Source: Thalassotalea hakodatensis (GTDB lineage: Bacteria; Pseudomonadota; Gammaproteobacteria; Enterobacterales; Alteromonadaceae). From it: a stretch of DNA of 64,000 nucleotides. The stretch is from the NCBI RefSeq assembly GCF_030295995.1, contig NZ_AP027365.1, positions 2,574,066 through 2,638,065 on the forward strand, in the 5' to 3' direction. Below the pieces are notes generated by a model. That model saw only the letters and a program-made list of their open reading frames with translations, had not been told where the DNA came from and did not search any database. Each line of letters begins with the position of its first letter. Position 1 is the stretch's first letter. Shown here in pieces: positions 1 to 64,000 of this stretch. The position numbers and the translations under genes were made by a program.

Positions 1-104
1 GAACTTACAGCTTGTACGCTGCGATTATCGTTAAAAAGGTAGATGCAAAAACAAGAGCAAAAGTCGGTATTAACGCACTTTTACGTTCTGTTAGTGAAGA
101 ATAA
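1..104 (+). CDS. 3' end of an unidentified gene
   Basis: An open frame enters from the left edge and stops at TAA 102-104. The visible tail is about 33 residues and ends in LLRSVSEE. It is rich in Lys and Ala and has no recognisable motif. A terminator hairpin follows directly, which supports it as the genuine end of a gene. The family cannot be named from this fragment. Confidence 0.5.
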
Positions 105-124
105 TCGCTAAACTTTAATCCGTT

Positions 125-167
125 AATAACGTCTTTCTTTGATAAAAAGTAAAGGCGTTATTTTTTT
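125..167 (+). terminator. Rho-independent terminator
   Basis: The arms AATAACG (125-131) and CGTTATT (156-162) pair, the stem is extended by partly complementary pyrimidine/purine tracts, and a run of seven T follows. It closes the gene cut by the left window edge. Confidence 0.75.
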
Positions 168-346
168 GACACCTACGGATTGAACAAATATTTCCTTTAA
201 CCTCACAGCTAAAATCCCTTTTCATCACCATATTTATTAATCTTTATATTCAATAGGTTAAAGAAATATCAAACACTAATAAAAAGATAAAAACACTTCT
301 GGCATACCCTTTGCGATAGCACATTGTGTTTCAAATTAGGTGTACA

Positions 347-682
347 ATGATGAATGTGATCAAATGGGCAATGGTAACCGCAATACTGCTTTGCACGGCA
401 TGCAGCAGCACAGAGCCTCAAGTAAGATATATTGACAAAAAGCCACTCGTATCAGATCACGAATTAATGATGTCATTACTCGATCGACCAATTACCACAG
501 ACCAGCGTATCATGCTTGCCTTTGCAAACTATCAAACAGAGATGCAACATACGTTAGATACCACGACTTTTGTGCGCCCTATTTCAATCACAGGCTCTAC
601 CAGCAGTAATGGCATTCCTAACTACTACCAAACATTAATTGCTAACGATATTAATGCAGCCGCAATTCGTGGTCCTGAGTAG
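347..682 (+). CDS. small lipoprotein, function unknown
   Basis: From ATG 347 the protein has 111 residues. A short basic N-terminus and a hydrophobic stretch lead into a lipobox LLCTAC, so it should be exported and lipidated at that Cys. The rest is a hydrophilic domain of about 90 residues with no motif I recognise. A GTG at 326 is in frame, but the ATG pair at 347/350 preceded by AGGTG is the better start and gives a normal signal peptide. It converges on truC with only one base between the stop codons. The family is not identified. Confidence 0.7.
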   Translation: MMNVIKWAMVTAILLCTACSSTEPQVRYIDKKPLVSDHELMMSLLDRPITTDQRIMLAFANYQTEMQHTLDTTTFVRPISITGSTSSNGIPNYYQTLIANDINAAAIRGPE

Positions 683-683
683 C

Positions 684-1436
684 TTACTGCAAAAATTGTG
701 GCCAATTCAGTGTGTGAAACACCTTCTCCCATTGTTGGTCAAAAGAAGCCTTGATTGTTACCTCACGGTTAGTTATCGGATGAATAAATGACAACGATTG
801 CGCATGCAACATTAAACGCTTAATACCAAAGTGCTGATAAAAAAATGGGTTTTGTTTATTATCACCATAATTTACATCACCAATTATCGGATGTTTTAAA
901 TGCGCTAAATGTCTACGAATTTGATGCCGTCTACCAGTTTGAGGAGACAATTTAATCAATGAATAACGTACAGTTGAATACTTTCCTAACGGTATTGGTA
1001 ACGTTGCTGTTGCAACACTTTGATAATCGGTAATTGCATCTTTTGCTTGTTGATCTTTGTTAACAAACTTATCGCCAATTTTGTCTAGCTTTATTTTTAT
1101 AGGGTGATCTATTCTCCCCTCTCCTTCAAGATGCCCACGAGTCAACGCATAATAAGTTTTGTGCATTCGCTTTTCTTGAAAGGCACTATTTATTTCTCGG
1201 GCAACATTCTCTGAAAGTGCAAACAACAACACGCCTGATGTTGGTTTGTCTAGCCGGTGAACAGGGTAAACATATTGGCCTAAATGATCTCTTAATAACT
1301 GCAGCGCAAAATATTTCTCGTCTTTGTCTAGAAAGCTTCGATGTACAAACAAACCTGCCGGTTTATCAATCGCTACAAGATACTGATCTTGGTATAATAT
1401 TGTCAATTCAGGTTTTTCAGTAATAATCGCAGACAA
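684..1436 (-). CDS. truC: tRNA pseudouridine(65) synthase TruC
   Basis: A 250-residue RluA-family pseudouridine synthase. The catalytic motif HRLDKPTSG lies at residues 60-68, with the expected catalytic Asp at position 63. The later TGRRHQIRRH and GDVNYGD segments are typical of the family. Length and the short N-terminus without an S4 domain fit TruC, which makes pseudouridine 65 in tRNA. It is divergent from the DUF3549 gene. In E. coli truC (yqcB) lies next to yqcC and close to csrB, and a csrB-like RNA gene is also found 1.5 kb away here. Confidence 0.93.
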   Translation of the reverse strand: MSAIITEKPELTILYQDQYLVAIDKPAGLFVHRSFLDKDEKYFALQLLRDHLGQYVYPVHRLDKPTSGVLLFALSENVAREINSAFQEKRMHKTYYALTRGHLEGEGRIDHPIKIKLDKIGDKFVNKDQQAKDAITDYQSVATATLPIPLGKYSTVRYSLIKLSPQTGRRHQIRRHLAHLKHPIIGDVNYGDNKQNPFFYQHFGIKRLMLHAQSLSFIHPITNREVTIKASFDQQWEKVFHTLNWPQFLQ

Positions 1437-1512
1437 AAAGTTACCGCCTAATGTTTTGTTTGTTGTGTATTATCTCTATAATACGCGCACGTTTCGAGAG
1501 TTATTTTTCCCT

Positions 1513-2523
1513 ATGAGCACTATTGCAACAATCACCGAATTACTCACTTTATCCCAATGCCAATATCGCATTTATGATTTGGGCCGACGAGTAGAAAAAC
1601 TGAGTAAAGAGCTCTTCGAAAAGCTCGAACACAATCAATTATCTCACCCTACACCTATTCAAGGACATGCGCACTTTGCTGTATGTTTTTGGCAACAAAA
1701 ATCAGCAAGCCCGTACTTATGGTTTATCAAGTTACCACTTGATGAGCGTGGATTGATTAACCAAGGAGCCAGAAATCATTTTATTGCCATCATTGTTGAA
1801 GCTTTAGGTACTGATTTATCAGTAAATCCAACAGAAAAACAAGAAGAGCTACTTAAAAACAACCCCTATATTTTTACCCCAAGCCAATACAAACTTGCCA
1901 TGCTTAATAGTTTTATCACCGATGAACTAAAACAGCCTGCAAGCAAGTACTACCAAGGGGTTGTCACATACTTATCAGAGCAGAATTGGCAAAATTGGCA
2001 GCAAATAGGTGCGCAAGGTATTACTGACTTTGCTGTACGCTTTAATCACGATAATCATCAAGAACTTCTTATTGAAGCTTTACCTCAGTTGCCAAATGAC
2101 GTATTGCAACCAATGTGTAGCGCACTTGAAAACATCACTTTACCTTTAAAGGTGATTCAAGCCGTTATTGAGCGCTTAAAAAACACTGAAAATGCGATAA
2201 CACAACAATCAATGTTTAGATGTTTAGCCACAAGTGCCGAACACCCATTCGTTGTTGACTATGTTGATCAGATGTTAGCTGATGAAACACTTACCCCTGA
2301 AATGCTTGTCATTTTAGCTGGTAGATGTTGGCAAATACTTGCTGATAAAAACCGTTGTCTGGTTTTTTTAGAAACCTTAGTGCGAAAAGCCCCAGATATG
2401 TTTGCCGCGCTATTTAAAGATTTAGTTGCGATCCCGAGTGTTCGCCCTTATCTCTTCCAATGTATGCGGGATACCGAACGTAGCCCTGCGCTTGCAAAAG
2501 CAATTGGCACCTTGTTTAATTAA
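1513..2523 (+). CDS. DUF3549 family protein
   Basis: 336 residues from ATG 1513. The open frame extends upstream to 1456, but those 19 codons encode an untypical aromatic-rich leader and overlap the truC promoter region. The start MSTIATITELLTLSQCQYRIYDLGRR is the conserved N-terminus I associate with DUF3549 proteins of Vibrio, Shewanella and Colwellia. It is a soluble, helix-rich protein with repeated hydrophobic helices in the C-terminal half. Molecular function is unknown. It is followed after 8 bases by the DUF3301 gene, and the pair forms an operon that is commonly found near truC. Confidence 0.85.
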   Translation: MSTIATITELLTLSQCQYRIYDLGRRVEKLSKELFEKLEHNQLSHPTPIQGHAHFAVCFWQQKSASPYLWFIKLPLDERGLINQGARNHFIAIIVEALGTDLSVNPTEKQEELLKNNPYIFTPSQYKLAMLNSFITDELKQPASKYYQGVVTYLSEQNWQNWQQIGAQGITDFAVRFNHDNHQELLIEALPQLPNDVLQPMCSALENITLPLKVIQAVIERLKNTENAITQQSMFRCLATSAEHPFVVDYVDQMLADETLTPEMLVILAGRCWQILADKNRCLVFLETLVRKAPDMFAALFKDLVAIPSVRPYLFQCMRDTERSPALAKAIGTLFN

Positions 2524-2531
2524 GGAACATC

Positions 2532-2831
2532 ATGGGCGATTTTTACATTATCATTTTAATTTTTCTAATTTTTTGGTTCTTTATTTTTCAACGTAAAGTG
2601 TCTGAAACCGCCAAAAAGCATGTAGATCGCTATTGCCAACAGGAAGGTTTACAATTTATATCTGTGGCTAGGCGGTCTACTAAACTCTCATTTTCAAAAA
2701 GATACGGGCCTTATTGGCAATGCGTATTTGATTTTGAGTTTAGTGGTGATGGAGAGTCTACGTATACCGGCGTATTATCCATGGCGAATTTAAAGCTAGA
2801 AAACATCATAACGCCCGCGCATCGTATTTAG
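2532..2831 (+). CDS. DUF3301 family single-pass membrane protein
   Basis: 99 residues. An N-terminal transmembrane helix (about residues 4-20, very Ile/Phe rich) is followed by a small basic-to-mixed soluble domain with the GPYWQCVFDFEFS segment typical of DUF3301. GGAA precedes the ATG. It lies 8 bases downstream of the DUF3549 gene and should be cotranscribed with it. Function unknown. The palindrome at 2902-2930 may terminate this operon on the plus strand as well as the RNA gene on the other strand. Confidence 0.85.
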   Translation: MGDFYIIILIFLIFWFFIFQRKVSETAKKHVDRYCQQEGLQFISVARRSTKLSFSKRYGPYWQCVFDFEFSGDGESTYTGVLSMANLKLENIITPAHRI

Positions 2832-2897
2832 CTTGATATCTACTTTAACCATTGCAAAATCAAGTTGATGGTTAATATCATGATTTGACATAACACC

Positions 2898-3226
2898 AAA
2901 AAGAAAAAGCGACATAATGTCGCTTTTTCTCTATGCTCCGGTACGTCCTGTACCTGAACTATTGCCCAGTGTCTTCCTGACGGGTGTCCATACTTATTTT
3001 ACAAACGCTCCTTCGTACAAATAATAGTTGTTCCCTGTATCAACATCCTGTTGAAACGTTATCCTTATTAGCATCCTGCTACTATTATTTGAGTAACATC
3101 CTCTGTTTATTTTCCGTTTGCTTTCCTTTTTTAAACTGAGCCATAACAGTTATTTGATTATCCATAACCAATTATTACTACATCGTCCCTAATACAAAAT
3201 TCCTTTTCGCATTGTCTTCCTGACAC
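2898..3226 (-). ncRNA. csrB: CsrB-type sRNA, copy 1
   Basis: Read on the minus strand, this roughly 325-nt stretch has no credible ORF but carries 16 GGA triplets by my count, mostly as CAGGATG, AAGGA or CAGGAAG. Several sit in small hairpin loops such as GTCAGGAAGAC (near both the 5' and 3' ends). It ends in a strong hairpin plus U-run. The start is inferred at about 3226, seven bases after a TAGAAT -10 element (3232-3237). Known of the family: CsrB/CsrC/RsmY/RsmZ RNAs bind and sequester the translational regulator CsrA through such GGA motifs. Position near truC matches the csrB locus of E. coli. Its regulatory palindrome is at 3392-3409, and a second copy lies at 6671-6966. The exact 5' end is uncertain. 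Confidence 0.85.
2902..2930 (-). terminator. terminator of csrB copy 1, possibly bidirectional
   Basis: A near-perfect palindrome built on AAAAAGCGACAT and its complement, followed on the minus strand by a TTTTTCTTTTT tract. On the plus strand it also ends in a short T-run and may close the DUF3301 operon. Confidence 0.85.
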
Positions 3227-3391
3227 GATTAATTCTAGCAAAACGGTATAAATGGAAAACCAAAGAAAATAAAAAAATGTCAGAAAATTATAGGCACATT
3301 AAAACAAAAACTATTTAATCAAATAAATTCAATAATTTAAATAACAATAAAATAACTAACTTACAATTTTCATCTCTAAATCTGACATCAT

Positions 3392-3409
3392 CGTAAGAAA
3401 TATCTCACA
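3392..3409 (-). promoter_or_regulatory. GacA/UvrY-type upstream activating site of csrB copy 1
   Basis: On the minus strand the sequence is TGTGAGATATTTCTTACG, one mismatch per arm from the known GacA/UvrY box TGTAAG-N6-CTTACA. It lies about 165-185 bp upstream of the inferred RNA start, the same distance as the perfect box upstream of copy 2. Inference: BarA/UvrY-type two-component control of the RNA. Confidence 0.75.
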
Positions 3410-3579
3410 GGCTTAACTTCCAAATGCGCATCACTGAAGTTTTCAATATCGAACAAAGATTAAACGAAAAAATAAACTTCTATATGAATAGTAAAAATTT
3501 CGCTGACATTTAAGTAAAAAATGATTACCCTTGCGGTAGCTTTATTTCAATCCTCTTAAGCGTTTCATTTGGAGAGTTT

Positions 3580-4677
3580 GTGCCGTTATTTTTATCTCTT
3601 TTTTGTAAACATGGTGTTGATAATAGAATTCGCTTTAGCGTTATTATTCTTGCATGCCATATATGTTTTTTACTTTTTTCAGCAATGTTTCACACTTTTA
3701 TCGCTATAAAACTGTTTAGCGCAGTTGTTGGTAGTATTATTATTTTCTATTCAAGTAAACGTCGCTTAGCTGACGCACAGCTTCATGGCCCATGGTTGTA
3801 TGTTCCTGCCGTTAGCTTTTTATTTTCAGCATGTTTAATGACCTTTATCGATATTGTCGCATTATATTGGTTAATCTTGTTACCTTTGGCATTAGCGTCT
3901 TTGTTGCTTACATATCCAGGTAAAGCAAAGAACATCCGCAGGAAGTACATTCTTGGTTATGCTGGCCCAGTGGATTTATCTATCTATAAAGATAAGCAAG
4001 TACAAGCCAATCAGAGTCGTGTTGAGCCCAATATAGGTGGCGTTAATCAGCCATTAATTGCAGAGGCAGAATTGGCAACTAACCACTATCAACATCAAGC
4101 GCATCAGGCTAAACCAACAAATAGTACAAGTGATTTAGGTGAACTGATTAGAGCCAAGCTACTCGGTAAAAACAGCAAATATACGCTTAGCGCATTAGCT
4201 GCGATAGTCATTTTAGGTATTGTCATAACGAGTCTATTATCCATTGACAAAAATCCAGAAGAACCCGAGCCATTAATCTCTACCCAACCAAAGCTTAATA
4301 GCAAGGTTCTTGAACGCTTCAACCCAATTTCACTACCTGATGAATTTACATTAAGTTTAAGTGCGTACGAAGGAATATTTATAAGTTGGCAAGCTGATAT
4401 TACTGAGCAAAAAACCGTTTGGGAGCTTAAAACCGGACAAGGCGATAAATCATGCAGTCATTTAACTTTTAATAACCAAAAAGCATTCAGGCCATTACAA
4501 GTCATGGTAGAAAATCAAGACACCTATATTGCCTATTTCTCGCCATTAGATAGCCCCGATATCTTAAACAATATTGTATATCGAGGTAGCTTTACTTTGT
4601 GTGGCTATGACTTTTCATTAAAGGGTACTCAAGCAATAATAGGCAAAAGTAACGAATACGCAAAATTGTTACCTTAA
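3580..4677 (+). CDS. multi-pass membrane protein, function unknown
   Basis: 365 residues starting at GTG 3580, with GGAGAG just upstream. The first 115 residues hold about four hydrophobic helices with a SKRRLADA loop that loosely recalls DUF805 proteins. A hydrophilic stretch follows (about 120-195), then a single transmembrane helix (about 202-222, LAAIVILGIVITSLLSI), and a C-terminal domain of about 140 residues containing two Cys that could be extracytoplasmic. It is divergent from csrB copy 1, whose promoter and activating site occupy the 350 bp upstream. I do not recognise the family with confidence. Confidence 0.75.
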   Translation: MPLFLSLFCKHGVDNRIRFSVIILACHICFLLFSAMFHTFIAIKLFSAVVGSIIIFYSSKRRLADAQLHGPWLYVPAVSFLFSACLMTFIDIVALYWLILLPLALASLLLTYPGKAKNIRRKYILGYAGPVDLSIYKDKQVQANQSRVEPNIGGVNQPLIAEAELATNHYQHQAHQAKPTNSTSDLGELIRAKLLGKNSKYTLSALAAIVILGIVITSLLSIDKNPEEPEPLISTQPKLNSKVLERFNPISLPDEFTLSLSAYEGIFISWQADITEQKTVWELKTGQGDKSCSHLTFNNQKAFRPLQVMVENQDTYIAYFSPLDSPDILNNIVYRGSFTLCGYDFSLKGTQAIIGKSNEYAKLLP

Positions 4678-4721
4678 TGCATTGCTATTGTTTTGTAAGC
4701 TAGTTAATAACTCAAATATAG

Positions 4722-4773
4722 CAAAACAACCCTGTGATTGATCATTTTAGCCACCATTCACAAGGTTGTTTTG
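4722..4773. terminator. inverted repeat between convergent genes
   Basis: CAAAACAACCCTGTG (4722-4736) and CACAAGGTTGTTTTG (4759-4773) pair almost fully around a 22-base loop. The position between the convergent membrane-protein and LysR genes suits a bidirectional terminator, although T-runs are short. Confidence 0.5.
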
Positions 4774-4803
4774 TTGGCTTTACCTATGCAAATACCACAA
4801 CTT

Positions 4804-5730
4804 TTATGGTTCGTTTTTTGTTTCAAAAATACTTCCTTCAAAATGCTCCCCTAACATTGTTTTTATTAAGCCAAAACGTTTAGGTAACGATCTACCACGC
4901 TTTTTCACAATATATAGTGTTTCCACAACGTGCTTTTTAGTTTTAAATATTTGTAGTTTTTCACGATCATTAAAACTATCGACTGCACTTTTAGGTAATA
5001 CAGTAAAACCTAGACCCCTTGCAACGGGTGCCAATATCTGGCTAATTTGATTTACATAACCGGTCACAGGTATTTTCTCTACATTAAAATCAGCCTTAAT
5101 AAGTTGATCGTTTTGTGCAAAATATCGCGTTAAATAATGTGTTGCATCAGGGTGACTAATTAAGCCTAGGCGCATTAACATATCTTCTGTATCAGGTTCC
5201 TCATCAGCATTAGCGTCAGCCGGAACCACCAAGCAAAGCTGCTCTTGACCAACTTTTTGAACATCAAGTATCCTATGGTCTTGCACGTCAGTGACTAAGC
5301 CAAGATCAACTTCCCCATTTTCTACTTCAGTTAAAATCTGTTCATTTGGTGCTGCCTTTAATTGTATGATAAGTGCAGTATAACGGCACTGAATCGTTAA
5401 CAATTTTGGATATAAAATCAACGCAAGCGCACCTGAGCATGCCAATGTGCATTCACCTGAATATGGGTCATCAAAGGTTAACTGTTCAAGTACCTGTTCT
5501 TCATTCTTTTTAAGTTGCTTTGCATAATCGTAAATTAAACGGCCTTGTTCAGTTATATCAAAACTTTTCTTCTCTCTACGAATCAATTGATGACCACACA
5601 CCACTTCAAGTTTTCTGATGTGCTGACTAACACCGGGTTGTGTCATATAAAGCTTTTGCGCTGCTTTAGTGAAATGCCCAGTATCGATTAACGTAACAAA
5701 CGTTTTAAGCCAGTTAGGATTTAACAACAT
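4804..5730 (-). CDS. LysR-family transcriptional regulator
   Basis: 308 residues. An N-terminal winged helix-turn-helix (about residues 1-65: NWLKTFVTLIDTGHFTKAA, then TQPGVSQHIRKLE) is followed by a LysR substrate-binding domain (about 90-295). The length is standard for the family. It is divergent from the VOC gene at 6166, the usual arrangement for a LysR regulator and its target, but a 312-bp repeat has been inserted in the shared intergenic region. The inducer is unknown. Confidence 0.9.
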   Translation of the reverse strand: MLLNPNWLKTFVTLIDTGHFTKAAQKLYMTQPGVSQHIRKLEVVCGHQLIRREKKSFDITEQGRLIYDYAKQLKKNEEQVLEQLTFDDPYSGECTLACSGALALILYPKLLTIQCRYTALIIQLKAAPNEQILTEVENGEVDLGLVTDVQDHRILDVQKVGQEQLCLVVPADANADEEPDTEDMLMRLGLISHPDATHYLTRYFAQNDQLIKADFNVEKIPVTGYVNQISQILAPVARGLGFTVLPKSAVDSFNDREKLQIFKTKKHVVETLYIVKKRGRSLPKRFGLIKTMLGEHFEGSIFETKNEP

Positions 5731-5816
5731 TCATCCTTGATAATAAAAAATTATTATTTTAATTATATATGATAATTTTTATTAATTTAAATAGTTCCAT
5801 ATACTTCTCCCACTAA

Positions 5817-6128
5817 TACCAATTCGGATAAATATTCGGTCATTCAGCGAGAATTAAACGCTTTAGAGGCACGGCGTTGATTGCAGAGAATGGTTATTCA
5901 GGAGAACGTGCTCCTGCGTTCTCTAATAAGCTACATCCTTGTAGCGTCCTTTTCAAAATCAACAACACAGGCTATGAAGCGTTTAAACTCGCCCTTTGGG
6001 AGCGTATTAGAGGCGCGATAATTGCGCAAAACGTGTTTGATGTAGAACAACTATACCTGCACACGTTTCGCTTATTCTCCTACCGCTGACATCGCTCTGA
6101 ACTGACTTAATCTTTATGCGAATTGGTA
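5817..6128. repeat. 312-bp MITE-like repeat with 16-bp terminal inverted repeats
   Basis: The ends are TACCAATTCGGATAAA on the left and the inverse of TACCAATTCGCATAAA on the right (one mismatch), flanked by TA/AT. The interior holds several short hairpins and no credible gene, so the 70-codon frame at 5877 is treated as chance. It sits between the LysR gene and its presumed VOC target. No second full copy is in the window, although the shorter palindrome at 37912-37952 shares the TACCAATT ends. Confidence 0.7.
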
Positions 6129-6165
6129 TAACACCATAAATGAAGAAGTAGATTGGGAGAAAATA

Positions 6166-6651
6166 ATGAAAATGAATCATGTTGGCATCATGGTAGGTGA
6201 TATGAACAAAGCGGTTGAGTTTTATACCAACGCACTTGGCCTCAAAGTCATTATGAATAACACGCAAGTCATTGAAGAGCGTGAAACAGCAATTGGTAGA
6301 ATGTGTATTGCAGTTTTTGGTCCTGGCTTCAAAGGGTTTAATATTGCTCACTTAGTTACTACAGATGGTATTGGTGTAGAATTATTTGAAATGAAAGATC
6401 GTCAAGAACGTCATCCTGTTGACTTTTCTCGTATTGGTATTTTCCATTTTTGTTTGCAAACAGATGACTTTGAAAGTGTGATAGAACGCACCAAAGCCTT
6501 TGGGGGTAAAGTACGTATGGATATTATGCGTTATCACCCTGAAGATGATAGTAAACCTGCTAAAATGGTATATTTAGAAGATCCATTCGGTAATTTATTT
6601 GAGCTCTATTCACATAGTTATGAAGAAACCTACGCTGTTGAATATGAATAA
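6166..6651 (+). CDS. VOC (glyoxalase/dioxygenase superfamily) protein
   Basis: 161 residues. It opens with MNHVGIMVGDMNKAVEFYTNALGL, the standard first beta-alpha-beta of a vicinal-oxygen-chelate fold, and ends with YLEDPFGNLFELYS. The putative metal ligands are the His of NHVGI, a Glu of VELFE, His of IFHFCL and the Glu of NLFEL, as in a single-chain glyoxalase fold. The substrate cannot be told from sequence. GGGAG upstream is a good ribosome site. It is probably controlled by the divergent LysR regulator. It ends just before the terminator of csrB copy 2 on the other strand. Confidence 0.85.
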   Translation: MKMNHVGIMVGDMNKAVEFYTNALGLKVIMNNTQVIEERETAIGRMCIAVFGPGFKGFNIAHLVTTDGIGVELFEMKDRQERHPVDFSRIGIFHFCLQTDDFESVIERTKAFGGKVRMDIMRYHPEDDSKPAKMVYLEDPFGNLFELYSHSYEETYAVEYE

Positions 6652-6670
6652 ATAAATTAACCGTAGCGGT

Positions 6671-6966
6671 AAAAGAAAAAATGCGGCTCATCATGAGCCG
6701 CACTTCTCTAACTAGCTATATGCATCCTGCATTCAAGTATCCCGCTTCATCCCTAAACAGCTATCCTTAGCCTTTCCTTGTTAATTCCATTAACGTCCTT
6801 CAAGTTCCCTCTAAGCAGCTTTTCTAAGCCACAACAAAGTCCTTAACGTTCCGTGTTTCAGCGTTCATCCTTAATACAAGTCCGTTTGGCCTACTATAAC
6901 CCCATCCTAGGGTTTCTCCTTGAGAGCGCAATGCCCTTGACCTTCCTAGTCAATGTCTTCCTGACA
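6671..6966 (-). ncRNA. csrB: CsrB-type sRNA, copy 2
   Basis: Read on the minus strand, about 296 nt begin with ATGTCAGGAAGACATTGAC, almost the same 5' hairpin as copy 1. The transcript carries 16 GGA triplets by my count (TAGGATGG, AAGGATG, AAGGACG, CAGGATG and similar) and has no ORF. A TATTAT -10 element lies at 6973-6978, and it ends in a GC-rich hairpin plus U-run. Outside the 5' hairpin and GGA motifs the primary sequence differs from copy 1, which is what is expected of an old duplicate under selection for GGA count rather than sequence. Role inferred from the family: sequestration of CsrA. The exact 5' end is uncertain. Confidence 0.87.
6683..6701 (-). terminator. terminator of csrB copy 2
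   Basis: A GCGGCTCAT/ATGAGCCGC hairpin, followed on the minus strand by ATTTTTTCTTTT (down to about 6671). Strong intrinsic terminator. Confidence 0.9.
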
Positions 6967-7133
6967 TGATTAATAATACGCTGAAACAGGTATTTTTCAT
7001 TAATCTATTCACATAAAAAATATTGTAAAGTAAGTGTAAATTAAATATTAATTAAAAAAATCTTTATATAACAATAGATAATGAAAATATACTTCCACTT
7101 AGCTACGATAAATAACTCAATATCTCACGACCT

Positions 7134-7151
7134 TGTAAGACATATCTTACA
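7134..7151 (-). promoter_or_regulatory. perfect GacA/UvrY box upstream of csrB copy 2
   Basis: TGTAAGACATATCTTACA is an exact TGTAAG-N6-CTTACA palindrome, the known binding site of GacA/UvrY upstream of csrB/rsm genes. It lies about 168-185 bp upstream of the inferred start of copy 2. A half-site-like ATATCTCAC is close by at about 7120. Confidence 0.87.
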
Positions 7152-7302
7152 AATTATGTTGCTAATGTCTGCATTAAAAAATTAGCACATGTGTTGTTCA
7201 CTTAAGAAGTAAAATATTAATATTTTCTTGCTTACAATAAGATTAATTTAATTACTCTTATAAAGAGTTTAAAATCAAAAGACTATGTCATCAGCCCTTT
7301 TG

Positions 7303-7902
7303 TTATTTACTTAACGTTAACGCCATCGTTGTTGAGCCACTAAAACCTAGAAACCGCTTTAAGTATGGATAATATTCGGTTTTCACCACTACAAACCCTT
7401 TACGTTTATATAACACCTTTGCCTTTGGGTTTGTGTCAATAACATCTAATCGAACACTCTTAAAGTGATTTTCTTGGGCATAATCGGCTACCTTTTCAAG
7501 CAGTTTACTGCCAATACCTTTTCCTCTTGAGTCAGTATGAACCACTATACCATCCATTAATAACTCACTTTTTTTAGGTTTTCTTTCATAAAAACTAAAA
7601 ATGATAGCGGCCCAGTTCCCTTTAATAAAACCTAATTCAGAAAGTAAGTTTTTATAAGTGATCCCATTTGTTAAAGAGCCATTTTCAGTATGAAAACCAG
7701 CGATACCGAGTAATTTGTTTTCTGATATTGCCACAATGGCAAACTCTGATCTAAGCGAGCGTTGTATAAGAGCAACTCGTTTGTTCTCGGATTTCACTGC
7801 AACCGAAAGTTTTTTACCAAACGCCTCATCATACAAAATTGCAGCTTCTGATTTTAAATGTCTCGGCAACCCTACTTGATATACAATTTCATTCATAAGC
7901 AA
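7303..7902 (-). CDS. GNAT-family N-acetyltransferase
   Basis: 199 residues. The C-terminal two thirds show the GNAT core: IVVHTDSRGKGIGSKLLEK (acetyl-CoA binding motif A, R-x-x-G-x-G) near residues 115-135, then DVIDTNPKAKVLYKRKGFV (motif B). The acceptor substrate is unknown. It stands alone. The left half of a MITE split by an IS4 element lies directly upstream of its start. Confidence 0.85.
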   Translation of the reverse strand: MLMNEIVYQVGLPRHLKSEAAILYDEAFGKKLSVAVKSENKRVALIQRSLRSEFAIVAISENKLLGIAGFHTENGSLTNGITYKNLLSELGFIKGNWAAIIFSFYERKPKKSELLMDGIVVHTDSRGKGIGSKLLEKVADYAQENHFKSVRLDVIDTNPKAKVLYKRKGFVVVKTEYYPYLKRFLGFSGSTTMALTLSK

Positions 7903-7975
7903 ATATGTCCTTTATATTTTACTAAAGCTAGGGTCTATTGAACTTTCGAGATTAAATTTAGTTGGCCCCAAAGGG

Positions 7976-9252
7976 CTGACGAATCCCCAAAAAATGACAG
8001 GCACAACATTTTATGATCTTATTAGTTCGTCAAAACAAAAATAAGAGTAAAATGCTATGCCTGAATCCTTACTTTGCCATAACTTCTTTGATAAGTCCTT
8101 ATCGAATTTCAATCAAGCGAGAATGAAGACACTTAAAGCATGCTCTGAAGCACTTATAGCGTCTGATAGATTAACCTTAACAAGTTTGGGGCGTTACTTA
8201 GCTGGGCGTGCGAACATTAAGCATAAAATAAAAAGGGTTGCTCGTTTTCTTAATAACGAGCATTTGTTTAACCAACAAGTTGAAATATACGCTTCGTTGG
8301 CCAAGCCAATCATTAGCAACTTGCCTTGTTTAGCCATTGCAGTGGACTGGAGTGGTTGTTGCCGTTCAGATTACCACCTGCTTAGAGCGAGTTTACTCGT
8401 TGATGGTCGTTCTTTAGTGCTTTACAACATGGTTGTTGAATTAAAAGATTTTGATACGCCAGAAACCAATGCCAGATTTTTAGACAACCTCCTTCAAGTT
8501 ATTGGTGAACACCGGTCCGTTTATATTTTGTCAGATGGTGGTTTTCTTACTCCTTGGTATACTAAAGTCCGTTCATTAGGATGGCACTTTATTGGCCGTC
8601 TCAGAGGCACGATGACATGTAAGTTAGAAGGTAAAAATACTTGGGAAAAACTCCCTGCCTTTCATCAGGGAGCGAGCTGTCAACCAACTCGACTTGGCAA
8701 AGCGAGGGTTACTCAACACAGTCCAACAGCATGTGATGCATTTCTCCATTTGTACAAAGGAAAATACAAAGGACGAAAAGGGAATAGCCGTTTTACTAAA
8801 GATACTCGCATGTATCGACGGCATGCTCATGAGCCATGGTTACTCGCAACATCAGATAATACACTCACTAGTGATCAAGTAATTAAGTTGTACAGTAAAA
8901 GGATGCAAATTGAGCAAAACTTTCGCGATGACAAAAGCCAACAATATGGCTTTTCGTGGCGGTTTAGTAAAACACAAGGCGTAAGGCGAATGAGTGCCTT
9001 GTGCTTAATTGCATGTTTAGCCAGTCTATTACTTTGGTTTGTTGGCTTTGAAGCGGAGCAGCGCAATTGGCAAATAATGTTTCAGGCTAATACGATAAAA
9101 CACCGCAGAGTTCTATCGTTTCTTACATTGGCGAAGCAAGTAATTCGGCATAGACTCCACAAAATTAAAAATCACTATCTACAGAAAAGTCGAGAAAACT
9201 TTTTAGCTTATTATCAAATATGTTCAGTTATATAAAAATGGGGATCCGTCAG
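7976..9252 (+). mobile_element. IS4-family insertion sequence
   Basis: The inverted ends CTGACGAATCCCCA (left) and, read inward from the right, CTGACGGATCCCCA bound a single transposase gene. Length 1277 bp. The ends resemble the CTGA...ATCCCC ends of the IS10-like branch of the IS4 family, which make 9-bp target duplications. Confidence 0.88.
8057..9235 (+). CDS. IS4-family transposase
   Basis: 392 residues. DDE motifs of the IS4 family are visible: the first Asp in AIAVDWSGC (about residue 95), the second in VYILSDGGF (about 160), and the Y-x(2)-R-x(3)-E signature YSKRMQIEQNFRD (about 278-290) with the catalytic Glu. A hydrophobic C-terminal stretch (ALCLIACLASLLLW) is usual for the IS10-like branch. 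No frameshift or stop is seen, so it may be functional. Confidence 0.93.
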   Translation: MPESLLCHNFFDKSLSNFNQARMKTLKACSEALIASDRLTLTSLGRYLAGRANIKHKIKRVARFLNNEHLFNQQVEIYASLAKPIISNLPCLAIAVDWSGCCRSDYHLLRASLLVDGRSLVLYNMVVELKDFDTPETNARFLDNLLQVIGEHRSVYILSDGGFLTPWYTKVRSLGWHFIGRLRGTMTCKLEGKNTWEKLPAFHQGASCQPTRLGKARVTQHSPTACDAFLHLYKGKYKGRKGNSRFTKDTRMYRRHAHEPWLLATSDNTLTSDQVIKLYSKRMQIEQNFRDDKSQQYGFSWRFSKTQGVRRMSALCLIACLASLLLWFVGFEAEQRNWQIMFQANTIKHRRVLSFLTLAKQVIRHRLHKIKNHYLQKSRENFLAYYQICSVI

Positions 9253-9539
9253 CCCTTCGGGCAGCACCTATTTGGCATTTCTACTATGTTATCGCTTGGT
9301 TTGAGTAGAATAACTACACGGCACAAGCGCTGCCTTGTCTAAATACCCATAAACTGCTGCAAAAATAAACGCGAAAGATCAACCCCCCCTATAAAGTTCT
9401 TTTAATGATCGCCAATTCAACATCTGTTAAATGCGCTTTTGAACACTTTACTATACTTAAAACTCGATTATTAAAAACACCGTTCCAGCCTGAACAACCC
9501 TTATAAAGTAAAATTCGATAACGATGTTAAATATAATAG

Positions 9540-10601
9540 TTAATTTACGCCAAGGGTGCATTCACAAACAGACATTTCCCCCATAACAGTCGTCCACCAT
9601 TGACCGTCCCATGTAGAACTGAATTTATCGCACGTTGGTGGGCATTTTTTGGGTGCGTCAACTGCATTATTCCATATAGGGCCAGATTCAGCGGTAAACT
9701 TAACAGGAATGTTGAAAACAGTTAGTGCTGCTGTTGGGTTTTCAATTTCTACCGCTTTACCTGTTGGACCAGCATAACCACTTGTACCGCAGTATAACGA
9801 AGGTAGATATTTACCGTAATCTCGGGTTCCAAGTCCGTTGGCTCCAACAACATTAGCCGACGAAAGAAAAACGGCCGCCTGTGAAGCATAGTCTGCCGCA
9901 TTAAACCCTGCCTTGCCACAGTCGCTTTCATTACCCGCAGCAATCCCCCATGGCACAATAACAAATTCTGGTTCAAGCGTTTTCAACGCCTTTATCGCTG
10001 TTCCTGGGTTGTATTCACTAGGAATATAAGCATCCGCACAAACTAAAAGAGCAGTTTTACCAAAAGGCGTTTGAACTGTGCTAACGTCAGAAATAGGACC
10101 TTCACTATAATTACACTGTTCTTGATTTAAGATTCTTTTGCAATCTTCAGGGTTAAAAGCGTTTTTAAGTACATTATTTTTACGATGATGTATTACAAGC
10201 TCTCCTTGGGGATTAATTAAAATGCCTGAGTCATACGCATAATAGGCATTTGGAAGCGCCCCAGCTCCTGCTTTAGGCCCTTTTTCAGCCAACCCCGCAG
10301 CTATCCATATATTCTCGCTAACGGCAATTTCTGCAAACTGATCACTAAAGGCTCCGGGTATCGGCTCAGCTTTGGTAAATACGTCAGGATTTAACCAACC
10401 GAATACAGAACTTTCTGGGAATATAACTAATTCAGCACCTTCATTTTTTGCCTGAATCACTAAAGATTTCATTTTTTCAAAGTCACCAACATCAGTGGAC
10501 TTTAACTGTACAACAGCTACGTGAGATAAAGCCTGTTCAGCATTAACGTAAATGGTAATACTAAAGAGCAAGGCGACTTGTATCATTTGACTAATTTTCA
10601 T
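9540..10601 (-). CDS. exported carbon-nitrogen hydrolase (nitrilase superfamily)
   Basis: 353 residues with a cleavable signal peptide (about residues 1-21, ending VNA). The Glu-Lys-Cys triad of the nitrilase superfamily is complete: E63 in VIFPES, K141 in HHRKNN, C188 in LLVCAD. The C-terminal 60 residues are Cys-rich (CGKAG, CGTSG, KKCPPTCDKF, CEC), fitting an oxidising periplasmic or extracellular location. This resembles the exported vanin/biotinidase-like layout more than cytosolic amidases. The substrate is unknown. It is first of a series of separate minus-strand genes for exported proteins. Confidence 0.85.
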   Translation of the reverse strand: MKISQMIQVALLFSITIYVNAEQALSHVAVVQLKSTDVGDFEKMKSLVIQAKNEGAELVIFPESSVFGWLNPDVFTKAEPIPGAFSDQFAEIAVSENIWIAAGLAEKGPKAGAGALPNAYYAYDSGILINPQGELVIHHRKNNVLKNAFNPEDCKRILNQEQCNYSEGPISDVSTVQTPFGKTALLVCADAYIPSEYNPGTAIKALKTLEPEFVIVPWGIAAGNESDCGKAGFNAADYASQAAVFLSSANVVGANGLGTRDYGKYLPSLYCGTSGYAGPTGKAVEIENPTAALTVFNIPVKFTAESGPIWNNAVDAPKKCPPTCDKFSSTWDGQWWTTVMGEMSVCECTLGVN

Positions 10602-11272
10602 AACAACTCCTATAATTTAATTGAAAATGTGACAAACCTAACACCACAATGAGTAACGCATAACATATGCAGTTGGCTAAAATTGTGAGAAATTAACAAA
10701 ATGCCAACAGTTTTTCTCCTTTTTAAATGGCTTACATAAGGGAATTAATCCAACAAAAAATTAATTGGACTTTCAAAGTTAATGACTATTTTTACTTGTT
10801 CTGAAGGCATAGCCAACACAACAAGAAATACGAAAAACAAGGATGTGGAATAAAAACTAATTAGAGGGGCTCTAGTAAGAGTCATGTCGCTTCCTTGCGA
10901 AGTAAAATTGCAATGCCTTTAGCATAGTTCAAAATTGCATTTTTACTATCAAACTAACAAAGGTTTAGTAACTTTATTTGGTAGGCTTTGGTGGATTACC
11001 TATCTAATACTTAGCAATGTAGGTCAAATCAGCACGTTGTAAAACAAAGCCTCCTTTATTTATGCGAACATACGAATAATTGCGGGTAACTCTCAAGGTT
11101 GTCACATGCAACTTACGACTCACCAAAAACTGCTCTATTGCTTATATTTAAAAGTTGATTTTGATTATAAGCGCTAAGTAACCTGAGCTCGGGATAAGTA
11201 AAAACGTAACATAAAGTGAAAAACACTAAAGATAGTAAGTTAACAACAATACTATAATCTTGTATTTGGCTT
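10602..11272. other. gene-free stretch upstream of the nitrilase gene
   Basis: No credible ORF. It holds the promoter region of the nitrilase gene, an attC-like remnant (10652-10733), a partial palindrome near 10869-10880, and a lone copy of the AACCTGAGCTCGGGATAAG end sequence (11180-11198). That sequence resembles the terminal repeat of the nested element at 50692-50884. Confidence 0.5.
10652..10733 (-). repeat. degenerate attC-like site
   Basis: TAACGCATAACATATGC leads into GTTGGCTAAAAT (10672-10683), which pairs with ATGCCAACAG about 20 bases later. The same GTTGGCTAAAAT arm starts the loops of the better attC sites at 19877 and 21810. The outer core site on the right is not preserved, so this is a remnant at best. 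Confidence 0.35.
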
Positions 11273-11812
11273 TTAGTTGGTGATTTGTGTGAAATAATTA
11301 TCTAATGAAATAGAAGAGTGCCTTGTTTCAGGCGTTTCGCCAAGATTTGAACCTGAATTTTGACCAAAATATAATTTTTCACTATCCATATAAATTAACG
11401 TATAGTTTGTAGGCAAGTCTCGATTATCTGAATTATAAATAAAGGTTTCATTTAAACCATTTGCTTCGATGCTTTCATCAGTAATCACTTTGCCTGTTAC
11501 TTTAAATGTTGAGACATCTAAAGCATCAAACATCATTACCTCACATGCTTTATCAGTGGGGTGGAAGAATTCTGTTCGGTAAGTAGCTTTGAGTGAAGAG
11601 TCTATCGTTAACTTAATTGTTATGTTCCATAATTCCTTTGTGTTGTCAGTCGGAATTTTACTGTAAAGAGAACATTCGCTTTTCCAGGTAGTATTAGTTA
11701 ATGTTGTTTTAACATCACTTTTTGATGTGTTAGATGTGCCTTGTTCAGACCCACCACAAGAAAATAACATCGCTGAACAAAAAGCAGTAATCAATATTGT
11801 TCTATTTTTCAT
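11273..11812 (-). CDS. lipoprotein, function unknown
   Basis: 179 residues from ATG 11812, chosen because it gives a normal lipoprotein signal (MKNRTILITAFCSAMLFSC, lipobox LFSC-G). A longer frame begins at 11869. A low-complexity Ser/Thr/Gly linker follows the Cys, then a compact beta-rich domain of about 140 residues with two more Cys. No family recognised. It stands alone on the minus strand among other genes for exported proteins. Confidence 0.75.
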   Translation of the reverse strand: MKNRTILITAFCSAMLFSCGGSEQGTSNTSKSDVKTTLTNTTWKSECSLYSKIPTDNTKELWNITIKLTIDSSLKATYRTEFFHPTDKACEVMMFDALDVSTFKVTGKVITDESIEANGLNETFIYNSDNRDLPTNYTLIYMDSEKLYFGQNSGSNLGETPETRHSSISLDNYFTQITN

Positions 11813-12301
11813 TTGCACTCCATGCCTAGATAAATCTAATACCGCGTCAAACGGCAATAATACTTGCAAGCATTAAAGACGTAATAGTGTCTAGCAAACA
11901 AATAACAACCAACATCACCATTGCTGTCCGTTTTTCCGCTTATCAATAAAGTAAGCAACATCGATATGCCATGATTTAGTTTTTTTAAAATTATTAATTT
12001 TTTTGATGACGGTAAACGATGAAAATCAACGTTTATACTTCACTCTACTTAGAACACTAATGTAATTTAAAGGTGTTTACAAATCAACATACGCCACATC
12101 GGTGTTAAAGTGTAGTTATTAAAAATAGGCGAATAATTGCTTACTGAATACAATAAAGTAATCATGAACAGCCTCAAGCGTCATTTAATGGTTTGACATT
12201 GAAGTGTTATGAGAAATTAAGCCAAACAAACGTAATTGAGATCTATACTAAACAATTAGGGTTACTCATGCATTTTTATCTTTCAACGTTGAATACAGGC
12301 T
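11813..12301. other. gene-free stretch
   Basis: I see no ORF, no clear hairpin terminator and no convincing attC site in these 489 bases, only the promoter region of the downstream lipoprotein gene and AT-rich sequence. Confidence 0.4.
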
Positions 12302-13492
12302 TTACTCGATGGAAATGAGATGTTTTTTTACTAACTTAACAGACCCACCTTTCCAAGTTAATTCTATTGTTTGACCTTCCAAAGCTTCCATTGCTCTATG
12401 TAAACCCTCTTTTGTAAACTCTACCTCAATATTATTAATTGATTTTAACGCTAAACCAGCTTGAAGCCCAGCAGCTTTCGCAGGTGAATTTTCCCATACT
12501 GCACCGATAGAAATATTGTTATCAAAAGCCAAAGAAAATCCAAAAGATGATTTTGCAAGTACTCCATCAGAATACTCTTTAAAGTACGCCTTTTCAGAGC
12601 GTGAATCTAAAGTAACAATATAATTTTCGAGAATTCTAGCACCAATCAGGCTTGGTGATAACTTTCTCCTTTTAGCAACAACACGGCCCAGTTCAAGTTT
12701 ATCAATGACTAGATTTTTCAACTCTGCTTGCAGTAGTTCAGTGTTTGCCGCTTGTCCGCCCAGAGATGCACCAGGCGAGCCATAACCAGAGACTGTTTTA
12801 CCGATACCATTCGCCTTTTTAGCCCCGTTAAAGTCGGCAAAAGAGATAGCAAAAAATGTTGGAGATCCTGTATCAAACATTGCTTTACTTCGGGCTTTTT
12901 TTGCAAATGATACATCGAGTATTGGCATATATGGGTAGCCAAATTGATATAATTTCAATTGCTTTGAACCTTTAATATAGTCTAGGTCTTGCAAGTTTGT
13001 ATTGAAACGAAGAACAGCGTTTTTTAAGTCTAATTGCCAAACACCAAGAGGCAGTAAATCTGAGCCTAATACCCCATCACCTATAAACTCTTTAGTTACT
13101 ATAGAAGATGAAAAGTTTGCCGCCATCATTGGTATTTTTTGAATAACAACCTCTCCTATTTTTAGGTTCGCCTGTACAATTTCCGTTTCGATGATAGCGC
13201 CATGAGCATCAATGCCTTTATTGGTATCAACAGTTTTTAGTCCCAGCTCTTCAACGAGTGCACTATCAATCATGGAGGGCGATCCTGTATCAAAAACAAA
13301 CCGTCGAGGTTTGCCGCCTATCTCTATTTCGACATACATTTTCGTACCAATTACTTTGATAGGTATTTCAAATGAAGCTGGGGAACTTTCTATAAAAGGC
13401 CCTTCACTAACCCAGCTTGGTGGCGTTTGTTTTGCCATTACAATATTTGCAAAAAAAGTAAGTCCTAGTATCACTATGATAATATTTTTCAT
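12302..13492 (-). CDS. exported retropepsin-like aspartyl protease with PDZ domain
   Basis: 396 residues with a signal peptide (about 1-20, ending VMA). Two pepsin-like lobes each carry a catalytic motif: FDTGSPSM (Asp 68) and FDTGSPTF (Asp 207), with matching hydrophobic-hydrophobic-Gly segments VLGSDLL and LIGARIL. A PDZ domain follows (about 310-390, with SIGAVWENSPAKAAGLQAGLALKSIN split by its ligand loop). Known of the family: bacterial clan AA proteases with C-terminal PDZ act in the periplasm. Here both lobes are in one chain, unlike dimeric retropepsins. Substrate unknown. It is a stand-alone gene on the minus strand. Confidence 0.85.
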   Translation of the reverse strand: MKNIIIVILGLTFFANIVMAKQTPPSWVSEGPFIESSPASFEIPIKVIGTKMYVEIEIGGKPRRFVFDTGSPSMIDSALVEELGLKTVDTNKGIDAHGAIIETEIVQANLKIGEVVIQKIPMMAANFSSSIVTKEFIGDGVLGSDLLPLGVWQLDLKNAVLRFNTNLQDLDYIKGSKQLKLYQFGYPYMPILDVSFAKKARSKAMFDTGSPTFFAISFADFNGAKKANGIGKTVSGYGSPGASLGGQAANTELLQAELKNLVIDKLELGRVVAKRRKLSPSLIGARILENYIVTLDSRSEKAYFKEYSDGVLAKSSFGFSLAFDNNISIGAVWENSPAKAAGLQAGLALKSINNIEVEFTKEGLHRAMEALEGQTIELTWKGGSVKLVKKHLISIE

Positions 13493-13577
13493 CTGAGCAC
13501 CTTTATTTATAATAATTGTAAAGATAACCTATGATTTAGAGTAAATTTAAAGTAAGCGAATACATTGAATTAAAAAC

Positions 13578-13650
13578 TAAAAGCCAACTAAACACCTTCC
13601 TACTTAAACGTTAAGATTTACCAATAAAATACCGTTTAAGTAGCAAAAGT
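13578..13650. repeat. imperfect inverted repeat, attC-like or terminator
   Basis: CTACTTAAACG (13600-13610) and CGTTTAAGTAG (13633-13643) form a perfect 11-bp stem, and AACAC/GTGTT arms lie outside it. AAAAGCCAACT just upstream matches an arm of the attC sites near 19.9 and 21.8 kb. No T-run follows on either strand, which argues against a simple terminator. The core sites are poor matches. Confidence 0.35.
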
Positions 13651-13698
13651 GTTAAAAAATCCGTATTTGCTTGTATTCTTATGCAAAAAGTGCAATTT

Positions 13699-14478
13699 CT
13701 ATAAGCCACCATTTGAATAAGCTTTTACTTCGTTATCAGAAAATGCACGTGAATAAATCTGAAGTTCATCAATAACGCCTTCAAATTGAAGATCTTGATG
13801 GCTTTGTTCTCCAGTGCGAGTACCACCAATTACGCATGCATTAACTGCCACCAATTCACTTGGTGACCATGCTTTTTTATATGTTCCCTCCATTTGAACA
13901 CCGTCTATGAAGATTTTGATATTTTCTTTGTTTAGTATATCGCCTTTGTTTGCAGACAATATAGCCACAACACTATGCCATTTTCCTTTAACGACAGCCT
14001 CAACGTTTTTAGGCGTTGTAAAGCCTTGTCCTTGCGTATCAGCAAGTTTATATTTATTACTCTTTGTGATCCAAAGCACGAACAGATCGTTACAAGCGAA
14101 GATATGTTGGTGTAAGTTCGGCGTTGATATTTTTAGTTTAGCCGCAACGGTTATCGGGCCAGTTAAATTAAACGTTGAGCTATTAGGAATAATGGCAACA
14201 TCTTCTTTTTCGCTGAAGGCTAGTGCTTTTCCAAAAAGCCCTGTAGTACTGTGTATTTTAGTCAGCTTAGCGTGATTACCAAGAGGACTAAAATCGCGTA
14301 AAAGCCCATCACTGGTATAAGATTCAAAATCATAAGCAGCTATGAGACCATTAGTTGATATAGCTTTCGAGCCTGTGGGAAGTTCCTTAGTGGTACCGCT
14401 GTAACCTTCTCTTTCATTGGCTGATAACGACACATTAAAGCCAATAGAGAACATGAGTACTATGATCAGTTTGTTCAT
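13699..14478 (-). CDS. exported LamG/concanavalin A-like domain protein
   Basis: 259 residues with a signal peptide (about 1-20, ending SLSA). After a 25-residue linker the rest is one LamG-like jelly-roll: GLIAAYDFESYTSDG at the start of the domain, ILIPNSS-like strand, KWHSVVAIL in the middle, IKIFIDGVQ, and the typical closing FEGVIDELQIYSRAFSDNEV. Such domains bind glycans or proteins, and no catalytic domain is attached. Function unknown. It stands alone on the minus strand, downstream of the methyltransferase-like gene. Confidence 0.82.
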   Translation of the reverse strand: MNKLIIVLMFSIGFNVSLSANEREGYSGTTKELPTGSKAISTNGLIAAYDFESYTSDGLLRDFSPLGNHAKLTKIHSTTGLFGKALAFSEKEDVAIIPNSSTFNLTGPITVAAKLKISTPNLHQHIFACNDLFVLWITKSNKYKLADTQGQGFTTPKNVEAVVKGKWHSVVAILSANKGDILNKENIKIFIDGVQMEGTYKKAWSPSELVAVNACVIGGTRTGEQSHQDLQFEGVIDELQIYSRAFSDNEVKAYSNGGL

Positions 14479-14553
14479 TAGTTTTTCCTTTTTATTATTA
14501 TTTATACTATTCTTGATTTTTATTGATTATTTCAACACATCATTTTAGTTTGC

Positions 14554-14697
14554 AATTAACGCCTGCTTGAAGGCCGATAATCAACGAACTTAGATTGTTA
14601 ACGGTAACGAAAATTACCGGCTCTAAATTGATCGAAAACGTTCAACGCAACCTAAAAAACTTCTTCGGTACTAAACAATTTCAGCGCCTAGTTAGGC
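14554..14697 (-). repeat. candidate attC site (low confidence)
   Basis: The left edge AATTAACGCCTGCTTGAAGGC and right edge CGCCTAGTTAGGC have the core-site layout of the attC sites at 21461 and 21810 (TAACGC... and ...GTTAG on the plus strand). A CGGTAA/TTACCG hairpin (14602-14619) sits in the middle. The long arms do not pair well. It lies exactly where a cassette site would be expected, after the stop of the methyltransferase-like gene and just before the LamG gene. The surrounding 310 bases hold nothing else. Confidence 0.3.
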
Positions 14698-14788
14698 AGA
14701 GCTAGTAAGCAAAGTAAAACTAAGTCTTACTTTGAGCACATCGATTTAACATAGGTCAGAACAGGTGATAAAAAGCGAATTCATCCAT

Positions 14789-15631
14789 TTATTGAGGTAT
14801 TTTAATAAATTTCAACGTCATCCGATCCGACTCACCTATTGCTTCATATTTCTCTTGATCTTTTTCACCCAAGCGAAGTCGCGGCGGTAACGTCCAAACA
14901 CCGTTTTCATAGTTTTTTGTATCTTTTGGGTTTGAATTCATTTCTGAGCTAGCAACTAATGTAAACCCAAACGACTCAACTACATTGATAAGGTCAGATT
15001 GCTTCCAACGTCCCAGTTTTGCTGCAGCCTGTCGGTCACCTGCAAAATCTTCATCTGCTCTGTGTTGTACAATCGCTAAAATACCGCCGTCTTTTAATAT
15101 CTGCCACGACTGTTTCAAACCAACATCTACCCGACCCTGATTTTGCCAGTTATGCATGGTACGAGCGATAAAAACGACATCTAAGGAACCAGCTTCAACG
15201 GGTAATCCCTCAGTAGCAGGTAACCAAGTTCCAACTGCATTTGAACCATAAAGTTCAGGCGCATCTTTAATATCTTGTGCATATTTGGCAAGCTCATTTG
15301 CCCAGTCAGGAGATTTTCTATAGTAATCAGGATTGTGTTCTAGGCCAACATAACGCCCCTTGTCTTTAAGCAGCGGCGCAAGTATATGTGTATACCAAAA
15401 ACGCCCAGGTGCTACTTCACCAACAGACGATTTTTCATTGATATCAAAAAAACGCAGTACTTGTTCTGGGTGACGATATTGATCACGTTTAATTTCCTCA
15501 ACCGTTCTATGTGGATTTTTATGAACTGCATGCCAAATTGCGTCTTTGTCATTAGTGTTAGCAAACACGTTTGTTATATTCATGATAAATAATACAAATA
15601 CTGGTCTAACTAAAGATCTGAATGTAAACAT
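14789..15631 (-). CDS. SAM-dependent methyltransferase-like protein with signal peptide
   Basis: 280 residues. The N-terminus (MFTFRSLVRPVFVLFIMNITNVFAN) reads as a signal peptide. The domain keeps a class I methyltransferase layout: SVGEVAPGRFWYTHILAPLL as motif I, VGLEHNPDYY as motif II, LDVVFIARTMHNW as motif IV, and a LKDGGILAIVQHR strand. It resembles the predicted-methyltransferase group COG4798, whose members are often exported. How SAM would be available outside the cytoplasm is unclear, so the fold may serve another role. Confidence 0.8.
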   Translation of the reverse strand: MFTFRSLVRPVFVLFIMNITNVFANTNDKDAIWHAVHKNPHRTVEEIKRDQYRHPEQVLRFFDINEKSSVGEVAPGRFWYTHILAPLLKDKGRYVGLEHNPDYYRKSPDWANELAKYAQDIKDAPELYGSNAVGTWLPATEGLPVEAGSLDVVFIARTMHNWQNQGRVDVGLKQSWQILKDGGILAIVQHRADEDFAGDRQAAAKLGRWKQSDLINVVESFGFTLVASSEMNSNPKDTKNYENGVWTLPPRLRLGEKDQEKYEAIGESDRMTLKFIKIPQ

Positions 15632-16296
15632 TTCCCAATTTCCTTCTATTAGGTCTGAATTATTGTTTAAGTCAAACAGCGTTTAAAATATCCTATAAAC
15701 ACACAGTATCTTGGCGTTTTTCAAAAAAATGTGACAACTATTTATAGTCAGTATTTAGTCACTGATTATTAGGTGTAAGATACGTGAACAAAACAAAAGC
15801 GGGTAAACATAAATTGTAAAGAAAAATGTAAACACAACCACTATAACTATCCAATTGTAGAGAAAGTAGTGCTTTAAAGAGGGAAAAACAAAAACAGCAG
15901 GTAACGAATACGCTCGATGTTTTGCGTGACAATAATGTCAGCAATACAATCAATTCCTGTATTTAAAGCACTATTTTAGCCGACTTTTAATGTCAGAAAT
16001 TATACACAATCGCAATAACCACGTTCATAAAAAAAGGTGCTCATGATCTTAGATAAAATGATGAGGCCTATAAGATTTGCTCACGTCGTAAGACCTGTTC
16101 CAGTAAACTTTATAGAGTCAAAGAACCTTACTGCTATAAAGTGCGGTAATATCTCAAGGGTCTCTGATTGTCTCTAGACAATTAATGACAAATATCATAT
16201 TCAATTGATGACAACCTTCAATTCCCCATACCTTTCATAATCGACATAATAATTATCAACAAAAAGCAATTCCCTTATAAATCAAAGGGATCATTT
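15632..16296. other. gene-free stretch
   Basis: No convincing ORF. The 64-codon minus-strand frame at 15759-15953 has no ribosome site or recognisable feature. The first part is the promoter region of the methyltransferase-like gene. The rest is AT-rich, with short imperfect repeats (ATTGATGACAA/ATTAATGACAA near 16180-16220). Confidence 0.4.
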
Positions 16297-16470
16297 ATGG
16301 CTGCTAATAGTGCAATTATTAACAATCTCACGACAAATAAACTTGCGATAAATATTCAAGCTGAAAGCAATCAACCGACAAAAGCTCCAACTGTCGCGTC
16401 AATTCGAAACGTTTGTAAGAGCTTTGATGATACTCTCCTTGTTAGGCTACTATTTGCTCATAACCAATAG
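16297..16470 (+). CDS. possible small protein of 57 residues
   Basis: ATG 16297 is preceded by AAAGGGATC, a fair ribosome site, and the frame MAANSAIINNLTTNKLAIN... runs 57 residues to TAG 16470. It overlaps the 3' end of the convergent small membrane-protein gene by 21 bases. Composition is polar with no membrane helix and no family recognised. It could be chance. Confidence 0.3.
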   Translation: MAANSAIINNLTTNKLAINIQAESNQPTKAPTVASIRNVCKSFDDTLLVRLLFAHNQ

Positions 16471-16692
16471 ACCTTGGAATTTAGGTTCAAGTTTATTTTC
16501 TATTTTTGCCACACGCTCTTCAATTTTAGTAGTTGAAGAATTAACTTTGTTTAACTGGGTATTTAAAGTAGAGATTTGGCTAGTTAGTTTTTTATTTTGA
16601 TCTGATATTTGATTATTGGTATGAACTAATGAAGCTAAAATTACTAATAAAATAGCAATTACGATTGATTGGAAGTTGAAAATTTTATTCAT
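16450..16692 (-). CDS. small membrane-anchored coiled-coil protein
   Basis: 80 residues. An N-terminal hydrophobic helix (about 7-25, QSIVIAILLVILASLVH) is followed by a Gln/Asn/Lys-rich heptad pattern (about 28-70, with LTSQISTLNTQLNKV) typical of a short coiled coil. No family is recognised, and such genes are common as small inner-membrane proteins. It lies between accessory DNA and IS debris on the same strand as its neighbours. Confidence 0.5.
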   Translation of the reverse strand: MNKIFNFQSIVIAILLVILASLVHTNNQISDQNKKLTSQISTLNTQLNKVNSSTTKIEERVAKIENKLEPKFQGLLVMSK

Positions 16693-16810
16693 GGTATATC
16701 CCTAATTAAAAAATTTAATCCATTTACATAGTCGTGATTATACAAAAATAGTTTAAATATGGTGTAAACTTATTTAGTAACTGGTATTACCCATAAAAAG
16801 TAGACACTGG

Positions 16811-17124
16811 TTATGCGCCAATGCGCTCAAATTCAGAAGGACTGACATAGCCCAACGCTGAATGCCTACGTAAACGGTTATAAAAAAACCTCAATGTATT
16901 TAAATATACCCAATTTAGCTTCATCAATCGAGCGATATTGCTCAGCGTAAACTAGCTCTACTTTCAAACGACTATAGAAAGATTCCATCACTGCATTATC
17001 CCAACAATTGCCTCGGCGGCTCATACTGACTACGCCACCTTTGCTGCGAATTAACTCTTGGTATTTCACCGCACGATATTGTACGCCTCTATCGGAATGA
17101 ATGATTAGCCTTGGTGCTATGTCC
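16811..17124 (-). pseudogene. IS3-family transposase remnant, truncated and frameshifted
   Basis: The minus strand encodes the C-terminal third of an IS3-family OrfB: IIHSDRGVQYRAVKYQELI, then SMSRRGNCWDNAVMESF with the catalytic Glu, and after a frameshift NRLRRHSALGYVSPSEFERIGA to a stop at 16811-16813. The shift falls in a run of seven T (around 16886-16892). The N-terminal two thirds are missing, cut at about 17124 exactly where the neighbouring small gene ends. It is not functional. Confidence 0.85.
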
Positions 17125-17490
17125 CTACTCTGTAGCCAAAGTTAATTCTAATTTCGGTGATACATTAACGATTGTTGTATTAAAAAATATTCCGCTAGTC
17201 ATGTAGCCACCAACCATTCGGGTTGTTTGACCATTTTCAAAATATATATAAACGTCGAACTCACTGTCTACGCCATTATAAAAATACCATAGACTTTGAG
17301 CTGAATTACTTTCGATTTTTTCAAAAGTATATTCTTCTCCACCAACAGCTACTGAAGCGTTTGTAATTATTTGAGTTGAATTATTTATAATCTTTATTTG
17401 GTTAGGTTGATTTAGAATTACCCCAGCTAAGATTGCCCCAAGTAAAGTAATAATTGCTAATGATGAAATCAATCCGTGTTTCAAACTCAT
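17125..17490 (-). CDS. single-pass membrane or secreted protein, function unknown
   Basis: 121 residues. One N-terminal hydrophobic helix (about 8-27, ISSLAIITLLGAILAGVIL) is followed by a beta-rich extracytoplasmic domain of about 90 residues without Cys. Its last codons abut the IS3 remnant, so the original C-terminus may have been replaced at the junction. No family recognised. Confidence 0.6.
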   Translation of the reverse strand: MSLKHGLISSLAIITLLGAILAGVILNQPNQIKIINNSTQIITNASVAVGGEEYTFEKIESNSAQSLWYFYNGVDSEFDVYIYFENGQTTRMVGGYMTSGIFFNTTIVNVSPKLELTLATE

Positions 17491-17583
17491 AACCTTCCTT
17501 GTATGCTAGACATAATGACTCCCCACGAAAGTACTGATCTCCAACCATTCGTGGATTAGCTGAAAGCCAGAGCCATAATTAGT

Positions 17584-18003
17584 TTGTTAAATACTAAAAA
17601 AGGAGATCAGCATGAATACCATAGCATAATTTTTATTGGATTAGATACTCATAAAACATTTACACAACTCGCTGCTTTAAAAGACAAACGAGGAGCTAAA
17701 CCTGAATCATTAGGTAGAATTAATACCAATAAATCTGCCTTTATTAAGCTCGCTAGGCAACTACAATCAAAATACCCTAAAGCAACACTGCACTTTATTT
17801 ATGAAGCAGGCCCTTGTGGCTATTGGATTTATCGTTTGTTAACCAGCCTTGGCCATTGCTGTTATATCGTAGCTCCTTCACTCATTCCTAAAAAACCTGG
17901 CGACCGAGTAAAAACAGATAAACGTGATGCGGCTAAACTAGCGCTACTTTTTAAGGCAGAAACGCTCACCGCTATTTATGTACCCGAAGCAGAAGATGAA
18001 GGC
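17584..18003 (+). pseudogene. 5' part of an IS110-family transposase
   Basis: It encodes the N-terminal DEDD domain of an IS110 transposase: FIGLDTHK, FIYEAGPCGYWIYR, and APSLIPKKPGDRVKTDKRDA. The ATG with the good ribosome site (AAAGGAG, ATG 17612) is out of frame with this domain and runs into TAA after five codons, so the start is already frameshifted. The similarity ends at about 18003 (PEAEDE), where sequence of a different IS110 member begins. Confidence 0.8.
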
Positions 18004-18927
18004 CGATAAACAGGCGTTATTATCACTTCTTCAGCCCTATATTGGGCAAGTAGTAATTGGTGTCGAGTGTATGCATTGCTGGTATTGGGTCAGTGATTTA
18101 TGTGATGAGCATAATATTGATTTTCTACTCGGCCATGCTTTGTACATGAAAGCCATTCATGGTGGTAAAGCCAAAAACGATAAAATTGATTCATATAAAA
18201 TTGCCTGCCTTTTAAGAGGCGGCAATTTTCCCTTAGCCTATAACTATCCGTGTGAAATGCGGGCAACCCGTGATTTATTGCGAAGAAGAACCAAACTGGT
18301 TCAGCATAGTGCTCAACTCAAAGCGCATATTGTTAATACCAACAGCCAATATAATTATCCAGCCCTTGAATTACACATGAAAAACAAAAGCGTTCGAGAA
18401 GAATTTAAAACGCGTTATGAAGACCCAGTTGTTCAGCGAAATATCAATTTCGATTTAACGATTCTCGACAACTACGCCAAAGAGCTTAAATATCTTGAAT
18501 ATTTTATTGAGCGCAAAGCAAAACAACACCGCCCAGACTATTACGCACAACTAAGAACAATTCCTGGCATCGGCATTATTCTCGCGATGACAATTCTTTA
18601 TGAAATTGGCGACATCAACAGATTTAGCTCTGTACAGAAATTTGCCTCCTACTCTCGGTTAGTCAAATGCAAAGCAGAATCTGCGGGAAAACCTACGGAA
18701 CAAGCGGTAATAAGATTGGTAACGGTCACTTAAAATGGGCATTTAGTGAGGCGGCTATACTTTACTTACGAGGAAACGACAAGGCCAGACGTTACTTAAA
18801 CAAGTTACAAAAACGCATGAGTAAAGCCAAAGCGTTATCAGCATTAGCACATAAACTTGGTCGTGCGGTTTACTTCATGCTAAAAAACAAAACGGTGTTT
18901 AATGATGAACGATTTCTAAACATTTAA
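18004..18927 (+). pseudogene. 3' part of a second, different IS110-family transposase
   Basis: From about 18004 the frame encodes GVECMHCWYWVSDLC, KAKNDKIDSYKIA and IPGIGIILAMTILYEIG, i.e. the second half of the DEDD domain and the transposase_20 domain of another IS110-type protein. Its own N-terminus is missing. A further frameshift at about 18690 (between AESAGK and TYGTSGNKIGNGHLKWA) moves the end into another frame, which stops at 18927. Together with the previous entry it forms a chimeric, inactive element. Confidence 0.8.
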
Positions 18928-19401
18928 GTCGCACAATGGGGTGAGCTGAACGCCTAACTAGATAAGCAAGAACTATCTCGTGTTATTTGTAAGCTATATG
19001 CACAACAACATGATAATGCAGGTAAATATAGTCGCGGTATAAGCTACTTGCGCTTGATTAGACACCCCATTGGTGCGCATTAACAATGAGCAAAATTGTT
19101 TACACCTTAGTTGAGCCTGAAACTAACTGGACTTATGAGCCAACTGACTTGAATAGTGCCTTCGTAAGGTTAACCGATGAATGTCTAGTGCCCCTGAACA
19201 ACTAAAGGACTGACAGATTCAGGCAGTGATTGAGTTCACATAAGAGAGCCTCAATATGTGTTTTCCGTAAACAATTTTAACGGTCACAGTGACAGAACGA
19301 AGTAGATTATTTTGCTGATTGATTAACAATTAGCTGCCTAGCGGCAGCTAAAAAAACACTATTGCCTATTTGACGGAAGAAGGTTCATATGTGTTTTGTT
19401 T
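18928..19401. other. remnant DNA after the IS110 debris
   Basis: It contains an inverted repeat with GCACAATGGGGTG near 18932 and CACCCCATTGGTGCG near 19059, separated by about 115 bases, perhaps the ends of a lost element or cassette site. A 39-codon frame (ATG 19086 to TAA 19205) has no recognisable content. A hairpin AGCTGCC/GGCAGCT with a following A/T run (about 19332-19357) could terminate the next gene on the minus strand. Confidence 0.4.
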
Positions 19402-19848
19402 TTAATACACTTTGATATTAAATGTTTGTAACAAACAACTAGATTTAACACCTGGCTCAGAGTATTTTTGATTGCTAATACGCTCAATACATTTAAGTGC
19501 ATTTTTAGTAGAAAAGTATCTATTGTAGTTTAAGCCTTTTTGACACATAGACTTATATACTTTCAACCTACTTCCCGTTGTACCTGATGAAAAAGCCACA
19601 GCAGCACAAGTATTTTCTGAATATTGAGCCCAACTTTCCATTTGTTTAGTAAATATTCTGGACTCATATGAATCTAAATATTTCAATATTGACTTGTTAA
19701 GGCCTAAAGTAAGTTTGTTGTAATGCTCAGCTCTTTCCAAGTTCTTCTGTTGAGCCCAAGGCGCACTGCCACTAATATATGTTTGCTTAGCTAACGAGTT
19801 AAAAGAAATTATAAGAAAAAAACATTTGATAAGTATAAATTTGTTCAT
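19402..19848 (-). CDS. secreted protein, function unknown (probable cassette gene)
   Basis: 148 residues from ATG 19848, which is preceded by AAAGGA and gives a normal signal peptide (MNKFILIKCFFLIISFNSLA). The open frame extends to 19875 inside an attC-like core site. The mature part is basic, has five Cys (AVAFSSG next to CAA, MCQ, CIE, SSCLL) and no family I recognise, although the layout is like the lysozyme-inhibitor-like LprI group. Its start lies about 30 bases from the core site of the interrupted attC, as expected for a gene that opens an integron cassette. Confidence 0.65.
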   Translation of the reverse strand: MNKFILIKCFFLIISFNSLAKQTYISGSAPWAQQKNLERAEHYNKLTLGLNKSILKYLDSYESRIFTKQMESWAQYSENTCAAVAFSSGTTGSRLKVYKSMCQKGLNYNRYFSTKNALKCIERISNQKYSEPGVKSSCLLQTFNIKVY

Positions 19849-19876
19849 CGCAAATCCTTTGGTTGATGAAAACATA

Positions 19877-19950
19877 ACGCCTAATTAACAGGCAAAAAAT
19901 TGTTGGCTAAAATAGCGACGAAGGAGCAAAAGCCAACTGTTTTTTGTGAT
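19877..19950 (-). repeat. attC-like site, left part, interrupted by an IS3 element
   Basis: On the plus strand CCTAATTAACAGGCAAAAAA leads to GTTGGCT, then a loop, then AGCCAACTGTTTTTTG, so the arms pair well. The core on the minus strand is ...GGCGTTATG. The right edge of an attC (ATTTTCCGTTTGATTGCC followed by TTGTTAGCA) appears only at 21227-21247, beyond the IS3 element. The two halves do not pair as well as the intact sites do. Confidence 0.6.
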
Positions 19951-19981
19951 CTTCCCCCGCAAAAGTGGACACCTTCCACTT

Positions 19982-20869
19982 TTATTTTCCTGCCAATTCA
20001 AACTCAACTGGTGGTTGATATCCTAAACTTGAATGCAATCGCTGTCTATTGTAAAAGTAATTTAAATAACCTTTTAGTTTAGAATGTAACTTACTCATTG
20101 TTTCAAAACGATTTCCTCGAATGATGTCAGCTTTCAATGAGTGAAAAAACGACTCCACTTCCGCATTATCTGTGCAGCATCCAGGCCGGTTCATACTGGC
20201 ATTAATATTGTGAATTTTTAAGTAGTGCTGAACATTGTGGGCTCGATATTCGGCACCTCGGTCAGTATGAAATAATACTCTTTCAGTGGGTTTGCGTTTT
20301 TTAATGGCAAGCCGCAATGCTTTTAACGTCAGCTCAGTTGATTTGTTTTTACCAAAGGCCCAGCCAATAACACGACGAGAGTATAAATCGATAACGACAG
20401 CAAGGTAATGCCAACGTGCACCAACTTTAAGATACGTGATATCACCCGACCATTGCTGGTTTGTCGCTGTCGGCTTGTCTATATTTCTACGCTTATTTTG
20501 AATTTCCTTATAGAAAAATTTAACCTTAGCTGGTTTGCTATATGTCTTAATTGCTCTAGCTCTCAAGCCACTCTCTTGCATTAACCTTGCAACCCGCTTC
20601 TTGCTTGTTCTTATACCTGATCTTTTCAACGCATAAAACACACGGGGGCTGCCATACGTCTGATGATTAGCATGAAACACGGCTTTTATTTGCTGCAATA
20701 AATCTGCATCTCTTAACACTTTGGCTGATAAAGGACGATTACGCCAAGCATAAAAACCACTGGGAGAAACGTTGAGCCAATCACAAAGGTACTTCACACC
20801 TAAGATTTGTCCGAACTTGTGGATGAATCCAAATCGCTCTGATGTACTTCCGCCAGATACCGTTGCCAC
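19982..20869 (-). CDS. IS3-family transposase OrfB
   Basis: 295 residues as a separate frame. An HTH_21 segment is followed by an rve integrase core: first Asp in QWSGDITYL, second in LFHTDRGAEY, Glu in TDNAEVESFFHSL, and the closing LHSSLGYQPPVEFE. The frame overlaps orfA by about 70 bases in another phase. As is usual for IS3 elements, OrfB is most likely produced as an OrfAB fusion by programmed -1 frameshifting. The 5' end given is only the open frame. Confidence 0.92.
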   Translation of the reverse strand: MATVSGGSTSERFGFIHKFGQILGVKYLCDWLNVSPSGFYAWRNRPLSAKVLRDADLLQQIKAVFHANHQTYGSPRVFYALKRSGIRTSKKRVARLMQESGLRARAIKTYSKPAKVKFFYKEIQNKRRNIDKPTATNQQWSGDITYLKVGARWHYLAVVIDLYSRRVIGWAFGKNKSTELTLKALRLAIKKRKPTERVLFHTDRGAEYRAHNVQHYLKIHNINASMNRPGCCTDNAEVESFFHSLKADIIRGNRFETMSKLHSKLKGYLNYFYNRQRLHSSLGYQPPVEFELAGK

Positions 20870-21174
20870 TTTTTTAGCAAGTCGTTCTCCAGTTTCAGAC
20901 GCTCATTTTCCTTTTTAAGCTTTTGAATTGCAGACAGTTCTTTTTGGGTGGGGACTTTACTCATTATTTCATTGCTGCCCTGGTAGCGCTGATGCTTAGA
21001 GAATTTACCTTCTCTGTATTCCTTCCGCCAACGACTGAGCATAAACGGGTGAATATCAAGTGCTAAAGCAACATCCTTTGACATGACATTGTCTTTTAAG
21101 CTTAGTTTGACTACTTTGATTTTGAAACTTACTGGGTAAAACCATGTTTTTCTAGGTTGTGTATATTTGGGCAT
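20800..21174 (-). CDS. IS3-family OrfA (helix-turn-helix protein)
   Basis: 124 residues. An HTH_Tnp_1 domain (SFKIKVVKLSLKDN through LDIHPFMLSRWRKEYREGK) is followed by a leucine-zipper-like coiled coil (LSAIQKLKKENERLKLENDLL) that mediates OrfA/OrfAB pairing. It overlaps orfB. Complete and apparently intact. Confidence 0.9.
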   Translation of the reverse strand: MPKYTQPRKTWFYPVSFKIKVVKLSLKDNVMSKDVALALDIHPFMLSRWRKEYREGKFSKHQRYQGSNEIMSKVPTQKELSAIQKLKKENERLKLENDLLKKWQRYLAEVHQSDLDSSTSSDKS

Positions 21175-21247
21175 TGTAGCCTCCTCAATATGATGAGGAG
21201 GTGTCCACCAAAACGGGGGAGGTGCATTTTCCGTTTGATTGCCTTGT

Positions 21248-21460
21248 TAGCAGTTTATGCCGAACTTCAGCGGTTTAACGCTTTAACTACTTTTAAACGG
21301 CTTAAATTTTTATGACTTTACCTTACTTAAAAAGAAGCGATAAGAAAATAACAAATTAAGATGAATGCATGAAATGGATTTAACAATGAATTGCTAGCAC
21401 TGAAAATCCATTTTATTTATTAAACACTAATCCCTGTTTTAACCACTTAAAGATAAAGAC
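21248..21460 (-). repeat. ORF-free cassette body, copy 1
   Basis: These bases repeat at 21909-22115 with only scattered substitutions and a few indels (for example TTTATGCCGAACTTCAGCGG and AAGAAGCGATAAGAA shared). No plausible ORF exists. Lying between attC-like sites, each copy reads as an integron cassette without a gene, or with only a promoter or RNA. Confidence 0.65.
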
Positions 21461-21564
21461 TGCTAACGCTTATATTAAACGGCTTAAAATGATTGGTTTG
21501 CTTTTTTGCACCTTGCAAAAAACGAAACAAGCTTTTTAAGTCCGATTTGAATTTTTTGTTAGGT
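21461..21564 (-). repeat. attC site
   Basis: Read on the minus strand, the outer core sites are ACCTAAC and GTTAGCA (consensus RYYYAAC...GTTRRRY). Inside them CGGACTTAAAA pairs with TTTTAAGCCG except for one extra A, which fits the extrahelical base of attC hairpins. Length 104 bp. The 245 bases up to the next site hold no credible gene. Confidence 0.75.
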
Positions 21565-21809
21565 GAATTTACTTGAGCATCAGTTATTTAGCAAGTGGTT
21601 CGATTCACTGCTGAGCCTGATTGTTTAACCCCAGAAGTTAAACCTGAACTAAGCTACAGGCAGTGTGTAAAACTTAAAGAAAACTAGATTGCCGATAACA
21701 CTAAACCAAGCCGCTACTTTTTAAACACCAGAATCACAATAGTTGAGTCGAAAACAAATCAAGTTGTTAAACACTAAACTTAACAAACGATAATTAAATG
21801 AGTTATTCA

Positions 21810-21908
21810 CCCTAACGCTTCAATAAGCGGAAATTTATAGTTGGCTAAAATATTGAGCGAAGCGAAAAAAGCCAACTGTAAATTTTCCGTTTAATTGCCT
21901 TGTTAGCA
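21810..21908 (-). repeat. attC site
   Basis: On the minus strand TGCTAAC opens and GTTAGGG closes the site. The arms CGGAAAATTTACAGTTGGCT and AGCCAACTATAAATTTCCG pair almost completely with small mismatches near the base, and the loop is about 25 bases. Length 99 bp. This is the best-formed attC of the window and has the same orientation as the others. Confidence 0.8.
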
Positions 21909-22115
21909 GTTTATGCCGAACTTCAGCGGTTTACCGCTTTAGCTACTTTTAAACTGCTTAAATTTTTAAGACTTTACCTTACTTAAAAAGAAGCGATAAG
22001 AACATAACAAATTAAGATGAATGCATGAAATGGATTGAACAATGAATTGCTAGAACTGAAAATCCATTTTATTTATTAAACACCAATCCTTGTTTAACCA
22101 CCAAAAGATAAAGAC
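21909..22115 (-). repeat. ORF-free cassette body, copy 2
   Basis: Near-identical to 21248-21460 (direct repeat, same orientation). Followed at 22116 by TGCTAAC, again the core-site sequence. No ORF. Confidence 0.65.
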
Positions 22116-22541
22116 TGCTAACAGCTTATTCATAAGAACCATTCTCGCAAGTAACGCTACGAACAGCCCTTTTATTCATAAAAACGAAAATTTAAATTAT
22201 CACTTCTTCCCAACTATATCAACGAGATAGTATTTCCTATTCTCGTTTTCCCCGTTAGATACGAGAATGGTTCTCGATTTTTTGTTAAAAACAAGAATAA
22301 AGGGTTATTGTATATAAAAACAGCATCTTGAATTAATTACTACAACTTTTATTTAAAGCGAATGATATAGCTAAATCGGTGTTAAATCGTTAATCAATAC
22401 GCCAAGGAAGGAAATAAGTACCCTATTAAAGAGTTGAAGTGATTGTATAAACAAAGCGCTTTGAGTTATAAAATGGCTGACAACAAATACAAATAATGCA
22501 TACCTGTCATCAACCCTTTAATATTTATGGACTATGTAAAG
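22116..22541. other. array edge: core site plus palindrome-rich gene-free DNA
   Basis: TGCTAAC (22116-22122) is followed by AAGAACCATTCTCG, which pairs with CGAGAATGGTTCTCG about 100 bases on. ATTCTCGT (22239) and ACGAGAAT (22261) form a second inverted pair around GTTAGAT. It may be the outer attC or an attI-like edge of the array. No integrase gene is seen here or elsewhere in the window. The rest is AT-rich with no ORF. Confidence 0.4.
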
Positions 22542-23180
22542 TTATTTACGGTAATGCACCATCAGCGAACCGCTAACATTACCTACGGCAACCTCTTTGA
22601 TAAACTCGTAATCTACATCGTTGAAAAATACTTTATATTTCTCATTTGTCGCATAAACAGCCACACCTTCACTTTCTGGATAATCTTCTAACAGCGTATT
22701 AACCGCAGCCATTAAATAATGACCAAAACCATGGTGTTGATGTAATGGGTGAATAGCAATAAATGACAATACATGAAAATTTGTCATGGGTACTGCAGCC
22801 ATAACGGTTTCTTCTTTTTCAATCATTTGCTTTGTGCTGAAATAACCTGCGCCTAACAGCATTTTTAGTCGCCAGTGCCAAAACCTTTCGGCTGTAACAC
22901 CATCTTGTCGACTATTTAAACAAGCAACACCTACCAAGGTTTCACCTAAATAAAGGCCAACAATAGGTTGTTTAGCTTGCCAAAAAGCATTTAACTCTTC
23001 GCGAATTGAAGAACGTAGCCGTTGTTCATAATCACTTTTTTCAGCATTGAATATTTCTAAAAATACCGGATCATCATGATAAGACTGATACAACAAAGAG
23101 ACTGCTAATTTCAGTTCTTCAGCAGTTAAATATGCTGCTCTGATATCGTCTTTTGTTGCGTTAGTGACTACTTGGGACAT
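22542..23180 (-). CDS. GNAT-family N-acetyltransferase
   Basis: 212 residues. GNAT core in the C-terminal half: LSFIAIHPLHQHHGFGHYLMAA (motif A with the H-x-G-x-G acetyl-CoA loop) and GVAVYATNEKYKVFFNDVDYE (motif B). Substrate unknown. It lies 77 bases downstream of the KAS III-like gene on the same strand and is probably cotranscribed with it. Confidence 0.85.
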   Translation of the reverse strand: MSQVVTNATKDDIRAAYLTAEELKLAVSLLYQSYHDDPVFLEIFNAEKSDYEQRLRSSIREELNAFWQAKQPIVGLYLGETLVGVACLNSRQDGVTAERFWHWRLKMLLGAGYFSTKQMIEKEETVMAAVPMTNFHVLSFIAIHPLHQHHGFGHYLMAAVNTLLEDYPESEGVAVYATNEKYKVFFNDVDYEFIKEVAVGNVSGSLMVHYRK

Positions 23181-23257
23181 TTACGAACCTCTTATTGTTG
23201 TTTTTCTAAACAATAGCAGTAAATTAAAAGATAAATCAAATATGCAAATTTTCTACA

Positions 23258-24346
23258 TTACGTTTTGTTGGTAATTCCACTCGCTTTTGCACGCATAAGG
23301 TTTTGTACTAATTCCAGGCCACTTAGTGTTGTTGCAGGAAGTGTTACCGCTGACTTTCCTTTAGATTTAGGGGCTTTTGAAAAGTACAGCACATGAGCAC
23401 TCCAGGTTAACCCACCACCAAATGCAGGTAAAAGCACATGGCTATTGTCAGTAACTAAGCCTTCTTCTAGGGCTTCAACAAAGGCAACCAATACCGTTGC
23501 CGCAGACATATTGCCGTATTTTTCAATATTAACGAAAACTTTTTCTGTTGGCAGTGCAAGCTTTTTGGCTAATGCGTCAATAATACGCAAATTTGCTTGG
23601 TGAGGCACAACTAGTGACATGTCTTGTGCAGTTAAATTAAGTTTATTTAAGGTTGCTTCACAACCATGTGCCATACCCGCAACCGCTTTTTTAAAGATTT
23701 CTTGGCCGATAAAATTCCAATGTGCATCACCAAGTTGCCGTGCTTTGTTTGCATACTTCATGCCCCAACCTTGCACAGCTAGTATATCTCGAGATTCACC
23801 AAAACAGCCTAATGACTCAGCCAATACGCCTGATTTTTCTTCTGTAGCCTCTAAATAGAGCGCAGCGGCCCCGTCACCAAAAAGTACAGCGACATCACGA
23901 TTATCCCACTCCATAATTGGTGAAATTACTTCAGCACCAATCACTAGCGCAGATCGAACCACACCGCTTTTTATCATTGCAGTTGCTGTGGTTAAACTAT
24001 ACATGCCGCTAGTACAAGCGGTGTTAACATCCATACATGCTGCACGTTCAGCACCTAATAAGCGCTGTACATTAGAAGCAGCATTTGGACATAACTCATC
24101 AAATGTAGTACTTCCAAATACAATTAAATCAACATCATCAGCAATTTTTCCTGCTGACGCTAATGCTTGTTCACAAGCAACATAAGCAAGTTCACTTACT
24201 GTTACATGTGAAATTCTGCGTTCTTTCATCCCTGTACGCGTTGTAATCCACTGATCATTTGTATCTAAAAAAGTAGCTAAGTCGTCGTTGGTAAGTGTGG
24301 CAGGCGGTAGGCATTTTCCCCAACCCTTAATTGCAGCATATGTCAT
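23258..24346 (-). CDS. beta-ketoacyl-ACP synthase III-like enzyme (FabH family)
   Basis: 362 residues. The KAS III catalytic triad is visible: Cys 111 in DVNTACTSGMYSL, His 249 in VVPHQANLRIID, Asn 279 in KYGNMSAATV. FabH condenses acyl-CoA with malonyl-ACP. Here the C-terminus has an extra tail of about 30 residues, and the genomic context lacks fatty-acid genes, so this could be a specialised paralogue, for example one acting on other acyl-CoAs, rather than the housekeeping FabH. Divergent from the dodecin gene. Confidence 0.85.
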   Translation of the reverse strand: MTYAAIKGWGKCLPPATLTNDDLATFLDTNDQWITTRTGMKERRISHVTVSELAYVACEQALASAGKIADDVDLIVFGSTTFDELCPNAASNVQRLLGAERAACMDVNTACTSGMYSLTTATAMIKSGVVRSALVIGAEVISPIMEWDNRDVAVLFGDGAAALYLEATEEKSGVLAESLGCFGESRDILAVQGWGMKYANKARQLGDAHWNFIGQEIFKKAVAGMAHGCEATLNKLNLTAQDMSLVVPHQANLRIIDALAKKLALPTEKVFVNIEKYGNMSAATVLVAFVEALEEGLVTDNSHVLLPAFGGGLTWSAHVLYFSKAPKSKGKSAVTLPATTLSGLELVQNLMRAKASGITNKT

Positions 24347-24510
24347 AATTCACCCAATACATTCTAAAATGGTTAACTGTTCGTACCAGTTATTAACATC
24401 ATCCTATAGCGTGATACATCGCAAGTCTACGAGAAATTACTCACGACAAACAAAACCTCTGTTTCTTGTACTATATTAACCATAAACCATCTGAAACTTA
24501 GGAGAGTATT

Positions 24511-24726
24511 ATGTCAAATCATCACACGTATAAAAAACTAGAACTTGTGGGATCATCTACAACAAGTATAGAAGACGCCATTCATAACGCGATTACGGAA
24601 TGCAGCCAATCAGTTAACCATATGGATTGGTTTGAGGTTGTTGAAACACGCGGCCATATTGTTGATGGAAAAGTTGGTCACTTTCAAGTCACCTTAAAAA
24701 TAGGCTTTAGAATTGAAAACAGTTAA
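24511..24726 (+). CDS. dodecin
   Basis: 71 residues with the dodecin pattern: YKKLELVGSSTTSIEDAIHNAI at the start, MDWFEVVETRGHIVDGKVGHFQVTLKIGF at the end, containing the flavin-stacking Trp. Dodecins are small dodecameric flavin- or CoA-binding storage proteins. GGAGAG gives a strong ribosome site. Single gene. Confidence 0.92.
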   Translation: MSNHHTYKKLELVGSSTTSIEDAIHNAITECSQSVNHMDWFEVVETRGHIVDGKVGHFQVTLKIGFRIENS

Positions 24727-24755
24727 CCAATAGCTTTACTTTCGTTATTGGTTAA
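24723..24755 (+). terminator. weak hairpin after the dodecin gene
   Basis: TTAACCAATA and TATTGGTTAA pair around a 13-base loop directly at the dodecin stop codon. The 3' side has no T-run, so it may be a weak terminator or an mRNA-stabilising hairpin. Confidence 0.35.
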
Positions 24756-24940
24756 AAGTCTAAAAAAACAATAAAAATTATTGTTCAACATCAAAGTATT
24801 AGCCACAATATTGTTTTAATATAAACAAGTAAGCACTACACTAATGAAACCTAGTTGGATAATGTTGTGGCTATCTTCAATAAGTTAAACATCTCTCAAA
24901 CTAGGTTTCGACCAATCAATAACCAATAAGACGCACTATC

Positions 24941-26809
24941 ATGCAGTTAACGAACAAAGCTGGCACTCCTGTTCAATGGCAAGATTACTTAAAATCTGGC
25001 CATCGTATTTTCATAGGCTCTAACGCCGCTGTTCCAAACGCGTTAATTGATAATTTAATTGAAAATAGCGCGCAACTTCACGATATAGAAACAGTCCATA
25101 TTCTCACCTTTTCAGACAATGTTTGGGCCAAACCTGAACATAAAGATTTATTTAAAGTCAACACACTGTTTATCGGCGGAAAGAATGTAAGAGAAGCAGT
25201 AGCCGAAGGAAGAGCAGATTATACACCTTGCTTTATTTCAGAAATACCCACGCTATTTAAGCAAAATATTTTACCGTTAGACGCAGCATTAGTGATGGTT
25301 AGTCCACCAGACGAATACGGCTACTGCTCGTTAGGTGTTAGCGTTGATGTAGTCGCGTCAGCGGTAAAATCCGCAAAAGTTGTTATTGCGCAAGTGAACC
25401 CACATATGCCTTGCACCAACGGCCATAGCTTTATTCACGTCAATCAAATTCACGCTTGGTTGACAGCAGAGCAGCGTTTACCAGAAATACCTGATCAACA
25501 AATTGATCCGGTGAGTGAACGTATTGGCCAATATGCCGCAATGCTCGTAGAAAATGGTGCAACCATACAAATAGGAATAGGTAAAATTCCAAGCGCAGTG
25601 TTGAAATATTTAATGAATCATAAAGACTTAGGCGTTCACAGTGAAATGATCTCAGACGGTATTATTGATCTGATGAAAAGTGGCGTGATCAATAACCGCC
25701 GAAAAACGTTTCATAAAGGTAAAACCGTTACTACCTTCTGTATAGGTACACAGCGATTATACGATTTTGTAGATAAAAATCAGCATGTTGAATTTTACCC
25801 ATCTGAGCATGTCAACTCGCCAGTAAATATTGCAAAGAACGACAACATGGTGTCAATTAATAGTGCCATTGAAGTTGATCTTACCGGACAAGTTGTCTCA
25901 GACTCTATTGGACACCAATTTTATAGCGGTATAGGTGGGCAAGTAGACTTTGTTCGTGGTGCATGGCTGAGTAAAGGCGGTAAACCGGTTATTGTGCTAC
26001 CTTCTACCACTAAAGATGGCAGTATATCTCGTATCGTGCCACATATTACCGAAGGCGGTGGTGTTGTGACTTCTAGAGGCCATGTTGGCTATGTGGTCAC
26101 TGAGTTTGGTATCGCCAATTTAATCGGTAAAAGTATTCGCGAACGTGCTTTAGAACTAATTCGTATCGCGCATCCTAAGTTTAGAGATGATTTACTCCAA
26201 CAGGTTCGCAAACATTATTGGGTGCCCACCTACCAAGATAATACCCCCACTTCTGTACCTGAACTTGGCGCTGTTGAATTGAAAAAATTCACCCTTGGCG
26301 GTGAACGCTTTATACTTCGCCCGTTAAGCCCTGCAGATGAACGACGCTTACAAGAGTTTTTTTACTCGCATACCAAAGAAACGTTAATGATGCGCTATAA
26401 CCACCATTTAACACAAATGACACGTGAAAACTCCTGTCAACTGGTCAGTGTTGATCAACATAAAGATTTAGCATTGTGCTTTACACAACGCGACCACTTA
26501 GGTGAAATTATTCAAGCCGTTGGACGATACTATTTTATTGAGGCAACGAATTCGGCTGAAGTAGCTTTTGTTATTCGTGAAACCCAACGTAGTAAAGGCA
26601 TGGCAACCACCTTGTTATTGCAAATGATCAAAATTGCAAAGAAACGGAAGTTATCTTCATTAATTGCCTGCGTGAGAAGAGACAATGCTGCCATGCTTAA
26701 AGTGTTCGAAAATGCAGGTTTTGTCAGAGGTTACTCAGAAGATTTCGACGAAATTTCATTATGCTTAACCCTAGAAGAAACAATCACGAATGCAAAGGAA
26801 ATCGAATGA
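24941..26809 (+). CDS. acetyl-CoA hydrolase/CoA-transferase fused to a GNAT acetyltransferase
   Basis: 622 residues. About residues 1-435 form a class I CoA-transferase of the acetate/4-hydroxybutyrate type, with MVSPPDEYGYCSLG, QIGIGKIPSAV and GVHSEMISDGI (the likely catalytic Glu) and the late GGQVDFVRGAW and VVTEFGIANL segments. About residues 450-610 form a GNAT domain with FVIRETQRSKGMATTLLLQMIK as the acetyl-CoA loop. The fusion couples acyl-CoA chemistry with acetyl transfer. It overlaps the deacetylase gene by four bases (ATGA), indicating translational coupling. Confidence 0.88.
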   Translation: MQLTNKAGTPVQWQDYLKSGHRIFIGSNAAVPNALIDNLIENSAQLHDIETVHILTFSDNVWAKPEHKDLFKVNTLFIGGKNVREAVAEGRADYTPCFISEIPTLFKQNILPLDAALVMVSPPDEYGYCSLGVSVDVVASAVKSAKVVIAQVNPHMPCTNGHSFIHVNQIHAWLTAEQRLPEIPDQQIDPVSERIGQYAAMLVENGATIQIGIGKIPSAVLKYLMNHKDLGVHSEMISDGIIDLMKSGVINNRRKTFHKGKTVTTFCIGTQRLYDFVDKNQHVEFYPSEHVNSPVNIAKNDNMVSINSAIEVDLTGQVVSDSIGHQFYSGIGGQVDFVRGAWLSKGGKPVIVLPSTTKDGSISRIVPHITEGGGVVTSRGHVGYVVTEFGIANLIGKSIRERALELIRIAHPKFRDDLLQQVRKHYWVPTYQDNTPTSVPELGAVELKKFTLGGERFILRPLSPADERRLQEFFYSHTKETLMMRYNHHLTQMTRENSCQLVSVDQHKDLALCFTQRDHLGEIIQAVGRYYFIEATNSAEVAFVIRETQRSKGMATTLLLQMIKIAKKRKLSSLIACVRRDNAAMLKVFENAGFVRGYSEDFDEISLCLTLEETITNAKEIE

Positions 26810-27729
26810 CCGTAGGAATTATAGGCCACCATCGCTGTAATGGTCATATGATGGGAGAGCATCACCCTGAATCTCCTGCGCGTATTGGCGCTATTCAAGA
26901 CCAGTTAATCAGAAGTGGGCTTGAATATGTGATCAAACAATTTGACGCTTCGCCCATTGATAAATCACTATTATTGCTTGCCCATGACAAACAATACATC
27001 GACTATATTTACAGCAATGCCCCAAGCGAAGGACTTTTTCGTCTCGATGATGATACCGCGATGAATGCTGAAACATTAACGGCTGCGCGATATTCCGCTG
27101 GGGCGGTAAAAGATGCCGTTGATTTAGTGATGAGCGAGGCCTTGTCTTCGGCATTTTGTCTTACCCGCCCTCCTGGCCATCATGCTGAGCGTGACAAAGC
27201 CATGGGCTTTTGTCTTTTCAATAATATCGCCATAGCGGCGGAGTATGTGAAGAAGCAATATGGTGTTTCGCGTGTTGCTATTGTAGATTTTGATGTTCAT
27301 CACGGTAACGGCACTGAAAATATTGTAAAAGATAAAACAGGGATATTATTTTGCTCGAGTTATCAGTACCCTTTTTACCCGTTTGAAATGCAAGCAAGCG
27401 ACAGTCCGCCCATTATTAACACCCCCCTCAAAGCAACCACAAAAGGGCCTGAATTTAGGCAAGCCATCAAAGATAAATGGTTAACGCATTTACATGAATT
27501 TAAACCAGAATTTATTTTTATTTCTGCAGGGTTTGATGCGCATATTGAAGATGAAATGTCACAAATAAGCTTAACGGAAGATGATTATCGCTGGGTGACT
27601 GACGAGATAAAAAATATTGCTGACCAATACGCTCAAGGCCGTATTGTTTCTGCCCTTGAAGGTGGCTACGCGCTAAACGCTTTAGGTAGGTGTGCTGTTG
27701 CCCATATTAATGGCTTAATTGGAAATTAA
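26806..27729 (+). CDS. histone deacetylase-family (acetyl-amine) amidohydrolase
   Basis: 307 residues from ATG 26806, inside the stop region of the preceding gene. The longer frame from 26761 overlaps more and is unlikely. All signature segments of the class II-like HDAC/AcuC/acetylpolyamine amidohydrolase family are present: HPESPARIGAI, RPPGHHAERD, DFDVHHGNGT (zinc ligands), FISAGFDAH and ALEGGYAL. Paired with an enzyme bearing a GNAT domain, it may reverse acetylation made by its neighbour. The substrate (protein, polyamine or small amide) is unknown. Confidence 0.9.
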   Translation: MTVGIIGHHRCNGHMMGEHHPESPARIGAIQDQLIRSGLEYVIKQFDASPIDKSLLLLAHDKQYIDYIYSNAPSEGLFRLDDDTAMNAETLTAARYSAGAVKDAVDLVMSEALSSAFCLTRPPGHHAERDKAMGFCLFNNIAIAAEYVKKQYGVSRVAIVDFDVHHGNGTENIVKDKTGILFCSSYQYPFYPFEMQASDSPPIINTPLKATTKGPEFRQAIKDKWLTHLHEFKPEFIFISAGFDAHIEDEMSQISLTEDDYRWVTDEIKNIADQYAQGRIVSALEGGYALNALGRCAVAHINGLIGN

Positions 27730-27741
27730 CCCGCTTAAACG

Positions 27742-27770
27742 AAAAATGCCGCATTAAATGCGGCATTTTA
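27742..27770. terminator. bidirectional terminator
   Basis: AAAATGCCGCAT and ATGCGGCATTTTA form a strong hairpin with A/T flanks on both sides, between the convergent deacetylase and hpf genes. Confidence 0.9.
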
Positions 27771-27772
27771 AA

Positions 27773-28108
27773 TTAACTTGGTTGAAACATATCCGATTGA
27801 GGTACTCGATACTTCTTATGTTGTTTCTTCTGCAATGTTCCCTTTCTGTGCTTCAATGCTGCTTCAAGCTTTTTAGCTGCTTCTGCAATAGCTTTGTACA
27901 ATTCTTTACTGGCAGCGCGAACTGATATTTTCTGCCCTTCATACTGGGTGATCACTTCGATTTGTTGTTGATTCGGTTCAACTTTCACTACCGATTCAAT
28001 CGCCATAATATCTGGGAAGTGATTCGCGACTTTAGTTAATTTATTCTCAATTGCTTGTTTGATTGCTTGGGTAATTTTTACATGATGACCTGAAATTGTT
28101 ATTTTCAT
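27773..28108 (-). CDS. hpf: ribosome hibernation promoting factor (short form)
   Basis: 111 residues with the HPF/YfiA fold: MKITISGHHVKITQAIKQAIENKL at the start, then the basic helices KELYKAIAEAAKKLEAALKHRK. The length is that of the short HPF/YfiA group, not the long form. It binds the 30S subunit and helps to form inactive 100S dimers in stationary phase. An extra short basic tail (QHKKYRVPQ) follows the conserved core. Stand-alone gene here, not in an rpoN operon. Confidence 0.9.
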   Translation of the reverse strand: MKITISGHHVKITQAIKQAIENKLTKVANHFPDIMAIESVVKVEPNQQQIEVITQYEGQKISVRAASKELYKAIAEAAKKLEAALKHRKGTLQKKQHKKYRVPQSDMFQPS

Positions 28109-28227
28109 TTTACACCCTCTTCATTGAAAAATAGAAACAGAGATTACGTTCTCTATTTATATACCTCTGGGCAATAAAATAAAAAACAACAGTAAAATGC
28201 AAAAATAATTTTTAAGCGCACATATGA

Positions 28228-28401
28228 TTAAAGTTCATAGCTATCATATTGTGCTAATTCCTTACGTAACCTGCGAACTTCTTTAATATTTTCAATTTCT
28301 CGCCATTTACGTTTGCGGGTTTTTACTTTTGCTTTCACCTCATGAACGTCTAATTCGTCGAATTCAACATAGTCAAAATTTCTATAATCTGATGTATTCA
28401 T
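28228..28401 (-). CDS. DUF3545 family small protein
   Basis: 57 residues from ATG 28401. The frame reaches 28434, but MNTSDYRNFDYVEFDELD fits the family better and is preceded by GGAT. It ends with the conserved basic segment KRKWREIENIKEVRRLRKELAQYD typical of DUF3545 of Shewanella/Alteromonadales. Acidic first half, basic second half. Function unknown. Confidence 0.75.
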   Translation of the reverse strand: MNTSDYRNFDYVEFDELDVHEVKAKVKTRKRKWREIENIKEVRRLRKELAQYDSYEL

Positions 28402-28502
28402 TTTGTTTATCCACATTGTAATAACTGGCTTCAATGTAAACAGGTTTTATGATCATTTTTTGAAAGAAACGTGACAGTTACATGACGATAAAACTTAGGA
28501 TA

Positions 28503-28667
28503 TGTTGATCTTTCGTGTTTATTTTTGCAGCAGTTTATGGGTATTTAGACAAGGCATTGCGTTTAATGTGTGGTTATTCCACATGAAAAAGCAATAACGA
28601 CGTATAAATGACAAAAAACGCTGCCCTTTGGGTTCATTCAACTACATTTACTCTCGAAAGATCAACA
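28503..28667. repeat. MITE of the TGTTGATCTTTCG family
   Basis: 165 bp with perfect 13-bp inverted ends TGTTGATCTTTCG/CGAAAGATCAACA. The middle shares GCAGCAGTTTATGGGTATTTAGACAAGG-like sequence and the GCTGCCC...GGGTTCA block with the copies at 7929, 46920 and 50645. No ORF. Confidence 0.8.
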
Positions 28668-28675
28668 GACCTTAA

Positions 28676-29512
28676 TTAAATGTGACCTAACACCGATAAA
28701 ATTTCCACACCTTGTTGATTACAATATTGTAATCCAGAATCGACATCTTGGGCCGTCAAACCAAGTTCCTGCAAAAGATGATTTCCTAAAAATGTTTTCT
28801 TTGCATACATGCCAGGATGCGAATTAATTAACGCTAAACGTGTGGTAATAAACAACAAACTTGCTTCATTAGATAATTCATTCTGATAAGCATCAGCATA
28901 CTGTGCGATAGGCTCAACGATAACTGACGGTAACTGCCACGAGGTTAACAACGCGGCACTTAATTGTGAATACGTAAAGCCCAATACATCTTTTTGTCGC
29001 TCCCAAGGCGTTTCTCCTTGGTGGTAACCTTCGCTGTATTTAACTTGCTTTGGCGCTAAATGTACTAATACTAATGCGCCTATATTATGAAATAGCCCTG
29101 ATAGAAATAAACTTTTTTCGCTAGGCATTTTAAGTTGTTTAGCAAAAAACTGGGTTAATAACGCACAATCAACGCTGATCTCCCAAAACCTATCCATGTC
29201 TGCGATGTTGGGATCAATACCAGAAAATGCAGCCGTTACCCCATAAGCATCAACTAAGTTTTCTACTTCTTTAATCCCTAATATCATTAAGGCACGATCG
29301 ATTGAAACCACTTCACGGGGAAAACCGAACATGGGGCTATTTGCTATTTTTAATAATTTTGAAGCAATGGCCGGTTCAAGAGACAATACTTGAGCAATAT
29401 CGTCTAATGTTGAGCTTTCATCCGCAATCAGCCTTTTAAGCGTCATGTAAACATCTGGTAACACACATAACTCTTGTGCTTGTGCCACATATTGATCAAC
29501 ACTAGTTCTCAT
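28676..29512 (-). CDS. HDOD domain protein
   Basis: 278 residues, nearly all one HDOD domain: ELCVLPDVYMTLKRLIADESS, then LSLEPAIASKLLKIANSPMFGFP and SIDRALMILGIKEVENLV. The metal-binding His-Asp residues of true HD phosphohydrolases are replaced (FHNIGALVL), as is normal for HDOD. Such proteins act in signalling and cell-cycle or chemotaxis control. No partner domain is attached, and no partner gene is adjacent. Confidence 0.88.
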   Translation of the reverse strand: MRTSVDQYVAQAQELCVLPDVYMTLKRLIADESSTLDDIAQVLSLEPAIASKLLKIANSPMFGFPREVVSIDRALMILGIKEVENLVDAYGVTAAFSGIDPNIADMDRFWEISVDCALLTQFFAKQLKMPSEKSLFLSGLFHNIGALVLVHLAPKQVKYSEGYHQGETPWERQKDVLGFTYSQLSAALLTSWQLPSVIVEPIAQYADAYQNELSNEASLLFITTRLALINSHPGMYAKKTFLGNHLLQELGLTAQDVDSGLQYCNQQGVEILSVLGHI

Positions 29513-29543
29513 GATTTCCCCTTATAATACAAAAGAATAAACG

Positions 29544-30509
29544 CTAATAGTGCTTAAGTTTATTTTTGACTTTGGCAAATACTGTCATTAGCACTAAAAT
29601 CATTAACCCTGCAATTAAACCAACAACACCATCATGCACCACACTGATTATTGTTGCCCAACTATTACCCAATAAAGCCGTTACGTAGTGAGTGATACTG
29701 ATTGAAATATCATGTAAAAACGCAATGCTATGAACAAGTATACCGCCGCCAACTAAGAACATCGCTAATGTGCCTACCACCGATAACAATTTCATCAATA
29801 AAGGCGCAAATATTAATAACCCCCGCCCGCAAGTTCGCTGCAATTGATTGAAACCACCTGACTTAGATTTCTTCAATAAATATAATCCTAGGTCATCTAG
29901 CTTAACAATGCCTGCTACTAAACCATAAACACCAACAGTAAATGCGATAGCTAAACTACTGAGCACCGCAATTTGTGTTTCAAAGCTTGCTTCTTTGACT
30001 GACCCCAACACAATAACCACAATTTCAGCTGATAGAATAAAGTCTGTTCTAATGGCACCTTTAATTTTATCTTTTTCTAATTGCACTAAATCAACGTTAT
30101 TTTGCGTTAACTTATCCAGTACTTCTTGATGATATTTTGCTTTTTCTTCTTTGCTTTGTAGAAATTTATGGGTAACTTTTTCTGCCCCCTCAAAGCACAA
30201 ATACAAACCGCCCAGTACCATTAAAATAGTAATTAAAGGTGGATAAATAGCGCTAATTAGCAACGCGGCAGGTACTAAAATTAATTTATTAACAAAAGAG
30301 CCTTTCGTAACCGCCCACACCACAGGTAATTCCCGCTGTGCTTTTACACCAGAGACTTGTTGAGCATTTAACGCAAGATCATCCCCCAAAACACCAGCTG
30401 TTTTCTTAGCTGCAACCTTTGAAAGTACAGCAACATCGTCTAATACAGTGGCGATATCATCGATTAACGCGAGTAAGTTTACCCCTGGCACTTTTATTCC
30501 TATATTCAA
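29544..30509 (-). CDS. DUF808 (YedI-like) inner membrane protein
   Basis: 321 residues. The start [40 protein letters not shown] is the conserved cytosolic segment of the DUF808/YedI family. It is followed by six to eight hydrophobic helices with the FEGAEK motif in the first half. Function unknown in E. coli as well. Its start faces the nuclease gene with about 240 bp of shared promoter DNA. Confidence 0.9.
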
Positions 30510-30750
30510 TTGATAATCGTTAACTGTATCATGAATTTAAACGTTGCAAACGTTTAGTATCGTAAACATTCAGATAAACAATGTCATGCATTCAAGTCGT
30601 TAATAACTAAACCATATCATTCATAAAAATGACATGTAGACTTCATAAAGGCTACACACATTATTAACAAATCCTTAACGTAAAACACTTACCATTTGGT
30701 CAGCTTTTATAAGCTATTCACTTTTACTTACTTGATAACGGCCAAAAAAC

Positions 30751-33318
30751 ATGAAAAAAATACCTTTATTAGTCTTATCTGCATTGCTCACCAGTACAGC
30801 ATCGGCAGATATCATAATTTCAGAATACGTTGAGGGAAGTAGTTACAACAAAGCGATTGAGCTATTTAATACCAGCGCTCAAAGCGTCGATCTCTCTCAA
30901 TATCAACTTGCCTTATACTTTAATGGTAAAACGACAGCAGGAAACACCATTAACTTAAGCGGCACCATAGCCGCTAATAGTACTTTCGTGATTGCACATC
31001 GTGACATTGATAGCAGTGTTGCAACCCAGTTAACAACAGGCAGTTTACTGTTTAACGGTGATGATGCTATCGTGTTAAAGAAAGCAAATACGATTATTGA
31101 TTCAATAGGAAAAATCGGCCAAGACCCTGGTAGCCAATGGGGTAGCGCATTAACAAGTACAAAAGACAATACCTTAGTGCGTAAATCTTCTATCAGCAGT
31201 GGCGATACAAACCCAAATGATGACTTTAACCCCGCAGGCCAATGGATAGGCTTTGCAAAGAATACCCTTGATTCATTAGGCTCTCATCAGTTTGACGGTT
31301 CAACGGATAATGGAGACCCTGGTGACGGTGACAATGGTTCAGGTGATGGTGATGGTGGTGATGGTGATGGTGGAGATTCTCCAGCAACCAGCAACTGTGG
31401 TGATACATATACTAGCATAGCAAATATTCAAGGAAGTAGTAACAGTACCCCATTATCAGGGCATACAGTGTGGACAGAAGGTATTGTCACTCATACTCTT
31501 CAGCATACTGGTTATAAAGGTTTTTTCATTCAAAGCGCTGATCTTGAAGCAGACAATAACGCCATGACTTCAGAAGGTGTATTTGTTTATCACCAAGCTG
31601 ATACAGTTGCCGTCGGCGATAACATTCGTTTACACGCGAAAGTTAGTGAATATAACAATTTAACGCAACTTTCTACGGTGACTGAGCTACAGGTGTGTCA
31701 AACTGCGGTCAGTTTGCCTGCTGCACAATTAGTTACTTTACCCCTTGATGCAACCCAACGAGAAGCACTTGAAGGTATGAGGGTTACCATAAAAGATGCA
31801 GTGATCACAGATACCTATAACTATGGCCGCTATGGTCAGTTCGAAGTTGCCTCTGAACGTTTATATACACCAACGCAAGTATCTGAACCTGGCGCTTCGG
31901 CCAATCAGTTAGCAATAGAAAACGCTGAAAAATCGATTCTTGTTGATGACGGCGACACGGCACAAAATCCTGAAACGCTGCCCGCACCTACCCCTGAATT
32001 AAGTGCCATTAATTCATTACGAAGTGGTGATACAATACCAACATTGACAGGTATCTTGTCATTTCACTTTACTAATTATCAAATCCTACCAACAACACCT
32101 CTTGCTACCCAAACCACCAATGCTCGCCAGCAAACGCCTACCATTACTAACGTGGGTAATTTACGAGTTGCAAGCTTTAACGTGCTTAATTACTTTAATG
32201 GCAATGGCTTAGGAGGTGGTTTTCCAACCGCTAGAGGTGCTAAAACCGAAGCGGAGTTTGTGCGTCAGCGTGATAAAATTATTGCTGCCATTGCAACCAT
32301 TAACGCTGATATTATCGGTTTAATGGAAATAGAAAACGACGGATACGGCGCACAATCAGCCATTGCCGATCTTACTCAAGGGATAAACGCTTACTTTAAT
32401 GATAACGTTTATCAGTTTGTTGCTCCTGCGGAAAGTCAAATGGGAAGTGATGCAATAGCCGTTGGCATACTTTATAAAGCGAATTCAGTGACACCTGTTG
32501 AGGCTGCTAAAGTATTAAATAGCCAAAACTCTGCTAAAGATGAAAATGGCCAAGTACTATTCTTATCAAACAAGAACCGCCCTGTTGTAACACAGTTATT
32601 TAAACATCAAGCGTCTGAACAAGAAATTGTGATTGCGGTTAATCATTTAAAATCGAAAGGTAGTCACTGCAACAGCCTTAACGACTATGATAACAATGAT
32701 GGGCAAGGTAACTGTAACTTAACGCGTACACGAGCCGCTAAAGCACTTGGCTTGTTCTTAAATAAAGAATATGTCGAGCTGCCCACCCTCGTTATTGGCG
32801 ATTTAAACGCCTATTTAAAAGAAGATCCTATTGTTGCGTTAGCAAATGCCGGCTTTGATGACTTATTTACTACCTTAAATAAAGTGGATGCCTATAGTTA
32901 TATCTTTGATGGACAACTCGGCCAATTAGATCACGCGTTAGCTAATCAAGCTTTAGCACAGCATGTGGTAGATGTTGTCACTTGGCCTATAAACGCCGAT
33001 GAACCTCGCGTACTTGATTACAGCATGCAATATCAAAACGCGACACATCACGCAAAATACTACGCCCCTGATGCATTCCGTTCATCAGACCACGACCCTA
33101 TTATTGTCGAAATTTCGTTAACACAAGACAGTATGTTTGGAGATTTAGATCAAGATTCTGATGTAGATACCCAAGACATCACGCTGTTTTTAACATTATC
33201 AGCATCAAATGAATTAACCGATTTAGCTTACGACTTTAATAACGACAAACAACTCAACCGCCGAGATGTTCGCGGTTACATGCAACTGTGTACTCGTGCT
33301 CGATGCGCTACTGAATAA
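30751..33318 (+). CDS. secreted ExeM/NucH-type endonuclease with C-terminal dockerin-like domain
   Basis: 855 residues. A signal peptide (1-19) is followed by a lamin-tail-like domain (about 20-180), a Gly/Asp linker (about 185-215), an OB/NucH middle region, and an endonuclease/exonuclease/phosphatase domain (about 470-785) with IIGLMEIENDG (catalytic Glu), NHLKSKG, VIGDLNAYL and SSDHDPI (catalytic His-Asp). From about residue 797 two EF-hand-like Ca loops follow, DLDQDSDVDTQD and DFNNDKQLNRRD, i.e. a dockerin, ending LCTRARC. The gene is followed after 20 bases by a cohesin-like gene. It probably degrades extracellular DNA. Confidence 0.9.
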   Translation: MKKIPLLVLSALLTSTASADIIISEYVEGSSYNKAIELFNTSAQSVDLSQYQLALYFNGKTTAGNTINLSGTIAANSTFVIAHRDIDSSVATQLTTGSLLFNGDDAIVLKKANTIIDSIGKIGQDPGSQWGSALTSTKDNTLVRKSSISSGDTNPNDDFNPAGQWIGFAKNTLDSLGSHQFDGSTDNGDPGDGDNGSGDGDGGDGDGGDSPATSNCGDTYTSIANIQGSSNSTPLSGHTVWTEGIVTHTLQHTGYKGFFIQSADLEADNNAMTSEGVFVYHQADTVAVGDNIRLHAKVSEYNNLTQLSTVTELQVCQTAVSLPAAQLVTLPLDATQREALEGMRVTIKDAVITDTYNYGRYGQFEVASERLYTPTQVSEPGASANQLAIENAEKSILVDDGDTAQNPETLPAPTPELSAINSLRSGDTIPTLTGILSFHFTNYQILPTTPLATQTTNARQQTPTITNVGNLRVASFNVLNYFNGNGLGGGFPTARGAKTEAEFVRQRDKIIAAIATINADIIGLMEIENDGYGAQSAIADLTQGINAYFNDNVYQFVAPAESQMGSDAIAVGILYKANSVTPVEAAKVLNSQNSAKDENGQVLFLSNKNRPVVTQLFKHQASEQEIVIAVNHLKSKGSHCNSLNDYDNNDGQGNCNLTRTRAAKALGLFLNKEYVELPTLVIGDLNAYLKEDPIVALANAGFDDLFTTLNKVDAYSYIFDGQLGQLDHALANQALAQHVVDVVTWPINADEPRVLDYSMQYQNATHHAKYYAPDAFRSSDHDPIIVEISLTQDSMFGDLDQDSDVDTQDITLFLTLSASNELTDLAYDFNNDKQLNRRDVRGYMQLCTRARCATE

Positions 33319-33338
33319 TCATTAATTAAGGGAAAAAC

Positions 33339-33863
33339 ATGAAAAATTTATTTATACTACTTTGCTTGTTTGTTGCGACAAACGCGAACGCTAACCTCAT
33401 CTCGTTAAACAGCGATCAAGCGAGCTACAATACAAACGACAACGTACTATTAAACATTGCCGTTGAACAAGTCGCAGCAGAAATGGCTACGCTTGAAGTT
33501 GACATAGCTTTTGATAATACCTTGTTATCATTTGAAGATTTTGTTTTTGATTCTATGATGATGTCACCACCTTCACCTGCATTTGGCCCGTTATTTACTG
33601 ACGTTACGTTAAGCCAACCGGGTTTACTTTCAGTAGCCGTTTGGTGGTTTGATGCCACAGAAGTGCCCTCAACTTCCTTTAATTTAGGTATTGCAGAATT
33701 TACAGCGCTTGCTGACTTTACCGCATCGTTTGACATTGCAGCAGTTAGACAATTTGATATCAACGGTGACGAGATTGTCAGTGCGATTAATGAACCTGCA
33801 ACGGGCCTTTTACTATTCCTAAGCCTCTTTGCTTTGTTCCGTAAAAAGTACCATAACGCTTAA
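33339..33863 (+). CDS. secreted cohesin-like protein with PEP-CTERM-like sorting tail
   Basis: 174 residues. Signal peptide (1-18), then a cohesin-type beta-sandwich (about 20-145): LISLNSDQASYNTNDNVLLNIAV, a VDIAFDNTLLSFEDF strand pair, and VAVWWFDA. The tail NEPATGLLLFLSLFALFRKK (Glu-Pro, hydrophobic helix, basic end) has the layout of PEP-CTERM exosortase signals, although the motif is degenerate. It lies directly downstream of the dockerin-bearing nuclease in the same operon, so it is likely the nuclease's docking partner at the cell surface. Confidence 0.8.
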   Translation: MKNLFILLCLFVATNANANLISLNSDQASYNTNDNVLLNIAVEQVAAEMATLEVDIAFDNTLLSFEDFVFDSMMMSPPSPAFGPLFTDVTLSQPGLLSVAVWWFDATEVPSTSFNLGIAEFTALADFTASFDIAAVRQFDINGDEIVSAINEPATGLLLFLSLFALFRKKYHNA

Positions 33864-33879
33864 TCAAGGTTTCATCATA

Positions 33880-33909
33880 AAAAAGCCCTGTTAATTAACA
33901 GGGCTTTTT
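33880..33909. terminator. bidirectional terminator
   Basis: A perfect palindrome built on AAAAAGCCCTGTTAA and its complement, between the convergent cohesin-like and efpL genes. Confidence 0.92.
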
Positions 33910-33952
33910 CATCAATTGCGTTGTATAGTAACGTTCACGTTAAAACAGAATC

Positions 33953-34525
33953 TTACTTATCACCACGCCCCATAAACTTTTTCTCATCGGTGTTAATTTT
34001 TACGATATCACCCGTTGAAATATGTTCAGGCACTTGAATAATTAACCCCGTTGAAAGTGTAGCGGGCTTCGTTCTTGATGTCGCAGACGCCCCTTTAATG
34101 GAAGGATCAGTTTCTAATACGGCTAACTCAACGCTTGAGGGTAAGTCGATACCTACTGGAGAACCATCCACTAAAATTACCTGAACACCTTGAGTAGATT
34201 CATTGATAAACAGTACTTCGTCGCTAATAGATGCTTTATTTAGGTTGTATGGTGTGTAATCTTCGTTATCCATAAACACATACTCTTCACCATCAATATA
34301 AGAAAACATGACAGGTCGTCGAATTAAGTCCGCATAGTTCAGCATATCTGAATCTTTAAACGTTTCATCGACTTTACCGCCTGTCACCACATCGTACATA
34401 CGCATGCGATACAAACTTCCACCTGCTCTGCCCTGTGGCACTGAACGTTCAATATCTTTTATAATAAATACACCGCCATTGTGCTCAATAGCTTGGTTTT
34501 TCTTTACATCACTTGCCTTTGGCAT
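33953..34525 (-). CDS. efpL: elongation factor P-like protein EfpL (YeiP)
   Basis: 190 residues with the three beta-barrel domains of EF-P. It belongs to the YeiP/EfpL branch: the loop that reaches the peptidyl-transferase centre reads [17 protein letters not shown], with Arg where EF-P has its modified Lys or Arg. The end [15 protein letters not shown] is typical. EfpL helps ribosomes through polyproline stretches. An M14-like peptidase gene lies 31 bases upstream on the same strand. Confidence 0.9.
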
Positions 34526-34556
34526 GTTATTTCCTTAAATGTTAAACAAACTTTTA

Positions 34557-35489
34557 TTAATCATTATAACTATTGTTAGCGAGAATATATGCCAAACCAG
34601 CATTAATCACCGTTGCTTGTGCTAAATTACAATTATCAGTATCAACCTTAGGGCTGTCTGGGTAAACTTCTGTTGTGGTTACATATTTTGCGTCACTAAA
34701 GCCCATACATAAACCAAGTGGTCTAGCGTCATAATTGATTACTCCGAACTGTTCTATCGTTTCGCCAATTAATCTATTTTCATCATCAGCGGGAGCAATA
34801 TGCGTTATTTTAGCAACGGCATCTATTATCGCTTTTTGAAAAGCAGGTTGTGGTTTAGCTGTGTTAGCAACAAGGTAAAAGCCGTCAGGGATATTCCAAT
34901 TATCATGTACCGTTGCATCTCTCGCGGCAAGCGCAGGTCTAAATTCTGAGTTATCGGTATCAGTGGTTTCGTGTAAATCAAAATGCGCTAGTAGCTCAAC
35001 GCCTAACTCATCAATGAACGACATTAACTTTTCAGATTCTGGCGCAGGGCTTGGTTGATAAAAAGAACGGTTTGGATCAATCGCTAAAGGGTTCCAGCGA
35101 TTAATCGTTTCATACCCCCACGGACTAACACAAGGCGCAATGATAAAGTTGACCTGTTCATGAAAGTTTTCGGCAAATTGTTCTGCAAACAATAAAGCAC
35201 CATGCACACCACTTGTTTCGTAGCCGTGAACACCACCAGTCACCAGCACCGTTGGTTTGTTGTTAGTATAGGCTTTAGAAACTAACGCTAACAAAGGATA
35301 AGCTTCTTCGTTATAAGGTAAGGCACCGTACTGTTTAACGGTAAAATGATCGGTTAATTGGTTTATTTTACTGACCACTTCTTGTTGATAACTTCGTTTT
35401 ATTTGTTGTTTTTCACGCCATTGGGCTTTTTCTGCTGGCCCCCATTTAATACCGGGCTTGCCAATGGGGTAGAGAGTTTCGTTTTGCAT
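34557..35489 (-). CDS. M14-type metallopeptidase (succinylglutamate desuccinylase/carboxypeptidase fold)
   Basis: 310 residues. Zinc-site residues are visible: GGVHGYETSGVHG (His and Glu) and the late HFDLHETTDTDN (His), with the VTTTEVYP strand bearing a likely catalytic Glu. No signal peptide, so cytosolic. Family members remove amino-acid or acyl groups, and the exact substrate is unknown. It is followed by efpL after 31 bases on the same strand, so the two may be cotranscribed. Confidence 0.82.
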   Translation of the reverse strand: MQNETLYPIGKPGIKWGPAEKAQWREKQQIKRSYQQEVVSKINQLTDHFTVKQYGALPYNEEAYPLLALVSKAYTNNKPTVLVTGGVHGYETSGVHGALLFAEQFAENFHEQVNFIIAPCVSPWGYETINRWNPLAIDPNRSFYQPSPAPESEKLMSFIDELGVELLAHFDLHETTDTDNSEFRPALAARDATVHDNWNIPDGFYLVANTAKPQPAFQKAIIDAVAKITHIAPADDENRLIGETIEQFGVINYDARPLGLCMGFSDAKYVTTTEVYPDSPKVDTDNCNLAQATVINAGLAYILANNSYND

Positions 35490-35694
35490 AGGTTAATCTG
35501 TATTATTCGTGCGTTGGCAAGATTATACCGAAAGCCATGTATTATTCATCCCTCAGTTTATGTTAATCGAAATTTTCACTATGTTTTGTTACATCTATTC
35601 TCGATTAAACGCCGAGAGTTTACGATAAATTATACTTATATTGTATTGGATAGAGCGTTACACTAAAGCTATCTCTCGAAAGGATTTCTACGTT

Positions 35695-36780
35695 ATGTAT
35701 AAGCAAATACTGTTTCTTCTCACCCTCTCTACAATGTTGAGTAAGGTTATTATTGCTCAAGAGTATGAGACCATTGAACCACCAAGAAAATTAACAGCAA
35801 AACAAGCTGAAATAGCAGAGAAAAACTATCTTCAATATTGTGCTTTATGTCACGGTAAAGACAGACAAGGCCATGTGAACGACCATGCACCTTCATTAAA
35901 AAGCGCCAGTCTATTTCAGTCTGGTGTGCCTCATGCCATTTTAAGGCCAATGTCATATGGTCGAACTGGCACTCCAATGGGCGGCTATTTAGATGAGGTT
36001 GGTGGCCCTATGACATTAGAAGAAACATGGAACTTAACCTATTGGTTATTCGAAAAATCAGGCGTTGATCGGGTTAAATTGTCAACGAACCCTGTGCAAG
36101 GTGATATTAAAAAAGGCGAACGAGTCTATCAAAAAGAATGTTCAACTTGTCATGGCATCAACGGCGAAGGTATAACAGCTCCAGCTTTAGGAAATCCTTC
36201 AGCGCTAGCACACAACACCGATGAATTCATTCGTTATGCTATTCGACATGGTAGGAAAAATACCCCAATGAAAGCTTATCAAGGGATTTTACCAGAGCAA
36301 TCAATTAACGATATTACCGCTTTTTTACGCAACAAAGCCAGTGGCTGGCAAGATAATAAGCCAGTATTAAAACAACTACCAACGCCTGCAGAATATGTGG
36401 TAAACCCTGAGGGTGAACACCCAAATTTCACGCTTAAAGATGATCAATATGTGATGGCTGAAGACCTATATAAAGCCTTAGAAAAAAAACAGAAAATGGT
36501 ATTATTTGATACTCGTGTAACCTCGGTATGGCAAACCGCTCATATTAAAGGTTCCGTGCCATTACCTTATTATGCAGATCTTGATGCTATGATTGCAGAC
36601 ATCCCTACAGACGTTCAAATTGTTGCTTATTGTTCATGCCCGCGTGCTGCCGCTGATCATGTAGTCAATAAATTACGACATAAAGGTTTTACAAAAACAG
36701 CCGTTTTGTGGGAAGGTATTTTTGGTTGGATGCACCTTGGCTTCCCTGTCACTCGTGGTGATTTATCCACCCTTGATTAA
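35695..36780 (+). CDS. exported dihaem cytochrome c fused to a rhodanese domain
   Basis: 361 residues from ATG 35695 (AAAGGA upstream). The open frame starts earlier at TTG 35641 but lacks a signal peptide there. Signal peptide 1-21, then two cytochrome c domains with CALCH (49-53) and CSTCH (149-153), and distal Met candidates in TPMGGYL and TPMKAY. A rhodanese domain follows (about 255-355) with FDTRVTSVWQTAHIKGS and the active-site loop VAYCSCPRAAA (Cys 313). The fusion suggests a periplasmic sulfur-transfer or sulfur-oxidation step coupled to electron transfer. The substrate is not known. Confidence 0.88.
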   Translation: MYKQILFLLTLSTMLSKVIIAQEYETIEPPRKLTAKQAEIAEKNYLQYCALCHGKDRQGHVNDHAPSLKSASLFQSGVPHAILRPMSYGRTGTPMGGYLDEVGGPMTLEETWNLTYWLFEKSGVDRVKLSTNPVQGDIKKGERVYQKECSTCHGINGEGITAPALGNPSALAHNTDEFIRYAIRHGRKNTPMKAYQGILPEQSINDITAFLRNKASGWQDNKPVLKQLPTPAEYVVNPEGEHPNFTLKDDQYVMAEDLYKALEKKQKMVLFDTRVTSVWQTAHIKGSVPLPYYADLDAMIADIPTDVQIVAYCSCPRAAADHVVNKLRHKGFTKTAVLWEGIFGWMHLGFPVTRGDLSTLD

Positions 36781-36809
36781 TCATGTAGATTATTGTTTTA
36801 GGAGTTTTT

Positions 36810-37862
36810 ATGAAGTATGTTCGGTTAGGTAGTAGTTCATTAGAAGTATCAAATGTTTGTTTAGGTACCATGACATGGGGTAAACAAAATATACAACAAG
36901 ACGCCAATGAACAACTAGACTACGCGCAATATCACGGAGTGAATTTTATCGACACCGCCGAAATGTACGCAGTACCACCTACCGCTGACACTTATGGTAA
37001 AACTGAACGTATTATTGGTCATTATTTACAAGCTAATCCTTCACGCCGAGAAAATTTAGTCATTGCTACAAAAGCGGCTGGCCCTGGACTTTCATACATA
37101 CGGGGTGGCTCAGAGATAACACGGAAAGCGGTTATTCAAGCAGTTGATGATTCACTTAAGCGCTTAAGCACCGATCATATTGATCTATATCAGTTACATT
37201 GGCCGAATTACACCTCTCCTCACTTTGCTAAACATTGGCCAAATATGGTTGATTACACTGACGTGAACGCGACTGAAGAAATTGAGAAAATGCATGACAT
37301 TCTGCAAGGGTTAGCCGACTGTGTTGCCGCAGGAAAAATTCGCTATTGCGGTTTATCAAATGATACACCTTGGGGAATAAATCAATATGTCAAACTAAGC
37401 GAGCAGCACAATTTACCGCGAGTTGTTTCAGTACAAAATGAATTTAATTTACTTCATACCAAAGATTGGCCGTATGTAATCGAAAACTGTATCCACGAAG
37501 ATATTGCCTATTTACCTTGGTCACCATTAGCTTCTGGCGCGCTAACAGGTAAATACTTAAACGGAAGTAGACCAAAAGGTAGTAGATGGACCTTAATGCA
37601 AAGACATGGATTGTTTAGAGATACTGCGGCCGTTGAAAGCGCAGTTCAAAGCCTCAGCGATATTGCTAAGCAAATAAACCTTTCGCCAACTCAACTAGCG
37701 CTCGCGTGGGTAAATCAAGTAAAAGGGGTTACTTCAACCATTATTGGTGCAACCAGTATGGCGCAATTAGAAGAGAATATTGCTGCGTTCGAACTTTCAT
37801 TAAATGAGACAACACTTAATCAGATAGATCAGTGGTTAAAAACCTACCCATCACCCTATTAG
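36810..37862 (+). CDS. aldo/keto reductase, Tas-like
   Basis: 350 residues. AKR signature: GVNFIDTAEMYAVPPTADTYGKTERIIG holds the catalytic Asp and Tyr, with Lys in VIATKAAGP and His in YQLHWPNY. The NADPH-binding end IIGATSMAQLEENI is present. The length and the long insert after the catalytic Tyr match the E. coli Tas group. It lies 29 bases downstream of the cytochrome-rhodanese gene on the same strand, probably in one transcript. Confidence 0.9.
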   Translation: MKYVRLGSSSLEVSNVCLGTMTWGKQNIQQDANEQLDYAQYHGVNFIDTAEMYAVPPTADTYGKTERIIGHYLQANPSRRENLVIATKAAGPGLSYIRGGSEITRKAVIQAVDDSLKRLSTDHIDLYQLHWPNYTSPHFAKHWPNMVDYTDVNATEEIEKMHDILQGLADCVAAGKIRYCGLSNDTPWGINQYVKLSEQHNLPRVVSVQNEFNLLHTKDWPYVIENCIHEDIAYLPWSPLASGALTGKYLNGSRPKGSRWTLMQRHGLFRDTAAVESAVQSLSDIAKQINLSPTQLALAWVNQVKGVTSTIIGATSMAQLEENIAAFELSLNETTLNQIDQWLKTYPSPY

Positions 37863-37911
37863 TGCTTTTATTAACACTGACTAACTACACCAGAGAAAAA
37901 GATAGGTCGAG

Positions 37912-37952
37912 ATACCAATTACATCAAAAGCATACCTTGTTGTAATTGGTAT
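37912..37952. terminator. long inverted repeat between convergent genes
   Basis: ATACCAATTACA and TGTAATTGGTAT form a perfect 12-bp stem with a 17-base loop, at the end of the aldo/keto reductase gene and before the convergent PEP-CTERM-like gene. It works as a plausible terminator. Its TACCAATT edge is shared with the MITE at 5817-6128, so it could also be a small relative of that repeat. Confidence 0.5.
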
Positions 37953-37958
37953 ATATTG

Positions 37959-39140
37959 TTATTTCGTTAACCTTCTACGTTTGTACATAAACAATCCGGT
38001 AATTAAAGCAAGTAACATTATCCCGAAAGAATGAGGCTCTGATATTTTCACTACTTCAATATTCATATCGGTGGGCTTCGGGCTATTATCATCTGAAAAA
38101 TTTGGTGCTTGAACAAAACCCTTGTTCTGATTTACTGGATCTTGATTTCCATTTTCACCAGTAGAACTGCCACGGTTATTAAACGCACCTCCCGCATTGC
38201 CTTGATCTCCACCACCGTTACCTTGACCTTGTTGTTGCTCTTCACCGCCTATTGGCAAATTACCCAAGTTATTATCGGTCACAGAACCGTTATTTAGCTC
38301 TTCTTCGCCAGAGCCTCCCGTAGAGTTGGTATTTTCTTGACGAAACACTCGTTCAACAGCTTGTTTAGCCAGTAAGGCAGCTTTTTCTTTACCCAGCGAA
38401 ATCAGAGCCAATGGAACAGCAGATTTTATTGGTTGTTCAATAAACGATTCTGCAATATTGTTACTGGCAAAAAACAGCGGTGTAGAAGCATTTGTTCGGT
38501 TAATCACTGGAATTAGCTGACCAGAAGCTGTGCCAGTAGCCAATGAGAACACCGGTGCATTATTTTGAGAAAACCCTGAAGCAATTGGCGTATTAGCAAC
38601 AATGCCTGTACGACGAGCAAAGTTTCCTAAATAAGTATTACCGGCAATACCGGTAAGCCATTGTTTAGTTTCACCCACAATAACCCCGCCAAGATCCGCA
38701 GAAACAAATTGTGGTGCAGCATAAGTATCAATTGCCAACGTAGGCTTATTGACCACATTAATAGTTAATGAAAATTCAGTTGCCATTACATTAGCTGCGC
38801 TAACTACTCGAACCGTAACAGCAACATCTTCATCAACTTCATTGACATAAACAAAGAGTTCGTTCTGATTAAAAACACCTGTAACAGCATTATTATCGCT
38901 GATAACTTCAAAGATACGACCTTGTTGATTCAAGTCATCAATCGGAATAGAAAACATCGAATTTTCATGGGCAAGTACACTATTGTTAGCCATACCAAGC
39001 AATGAAAAATGTGCATTATCACTGGTAAAACCGGTCGCTTTATTTTGAAAGTCATAAATATTTGCTGTTGAAACACTGCTCAATCCCAGTAATGCAGCAA
39101 AACTTAACACTTTAGCTTGTTGAATAAGTTGATAATTCAA
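37959..39140 (-). CDS. secreted protein with PEP-CTERM-like tail, function unknown
   Basis: 393 residues from TTG 39140. I chose this start because GAGG lies 8 bases upstream and the signal peptide (NYQLIQQAKVLSFAALLGLSSVSTAN) then begins directly. The frame reaches 39227. A beta-rich N-terminal half with a cadherin-like turn (about 60-130) leads to an alanine/serine-rich middle and a Gly/Asn/Gln-rich low-complexity linker (about 275-350). The C-terminus ISEPHSFGIMLLALITGLF plus MYKRRRL is a PEP-CTERM exosortase signal. It is not paired with a dockerin gene. Probably surface-exposed. Confidence 0.75.
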   Translation of the reverse strand: MNYQLIQQAKVLSFAALLGLSSVSTANIYDFQNKATGFTSDNAHFSLLGMANNSVLAHENSMFSIPIDDLNQQGRIFEVISDNNAVTGVFNQNELFVYVNEVDEDVAVTVRVVSAANVMATEFSLTINVVNKPTLAIDTYAAPQFVSADLGGVIVGETKQWLTGIAGNTYLGNFARRTGIVANTPIASGFSQNNAPVFSLATGTASGQLIPVINRTNASTPLFFASNNIAESFIEQPIKSAVPLALISLGKEKAALLAKQAVERVFRQENTNSTGGSGEEELNNGSVTDNNLGNLPIGGEEQQQGQGNGGGDQGNAGGAFNNRGSSTGENGNQDPVNQNKGFVQAPNFSDDNSPKPTDMNIEVVKISEPHSFGIMLLALITGLFMYKRRRLTK

Positions 39141-39557
39141 GTGATGATCCTCGTTTGTATATAATTTACAAAAACTATTAACGTCAAAATGTAATGATGA
39201 CAACAGACAAGGATTGGGTAAGCTCAATTCTCTGCAACCCCGCTACCATAGTATTTACCTTAGGTCGGAAGCTTTGCGTATATGGGTTTCACCATACTTG
39301 CCTTTTACAAATATCGAATTAATAGTAATCTTTAATACGTTTTGCGTCAACAAAACGATCGTTTTGTTTAAAAAACCATCAAACAACTTTCACATTAAAA
39401 TGTATATTATCCATTTAATTAATTGATTAAAAAGATAAAAACTTTAATTCATTTTCTACACCTTATAACAATGCATTAACGCTATTAACAAATCATTGAT
39501 AATTATATTTTATACAATATACTTACAGCTGTATTTTATATACAAATTATAATAACG
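39141..39557. other. promoter region between the PEP-CTERM-like gene and the M9 peptidase gene
   Basis: No ORF of substance. It contains the divergent promoters and the 20-bp perfect palindrome at 39349-39368. The 120 bases before the peptidase gene are extremely AT-rich, with TATACAATATACTTACAG resembling promoter sequence. Confidence 0.5.
39349..39368. promoter_or_regulatory. perfect 20-bp palindrome, possible operator
   Basis: AACAAAACGATCGTTTTGTT is fully self-complementary, without a loop, and lies between two divergent genes for secreted proteins. No T-run fits a terminator on the plus strand. Which regulator would bind is unknown. Confidence 0.4.
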
Positions 39558-39578
39558 ATGATAAAAAAAGGAAACAAC

Positions 39579-41921
39579 GTGAAAACTCCACAACAGATAC
39601 TCTGTGCTGGTTTAGCTGTTAGCGCCTGTTTAAGTTATACAGCATTTGCTAATGAACAAATCACACCAAATATACTTTCTAAAACTTCAGCAAAGCCTTT
39701 GCTAACATCACATGCAGCAAAACAGTTACAAGATAGTAAACAACAAGATATCAGCCCCCCTAGGCAAATATCACCAAAACAATTCGAACTATTACTACAG
39801 ACAAAACAAACACTAAACGATCATTATCGCTCTGATCCAAAAACGCTTAATCGCTCAATGCGCTCTCCGATTAAAGCAATGCAAAGTAGCGGTTGTACCA
39901 ATGCCAATGAATTACAATCATTATCAGATGGTGCTCTAGTGAATGCCGTAGTTAATGGTGATTTAACTTCATGTCTTTATGGATTATTTGACGCTAACCT
40001 AGTTGGCACATCTGTATTCTCAGATCAAAGCTTACAAACCATTGCTGATGCCATAACAGATCTACTTTCTACTGGTTATGACGGAACTGACACCACAAAG
40101 GCTGCTCAATTAGAAAAATTAGTCATTTACTTACGTGCTATGTTCTGGGCTGAGTGGGGCACAAATAGAGTATTCGATAGTCAGTTTACCAATACGCTTG
40201 AGCAAGCATTTAACCTATACATTTCAGGTGAAAACTTTGTTAATTATAACGGCGAAGCAACCAGAGATTTTATGGTCAGATATGAGATGCTCATTTTATT
40301 ACGTAGCTCTGGTACTAATAACCTACCCTATTTAACGCGATTAACAGAAAGCTTACTTGGCTATGCTTCAACCGTAAACCGTGCTGATGATTGGGGTGTT
40401 TATTATGAAGAAAATGGTGTTACCCAGATCTTGACACATTTATTTAATACCTCGAGTGAAGATGCCAGCGCATTAGAACAATTAGTACAAAATCAACCTG
40501 AGTTACTTACCAATTTATCTTCTTTTGTATTAAACGAAGGTCAATGGCTTGTTGGTCACACACGGGAATATCAATGGGGTGATAGTGTTAATGAACTCGC
40601 CCGCTTTTTAAAATTTGGCGGCACGATTGCCGATACCGTTAGACCCGCCATTATCACCATACTAAATAACTACGATTACCAAGGCGCGGGTAGTATGGGT
40701 TGGTTAAAGGCACAAACGGCTGTGATAGCATATGATTCACAGAACTGTGATCTCTATGGCAATGCCTGTAGCTTCGATTTAGAAGCAACGATTTTATCTG
40801 GCAGCCACACCTGTAGCACAACCCTGAAGCTTCGTTATCAAGAACCTATTGATGAAGTAAACCGCGATCAAATTTGTGTGCAACTTGCCGAACAAGAAAC
40901 AGCTTTTCATCAAATGTTTCAAACGGCTAAAGATACACCAGTAAGCAATGATCATAATACTGATTTAGAAGTTGTTATTTTTAGTTCATACACTGATTAT
41001 GACAATTACGCAGGAACCTTCTTCGGAATCAGTACTGATAATGGCGGTATGTATTTAGAAGGTGAGCCTGCTACGCCAGGTAATCAAGCACGCTTTATTG
41101 CCCACCAAGCAACCTGGCTACCAACGTTTCAAGTGTGGAATTTACAACATGAATACGTGCATTACCTTGATGGAAGGTTCAACCTGTGGGGCAGCTTTTC
41201 AGATCAAGCTGATAACAGTGTTTGGTGGAGTGAAGGGTTAGCTGAGTATCTTTCTCAACCTAACAACAACAGCAATGCACTAGCCGCTGCTGCAAATAAA
41301 ACCTACGCGTTAAGTGAGCTATTTCAAACCACTTATGCCAATGGCAATACTGAGAGAATTTATCATTGGGGCTATTTAGCAACACGCTTTATGATGGAAC
41401 AAAATCGTGCTGATATTGATAACACATTGTTACCTACGTTTCGTGCAGCCAAATATGTAGTTTCAACTGCTGAATGTGCATTTGATTGGGGTTGGAAATC
41501 GAAAACAGAAGCCATCGAAAATAATTGGTACTGGGCCTATGACGACAGTGAATGGGCAAGCGGCAGTTGGGTTTGGACTTGCGGCCAACCAAATGAAGAA
41601 CAACCTGAGCTACCTAACTTCACACCTTATCAAGACATTATTACCACTTGGGGCGTTAATTTCGATGCACAATTTAACGAGTGGTTAGACTGTATTATTG
41701 CTGGCAATGGCGAATGCCAAGCCGTAGAAAATAACCCTGCTGATATCGACGGAAATCAACAAGTGGACAGCCGAGATATTGCAGCTTTCAGTCGTATGTT
41801 GCGCCAACAAGGCAGTTTATCACTTGAATATGACTTTAACCAAGACGGTATCGTTGATAGACGAGACATTCGCAGCATGATGTCATTATGTGACCAAGCT
41901 CGCTGTACAATTGTCCAATAA
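39579..41921 (+). CDS. secreted M9-type metallopeptidase (collagenase-like) with C-terminal dockerin-like domain
   Basis: 780 residues from GTG 39579, preceded by AAAGGAAAC. ATG 39558 is an in-frame alternative without a ribosome site. Signal peptide about 1-25. After a propeptide-like region an M9N-type domain is followed by the zinc domain with HEYVH (about 524-528) and downstream WWSEGLAEYLS (third ligand Glu). The C-terminal 59 residues hold two Ca loops, DIDGNQQVDSRD and DFNQDGIVDRRD, i.e. a dockerin, ending LCDQARC as in the nuclease. A cohesin-like gene follows after 15 bases. It probably degrades extracellular protein such as collagen. Confidence 0.88.
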   Translation: MKTPQQILCAGLAVSACLSYTAFANEQITPNILSKTSAKPLLTSHAAKQLQDSKQQDISPPRQISPKQFELLLQTKQTLNDHYRSDPKTLNRSMRSPIKAMQSSGCTNANELQSLSDGALVNAVVNGDLTSCLYGLFDANLVGTSVFSDQSLQTIADAITDLLSTGYDGTDTTKAAQLEKLVIYLRAMFWAEWGTNRVFDSQFTNTLEQAFNLYISGENFVNYNGEATRDFMVRYEMLILLRSSGTNNLPYLTRLTESLLGYASTVNRADDWGVYYEENGVTQILTHLFNTSSEDASALEQLVQNQPELLTNLSSFVLNEGQWLVGHTREYQWGDSVNELARFLKFGGTIADTVRPAIITILNNYDYQGAGSMGWLKAQTAVIAYDSQNCDLYGNACSFDLEATILSGSHTCSTTLKLRYQEPIDEVNRDQICVQLAEQETAFHQMFQTAKDTPVSNDHNTDLEVVIFSSYTDYDNYAGTFFGISTDNGGMYLEGEPATPGNQARFIAHQATWLPTFQVWNLQHEYVHYLDGRFNLWGSFSDQADNSVWWSEGLAEYLSQPNNNSNALAAAANKTYALSELFQTTYANGNTERIYHWGYLATRFMMEQNRADIDNTLLPTFRAAKYVVSTAECAFDWGWKSKTEAIENNWYWAYDDSEWASGSWVWTCGQPNEEQPELPNFTPYQDIITTWGVNFDAQFNEWLDCIIAGNGECQAVENNPADIDGNQQVDSRDIAAFSRMLRQQGSLSLEYDFNQDGIVDRRDIRSMMSLCDQARCTIVQ

Positions 41922-41936
41922 CCAAAGGAAAACACT

Positions 41937-42491
41937 ATGAAATCATTTATTATTAGCTTGCTTACGCTCTTCACGTTAAATTGCCACGCAACCCTTATAG
42001 AACTTAAATTAGATCAAACATCGTATCAACAAGGTGATACCGTCACCGCAACGATTGTCGCTAAAAACTTTCCTTATACCTTAGGCGGGTTTGCAGGAGA
42101 AATGAACTTTGATGACAATGCATTAGCGTTAACAAGTTGGCAATTTGGTCAAGGCTTTGATGATGGCTTCGGCAGCTACTCTCATGCTGATGACAGTATA
42201 GATGGTTCACTTTATCTTGAAGATTATGCTGATTTATTTGCAGATGAACCCACCATCACAGCCATACAAGGTAATGAATTTGTACTTGCTACTATCGCAT
42301 TCACAGCAGTAGGTTCAGGCCAACAAACTTTGTCATTGCTTAATGGTTTTGAAGTACTTAGTTTTGATAATACGATGTTAGATCAACTACAAGGCATGGC
42401 TATTACTTTTGATGTTACTTCGGTACCAACGCCCGCAAGTATTGCCCTGTTTAGTTTAGCACTGCTATTACTTCACAGAGTTAAACGTTAA
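41937..42491 (+). CDS. secreted cohesin-like protein with PEP-CTERM-like sorting tail
   Basis: 184 residues. Signal peptide (1-19), a cohesin-type beta-sandwich (about 20-155: TLIELKLDQTSYQQGD, GGFAGEMNFDDNALAL, LATIAFTAVGSGQQTLSL), and a tail VPTPASIALFSLALLLLHRV plus basic end, the PEP-CTERM layout with VPTPAS. It follows the dockerin-bearing metallopeptidase after 15 bases. The arrangement and domain order repeat those at 30751-33863. Confidence 0.8.
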   Translation: MKSFIISLLTLFTLNCHATLIELKLDQTSYQQGDTVTATIVAKNFPYTLGGFAGEMNFDDNALALTSWQFGQGFDDGFGSYSHADDSIDGSLYLEDYADLFADEPTITAIQGNEFVLATIAFTAVGSGQQTLSLLNGFEVLSFDNTMLDQLQGMAITFDVTSVPTPASIALFSLALLLLHRVKR

Positions 42492-42919
42492 CTGTTCAGC
42501 GTAACGTTTATTTTTTCACTTGGTTTGTTACTCCTTAACAGGCCAAGTGAATATGTTTAATATGCATCAAACTGTTATCATTATTTTTCTGAACAACAAT
42601 AACCTTACAGATTAATTTAACATTTTACTTTGTTTACACGTCAATTATTTGCTCATTCAATAAGTATTAGTCTACTTTTAACCAAGTTGGTTTAACGCAT
42701 CAAATCACTATCTGGTTCAATTATCAGCAATAATTAGGATAGTTACCATAACGCTTTTAACGCCCAAAATGACGTAATTAAACACCACTTTTGGCTTTTT
42801 TATTTATACCAACTTTCAAAATAAACACAATTTATCAATATTTCGTTGGATTAATCAGGTTTTTTGCGTAAAGTAGAGAAATACAATTTGTTGTAATAAA
42901 ATTACATTTAGGTGTTGAT
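42492..42919. other. gene-free region upstream of ppc
   Basis: CACTTGG/CCAAGTG arms (about 42518-42551) may form a weak terminator after the cohesin-like gene. The remaining 360 bases are AT-rich promoter DNA of ppc with no ORF or riboswitch-like structure that I can recognise. Confidence 0.45.
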
Positions 42920-45481
42920 ATGCTAGAAACAATTTCCAATAACGTTAGAAAACTAGGGGAAGCGCTCGGCCAAACCATCGCTAATGATAAAGGGCAGCAA
43001 TGGGTTGATGACATTGAAGCTATTCGCCATCTATCAAAAGAAGTGTCTAACGGCAATGAACAAGCGTTAACCGAACTACAAGAAAAGTTTCGCGGGTATG
43101 ACGCTGATGAACTTATTGTACATGCAAGAGCATTTAGTCAATTTCTTAACTTAGCTAATATTGCAGAGCAACAATACACCGCAAGTGACAAAGGCCTCGC
43201 AGAGCTCGACTTGCCACACCCACTCGACGACTTAAAAGAAAAGTTGAGCGATAAACCAGCACATATTATTGAAAAAGCAATTTCACAATTAGAAATTGAA
43301 TTGGTGTTAACAGCTCACCCTACCGAAGTTAACCGTCGTACTTTTATTCATAAATATCATGAAATTGCTCAAGCACTCGACAATAATGAGAATGAACTAG
43401 GTGAACGCATTAATGAACTGATTGAACAAGCTTGGCATACACAAGAAATACGTAATAACCGCCCTTCTCCATTAGATGAATCGCGCTGGGGATTGAACAC
43501 CATCAGCGATAGTTTGTGGCATGCTGTTCCTGATTTTGTTCGTGAACTAGACCAATTTAGCCAAGAAAAAGTAGGCAAGCCGTTACCTGAAACATGCGTG
43601 CCTTTAACGATGGCTAGCTGGATGGCAGGTGATCGTGACGGCAACCCGTTTGTTACCGCAAAATTAAGTGAGCAAGCTATTCTACAGGCAAGGTTAATGG
43701 CTGCTCAATTATACCTACAAGATTTTGAAACCTTATATTTAGAACTTTCTATGGGGAAAGCAACACCTGATTTAATTGAAAATGATGTCAATGAGTTAGG
43801 CCCATACCGACAAGCATTGAAACCTGTGATTGAAAAGTTACAGCACTCAGTATCGTTATTAGAGTCAAACAATACCGATGGTGCGATCGCAAGTTCTAAT
43901 GAATTATATTTACCATTAAAACAGTGCCGAGACAGCTTATTAGCCGTTGGTTTAACACGCATAGCGAATTCTCATATCATCGATTTAATGCGAAAAGTTC
44001 AATGCTTTGGCATTTCATTAGTAAAACTTGATGTCAGACAACACAGTGAGCGTCATGATACGGCATTAGCAGAAATTCTAACGTCATTAGGTTTGGGTGA
44101 TTATCTTCAATGGTCTGAAGAAGAAAAAATTCACTTTTTGTTGACTGAAATTAATAACCCAAGACCTTTGATCCCCAATAAGGCGTGGAGCCAAGAAACA
44201 CAGGAAGTACTCGACACTTTTGACTTTATCGCTAAACAACCTAGGGAAGTGATGGGAATTTACATCATTTCTATGGCGAGTAAAGTCAGCGACGTTTTAT
44301 TAGTAAACTTATTCTTAAAAACTGCCAATGTTTCTTGGCAAATGCCGATTGCTCCTTTATTTGAAACGTTGGATGATTTGAATAATGCGCCTAAAGTTAT
44401 GGATGAATTATTAACAATAGATGCATACAAAAGTCGCTGTGATAACAAACACTTTGTTATGATTGGTTACAGTGATTCAGCTAAAGATGCAGGTGTATTG
44501 GCTGCCGCTTGGGGTCAATATCATTCTCAAGAAGCTTTAGTTAATGTGTTTAAAAACCATGACACCGTACTTAAATTATTTCATGGTCGAGGTGGTACAA
44601 TTGGTCGTGGTGGCGGTCCAGCTCATGCCGCTATTGCCTCACAACCGCCAGGCACCTTAGAGGGCGGCTTACGTGTTACCGAACAAGGTGAAACAATTCG
44701 CTATAAATTTGGCTTACCTAGTCTCGCTGTCAGAAGCCTTCATTTATATGCCAGCGCAATACTTGATAGCTTAATTACACCGCCATTAACACCGAGCGAT
44801 GAATGGCGAGAATTAATGGGTAAACTTGCCACAGAAAGTTGTGATATTTATCGTCATTACGTGCAAGAAGAGCCAGATTTTGTACGTTATTTTCGTCAAG
44901 CAACCCCTGAACAAGAACTTGCGTCACTTCCTTTAGGCTCTCGACCTAGTAAAAGAAAGGTTGATGGTGGTATAGAATCGCTTAGAGCGATTCCTTGGAT
45001 CTTTGCTTGGAGTCAGAACCGACTAGTGTTGCCAAGTTGGCTAGGTTTAGGTCAAACACTCGCCAATGCAAATGAAAAAGACGCAAAAACCATTCAAACC
45101 ATGTTAACCGAATGGCGTTATTTCAGAGCTCGGTTATCACTGATTGAAATGGTGTATTTAAAATCCGAGCCTCAAATTTCAGCGTTATATGATAAAGCAC
45201 TTGTCGAACCTGAATTGCAAAATATTGGTGAAACATTAAGATCTCAGTTAGCCAAAGATAAACAAACAGTTTTATCATTATTGTCGCAAGAACACATCAT
45301 GGAATCTGACCCATGGAATTTGAATTCATTCAAACTCCGTCAGCCATATTTATTACCGCTTCATTTGATGCAAATTGAAGTGTTATCACGCTTACGACAA
45401 TCACCTGACAAAATAAAAAATGAACAAGTGTTAACCGTGACCATGGCAGGTATTGCTACGGGCTTACGAAATACGGGTTAA
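42920..45481 (+). CDS. ppc: phosphoenolpyruvate carboxylase
   Basis: 853 residues. Both signature sites are intact: VLTAHPTEVNRR with the catalytic His and VLKLFHGRGGTIGRGGGP with the catalytic loop. It ends in GIATGLRNTG, the expected C-terminal TGxRNTG. The enzyme carboxylates PEP to oxaloacetate and refills the TCA cycle. It is slightly shorter than E. coli Ppc (883). Single gene with its own terminator. Confidence 0.96.
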   Translation: MLETISNNVRKLGEALGQTIANDKGQQWVDDIEAIRHLSKEVSNGNEQALTELQEKFRGYDADELIVHARAFSQFLNLANIAEQQYTASDKGLAELDLPHPLDDLKEKLSDKPAHIIEKAISQLEIELVLTAHPTEVNRRTFIHKYHEIAQALDNNENELGERINELIEQAWHTQEIRNNRPSPLDESRWGLNTISDSLWHAVPDFVRELDQFSQEKVGKPLPETCVPLTMASWMAGDRDGNPFVTAKLSEQAILQARLMAAQLYLQDFETLYLELSMGKATPDLIENDVNELGPYRQALKPVIEKLQHSVSLLESNNTDGAIASSNELYLPLKQCRDSLLAVGLTRIANSHIIDLMRKVQCFGISLVKLDVRQHSERHDTALAEILTSLGLGDYLQWSEEEKIHFLLTEINNPRPLIPNKAWSQETQEVLDTFDFIAKQPREVMGIYIISMASKVSDVLLVNLFLKTANVSWQMPIAPLFETLDDLNNAPKVMDELLTIDAYKSRCDNKHFVMIGYSDSAKDAGVLAAAWGQYHSQEALVNVFKNHDTVLKLFHGRGGTIGRGGGPAHAAIASQPPGTLEGGLRVTEQGETIRYKFGLPSLAVRSLHLYASAILDSLITPPLTPSDEWRELMGKLATESCDIYRHYVQEEPDFVRYFRQATPEQELASLPLGSRPSKRKVDGGIESLRAIPWIFAWSQNRLVLPSWLGLGQTLANANEKDAKTIQTMLTEWRYFRARLSLIEMVYLKSEPQISALYDKALVEPELQNIGETLRSQLAKDKQTVLSLLSQEHIMESDPWNLNSFKLRQPYLLPLHLMQIEVLSRLRQSPDKIKNEQVLTVTMAGIATGLRNTG

Positions 45482-45514
45482 TCATTATTATACTCAAGGT
45501 ATTTAACTAGACTT

Positions 45515-45550
45515 GAGCGTTATTGAATACATTTTCAATAACGCTCTTTC
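45515..45550 (+). terminator. terminator of ppc
   Basis: GAGCGTTATTGA (45515-45526) pairs with TCAATAACGCTC (45535-45546), followed by TTTC. Confidence 0.8.
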
Positions 45551-45732
45551 ACTATAAACTGACATTTCGACCTATATCAGCATCATCAATGACTTACCAC
45601 CTCCCCTCCATTAACACTGAAAAATACATTTAACAATTTTGAAACATATTGCAACACCAAATATACAAGTCGCCTTTTTATTTTGAGTAACTTTCGGTAT
45701 CATGCAGCGCTTTTCAACTAAAAAATAGTGCT

Positions 45733-46923
45733 ATGTGGTTTAAAACGTTCACGGTCATTTTACTTATTTTTTCATCGCCCGACCTATTCGCGAGTGGGTT
45801 ACAGTCACTGAATCAACATTTTTATAGCATAGTAAAAAAAGAGTTAACGCAACAGAGTGTGCCTGGTGCTGCTTATACTGTTGTAAAAGGTAACAACGTT
45901 ATTGTTACTGAAACCTTTGGCTTTACAGACAAAAAAAAATCACAAAAAATAACGCCTAACACAGTCTTTCGCCTTGCATCTGTGTCAAAACCTTTTGCCG
46001 CTACATTGGTTAATATGCTTGCCGACGAACAAAAGCTAAGCTTAACTGACCCAGTAACCAAGTATGTTCCGCACTTTAGCTTAGCGACGCCAGAAGCTGC
46101 TGATAAAATCACTCTGCATCATATACTTAGCCATTCAACCGGTCTAATGCCCAATGCTTATGACAACCTACTTCATGAAAATTGGAGTATCGAAAAAATT
46201 ATCGGACGCTTCGACCGCGTAACCCCTATCTGTGAGCCAGAGAAATGTTACGGTTATCAAAATATTGCCTATGGCATGTTGCAACCGGTGATCGAATCTA
46301 CCACTAACACTTCTTATAAAAAATTATTAAATCAGCGTATTTTCGAACCACTAGCGATGAAAAATGCTTCTGTAGGTATTGATGTCTACCATACAAAATC
46401 AAATACGGCAAAACCACATGTATTAAGAAAGCGTGTGAACACTAAAAAATATGATAGTCGCGGCAAAGTGATAAAACGAAACATTTGGCGTACAGTAAAA
46501 GTAACACCCGATTATTACAAAGTTGCTACCGCAGCGGGCGTTAACGCCAGTATTTCTGATATGTCGCAGTGGTTAATAGCCAATTTAGGCCATGCACCTG
46601 AAATATTGCCTGACTCGATTATTACTAAAGTGACCACCCCACGCATCAAAACAAAGAAAGACTTACGACGCCTTTATTGGCGAGAGCACCTTGAAGATGC
46701 TCACTATGGCTATGGCTGGCGTATTTATCAATTTGATCAAATAAAGCTTATTTATCATTCTGGCTGGGTATCTGGCTTTAGAGCCGATATTGCTTACTCT
46801 CCTGAACTCGATCTTGGCTTTGCCATGTTAATGAATGCTGAAAGTAATAGTATTAATAAGCTTTCCACGACATTTTGGTCTTTGGTGTATGATCACTTTT
46901 TTCCTGATGTTATCGCTAACTAG
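45733..46923 (+). CDS. exported serine beta-lactamase-fold hydrolase
   Basis: 396 residues with signal peptide (about 1-20). Class C-like active-site motifs: S83-V-S-K86 in RLASVSKPFAA, Y175-Q-N177 in CYGYQNIAYGM, and the third element YHSGWVSGF near residue 340. This fits the beta-lactamase-related serine hydrolases (esterases, D-aminopeptidases, PBP-like) rather than a proven antibiotic resistance enzyme. The stop codon TAG at 46921 lies inside the terminal repeat of the adjacent MITE. Confidence 0.87.
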   Translation: MWFKTFTVILLIFSSPDLFASGLQSLNQHFYSIVKKELTQQSVPGAAYTVVKGNNVIVTETFGFTDKKKSQKITPNTVFRLASVSKPFAATLVNMLADEQKLSLTDPVTKYVPHFSLATPEAADKITLHHILSHSTGLMPNAYDNLLHENWSIEKIIGRFDRVTPICEPEKCYGYQNIAYGMLQPVIESTTNTSYKKLLNQRIFEPLAMKNASVGIDVYHTKSNTAKPHVLRKRVNTKKYDSRGKVIKRNIWRTVKVTPDYYKVATAAGVNASISDMSQWLIANLGHAPEILPDSIITKVTTPRIKTKKDLRRLYWREHLEDAHYGYGWRIYQFDQIKLIYHSGWVSGFRADIAYSPELDLGFAMLMNAESNSINKLSTTFWSLVYDHFFPDVIAN

Positions 46924-47099
46924 AGCGTGTTGATCTTTCAAGTTTGTTTTTGCAGCAATTTGTTTGGTATTTATACAAGGCAGCGCTTGTGCCGTGTAGT
47001 TATTCTACTCAAATCAAGCGATAACATAGTAGAAATGCCAAATAGGTGCTGCCCGAAGGGTTCAACTAAACTCAAACAGCAAAGATCAACACGCTCTAG
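46920..47099. repeat. intact MITE of the TGTTGATCTTTCG family
   Basis: 180 bp with perfect 19-bp inverted ends CTAGAGCGTGTTGATCTTT and their complement (47081-47099). The outer CTAG could be a target-site duplication, as made by IS5-type elements. It shares its whole interior with the split copy at 7929-9385. Its left end supplies the last bases of the neighbouring hydrolase gene. Confidence 0.85.
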
Positions 47100-47180
47100 T
47101 TTCAATTTAATTCAGCTTTAAAAGCATCAACTTTTGCATTACACTCAACTCATCTGACCAGAAGAGTATAATCCATACAT

Positions 47181-47978
47181 ATGTTAATTGAACAGCTGTT
47201 TAAACCTTTTGACAAACAACAGGCACAATATGAAATCACCGTTCCTAAAAATTGGTCTCAAGGACGTACCATTTATGGCGGCCTTTCAGCCGCATTGAGC
47301 TACCAAGCAGCTGAGAACCTTATTGACGATGATAGATTAGTCCGCTCTTTCCATTGTAATTTTATTGGTCCATTAATGCCTGAACAACCCGTTCACATTA
47401 GCGCAGAAATTTTACGCTCAGGGAAAAATGTCACTCAAATCGTTGCAAAAGTAAGCCAAAATGGCCAGGTCGGTGTAATGTCTCAGGTATGCTTCGGAGT
47501 CGACCGTGACTCTGCGATACTGCAAGTGGCGACCGATCGCCACAACATGCCAGCACCGAAAAAGCCTAAATTTATTCCTCTTATTCCCAAAGTTGTGCCT
47601 AAATTTGTTCAACACTTTGATTATACCTTTCATAAAGGTGATTTATCGGTAACCAAAAGCCAAGATCCTGTTTTACATGGCTGGACAAAGTTTTCGACAG
47701 CACCCAAGCAAATGAAAATTGCACATTTGATTGCATTAATGGATGCCCTTCCACCCACTATGTTACAAATGATCCGTTTACCTGTTCCTGCAAGCACCAT
47801 GAGTTGGAATGTAGAATTTATAAATCCAGAGTTAATACTTCAGGGTAATCAATGGGTGGCTAGTCAAACAGAAGCGCACCATATTCGAAATGGTTATGGA
47901 CATGAACAAGCAAAATTTTGGCATGAAAACGGCCAATTACTCGCCATATCAAAACAAGTGGTAGCAGTATTTGGTTAG
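47181..47978 (+). CDS. acyl-CoA thioesterase, TesB-like double hot-dog
   Basis: 265 residues. Two hot-dog halves are visible: RTIYGGLSAALSYQAAENLI at the start with RSFHCNFIGPLMPEQPVHISAEILRSGKNVTQ, and DALPPTMLQM with TMSWNVEFINPE in the second half. Fits the thioesterase-family group near TesB. Substrate chain length cannot be told. Confidence 0.85.
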   Translation: MLIEQLFKPFDKQQAQYEITVPKNWSQGRTIYGGLSAALSYQAAENLIDDDRLVRSFHCNFIGPLMPEQPVHISAEILRSGKNVTQIVAKVSQNGQVGVMSQVCFGVDRDSAILQVATDRHNMPAPKKPKFIPLIPKVVPKFVQHFDYTFHKGDLSVTKSQDPVLHGWTKFSTAPKQMKIAHLIALMDALPPTMLQMIRLPVPASTMSWNVEFINPELILQGNQWVASQTEAHHIRNGYGHEQAKFWHENGQLLAISKQVVAVFG

Positions 47979-48042
47979 GGTGGTTTAATCTCATATCATT
48001 GTTATAATGAAACACCTTAAATCATCAAGGTAAACTCTTGTT

Positions 48043-48927
48043 ATGACGAAAATTATGATCACAGGTGCAACAGGCTTACTGGGCCGAGAACTTGTTAATA
48101 CTTTATCTGAACATCACGACATTATCGCTACTGGGTTTTCTCGTGCTAAACCGCCAATAGCTTCACTCGATTTACAAGATCAACAAGCGGTTGCCAACTT
48201 TATCGAAACTCACCAACCAAACGTTATTATTCATGCGGCGGCAGAACGTAAGCCTGATGTATGCGAAACAAATCATGAGGCAACCTTAAACTTAAACGTT
48301 GCAGCATCTCAACATTTAGCCGAGTGTTGTTTACAGCATAATATTCGCTTTATTTTTATCAGTACTGATTATGTCTTTGATGGTGATCATGCCCCTTACC
48401 AAGAAAATGCCACGCCTCGTCCACTTAACTTTTATGGCCAAAGTAAACACCAAGCAGAAAAAGCCGTTTTATCAGTAAGTGAACAACACACAATTATTCG
48501 CGTACCTGTTTTATACGGCGAAGTGCAAACGTTAGCCGAGTCAGCTATTACAGTGATTGCCGAGCAAGTTATAGCATCATCAGAAACTGAACATGACCAC
48601 TGGGCCATTCGTTATCCAACGCACGTTCAAGATATTGCACTTACGATTAGCGATTTAATTGCCCTAGCTTCATCGCAATGTCATGGAATATTTCATGTTA
48701 GTGATACCACAAAATTAACCAAATTTAATATTGCTGAAATAATCAAAACACAGTTTTCTCTAGATGATAAAACATTAACCCCTTTATCTGCGCCATCAGA
48801 AACAGCAAGCAGGCCGTTTAATTGTGCGCTAAAAGACACGCGTTTACATGCATTAGGTATTCATCATACACGTGATTTTACCGCAGCAATATCGAAGGCT
48901 ATCGCACCGCATATTAGGGTCTGTTGA
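48043..48927 (+). CDS. RmlD-like NAD(P)-dependent reductase (extended SDR)
   Basis: 294 residues. Rossmann start MITGATGLLGRELVN, then IIHAAAERKPDVCE, FISTDYVFDG with the Ser/Thr, and the catalytic Y-x3-K in NFYGQSKHQAEKA. Similar to dTDP-4-dehydrorhamnose reductase, and also to the beta subunit of methionine adenosyltransferase, but no other sugar-nucleotide gene is nearby. The stop TGA (48925-48927) is formed by the end of a MITE-like sequence, so the last residues may be non-native. Confidence 0.82.
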   Translation: MTKIMITGATGLLGRELVNTLSEHHDIIATGFSRAKPPIASLDLQDQQAVANFIETHQPNVIIHAAAERKPDVCETNHEATLNLNVAASQHLAECCLQHNIRFIFISTDYVFDGDHAPYQENATPRPLNFYGQSKHQAEKAVLSVSEQHTIIRVPVLYGEVQTLAESAITVIAEQVIASSETEHDHWAIRYPTHVQDIALTISDLIALASSQCHGIFHVSDTTKLTKFNIAEIIKTQFSLDDKTLTPLSAPSETASRPFNCALKDTRLHALGIHHTRDFTAAISKAIAPHIRVC

Positions 48928-48947
48928 TTTTTCGTGTTTATTTTTCT
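48914..48947. repeat. fragment of a MITE end
   Basis: TTAGGGTCTGTTGATTTTTC matches the left terminal repeat of the MITE family (compare GTCTATTGAACTTTCGAG at 7932). The far end is not recognisable; the sequence runs into the hdfR terminator region. Confidence 0.5.
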
Positions 48948-49042
48948 GGCACTTGCTAGATGCGAGCCTAAACGCTTTAGCTTGTTTTTATTGGTACAAC
49001 AAGAAAATAACCACAGGCTATAATGCTGAAGATAATGTTCTT

Positions 49043-49900
49043 CTAGCACGACCGATTACGTATAGCATCAGCCCTTGATTGATTAAACAAGGTTTTCCAG
49101 TCGTCAATTAGCTGTTGGTGGTAATGATTCTTTTTATACACCATGTAAATTGGTCTGGTTATTTGGAGGGGGGATTGTACTTCAAATAAATGTCCGTCTT
49201 TAACAAACTCAAGGGTTAATTCGGTCGGTAAATAACCAAATCCCCCTTTTGATAACATCACTTCTAATGCCATCATTGCTGTTGACGTTTTAAACGTTGG
49301 CACTAGCTTATGATGTAAAGCATGTTCTTTATTGAAAGTAATGCCCCAGTCAACGTAAATATAATCATCTTCTTCCGAATTAAAACGACTGCGACTTCCC
49401 ACAAGTGATAAATCAAAATAGCCAATTAATTCATTGATGAAATCATCGTCTTTTATTGGATCCGTAAGTAAACCAACATCAACTGTATGTTCGTCAATTT
49501 TCCGTTGTATTGCTTCTCGTACTGAAATTTCTGTACTCAGCGAAACGTGTTCAAATAATGCTAAAGCATCAAGAATACGTGAACTAAAAAACGCATCCCA
49601 AACATTAGGTGTTGCAGCAACGTTAAATGCAACCTTTTGCTGATCAGCAATCGATAATGCCACCTTTGACTGGGCCATTTGTTGTACCATTAATTGCGCG
49701 TGAGACAACAGCACTTCGCCAGATTGCGTAAGTCTTAAATTATTTTTATCTCTGATCAGCAGCTGTGTACCATAAAACTCCTCTAGTTGTTTGATCCTCG
49801 CACTTACCGCTGCTTGTGTAATATATAGGTTTTCTGCTGCTCGGCCAAAATGCTTATTTTCAGCTACTGAAATAAAGGTTTTAAATACACGAATATCCAT
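49043..49900 (-). CDS. hdfR: LysR-family regulator, HdfR-like
   Basis: 285 residues from ATG 49900. The frame extends to 49954, but MDIRVFKTFISVAENKHFGRAAENLYITQAAVSARIKQLE is the standard LysR start. LysR substrate-binding domain about 90-280. It is divergent from maoP, exactly as hdfR and maoP (yifE) are in E. coli, which supports the name. HdfR represses flagellar genes in E. coli. Confidence 0.82.
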   Translation of the reverse strand: MDIRVFKTFISVAENKHFGRAAENLYITQAAVSARIKQLEEFYGTQLLIRDKNNLRLTQSGEVLLSHAQLMVQQMAQSKVALSIADQQKVAFNVAATPNVWDAFFSSRILDALALFEHVSLSTEISVREAIQRKIDEHTVDVGLLTDPIKDDDFINELIGYFDLSLVGSRSRFNSEEDDYIYVDWGITFNKEHALHHKLVPTFKTSTAMMALEVMLSKGGFGYLPTELTLEFVKDGHLFEVQSPLQITRPIYMVYKKNHYHQQLIDDWKTLFNQSRADAIRNRSC

Positions 49901-50107
49901 AAATGCATCCAATGTTAGCAGTATTATTGCAATGTAAATAAATCTTGTCTTCACGACAAATATTTTTTGTTTTTAAATAATCACTTTTTTACATACATTT
50001 CACGTAACCAATAATCACCGTATCAATGTATAGCAGTGTTATATAACTTAAGTAAATTATCTTTCGTTTATACCACTAAAAAACACCACTAATTGAGTCA
50101 CAATAGC

Positions 50108-50133
50108 CCTTTGTCGTTGTGACAACGAAGGAG
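50108..50133 (+). promoter_or_regulatory. hairpin covering the maoP ribosome binding site
   Basis: TCGTTGT (50114-50120) and ACAACGA (50122-50128) form a compact inverted repeat, with CCTT (50108-50111) able to pair with AAGG (50128-50131). The ribosome site AAGGAG (50128-50133) is therefore partly in a stem. It could regulate translation or be a protein operator. In E. coli a special site (maoS) lies near maoP, but I cannot show that this is it. Confidence 0.45.
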
Positions 50134-50138
50134 TATTT

Positions 50139-50480
50139 ATGAATACCACGATTAGAAAAGGTAAAGTACCATTTTATGGCGATCATGTGTTTACACATGG
50201 TATTTCTCGTAGCGGCTTTTTTAATAAACGAGAATCAGAAGAGTTACTCATGTACGGACATACGCTTTCGGCATTAGCTAACGGCACTTTAACGCCTGAA
50301 AACGCAGACGAACACTTGTTTATTGAACAAGTATCATCTACCGAACTTGCGACATGTTATTTAGCAAAATTATGGCAAAAATACTTAGCTTCTGTCATGA
50401 AAAGTAAGATGCATCACGGTTTTGCTAAAAGCAGTGCACGAAGCACTTTCTCACAAAGTAATGACTTAGAATTTGCTTAA
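50139..50480 (+). CDS. maoP: MaoP/DUF413 (YifE-like) protein
   Basis: 113 residues. The core FYGDHVFTHGISRSGFFNKRESEELLMYGHTLSALANGTLTPENADEHLFIEQV with a following ELATCYLAKLWQKYL is the DUF413 pattern. In E. coli MaoP organises the Ori macrodomain together with the maoS site. Here the protein keeps the conserved first two thirds and has a Ser-rich C-terminus. Divergent from hdfR with a 238-bp spacer. Confidence 0.85.
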   Translation: MNTTIRKGKVPFYGDHVFTHGISRSGFFNKRESEELLMYGHTLSALANGTLTPENADEHLFIEQVSSTELATCYLAKLWQKYLASVMKSKMHHGFAKSSARSTFSQSNDLEFA

Positions 50481-50503
50481 CACTAAAGGCAATTTATTTC
50501 AAA

Positions 50504-50544
50504 ACATCGCAAGACTGGTGACCAACATAACAGTTTTGCGATGT
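50504..50544 (+). terminator. terminator of maoP
   Basis: ACATCGCAAGACTG and CAGTTTTGCGATGT form a 14-bp stem with one mismatch, followed by CTTTCT. Confidence 0.7.
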
Positions 50545-50644
50545 CTTTCTGCGTAGCATCAACCACCCTCAATACTATTTTTAACTAAAACATGATTTAT
50601 CAACAAAACAGTGCAATTGACTAATTGTTAACATCAATACTGGT

Positions 50645-50996
50645 TCCGTTGCTTTTTCACGAGTATTTTTGCAGCCGTTTATAGGTATTTAACCTGAACT
50701 CGAGATAAGAAGTTAGCTAATCAATTGAAACGGTAGCTTTTATTTATCACACTGTTCTAGCACGGAGTTTTTTCTTAGTGCAAGGCAAATTTGTGCGTCA
50801 ATAACGTGTCTATTGCAAATACATTTAACGCAGGAATAAGGAAAAACAGCTGCTAGAAAGTAAGTTGTTATCTCGAGCTCAGGTTATTTAATCAAGGTAT
50901 TGCGATTAATGTGTGAATATTTCACATGAAATAACCATGCGACATTACTCACGCCTTGAACAAAAAATGTTTAGTTCGAACAAAATTTAATCTCAA
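50645..50996. repeat. MITE copy interrupted by a second MITE
   Basis: The flanks TTCACGAGTATTTTTGCAGC (50654-) and AATCAAGGTATTGCG...GTGTGAATATTTCACATG (50890-) line up with the uninterrupted copy at 28503-28667 (TTTTTGCAGCAGTTTATGGG and TTTAGACAAGGCATTGCG). The two parts are separated by the element at 50692-50884. Confidence 0.7.
50692..50884. mobile_element. 193-bp nested MITE with target duplication
   Basis: Inverted ends ACCTGAACTCGAGATAA and the complement of ACCTGAGCTCGAGATAA (one mismatch), flanked on both sides by TATTTA (50686-50691 and 50885-50890). The target is the middle of another MITE, so its insertion is later. The interior has no ORF. A solitary related end is at 11180-11198. 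Confidence 0.8.
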
Positions 50997-51140
50997 AAGT
51001 TCCTAGACTTTTACCCAAAAAAAAGTAATCTGTAAACAGCCTTTAAAGTACTTGAGCATGAAAGATTTATCACATGTTCTATGCTAACGCATCTTGTGGC
51101 TTGATATTGTACATGGACAAACGTAGTAAAGGAGTTGTTG

Positions 51141-52190
51141 GTGAAAAGTGGACGCGATATACACATTCTGATCGTTGATGATGTATCAGACAACATTCAA
51201 GTTGCCATGAATGTACTCAAAGAAGAAAGCTACACCTTCTCATTTGCCTTAGACGGGCAAGAAGCACTTAACTTAATACAACACACCGATTTTGATTTGG
51301 TTCTTTTAGACATTATGATGCCTCATGTTAATGGCTTTGATGTTTGTAAAGCAATCAAAAGCCAGCCGAATAAAAAAGATATACCGGTAATATTCTTAAC
51401 AGCCAAGGCTGATGTTGACGCCATATCAACAGGCTTTGATGTGGGGGGGGTTGACTACATTACCAAGCCATTTCATGCGAATGAACTGCTTTCACGGGTA
51501 AAAACACATGTAGAACTGTCCACTGCACGAAAAGCATTACAGAAACACTCAGAAGAGGTTGCCAACAAAGCTAAATTACAAGCGGAACGACTCGTACTTG
51601 AAATTGAAGAACACCAGTGTGAAATGATTTACATTTTAATGGAAGTCATGGAGTCAACTTCTGATGAAACCGGACAACATATTCGCCGCGTTGCTGAAAC
51701 TTGTCGGTTGCTCGCTCAACATGTGAGCTACCTTAGTGACACAGACGTAAATACAGTATTTCTTGCATCACCAATGCATGATATTGGTAAAATAGCCATT
51801 CCTAAAGACATTTTACATAAACCAGGTAAGTTAACCACTGATGAAATGACGATAATGAAAACCCATGCTGAAAAAGGGTATGAATTATTGAAAAACTCAA
51901 AACGACGTTTAACAACAGCCGCCGCAATCATTGCTCGTGATCACCATGAAAAATGGGATGGTTCTGGCTACCCAAGAGGATTATCAGGGGAGCAAATTCA
52001 TATTTATGGTCGCATAGTCGCACTTGCTGATGTATTTGATGCTTTAACGCATAAACGTCAATACAAGAATGCCTGGACCGTTGAGGATGCCGTAAACTAT
52101 ATAAAAGACAATAAAGGGGTGCATTTTGACCCCATGTTAGTAGATATTTTTGTTGAACACTTACCTGAATTTCTTGAAATAATGCACTAA
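51141..52190 (+). CDS. response regulator with HD-GYP phosphodiesterase domain
   Basis: 349 residues from GTG 51141, six bases after AAAGGAG. The frame opens at TTG 51135. A REC domain (about 5-120; acidic pair in LIVDDVSD, phosphorylated Asp in LVLLDIMMP, Lys in DYITKPF) is linked by a coiled coil to an HD-GYP domain (about 150-345) with MHDIGKIAIPKDIL and HHEKWDGSGYPRGLSG. It should hydrolyse cyclic-di-GMP when phosphorylated. A hybrid kinase gene starts 4 bases after its stop, its likely partner. Confidence 0.92.
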   Translation: MKSGRDIHILIVDDVSDNIQVAMNVLKEESYTFSFALDGQEALNLIQHTDFDLVLLDIMMPHVNGFDVCKAIKSQPNKKDIPVIFLTAKADVDAISTGFDVGGVDYITKPFHANELLSRVKTHVELSTARKALQKHSEEVANKAKLQAERLVLEIEEHQCEMIYILMEVMESTSDETGQHIRRVAETCRLLAQHVSYLSDTDVNTVFLASPMHDIGKIAIPKDILHKPGKLTTDEMTIMKTHAEKGYELLKNSKRRLTTAAAIIARDHHEKWDGSGYPRGLSGEQIHIYGRIVALADVFDALTHKRQYKNAWTVEDAVNYIKDNKGVHFDPMLVDIFVEHLPEFLEIMH

Positions 52191-52194
52191 CATT

Positions 52195-55100
52195 ATGCTA
52201 TTTCGCGCTATAAAACTGCTGATTATCGTTGTATTTTTTTCAGTTTCACTCACTCAAGTAAGTGCTGAAAGTAATCAACAGATCACGACTAAGGTTTCTT
52301 TATCCGAGGCTGAAAAACAATGGTTAATCAACAACCCAGTAGTCGTTGTTGGTGGAACTCCAGATTGGACCCCGTTCAACTTTAGTGATGTTCAAGGACA
52401 ATGGCATGGTATTGCCAAAGACTACCTTGATCTCGTTGCTCAATACACAGGGCTTAATTTTAACGTAGAAATAAACCCGTGGCATACCAACTTAGCTCTA
52501 ATTCAATCGGGTGATGTTCATATTTTAGGGTCTGTTTATAAAACCAAAGAAAGAGAGTTATTTCTAAATTTTTCAAAACCTTATTTTTTTGCATTAGATT
52601 ATTTTTTTATTAGAAAAGATTTAGAAGTATATGACTTATCAGACCTCAACGGTAAACGTGTAGCACTACCTAAAGGTTATGCACATCAAAAAATAATAAA
52701 AACACACTTCCCTCACATTAAGATTGTTGAAGTAAACACCTTCGGTGATGCCATTGACGCGGTTTTAGAAAATGAAGCGGATATGTTATATGACACATAC
52801 GGCGCTTTAATTTACACCTTAGAAAAAGAAGGAATAAATACTATTGTGCCATTTAAGTCTACACGGCATATAGGAAAAAATCCGATCCATATTGTCTCAC
52901 ATAAAGACCACCCTGAGCTTGCTAGCATCATTCAAAAAGGGCTAGATGCCATTACCGTTGAGCAACATCGGCAAATACAGCTTACTTGGTTTTCACCGCC
53001 TACGGATACTGTTCTAAAAATACCGTTAACCACTGAAGAGCAACAATGGTTGGCTGAAAATCCAACGGTAAATGTTGCAGGTAATTTCAGTTTTCCTCCT
53101 ATTGATTACACAGAACAAGGTAAACCTGTTGGCTTTGCCCATGATTTATTAACCCTGATCACTCAACGTACTGGCTTGCAATTTTCAACAATAAGTTACC
53201 CATGGACAGAGGCATTACGTAATACAAAACAGGGCAACGCACACTTACTACCAGCCATTTATCAAACCCCCAAGCGTGATGAAGATTTCATTTTTTCAGA
53301 TGAGTATTACAAATCTCTCGATTACTTTTTCTCAAAAAAATCGTTAGACATACGGAAAAATAACACGTTAGCAGGCCTGACAGTCGCAATAGTGAAAGAT
53401 CATGCAGCGAGTTCGATAATCAAAAAACAATACCCAAAATTAACGATCGTTCATAAAGAGACATTACGAGAAGCAATACAAGACGTTCAAGAAAATAAAG
53501 CAGACTTAGTTTATGATGGTTATAGCGCGATTCAATATCATATTACCAACAATGGCATTGTTAACTTTATTGCACAAAGACCAATCGCTGGCACGCAATC
53601 TACGCCGTTAAAAATGGCAACAACAAAACAAAACGGTCCGTTAATTTCCATAATCAACAAAGCCCTAGCCTCAATAACAAATGATGAACGAAACCAGCTT
53701 CTTAATAAGTGGTCATTAAGTACTACAAATAACTCAAGATTACAAAAGCTATCTTCATTAACACTTACGCTTGAAGAAAAACAATGGTTGCGTGATCATA
53801 AAACATTAAGTCTAGCGATAGATCCTAACTGGATGCCGTTTGAATCTATCAATGAACACCAGCAACATATCGGTATAGTGCCTGATTACCTTTCAATTAT
53901 CGAAGAATTACTTAATATCAAATTTAAACGACTTCCAACTAAAAACTGGCAAGAAAGCAAAACATTTCTGTTAACAAAAAAAGCAGATATTGGTACCGCC
54001 GCTAATACTTACAAACCGCTTGAACATTTACTTTTTACAGACAGTATTATCAGTAGTCCTTTTGTCATCGTGATGCAAAATGAAGAAAAATATATTGATA
54101 ACATCACCCAAATATTAAATAAGCGCATCACCCTGATTAATGACTACTTCAGTACACAAGATTTAATCGACCGATTTCCTGATAAAAACTTTCAATTAGT
54201 GGATAACGCGGCACAAGGGCTTGATGATTTGTCATCAGGTAAAACAGATGTTTTTATTGCATCGCTAGCCCAAGTAAACTATTTAATCGCAGAGCAAGGT
54301 TACAGTGGCTTACGTGTTGTCGGCAAAACTACTTACAACTTACCATTACGTTTTACCATTCAAGAAGAATTAGCACCACTGGTGCCTATTATTAATAAAG
54401 CATTAAAAAGCATCAGCACGGCAAAAAAACAACAAATAGTTGATAACTGGGGAAACAAAGAACCAATTATTCGCACTAATTACCAACTTATTTTTCTTGT
54501 TCTCATTATTGCGAGCCTAATAGTTATCATTATTTTTCTTTGGAACAGACGATTACAACAAGAAGTACTGTTGCGCACAAAAACACAGCAATCACTAAAA
54601 CAAAGTGAAAGAAACTTATCTGTTGTCATCGATAATATTCCCGTCATTGTTTTTGTTGCAGACAGGCAAAGTAACGTTTTATTAATGGCAAATAACCATG
54701 CGATTGATGAATTAAATATTGATGAAGATAACCTTGGAGCCTTCTCTAGTCATCAATTTTATCAAGGTGACATTGAGAATGTCCATGATGAGCAAGTGAC
54801 AATATCAACGTTAAAAAACAACACTATCGAGGGGTTACTTTCTGTTATTCCCATTCGGTATCAACACAAACACGCCCTGTTATATATTATTGTAAATCTG
54901 AACGAACGTGTTGTTATGGAGCGAGAGTTAGAACAAGCAAAAACTAACGCCGAAAATGCCAATAAAGCTAAATCAGAGTTCCTTGCTAATATGAGCCATG
55001 AAATTCGCACCCCAATGAACGCTATCATTGGCTTTACTGAGCTTCTCTATGAGCAAATTCAAGACAATAAATTAAAAGGCTTTGTTAAAACCATCAAGTC

Positions 55101-56385
55101 TGCTGGCAGCTCATTGTTACTGTTAATCAACGATATTTTAGACCTTTCAAAAATTGAAGCAGGTAAACTAAGCATCTCCAAAGACGTATGCAACCCACAT
55201 AATATTTTTGAAGACATCAGCCAAGTGTTTACCATGAATGTGCGCCAAAAAGGCTTAGACTTTATGCTTGAGGTTGATGAAAAAATTCCGCATTCGTTGT
55301 TACTTGATGCCACTCGCATTCGGCAAATTTTATTTAACCTCGTAGGCAATGCTGTAAAATTCACCGATACAGGCAGCATTACATTGCGCGCCACAGCTGA
55401 GAATGAAAACAGCATTCATAGCACGGTTGATTTAAGAATTGACGTTATAGACACAGGCATTGGCATACCTGCCGATACAGTCGAGCATATTTTTGAAAGT
55501 TTTCAACAGCAAGAAGGACAAAGCGTTAGAAAATATGGCGGAACCGGTTTAGGGCTAACCATTAGCAAAAGATTAACTGAGCTAATGAATGGCAAAATAT
55601 CTGTGCAAAGCCAAGTAAATAAAGGGTCGTGTTTTTCAGTTTATTTAAGAAAAGTCGATATTTGCGCGATTGAGAATAATCAACAATCAACATCGGTTAA
55701 AGCCGCTGATAAATCTATTGTATTCGATAAAGCAAAAATATTACTCGTAGATGATATTCCTGACAATCGTCATCTATTAATCGAAATATGCAAAACATTA
55801 GCAATTGAAACACATGAAGCTTGTAATGGTTTAGAAGCGGTCAACGCTGTAAAACATCAAACATTTGATTTGATTATTATGGATATCAGAATGCCTGAAA
55901 TGGATGGCTATCAAGCAGCAAATATTATTAATAAATCACACCCTAAACTGCCAATTATTGCTCTAACGGCTTCCGTCATGCGTGATGATTATGAGCGTCA
56001 GCGCCGAGAAAACTTTACCGGATATTTAAGAAAACCAGTACTAAAGCAAGAGTTAATCAATGAGTTAAAGACACATTTACCTTATCAAGAGTTATCAGCC
56101 GATAAAGAAAAATCAAGTGATAATGTATTTAGCAAATCATTATTACAGCACTTACAAGTAACCTATTTAACTAGTTGCCAGCAATTGATGCAGAATAATA
56201 ATTTGAATGAAATTTCACAATTTTCTCAAAAGCTGCAACAAACAGCCGAACATTACCAAAGCGAAGCTTTACGTCATTTTAATGCTGATCTTCAACAAGC
56301 GGTTGATAGTTTTGACGTGACAGAAATAAAAGCCTGTTTACAGCAGTTTTGCCAAATGTGCCGCATGGATGATAACCCGCAATAA
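52195..56385 (+). CDS. BvgS-like hybrid sensor kinase with three periplasmic binding domains
   Basis: 1396 residues. Signal peptide about 1-25, then three tandem SBP_bac_3 (venus-flytrap) domains, each opening with an EKQWL/EQQWL-type segment (about 38-265, 280-505, 525-755). Transmembrane helix about 767-787, a PAS-like domain (about 805-905), HisKA with FLANMSHEIRTPMNA (His 935), HATPase (LVGNAVKF, DTGIGIP, GTGLGL), and a REC domain (ILLVDDIPDN; Asp 1230 in LIIMDIRMPEMDG). The C-terminal 110 residues are helical but show no HPt His motif. It probably feeds the adjacent HD-GYP regulator. Confidence 0.92.
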   Translation: MLFRAIKLLIIVVFFSVSLTQVSAESNQQITTKVSLSEAEKQWLINNPVVVVGGTPDWTPFNFSDVQGQWHGIAKDYLDLVAQYTGLNFNVEINPWHTNLALIQSGDVHILGSVYKTKERELFLNFSKPYFFALDYFFIRKDLEVYDLSDLNGKRVALPKGYAHQKIIKTHFPHIKIVEVNTFGDAIDAVLENEADMLYDTYGALIYTLEKEGINTIVPFKSTRHIGKNPIHIVSHKDHPELASIIQKGLDAITVEQHRQIQLTWFSPPTDTVLKIPLTTEEQQWLAENPTVNVAGNFSFPPIDYTEQGKPVGFAHDLLTLITQRTGLQFSTISYPWTEALRNTKQGNAHLLPAIYQTPKRDEDFIFSDEYYKSLDYFFSKKSLDIRKNNTLAGLTVAIVKDHAASSIIKKQYPKLTIVHKETLREAIQDVQENKADLVYDGYSAIQYHITNNGIVNFIAQRPIAGTQSTPLKMATTKQNGPLISIINKALASITNDERNQLLNKWSLSTTNNSRLQKLSSLTLTLEEKQWLRDHKTLSLAIDPNWMPFESINEHQQHIGIVPDYLSIIEELLNIKFKRLPTKNWQESKTFLLTKKADIGTAANTYKPLEHLLFTDSIISSPFVIVMQNEEKYIDNITQILNKRITLINDYFSTQDLIDRFPDKNFQLVDNAAQGLDDLSSGKTDVFIASLAQVNYLIAEQGYSGLRVVGKTTYNLPLRFTIQEELAPLVPIINKALKSISTAKKQQIVDNWGNKEPIIRTNYQLIFLVLIIASLIVIIIFLWNRRLQQEVLLRTKTQQSLKQSERNLSVVIDNIPVIVFVADRQSNVLLMANNHAIDELNIDEDNLGAFSSHQFYQGDIENVHDEQVTISTLKNNTIEGLLSVIPIRYQHKHALLYIIVNLNERVVMERELEQAKTNAENANKAKSEFLANMSHEIRTPMNAIIGFTELLYEQIQDNKLKGFVKTIKSAGSSLLLLINDILDLSKIEAGKLSISKDVCNPHNIFEDISQVFTMNVRQKGLDFMLEVDEKIPHSLLLDATRIRQILFNLVGNAVKFTDTGSITLRATAENENSIHSTVDLRIDVIDTGIGIPADTVEHIFESFQQQEGQSVRKYGGTGLGLTISKRLTELMNGKISVQSQVNKGSCFSVYLRKVDICAIENNQQSTSVKAADKSIVFDKAKILLVDDIPDNRHLLIEICKTLAIETHEACNGLEAVNAVKHQTFDLIIMDIRMPEMDGYQAANIINKSHPKLPIIALTASVMRDDYERQRRENFTGYLRKPVLKQELINELKTHLPYQELSADKEKSSDNVFSKSLLQHLQVTYLTSCQQLMQNNNLNEISQFSQKLQQTAEHYQSEALRHFNADLQQAVDSFDVTEIKACLQQFCQMCRMDDNPQ

Positions 56386-56429
56386 AATAGTAAATTAACG
56401 CTTTTTCAGCTTTACCCGCAACCTGTCGG

Positions 56430-57056
56430 TTATTTTTCCTCAAATGGCAATAACAGCGTTTTCATCGCAGGACGTAACGCAAGCAAAATACCTTTTTTAT
56501 CAAGTGAAGGATTTAGTACTCTGCGCAACAATAACCCACCAATCATAGAAAACATTACCTCTATGCGTGCATCTACTTCACGCTCAGTTGCCTTTTTTAA
56601 CGCACCTCTACTTCCAACGAGTAGCTTACGCATTTCGTGTCTTGCATGTGTATCTGACTGTTGTAATAAACTTGCAATTTTATCATTGCGCGCCGCTTCC
56701 GATAACATTTCTAAATGTAAAGCCTTACTCTTCTCAGCATTAGTATGACGTTCAACGGCTTCATCTAAACTGTCAACCAAGATCGCGATGAGATCGCCTG
56801 GCTTATCGCCAAATTCTTGAAACAATGAGATCATTTCTTCCATATCTCGTTGAATAATTGACTCAATAATCGCTTCTTTACTCGCGAAATAATTATAAAT
56901 ATGACCCGCGCTCATACCGGCTGTTTTTGAAATTTCAGCCATACCTGCGCCATGATACCCCTTTCGTTTAAAACATTCAGCTGCCGCACATAACACTTGA
57001 TTTCGTCTGGTTTCAGCTAACGCAGGATCAGCATGCTTTTTAGTTTTTACGGTCAT
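56430..57056 (-). CDS. TetR-family repressor of the RND operon
   Basis: 208 residues from ATG 57056 (GGAG five bases upstream; GTG 57062 is in frame). The N-terminal HTH reads VLCAAAECFKRKGYHGAGMAEISKTAGMSAGHIYNYFASKEAI, typical of TetR regulators. The rest is the ligand domain. It lies last in the MFP-RND-TetR operon and most likely binds the palindrome upstream of the MFP gene (61451-61472), giving autoregulation of the whole operon. Confidence 0.88.
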   Translation of the reverse strand: MTVKTKKHADPALAETRRNQVLCAAAECFKRKGYHGAGMAEISKTAGMSAGHIYNYFASKEAIIESIIQRDMEEMISLFQEFGDKPGDLIAILVDSLDEAVERHTNAEKSKALHLEMLSEAARNDKIASLLQQSDTHARHEMRKLLVGSRGALKKATEREVDARIEVMFSMIGGLLLRRVLNPSLDKKGILLALRPAMKTLLLPFEEK

Positions 57057-57145
57057 AACCACTCCACACTTTTAAGTGCTTAAGTGATGCGTATTGTTCT
57101 GCATCACTTAAAACACAAACCTATAGTTAAATTTTGCAATGCAGC

Positions 57146-60100
57146 CTACGCAACATGCTTTCCTGGAAATACTCTTCTTACCAATACAAAGAACATCGGT
57201 ACAAAAATAACGACTAAAATTGAAGATGCTAAGGTTCCTCCAATGACAGAAATACCTAAAGCATTTTGCGCTCCAGACCCTGCACTAGAAGCTATTGCTA
57301 ATGGTAAAACACCGCATATAAATGCCATAGATGTCATCAAAATAGGCCTTAAACGCAATCGAACTGCATTAATAGCGGCCTCCACAAGAGGCATACCTTC
57401 ATTCATTTTATGAATAGCAAATTCAACAATGAGAATCGCATTTTTGGATGCTAACCCAATAGTTGTCAATAAACCTACTTGCAAATAAATATCGTTTGAT
57501 AAATTAGCTGTGAACGCAGCTACTGCTGCACCAAACACACCTAATGGTACAATTAACATAACCGCAGCCGGCACAGACCAACTTTCATATAGTGCCGCTA
57601 AACATAAAAACACCACTAATAATGATAATGCATATAACAATGGAGCTTGCCCACCGCTCAAACGTTCTTCATATGAAATACCTGTCCACTCAAAAGCGAT
57701 ACCAGGCGGTAGTTGTTCAACTAATCGTTCCATTTCATCCATTGCCTGCCCAGTACTATAACCAGGAGCTGCAGAGCCTTGTATTTCCATCGCTGAAAGC
57801 CCGTTATATCGCTCTAATCGTGGTGAGCCGTAGGTCCAATATGAGCGTGCAATCGCAGTGAAAGGTACCATTTTACCTTCATCGTTACGCACATACCATT
57901 GATTGATATCTTCTGGCACTATTCGCGCTTCAGCAACACCTTGTAAATACACTTTTTTTACACGTCCGCGATCAATAAAGTCATTAACATAACGACCACC
58001 CCACGCAGTAGATAAGGTATTATTAATATCAGCTTGCTTAACGCCTAACGCTTCAGCTTTCGCTAAATCAATATCAAGTTGTAACTCAGGTTTGTCTTCT
58101 AACCCATTCGGACGAACACCAGCTAAAATTGGGCTTTTTGCTGCCATACCTAAAAGCATATTTCTTGCGTCTAACAATTTTTCATGGCCTAACCCAACAC
58201 GATCTTGCAAAAACAAAGTAAAACCATTAGCTGTCCCTAATTCAACAACCGCAGGGGGTGGGAATGCAAAAACAAATGCTTCTTTGATTGTAGAAAAATA
58301 CCCCATGGCTTTTCCAGCCACCGCACCTACAGACAAGTCAGGGCGTTGACGTTCATCCCAGTGTTTAAGGTTTACAAAACCAATAGCAGCATTTTGGCCT
58401 GAACCAGCAAAACTAAACCCTGCAACACTAAAAATTGAATTAACCGCTTCAGATTGATCTTCTAAGAAATGGCGCTCCATTTTTTCTACCACGGCTAGCG
58501 TTTGTTCGGTCGTTGCACCAGCAGGTAAACTAACTTGATTAAACAAAATACCTTGATCTTCATTCGGTAAAAATGCTGAAGGTAATTGCGAGAAGATATA
58601 AATCATGCCACCAACAATTAAACCATAGCATAATAGGTAACGTTTACTTTGTTTGATCATTCGGCTTACAAAGCCTTGCGCACCGTGATTTGTTTTATCA
58701 AAACCTCTATTAAACCCGGTAAAAAATCGACCAATTAAAGAGGAGTTATTATGCACATGACTAGGTTTTAACATCGTTGCACATAATGCAGGGGTTAAAA
58801 TTAACGCCACTAGCACAGACAAACTCATGGCAGTGACTAATGTAATAGAAAACTGTCGATAAATTACCCCAGTTGAACCAGCAAAAAAGGCCATAGGAAT
58901 GAACACCGCAGATAGGACCATGGCAATACCAACCAATGCCCCTTTAATTTCATCCATTGACTTTCGTGTAGCTTCAAGAGGTGACAATTTTTCTTCTGTC
59001 ATCACTCGTTCTACGTTTTCTACCACAACAATTGCATCATCAACTAATAAACCAATAGCAAGCACCATGGCAAACATGGTTAGCGTATTTATGGAATAGC
59101 CAAAGACTTGCAAGATAGCAAAGGTACCTAACAATACCACGGGCACCGCAATTGTCGGGATCAATGTCGCACGAAAGTTTTGTAGAAAAAGATACATGAC
59201 TAGAAAAACTAAGACCACCGCTTCAATCAGCGTACTCACAACTTTTTCGATCGATAATGACACAAAAGGCGTGGTGTCATATGGAATGACACTTTCTAAC
59301 CCTTCTGGGAAAAATGGTGCTAACTCGTTCAACGCATCTTTAACCCCTTGGGCGGTATCAAGTGCATTGGCACCACTGGCAAGTTTTATACCTAAACCTG
59401 TTGCGGGGTTACCGTTAAAACGAGCCACTACACCGTAGTTTTCACCGCCAAGCTCCACGGTTGCTACATCTGATAAACGAACCACTGAACCATCTGTGTT
59501 GGTTTTAACAAAAATATCACGAAACTGTTCTGGGGTTTGTAACCGGCTTTGCGCCGTAACAGTTGCATTTAGCTGTTGTCCAGAAACCGCAGGCAACGCG
59601 CCTAACTGCCCTGCCGATACTTGCGCATTTTGCGCTTGAATTGCAGCGCTAATATCCCCTGGTGTCAATTGATATTTGTGCAGCATTTCAGGTTTAAGCC
59701 AAATACGCATTGCATATTGAGAGCCAAATAACTGAACTTCACCCACACCATTAACGCGTGAAATAATATCTTGTACATTGGATGCAACATAGTCGCCTAT
59801 GTCGATATTATTCATACTGCCGTCTTTAGATACAAAACCTAACACCATTAAGAAATTTCGTGCTGATTTTGCAACCGTCACACCTTGCCGTTGTACTTCC
59901 TCAGGTAATAAAGGTGTTGCTAACGACAACTTATTTTGCACTTGAACTTGTGCAATATCTGGATCAGTATCTGCATCAAACGTTAAGGTAAGTGTTGCTG
60001 CACCATTAGACTCTGACGTTGATGACATATATAGCAAACCATCTAAGCCCTTCATCTTTTGTTCAATAACTTGCGTTACTGTATCTTCTAGAGTACGTGC

Positions 60101-60259
60101 TGATGCACCTGGGTAAATAGCTTGTATGCTAATCGCTGGGGGTGCAATCGATGGATATTGTGCAATGGGTAGACTTTTAATGGCTAAAATACCTGCAAGC
60201 ATAACCACAATAGCAAGTACCCATGCAAAAATAGGTCTGTCGATAAAAAAGCGTGACAT
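57146..60259 (-). CDS. RND multidrug efflux transporter (HAE1, AcrB/MexB-like)
   Basis: 1037 residues, the full length of HAE1 pumps. It starts [36 protein letters not shown]. The proton-relay Asp pair is in [18 protein letters not shown], and the late [27 protein letters not shown] is intact. It should form the inner-membrane trimer with the MFP encoded upstream. No outer-membrane channel gene is in the operon, so a shared TolC is likely used. Substrates cannot be predicted. Confidence 0.95.
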
Positions 60260-60271
60260 ATTACTTCTCCG

Positions 60272-61435
60272 CTAAGGTGCGCTGTTTGATGATTGTGCTG
60301 GAACAGGTTTTACAGGGGCACCACTACGTACTTTCTGTAAACCTTCTACAATAACTTTATCACCGTCTGACAAGCCTTCACTGACTAACCATTTCGACCC
60401 CATTGTTCTATCTACTACTAACACACGTGGCTCAACGGTATTTTCTTTACTCACAACGAGCGCGGTAGGTTGACCTTTTGCATTTCGGCTAATACCACGT
60501 TGTGGTGCCAATATCGCATTTTGCTTTACTCCTTCAACAATAACAGCTCGCACGTACATACCCGGCAATAATAATTTATCTGGGTTTGGGAATTCCGCAC
60601 GTAAAGAGACAGAGCCAGTGCTAGGATCTACGGTGACTTCTGAAAATTTTAACGTACCCGTATGCGCATAAGTACTACCATCTTCTAATAACAACTCGAC
60701 TGAAGAGTGTAAATCAGCATCACGGGATAATTTTCCGCTAGCAATCGCTTGCTTTAACCGTGTCAATTCATTACTTGATTGTGTTAAATCAACATAAATA
60801 GGGTCAAGTTGAGTAACCGTCGCTAATGCGACAGATTGATTTGCATTTACTAAAGCACCTGCCGTTACAGTAGACTTGCCAATTTGGCCACGGATGGGCG
60901 ATAGCACCTTGCTATAATTTAAATTAATTTGCGCCGTTTTAAGCTGTGCTTTTGTGGTTAATAAATCAGCATTAGCGCTTTTGAAAGCTGCATCGGCTTC
61001 GTCGTATTCTTGCTGACTTACCGCTTTAGTATTCAGCAAGTTTTTATAACGCTGCAATCTTGCTTTAGTATTCGCGATATTAGCCTCAGCTTTTTTAATT
61101 GCCGCTTCACTTGTGGCAACTTGTGCTTCAAAAAGTGCAGATTCAATTTGATAAAGTGCTTGCCCTTTTTCAACTTCTGCACCTTCGATAAAGAGCCTAT
61201 TTTGTATAATACCGTTTACTTGCGGACGTATTTCAGCGATTTGCGAAGCCACAACACGACCAGGCAATTCTTTGGTAAGCGTGACAGTTTTACTGTTCAA
61301 GGTAACAACACCAACAGGTATTGCTTGTACTGTGCCGGCATTTGATTGGGCCTGTTCTTCTTGCCCACAACCTGTAAAGAGGGCTGTTGTTACAACAACC
61401 GAAAAAACATAAAAAAAAGTTCTAATTCGTTGCAT
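60272..61435 (-). CDS. RND efflux membrane fusion protein (lipoprotein)
   Basis: 387 residues. Lipoprotein signal with lipobox LFTGC (Cys 23). A barrel-sandwich hybrid (about 60-95 and 185-215), a long alpha-hairpin (about 100-180, with AQVATSEAAIKKAEANIANTKARLQRYKN) and beta-barrel follow, as in AcrA/MexA. The C-terminus is Pro/Ser-rich. It precedes the RND pump gene with 12 bases between. First gene of the operon. Confidence 0.94.
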   Translation of the reverse strand: MQRIRTFFYVFSVVVTTALFTGCGQEEQAQSNAGTVQAIPVGVVTLNSKTVTLTKELPGRVVASQIAEIRPQVNGIIQNRLFIEGAEVEKGQALYQIESALFEAQVATSEAAIKKAEANIANTKARLQRYKNLLNTKAVSQQEYDEADAAFKSANADLLTTKAQLKTAQINLNYSKVLSPIRGQIGKSTVTAGALVNANQSVALATVTQLDPIYVDLTQSSNELTRLKQAIASGKLSRDADLHSSVELLLEDGSTYAHTGTLKFSEVTVDPSTGSVSLRAEFPNPDKLLLPGMYVRAVIVEGVKQNAILAPQRGISRNAKGQPTALVVSKENTVEPRVLVVDRTMGSKWLVSEGLSDGDKVIVEGLQKVRSGAPVKPVPAQSSNSAP

Positions 61436-61450
61436 GGTTTTACCTTAAAC

Positions 61451-61472
61451 TTAGAATGAACGATCATTCTAA
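61451..61472 (-). promoter_or_regulatory. TetR-type operator of the efflux operon
   Basis: TTAGAATGA (61451-61459) and TCATTCTAA (61464-61472) form a 22-bp palindrome about 16-37 bases upstream of the MFP start codon. The GAATGAnCGnTCATTC layout is typical of AcrR/TetR-family sites. Likely bound by the TetR protein at the end of the operon. Confidence 0.75.
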
Positions 61473-61545
61473 ACCAAAATCTTAAAAATAAAAACACTTC
61501 CCATGCTTTTAAATGTTTAGTTTTGTCATTATAACGCTTTAAATA

Positions 61546-61619
61546 GCAACTATATTTGGTTGCAAACCAATAGGCAATCAAATATAGTTGCAAACAACCA
61601 TGCAACTCAATATAGTTGC
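61546..61619 (+). promoter_or_regulatory. triple palindromic operator before the SatD gene
   Basis: GCAACTATATTTG (61546-61558) is the exact inverse of CAAATATAGTTGC (61579-61591). A third element GCAACTCAATATAGTTGC (61602-61619) is itself a palindrome with the same half-site. Such repeated half-sites, ending 24 bases before the start codon, look like a multi-site operator. The SatD-like protein has a C-terminal helix-turn-helix-like segment and could bind here. Confidence 0.6.
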
Positions 61620-61643
61620 CTTATAGGCAAAGTGAGGTAGTAA

Positions 61644-62282
61644 ATGATCGCAGTACTGACCGGTGACCTAGTAAATTCAAGTAAAATGTCTACGTCGATT
61701 TATACTCAAGTTGTAGACCATTTAAACGATTTACTGATAGAGTCACAAAAAACCTATCAAGCTAGTGGTGAAATATATCGTGGCGATGAGTTCCAAATAC
61801 ATTACCCTGAGCCTATTTATGCATTAAAAAGTACCCTATTAATCAAACTTGCATTGCATATCGCTCAATACGTAGATAAACCAATACAATGTACACTGTC
61901 TTTGGCATACGGCAGTTATGAAAACTATAAAGACAAGCCCAATACTTCTTCAGGCCCTGTTTATATTGCATCTGGAAGAATGTTAGCAAAAACACCTAAA
62001 GGTGATTTATCGCTAAGTGTTGAACAAACTACATCAACAGCTCAATTAAAGTTACTCACAACATTTTTGAGCCACTTGCTCAATAAATTAACAAAAACCC
62101 AAGCGGTTCTATTGTATCAATACATTGAAAGTGACTTTACTGAACATAGGAAACTAGCCAAAATAACAAACACCTCACGACAAAACATCAGTAACAGATT
62201 AGCGAATATTGGCGGGCACCTTGTCAGAGATTACATGCAGTTTATTCATCGAGAGGTTTTACAATACAAGGAATTTACATAA
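61644..62282 (+). CDS. SatD-like protein with C-terminal HTH-like segment
   Basis: 212 residues. It starts MIAVLTGDLVNSSKM, the SatD-family signature (also seen in cyclase-related stand-alone folds), with YRGDEFQIHYPEP. The last third (about 145-200) reads LTKTQAVLLYQYIESDFTEHRKLAKITNTSRQNISNRLANIGGHLV, a clear helix-turn-helix-like region. Function unknown; SatD was first linked to acid tolerance in streptococci. Its stop overlaps the start of the DUF3307 gene by one base. Confidence 0.82.
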   Translation: MIAVLTGDLVNSSKMSTSIYTQVVDHLNDLLIESQKTYQASGEIYRGDEFQIHYPEPIYALKSTLLIKLALHIAQYVDKPIQCTLSLAYGSYENYKDKPNTSSGPVYIASGRMLAKTPKGDLSLSVEQTTSTAQLKLLTTFLSHLLNKLTKTQAVLLYQYIESDFTEHRKLAKITNTSRQNISNRLANIGGHLVRDYMQFIHREVLQYKEFT

Positions 62283-63037
62283 TGGAAATATTGCTTTTAT
62301 TACTTACGGCACACTTCATTGGTGATTTTTATTTACAACCCACACACTGGATTTCTTGTCGTAATCAGCACCATTATGCCTCTAACGGGCTTAAAAAGCA
62401 TTGCTTAGTACATACGCTATTAAACACGCTTGCTCTTTTCATCCTTAACATAGCGTTCATGCCAGCGATTATAGCCATCATCGTCATTACGCTTTCTCAT
62501 GCTATCGTTGATCTGTGGAAGTCATACCGACCAAATACACTCGGGTATTTCTTACTTGATCAAGGTATTCACCTCGCCATTATTGGTTTAATTTCAGCTT
62601 ATTTAAATGAGATAACTTTATTACAGTTGCTACAATTTGCGACAGAGCAATTAACCGCAGCCAATATTATTATTGTTATGGCCTATTTAGTAGCATGTAA
62701 ACCCGCTTCCATCATTATTTCTTTAGCGCTAAAAAGACATACGGAAACATTATTAGAAACCAATAAAAATGCTCAGAGTAATAACACAGGACTTATTTCA
62801 GCTGGTGCTTGGATAGGTTATCTTGAACGCTGTTTGGCGATTTCATTTATGTTTACCGGGCAATTTATTGGTATTGGCTTTTTAGTGGCTACGAAAACCA
62901 TATTTCGCTTTGGCGACCTCACGAAAAACCATGATATGAAGCTCACAGAATATATGTTATTGGGTACGTTATTAAGTTATGCCATTGCATTTTTAATTGG
63001 TTGGAATGCCATCGAAGTATATCAATGGCTAAATTAA
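62282..63037 (+). CDS. DUF3307 membrane protein
   Basis: 251 residues. It starts with the DUF3307 signature LLTAHFIGDFYLQPTHWISCRNQHH and has seven or so hydrophobic helices, with LSHAIVDLWKSYRP and a late GAWIGYLERCLAISF motif. Known association: SatD and DUF3307 genes are frequent neighbours, and here they are translationally coupled. Function unknown. Confidence 0.87.
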   Translation: MEILLLLLTAHFIGDFYLQPTHWISCRNQHHYASNGLKKHCLVHTLLNTLALFILNIAFMPAIIAIIVITLSHAIVDLWKSYRPNTLGYFLLDQGIHLAIIGLISAYLNEITLLQLLQFATEQLTAANIIIVMAYLVACKPASIIISLALKRHTETLLETNKNAQSNNTGLISAGAWIGYLERCLAISFMFTGQFIGIGFLVATKTIFRFGDLTKNHDMKLTEYMLLGTLLSYAIAFLIGWNAIEVYQWLN

Positions 63038-63339
63038 GGTGTTGACTGTTGCTTGTTAGCAGAAAAAAGAAAGCGGTATAATAAGTAAACGGGTAATAAC
63101 ATCATTAGCTCACCTAGCAATATTCCTATCGTCACTTGTGCATTCATGGCGCCAGACTGAATGGTTGACCATACCAATTTATACAAGGCCCAGTCGCTAT
63201 AAAGTGTAGGGTTAAATTGATACACTTCTCGATAAATAGTCATCAATGTCATAGGCTTTATTAATTGCAATGCGACAAATGTTGCTATGCATAGAAACGC
63301 ATTCGCCCATTGATGCTTTTTTTGCATTGTACTTACCAT
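63034..63339 (-). CDS. small membrane protein, function unknown
   Basis: 101 residues from ATG 63339 (GTG 63342 and ATG 63327 are alternatives; none has a clear ribosome site). Three hydrophobic helices (about 10-30, 60-80 and 80-95). Its 3' end overlaps the convergent DUF3307 gene by four bases. No family recognised. Confidence 0.6.
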   Translation of the reverse strand: MVSTMQKKHQWANAFLCIATFVALQLIKPMTLMTIYREVYQFNPTLYSDWALYKLVWSTIQSGAMNAQVTIGILLGELMMLLPVYLLYRFLFSANKQQSTP

Positions 63340-63468
63340 CACACGACCAAACCTTTATTACGAAAGACTATTATGCCCATTGACCGATTTATTCAAAACG
63401 ATAAATGTTATCAATTAATAGGATTGTAAATGACCATGTTCAAAATACAACCCTACTAACCATTTGTA

Positions 63469-64000
63469 TTAAAGTTCTTTTTTACTACCATCAGCTAATA
63501 AACGATAAAATAAACTATCTTTGATTAACAGACCTTCTGAACTTCTAGATGGAAAGTGTGATTCATAATCGCTTGGATGCCTTACATCAATTGCCACAAC
63601 TTTACCTTGATATAGTTTTTGAACTTGCCATTGAATCGTGTGGCCAACGATCACCGCTGTTGCTGAAAACTTATCTAACCCTTGCTGCACCTCTTGCTGC
63701 GTTAAATCATCTTTAAAATACCCTCGATACCAAGAAGGTCCCGTTTTATTAGACACTAAAAAGTCATCATCGTCTGCATTTAAACGCGTAAGAAAAGGTT
63801 TTCGATAATGTGATCTGACTATTTGATTTATCTGGTCTAAATCATAATCAAATTCACTCAACTTAGGATGTATGCCACCATGAACAAACAAATAACCATT
63901 AATTTTTTCTATGCTATTTTTACTAGCAAGCCATTTACCAATAAACGAACTTTCATCATAAAGCTCTGCCTGTGTTTTGCCTAACATTGCAGCAATATAA
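63469..64000 (-). CDS. metallophosphoesterase, partial at right window edge
   Basis: The frame continues past the window edge, and ATG 63987 is probably internal. Visible are the second half of a calcineurin-like phosphoesterase: YLFVHGGIHPKL (His ligand), SNKTGPSWYRGYF and the final metal-binding AVIVGHTIQW, as in Shelphs and ApaH-like enzymes. The N-terminal D-x-H and GD-x2-D motifs would lie outside the window. Exact substrate unknown. Confidence 0.75.
   Translation of the reverse strand, partial: YIAAMLGKTQAELYDESSFIGKWLASKNSIEKINGYLFVHGGIHPKLSEFDYDLDQINQIVRSHYRKPFLTRLNADDDDFLVSNKTGPSWYRGYFKDDLTQQEVQQGLDKFSATAVIVGHTIQWQVQKLYQGKVVAIDVRHPSDYESHFPSRSSEGLLIKDSLFYRLLADGSKKEL

Follow-up and report, generated by a model that had tools for sequence, protein, structure and literature searches.

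Dockerin-bearing hydrolases paired with single-cohesin anchors in Thalassotalea hakodatensis: a probable exosortase-dependent enzyme display system

Why are a nuclease gene and an unrelated peptidase gene of Thalassotalea hakodatensis each followed, within 20 bases, by a gene for a small secreted protein? Both pairs lie on the forward strand of a window of 64,000 nucleotides, the whole stretch of DNA that was analysed and to which all positions refer. Comparison of the sequences and models of their folds make it quite likely that each pair is a one-enzyme, one-anchor display unit, in which an exosortase-sorted cohesin would capture a separately secreted dockerin enzyme at the cell surface.

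The first pair spans positions 30751–33863. Its large gene (30751–33318, + strand) encodes a secreted ExeM/NucH-type nuclease of 855 amino acids with LTD, endonuclease/exonuclease/phosphatase and C-terminal dockerin domains, and matches NF033681 with 609 bits, PF00932 with 63.8 bits and PF03372 with 36.4 bits. In the list of open reading frames, 20 bases separate it from the gene for anchor 1 (33339–33863, + strand; 174 amino acids), which has a signal-peptide-like start as judged by eye, a single cohesin and a PEP-CTERM-like tail. The dockerin of the nuclease (33133–33315, + strand), recognized by its Ca-ligand positions and ending in CTRARC, was not detected by PF00404 in the full-length protein and reached 9.6 bits in a separate dockerin search; profile A3, which already contains this dockerin, matched it in its own genome with an E-value of 2.6e-33. 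Anchor 1 scores 18.1 bits against PF00963, which is under the cut-off. Its AlphaFold model has medium confidence (pLDDT 74), and all 50 PDB matches listed by the fold search are cohesin-bearing chains.

The second pair (39558–42491) consists of the gene for a secreted M9-type peptidase of 787 amino acids (39558–41921, + strand; PF01752, 289.7 bits; PF08453, 54.5 bits), then 15 bases, and then the gene for anchor 2 (41937–42491, + strand; 184 amino acids), which again combines a signal-peptide-like start, judged by eye, with one cohesin and a PEP-CTERM-like tail. The C-terminal dockerin of the peptidase (41733–41915, + strand; tail CDQARC), with its Ca-ligand positions, matches PF00404 with 27 bits in the full-length protein (cut-off 22.9) and with 32.7 bits as an isolated domain, and anchor 2 matches PF00963 with 25.5 bits (cut-off 24.1). 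The Pfam searches proposed in an earlier note on this DNA therefore recover the M9 dockerin and its anchor, and miss the dockerin and the anchor of the nuclease pair. The two dockerins are 38% identical and contain the same two Ca loops, and the cohesins of the two anchors are only 28% identical. When the M9 dockerin and anchor 2 were folded as one AlphaFold chain (pLDDT 68, medium confidence; pTM 0.55), cohesin-bearing chains again made up 50 of the 50 PDB matches listed; with this pTM and a pLDDT of about 55–70 in the dockerin part, the placement of the dockerin and its interface cannot be read from the chain. The earlier note had thus described the small proteins as cohesin-like, and their distance of 15–20 bases from the enzyme genes, correctly. 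It was also right about the two-loop dockerins, and its shared cysteine element, given there as C-x3-ARC, is in fact C-x2-A-R-C, that is, C-x4-C. A terminator-like hairpin with a 16-pair stem (42515–42551, + strand) lies just 3' of anchor 2; a consensus scan found 17 such hairpins in the region against 9.6 expected, so this terminator is only suggestive. Between enzyme and anchor the scan listed none on the + strand in either pair.

The architecture is not confined to these two enzymes. A third dockerin-enzyme/cohesin-anchor pair, in which the enzyme is an M43 peptidase, is present in the same genome, together with one exosortase (225 bits) and a type II secretin (542 bits). Further neighbouring dockerin and cohesin genes, for which the earlier note had suggested a search, were found in large numbers in the family: at least 97 of 196 Alteromonadaceae genomes contain a dockerin and at least 86 contain a cohesin. 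Among 51 dockerin domains, 49 match PF00404 at E≤0.01, residues D4, D12, D15, D34 and D45 are invariant, and the Ca-ligand columns of both loops are nearly so, position 9 of loop 2 less than the others. Positions 10 and 11 of loop 1, which we take to have a role in partner recognition, are among the most variable columns. The C-x4-C element is present in 141 of 145 distinct dockerins from the Alteromonadaceae loci examined. A profile of the 51 domains finds solved dockerins in the PDB (5lxv_B, 1.1e-7; 2y3n_B, 2.9e-7), with EF-hand proteins mixed among them in the list. PF00963 matches 28 of 79 anchors at E≤0.01, and a profile of these 79 finds cellulosomal cohesins in the PDB, the best being 3l8q (E 1.2e-17, profile positions 24–163). 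We considered chance similarity or misread domains and rejected them on the basis of these profile matches, the folds of the anchors and the frequency of pairing (108 of 148 dockerin genes).

That frequency was obtained from 148 distinct dockerin genes in 97 genomes, among the matches listed: a cohesin gene lies directly after 108 of them, directly before 9 and in neither position at 31. Sixteen of the 31 unpaired genes are in 13 exosortase-positive genomes with no cohesin at E≤1e-5, 3 are in exosortase-less genomes, and the other 12 are in genomes with a cohesin elsewhere; the 16 and the 3 are left unexplained by the display system. At one of the 16 loci (L150) a PEP-tailed neighbour is accepted solely by a model that includes the tail, and at another (L154) the downstream flank is only 609 bases long. 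The cargo of 61 dockerin proteins includes, among the families listed, nucleases, proteases, porphyranase-type enzymes, a carrageenase family and GH98. No cellulase appears among these families (25 of 39 and 25 of 26 were listed), and 3 of 21 cargo proteins carry the domain PF21027, which takes its name from a cellulose-binding protein. The earlier note had assigned to the system the breakdown of extracellular DNA and protein; besides nucleases and proteases, the cargo also includes polysaccharide-degrading enzymes. The note's comparison with a minimal cellulosome applies to the docking principle and not to the scaffold: no multi-cohesin scaffoldin was seen, as 150 of the 150 family cohesins among the matches listed are in frames of 165–251 amino acids.

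By eye, the tails of the anchors resemble the PEP-CTERM pattern of a short motif, a transmembrane helix and a basic C-terminus; PF07589 matches 36 of 79 anchors at E≤0.01 and TIGR02595 matches 44 of 79 at E≤0.05. An exosortase match (E≤0.001) is present in 86 of the 86 Alteromonadaceae genomes with a cohesin among the matches listed, in two cases (G143 and G149) just under the curated cut-off, and none of the 46 exosortase-less genomes has a listed cohesin. The association is tempered by the wide occurrence of exosortase among Alteromonadaceae (150 of 196 genomes). The table of cohesin against exosortase, 86/0/64/46, gives a Fisher p of 1.5e-14; collapsing to genera, the only treatment of kinship between genomes, gives 30/0/14/8 and p = 4e-4. 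This co-occurrence argues against a simple membrane tether, in which an uncut tail would keep the enzyme periplasmic or bound to the inner membrane, as do the TIGR02595 matches of the 44 anchors and the extracellular type of the cargo. A tether would agree with the anchors of T. hakodatensis itself, whose PEP-CTERM-like tails are individually weak and of which one in three reaches the TIGR02595 cut-off: anchor 1 matches at threshold only, and the M9 anchor and the third anchor are not listed even at E≤10. The tail of anchor 2 has weak matches to PEP-CTERM families (best E 0.0022), and that of anchor 1 forms a single long helix (H155-173) in the AlphaFold model. We regard the tether as improbable. 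Still more so is the reading of the small protein as an inhibitor, chaperone or secretion partner, with an incidental cohesin fold and a dockerin serving as a Ca-stabilised end cap. It would fit a small secreted gene immediately 3' of a hydrolase gene, and three exosortase-less genomes that retain a dockerin without a cohesin neighbour. However, one anchor type stands behind nucleases and M9 and M43 peptidases, and even when the enzymes compared are unrelated, cohesin and dockerin track each other; an enzyme-specific inhibitor would do neither.

The tracking is seen in the divergence of the partners, which is correlated over 106 pairs (r 0.61); co-divergence may equally arise when the two genes of a pair are inherited together. 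For 58 pairs in 27 multi-pair genomes the value is 0.625, compared with 0.17 ± 0.06 when partners are swapped within genomes, and 0 of 2000 swaps were as high. Between enzymes without BLAST similarity it is 0.26, compared with 0.04 ± 0.05 (0 of 1000 as high). Such values suggest a preference for the cognate partner, and they bear on a further alternative, namely that any dockerin of a cell uses any of its cohesin anchors and gene adjacency sets dosage only. A pool of this kind would account for loci at which a lone cohesin is flanked by dockerin genes in tandem (for example L045, L046/L050 and L097), for the 31 dockerin genes without a cohesin neighbour, including the 12 with a cohesin elsewhere, and for 43 of the 150 listed family cohesins that have no dockerin within 3.5 kb, a proportion obtained with models that were trained mostly on neighbours of dockerin genes and are biased towards paired cohesins. 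Against it, the within-genome swaps abolish the co-divergence, the cohesins of the window differ strongly, and the loop-1 positions are highly variable; we consider a shared pool rather unlikely.

In the preferred reading, surface display by one anchor for each enzyme, which agrees with what the earlier note had proposed, the small gene would supply a single cohesin whose C-terminal exosortase signal would be cut and whose destination would be the cell surface or the exopolysaccharide. Its larger neighbour would encode a hydrolase with a Ca-binding dockerin (nuclease, M9 or M43 peptidase, or, in relatives, polysaccharide enzymes), exported apart from the anchor, probably by type II secretion. 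Outside the cell, where Ca is available (it is high in sea water), the dockerin would close on the cohesin and keep the enzyme near the cell.

OlpA-type anchors of Clostridium thermocellum (PDB 3ul4) similarly have one surface cohesin able to take a dockerin enzyme directly. SLH domains attach them to the Gram-positive wall of a bacterium that makes cellulosomes. Non-cellulosomal cohesins and dockerins were reportedly reviewed by Peer et al. 2009. Those of Archaeoglobus fulgidus (2xdh) and Clostridium perfringens (2jh2/2ozn) are fold or sequence relatives of the present modules, and the portions of the literature searched describe neither an exosortase signal nor an enzyme/anchor gene pair for such proteins. 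In Ruminococcus flavefaciens, as an excerpt of PMC2930009 describes, ScaE is a single-cohesin anchoring scaffoldin with an LPXTG signal, is attached by sortase and binds the dockerins of ScaB and CttA. Like ScaE, the anchors are single-cohesin proteins with a C-terminal sorting signal that would hold dockerin proteins at the surface. ScaE belongs to a Gram-positive and uses sortase and peptidoglycan, and a single ScaE holds an entire cellulosome by way of a scaffoldin, whereas here the signal is of the PEP-CTERM/exosortase type, the host is Gram-negative, enzyme genes mostly have one anchor gene each, and a scaffoldin was not seen. By analogy, the display system is best read as a ScaE-like one working with a Gram-negative sorting route. 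GlyGly-CTERM, the rhombosortase sorting signal, has been reported on extracellular nucleases and proteases (PMC3237569, in excerpt), and we therefore considered whether docking replaces rhombosortase. That candidate was rejected: rhombosortase is above cut-off in 192 of the 196 Alteromonadaceae genomes, which leaves no contrast, and the GlyGly-CTERM signal is on the enzyme itself, unlike the tail considered here, which is on a separate anchor.

The pairs join two questions, the function of PEP-CTERM proteins, which typically have no homology outside the tail (PMC1569441, in excerpt), and that of cohesins and dockerins outside the cellulosome, whose role is stated as not known in the excerpted part of PMC5244752; both become directly testable as binding and localisation. 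There is perhaps an even chance that they exemplify a general Gram-negative split surface enzyme, with two export routes joined outside the cell by private, Ca-gated dockerin–cohesin pairs. If so, a cell could display many large enzymes with no sorting tail on any of them, and a class of PEP-CTERM proteins and non-cellulosomal cohesins would gain a function together. If the display system itself is read correctly, docking would keep polysaccharide enzymes as well as nucleases and proteases on the cell surface in about half of the sampled Alteromonadaceae, with a bearing on which cells retain the products of extracellular breakdown. The loci are also a source of many small, natural, predicted dockerin–cohesin pairs from Gram-negative hosts.

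The cohesin-anchor system is frequent in Alteromonadaceae and scattered elsewhere in Gammaproteobacteria. A sample of that class gave matches in 25 of 369 genomes, and 22 matching genomes are outside Alteromonadaceae; a sample of the phylum gave matches in 10 of 398 genomes (8 Alteromonadaceae and 2 of the same class). Among 24 class loci, two of which overlap (L179 and L189), a scan that took in 1.5-kb flanks gave a dockerin-type match (E≤1) at 12, 6 of these with C-x4-C. Cohesin matches at L177 and L190 are in long frames, unlike the small anchors, and L177, which is outside the family, has two in one frame. A scan of named organisms gave at least three loci. One is that of a dockerin-like protein from Latescibacteria (L162), at which no such anchor was seen by eye, and two are enzyme-anchor pairs, in Colwellia sp. 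E2M01 and Bowmanella pacifica.

The pairing of a secreted enzyme with a small anchor protein is real and recurrent, and it occurs twice on the + strand of the window. In pair 1, a secreted nuclease of the ExeM/NucH type (30751..33318, 855 aa; NF033681, 609 bits; LTD and Exo_endo_phos domains by Pfam) precedes a 174-aa anchor that starts 20 bases after it (33339..33863). In pair 2, an M9-type peptidase (39558..41921, 787 aa; PF01752, 290 bits; PF08453, 54.5 bits; PF00404 dockerin, 27 bits) precedes a 184-aa anchor that starts 15 bases after it (41937..42491). By eye, both anchors have a signal-peptide-like start, a single domain and a hydrophobic tail ending in basic residues. Two 12-residue loops of the Ca type and a C-x4-C tail are common to the dockerins of both enzymes, the tail being CTRARC in the nuclease and CDQARC in the peptidase; the C-x3-ARC element described in the earlier note was off by one. 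Between the pairs lies a 422-aa ORF (37959-39227, - strand) in which Pfam finds no domain at E<=1; it has a PEP-CTERM-like tail of its own, which scores 13.6 bits with TIGR02595, under the cut-off. Two relatives (L042, L043) have similar ORFs next to their M9 pairs.

By predicted fold, the small proteins of the window are cohesins. Pfam recognized the M9 dockerin and anchor 2 (25.5 bits vs a cut-off of 24.1), so that the cohesin-dockerin assignment of the earlier note stood in Pfam for pair 2, but anchor 1 scored below cut-off (18.1 bits). The structural comparisons bore the cohesin assignment out for both anchors: the AlphaFold model of anchor 1 (pLDDT 74, pTM 0.65, 4-row alignment) matched cohesin-bearing PDB chains alone among the 50 matches listed, with 57 at E<=0.001, the best being 6kgc_A (E 4e-6), and 2jh2_C having a TM of 0.66 by target length. 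The M9 dockerin and anchor 2, modelled as a single chain (pLDDT 68, pTM 0.55, 7-row alignment), likewise matched cohesin-bearing chains alone among the 50 listed, including 6kge_A (TM 0.76 by target length). A profile of 79 anchor relatives, 28 of which are matched by Pfam's own cohesin model at E<=0.01, finds PDB entries of cellulosomal cohesins (E 1.2e-17 at best, profile positions 24-163), with antibody light chains mixed among the matches from E 0.0014 on. PEP-CTERM models match 36 of the 79 (Pfam, E<=0.01) or 44 (NCBIfam TIGR02595, E<=0.05).

Solved dockerins match a profile of 51 dockerins at about 1e-7, EF-hand proteins being intermixed in the same match list. In the Ca-ligand columns variation is nil or very small, loop-2 position 9 being less conserved, and loop-1 positions 10 and 11, recognition positions in known dockerins, rank among the most variable. 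Of 145 distinct dockerin domains, 141 have C-x4-C, whose two Cys probably form a disulfide. Near single-cohesin PEP-tailed proteins in the family (L149, L150, L152, L156) and in other families (L166, L167, L168, L171, L172, L178), we saw a further dockerin subtype with additional Cys residues, CDVD...RN.P...DADGDG.IT..DAR.C...C....C; it may be a parallel pairing class.

The genome containing the window (4.28 Mb, one contig) holds a third pair, so that the search for further dockerin/cohesin neighbours extended the repeated architecture noted earlier. It consists of an M43 peptidase (1212 aa), which carries PKD and PPC domains and, internally, a dockerin with CSYANC, and of a 187-aa cohesin anchor 67 bases after the peptidase gene. 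This dockerin was first picked up by PF00404 in a six-frame search (24.2 bits) and in the protein scan fell just under the 22.9 cut-off (22.5 bits). The anchor alone has no Pfam match and gives E 7.5e-25 with a cohesin profile whose training includes it. A three-dockerin profile finds three strong matches in the genome, which are its own training set, the next being at E 0.18. The exosortase that the earlier note had invoked for sorting is present as a single match (TIGR02602, 225 bits), in whose sequence the Cys, Arg and His motifs of exosortase are visible. There are also 18 PEP-CTERM rows above cut-off, one with an internal stop, and a type II secretin (542 bits).

The dockerin profile matches 97 of 196 genomes sampled from the same family, probably Alteromonadaceae in the wide GTDB sense, in 37 of 52 genera (E<=0.001). 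We examined the 150 dockerin matches listed, using 118 fetched stretches and further loci; duplicate removal left 148 distinct genes in the 97 genomes. Among these listed genes, 108 of 148 are directly followed by a cohesin gene, at most 500 bases away (the median gap, computed without deduplicating the loci, is 31 bases), nine are directly preceded by one, which in seven cases, as we read the loci, is shared with another dockerin gene, and 31 have none adjoining. The genomes of 12 of the unpaired 31 have a cohesin elsewhere, and those of three lack exosortase. The other 16 belong to 13 genomes that have exosortase and no cohesin at E<=1e-5; among them, L150 adjoins a PEP-tailed protein accepted only by the model that includes the tail, and L154 has a downstream flank of just 609 bases. 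One genome (G009; L053, L076, L085, L092) has four dockerin proteins and exosortase and no cohesin at E<=1e-5; it may hide a divergent cohesin. Conversely, a whole-genome cohesin search placed a dockerin within 3.5 kb of 107 of 150 cohesins among the matches listed (95 of the best 100), a count that is not blind because neighbours of dockerins made up most of the training set of the cohesin model.

Cohesin and exosortase co-occur. Exosortase is matched in 150 of the 196 genomes (E<=0.001; 147 above the curated cut-off) and cohesin in 86 (E<=1e-5). All 86 have exosortase (just under the curated cut-off in G143 and G149), and cohesin is absent at E<=1e-5 from all 46 exosortase-less genomes (Fisher p 1.5e-14). 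Collapse by genus, by which alone relatedness was handled, gave 30/0/14/8 (both, cohesin alone, exosortase alone, neither; p 4e-4). For dockerin and exosortase the corresponding genome counts are 94/3/56/43. The three exosortase-less dockerin genomes (L110 in G018, L132 in G185, L071 in G077) have no cohesin beside the dockerin, which is borne by two M43 peptidases, with domains as in the third pair, and one nuclease; a relic, another partner and another function are options for these.

Dockerin and cohesin distances correlate (r 0.61; 106 pairs, 75 genomes). Within the 27 genomes that hold at least two pairs each (58 pairs in all), r is 0.625, and swapping cohesins among same-genome pairs gave 0.17 +- 0.06, with 0 of 2000 swaps as high. 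For enzymes without BLAST similarity, a set in which a few related enzymes may remain because some enzyme bodies are truncated, r is 0.35 overall and 0.26 in multi-pair genomes, where swaps gave 0.04 +- 0.05 and 0 of 1000 reached 0.26. This shows that dockerin and cohesin diverge jointly as a unit, which in itself is no proof of binding.

The closest known system in principle is ScaE of Ruminococcus flavefaciens, which has a single cohesin and an LPXTG signal and is attached by sortase (PMC2930009). Unlike ScaE, the present system has another sorting route, another envelope and, in most cases, a separate anchor gene for each enzyme gene, and no scaffoldin was found among the family cohesins listed, whose frames are of 165-251 aa in 150 of 150. 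It is not a cellulosome. The full-text literature searched, with most subscription journals outside it, contained nothing joining dockerin or cohesin to PEP-CTERM, no paper on dockerin and cohesin in Alteromonadales, and nothing on dockerin and carrageenase in Gammaproteobacteria. A paper on methanotrophic archaea deals with cohesin, dockerin and exosortase in separate sections; the strings proteobacteria, gram-negative, pseudomonadota and alteromon are absent from the main text of a survey, published in 2024, of the genomes of cellulosome bacteria (PMC11557425). Single modules have possibly been noticed earlier in Gammaproteobacteria. None of the pairs was found in the literature searched; they would be a novel form of cohesin-dockerin anchoring, with predicted binding, specificity and processing. 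In the class sample, cohesin matches 25 of 369 genomes, 22 of them outside the family, and in 6 of the 24 class loci scanned a C-x4-C dockerin lies close to the cohesin; in the phylum sample it matches 10 of 398, all of the same class. Cohesin is therefore frequent in the family and scattered in other Gammaproteobacteria.

Most likely, the anchor would be exported via Sec and handled by exosortase, and the enzyme would leave via Sec and then type II secretion. The two would meet outside the cell, where calcium would load the dockerin, and the docked enzyme would be kept at the cell surface or in the matrix. Such a split design could display a large folded enzyme without a sorting tail of its own.

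The cargo was surveyed in 61 nonredundant dockerin proteins, in groups of 40 and 21, at least one of which (L152) is cut at its end. Among the matches listed (Pfam, E<=1e-5; 25 of 39 and 25 of 26 families), LTD occurs in 16 + 6 proteins, Endonuclease I in 12 + 2, Exo_endo_phos in 10 + 4, porphyranase-type domains in six, M9 in four, BNR_4 in three, M43 in 2 + 1, a domain named for the cellulose-binding protein Sde0182 in three, and lambda-carrageenase, GH98 and S8 in one each. Nucleases, proteases and polysaccharide enzymes therefore all reuse the docking module. Ten dockerin proteins of 1459-1507 aa have no cohesin directly downstream (L051, with Endonuclease I and LTD domains, L088, L097, L100, L107, L116, L117, L122, L124, L131), and several of them lie, by eye, near genes resembling RND efflux components. 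At about 160-178 kb of one contig (G176:C9; L046, L048, L050), there is a row of dockerin genes, at least two of them encoding BNR_4 proteins, with two cohesin anchors; it resembles a small display cluster, possibly one that acts on a polysaccharide.
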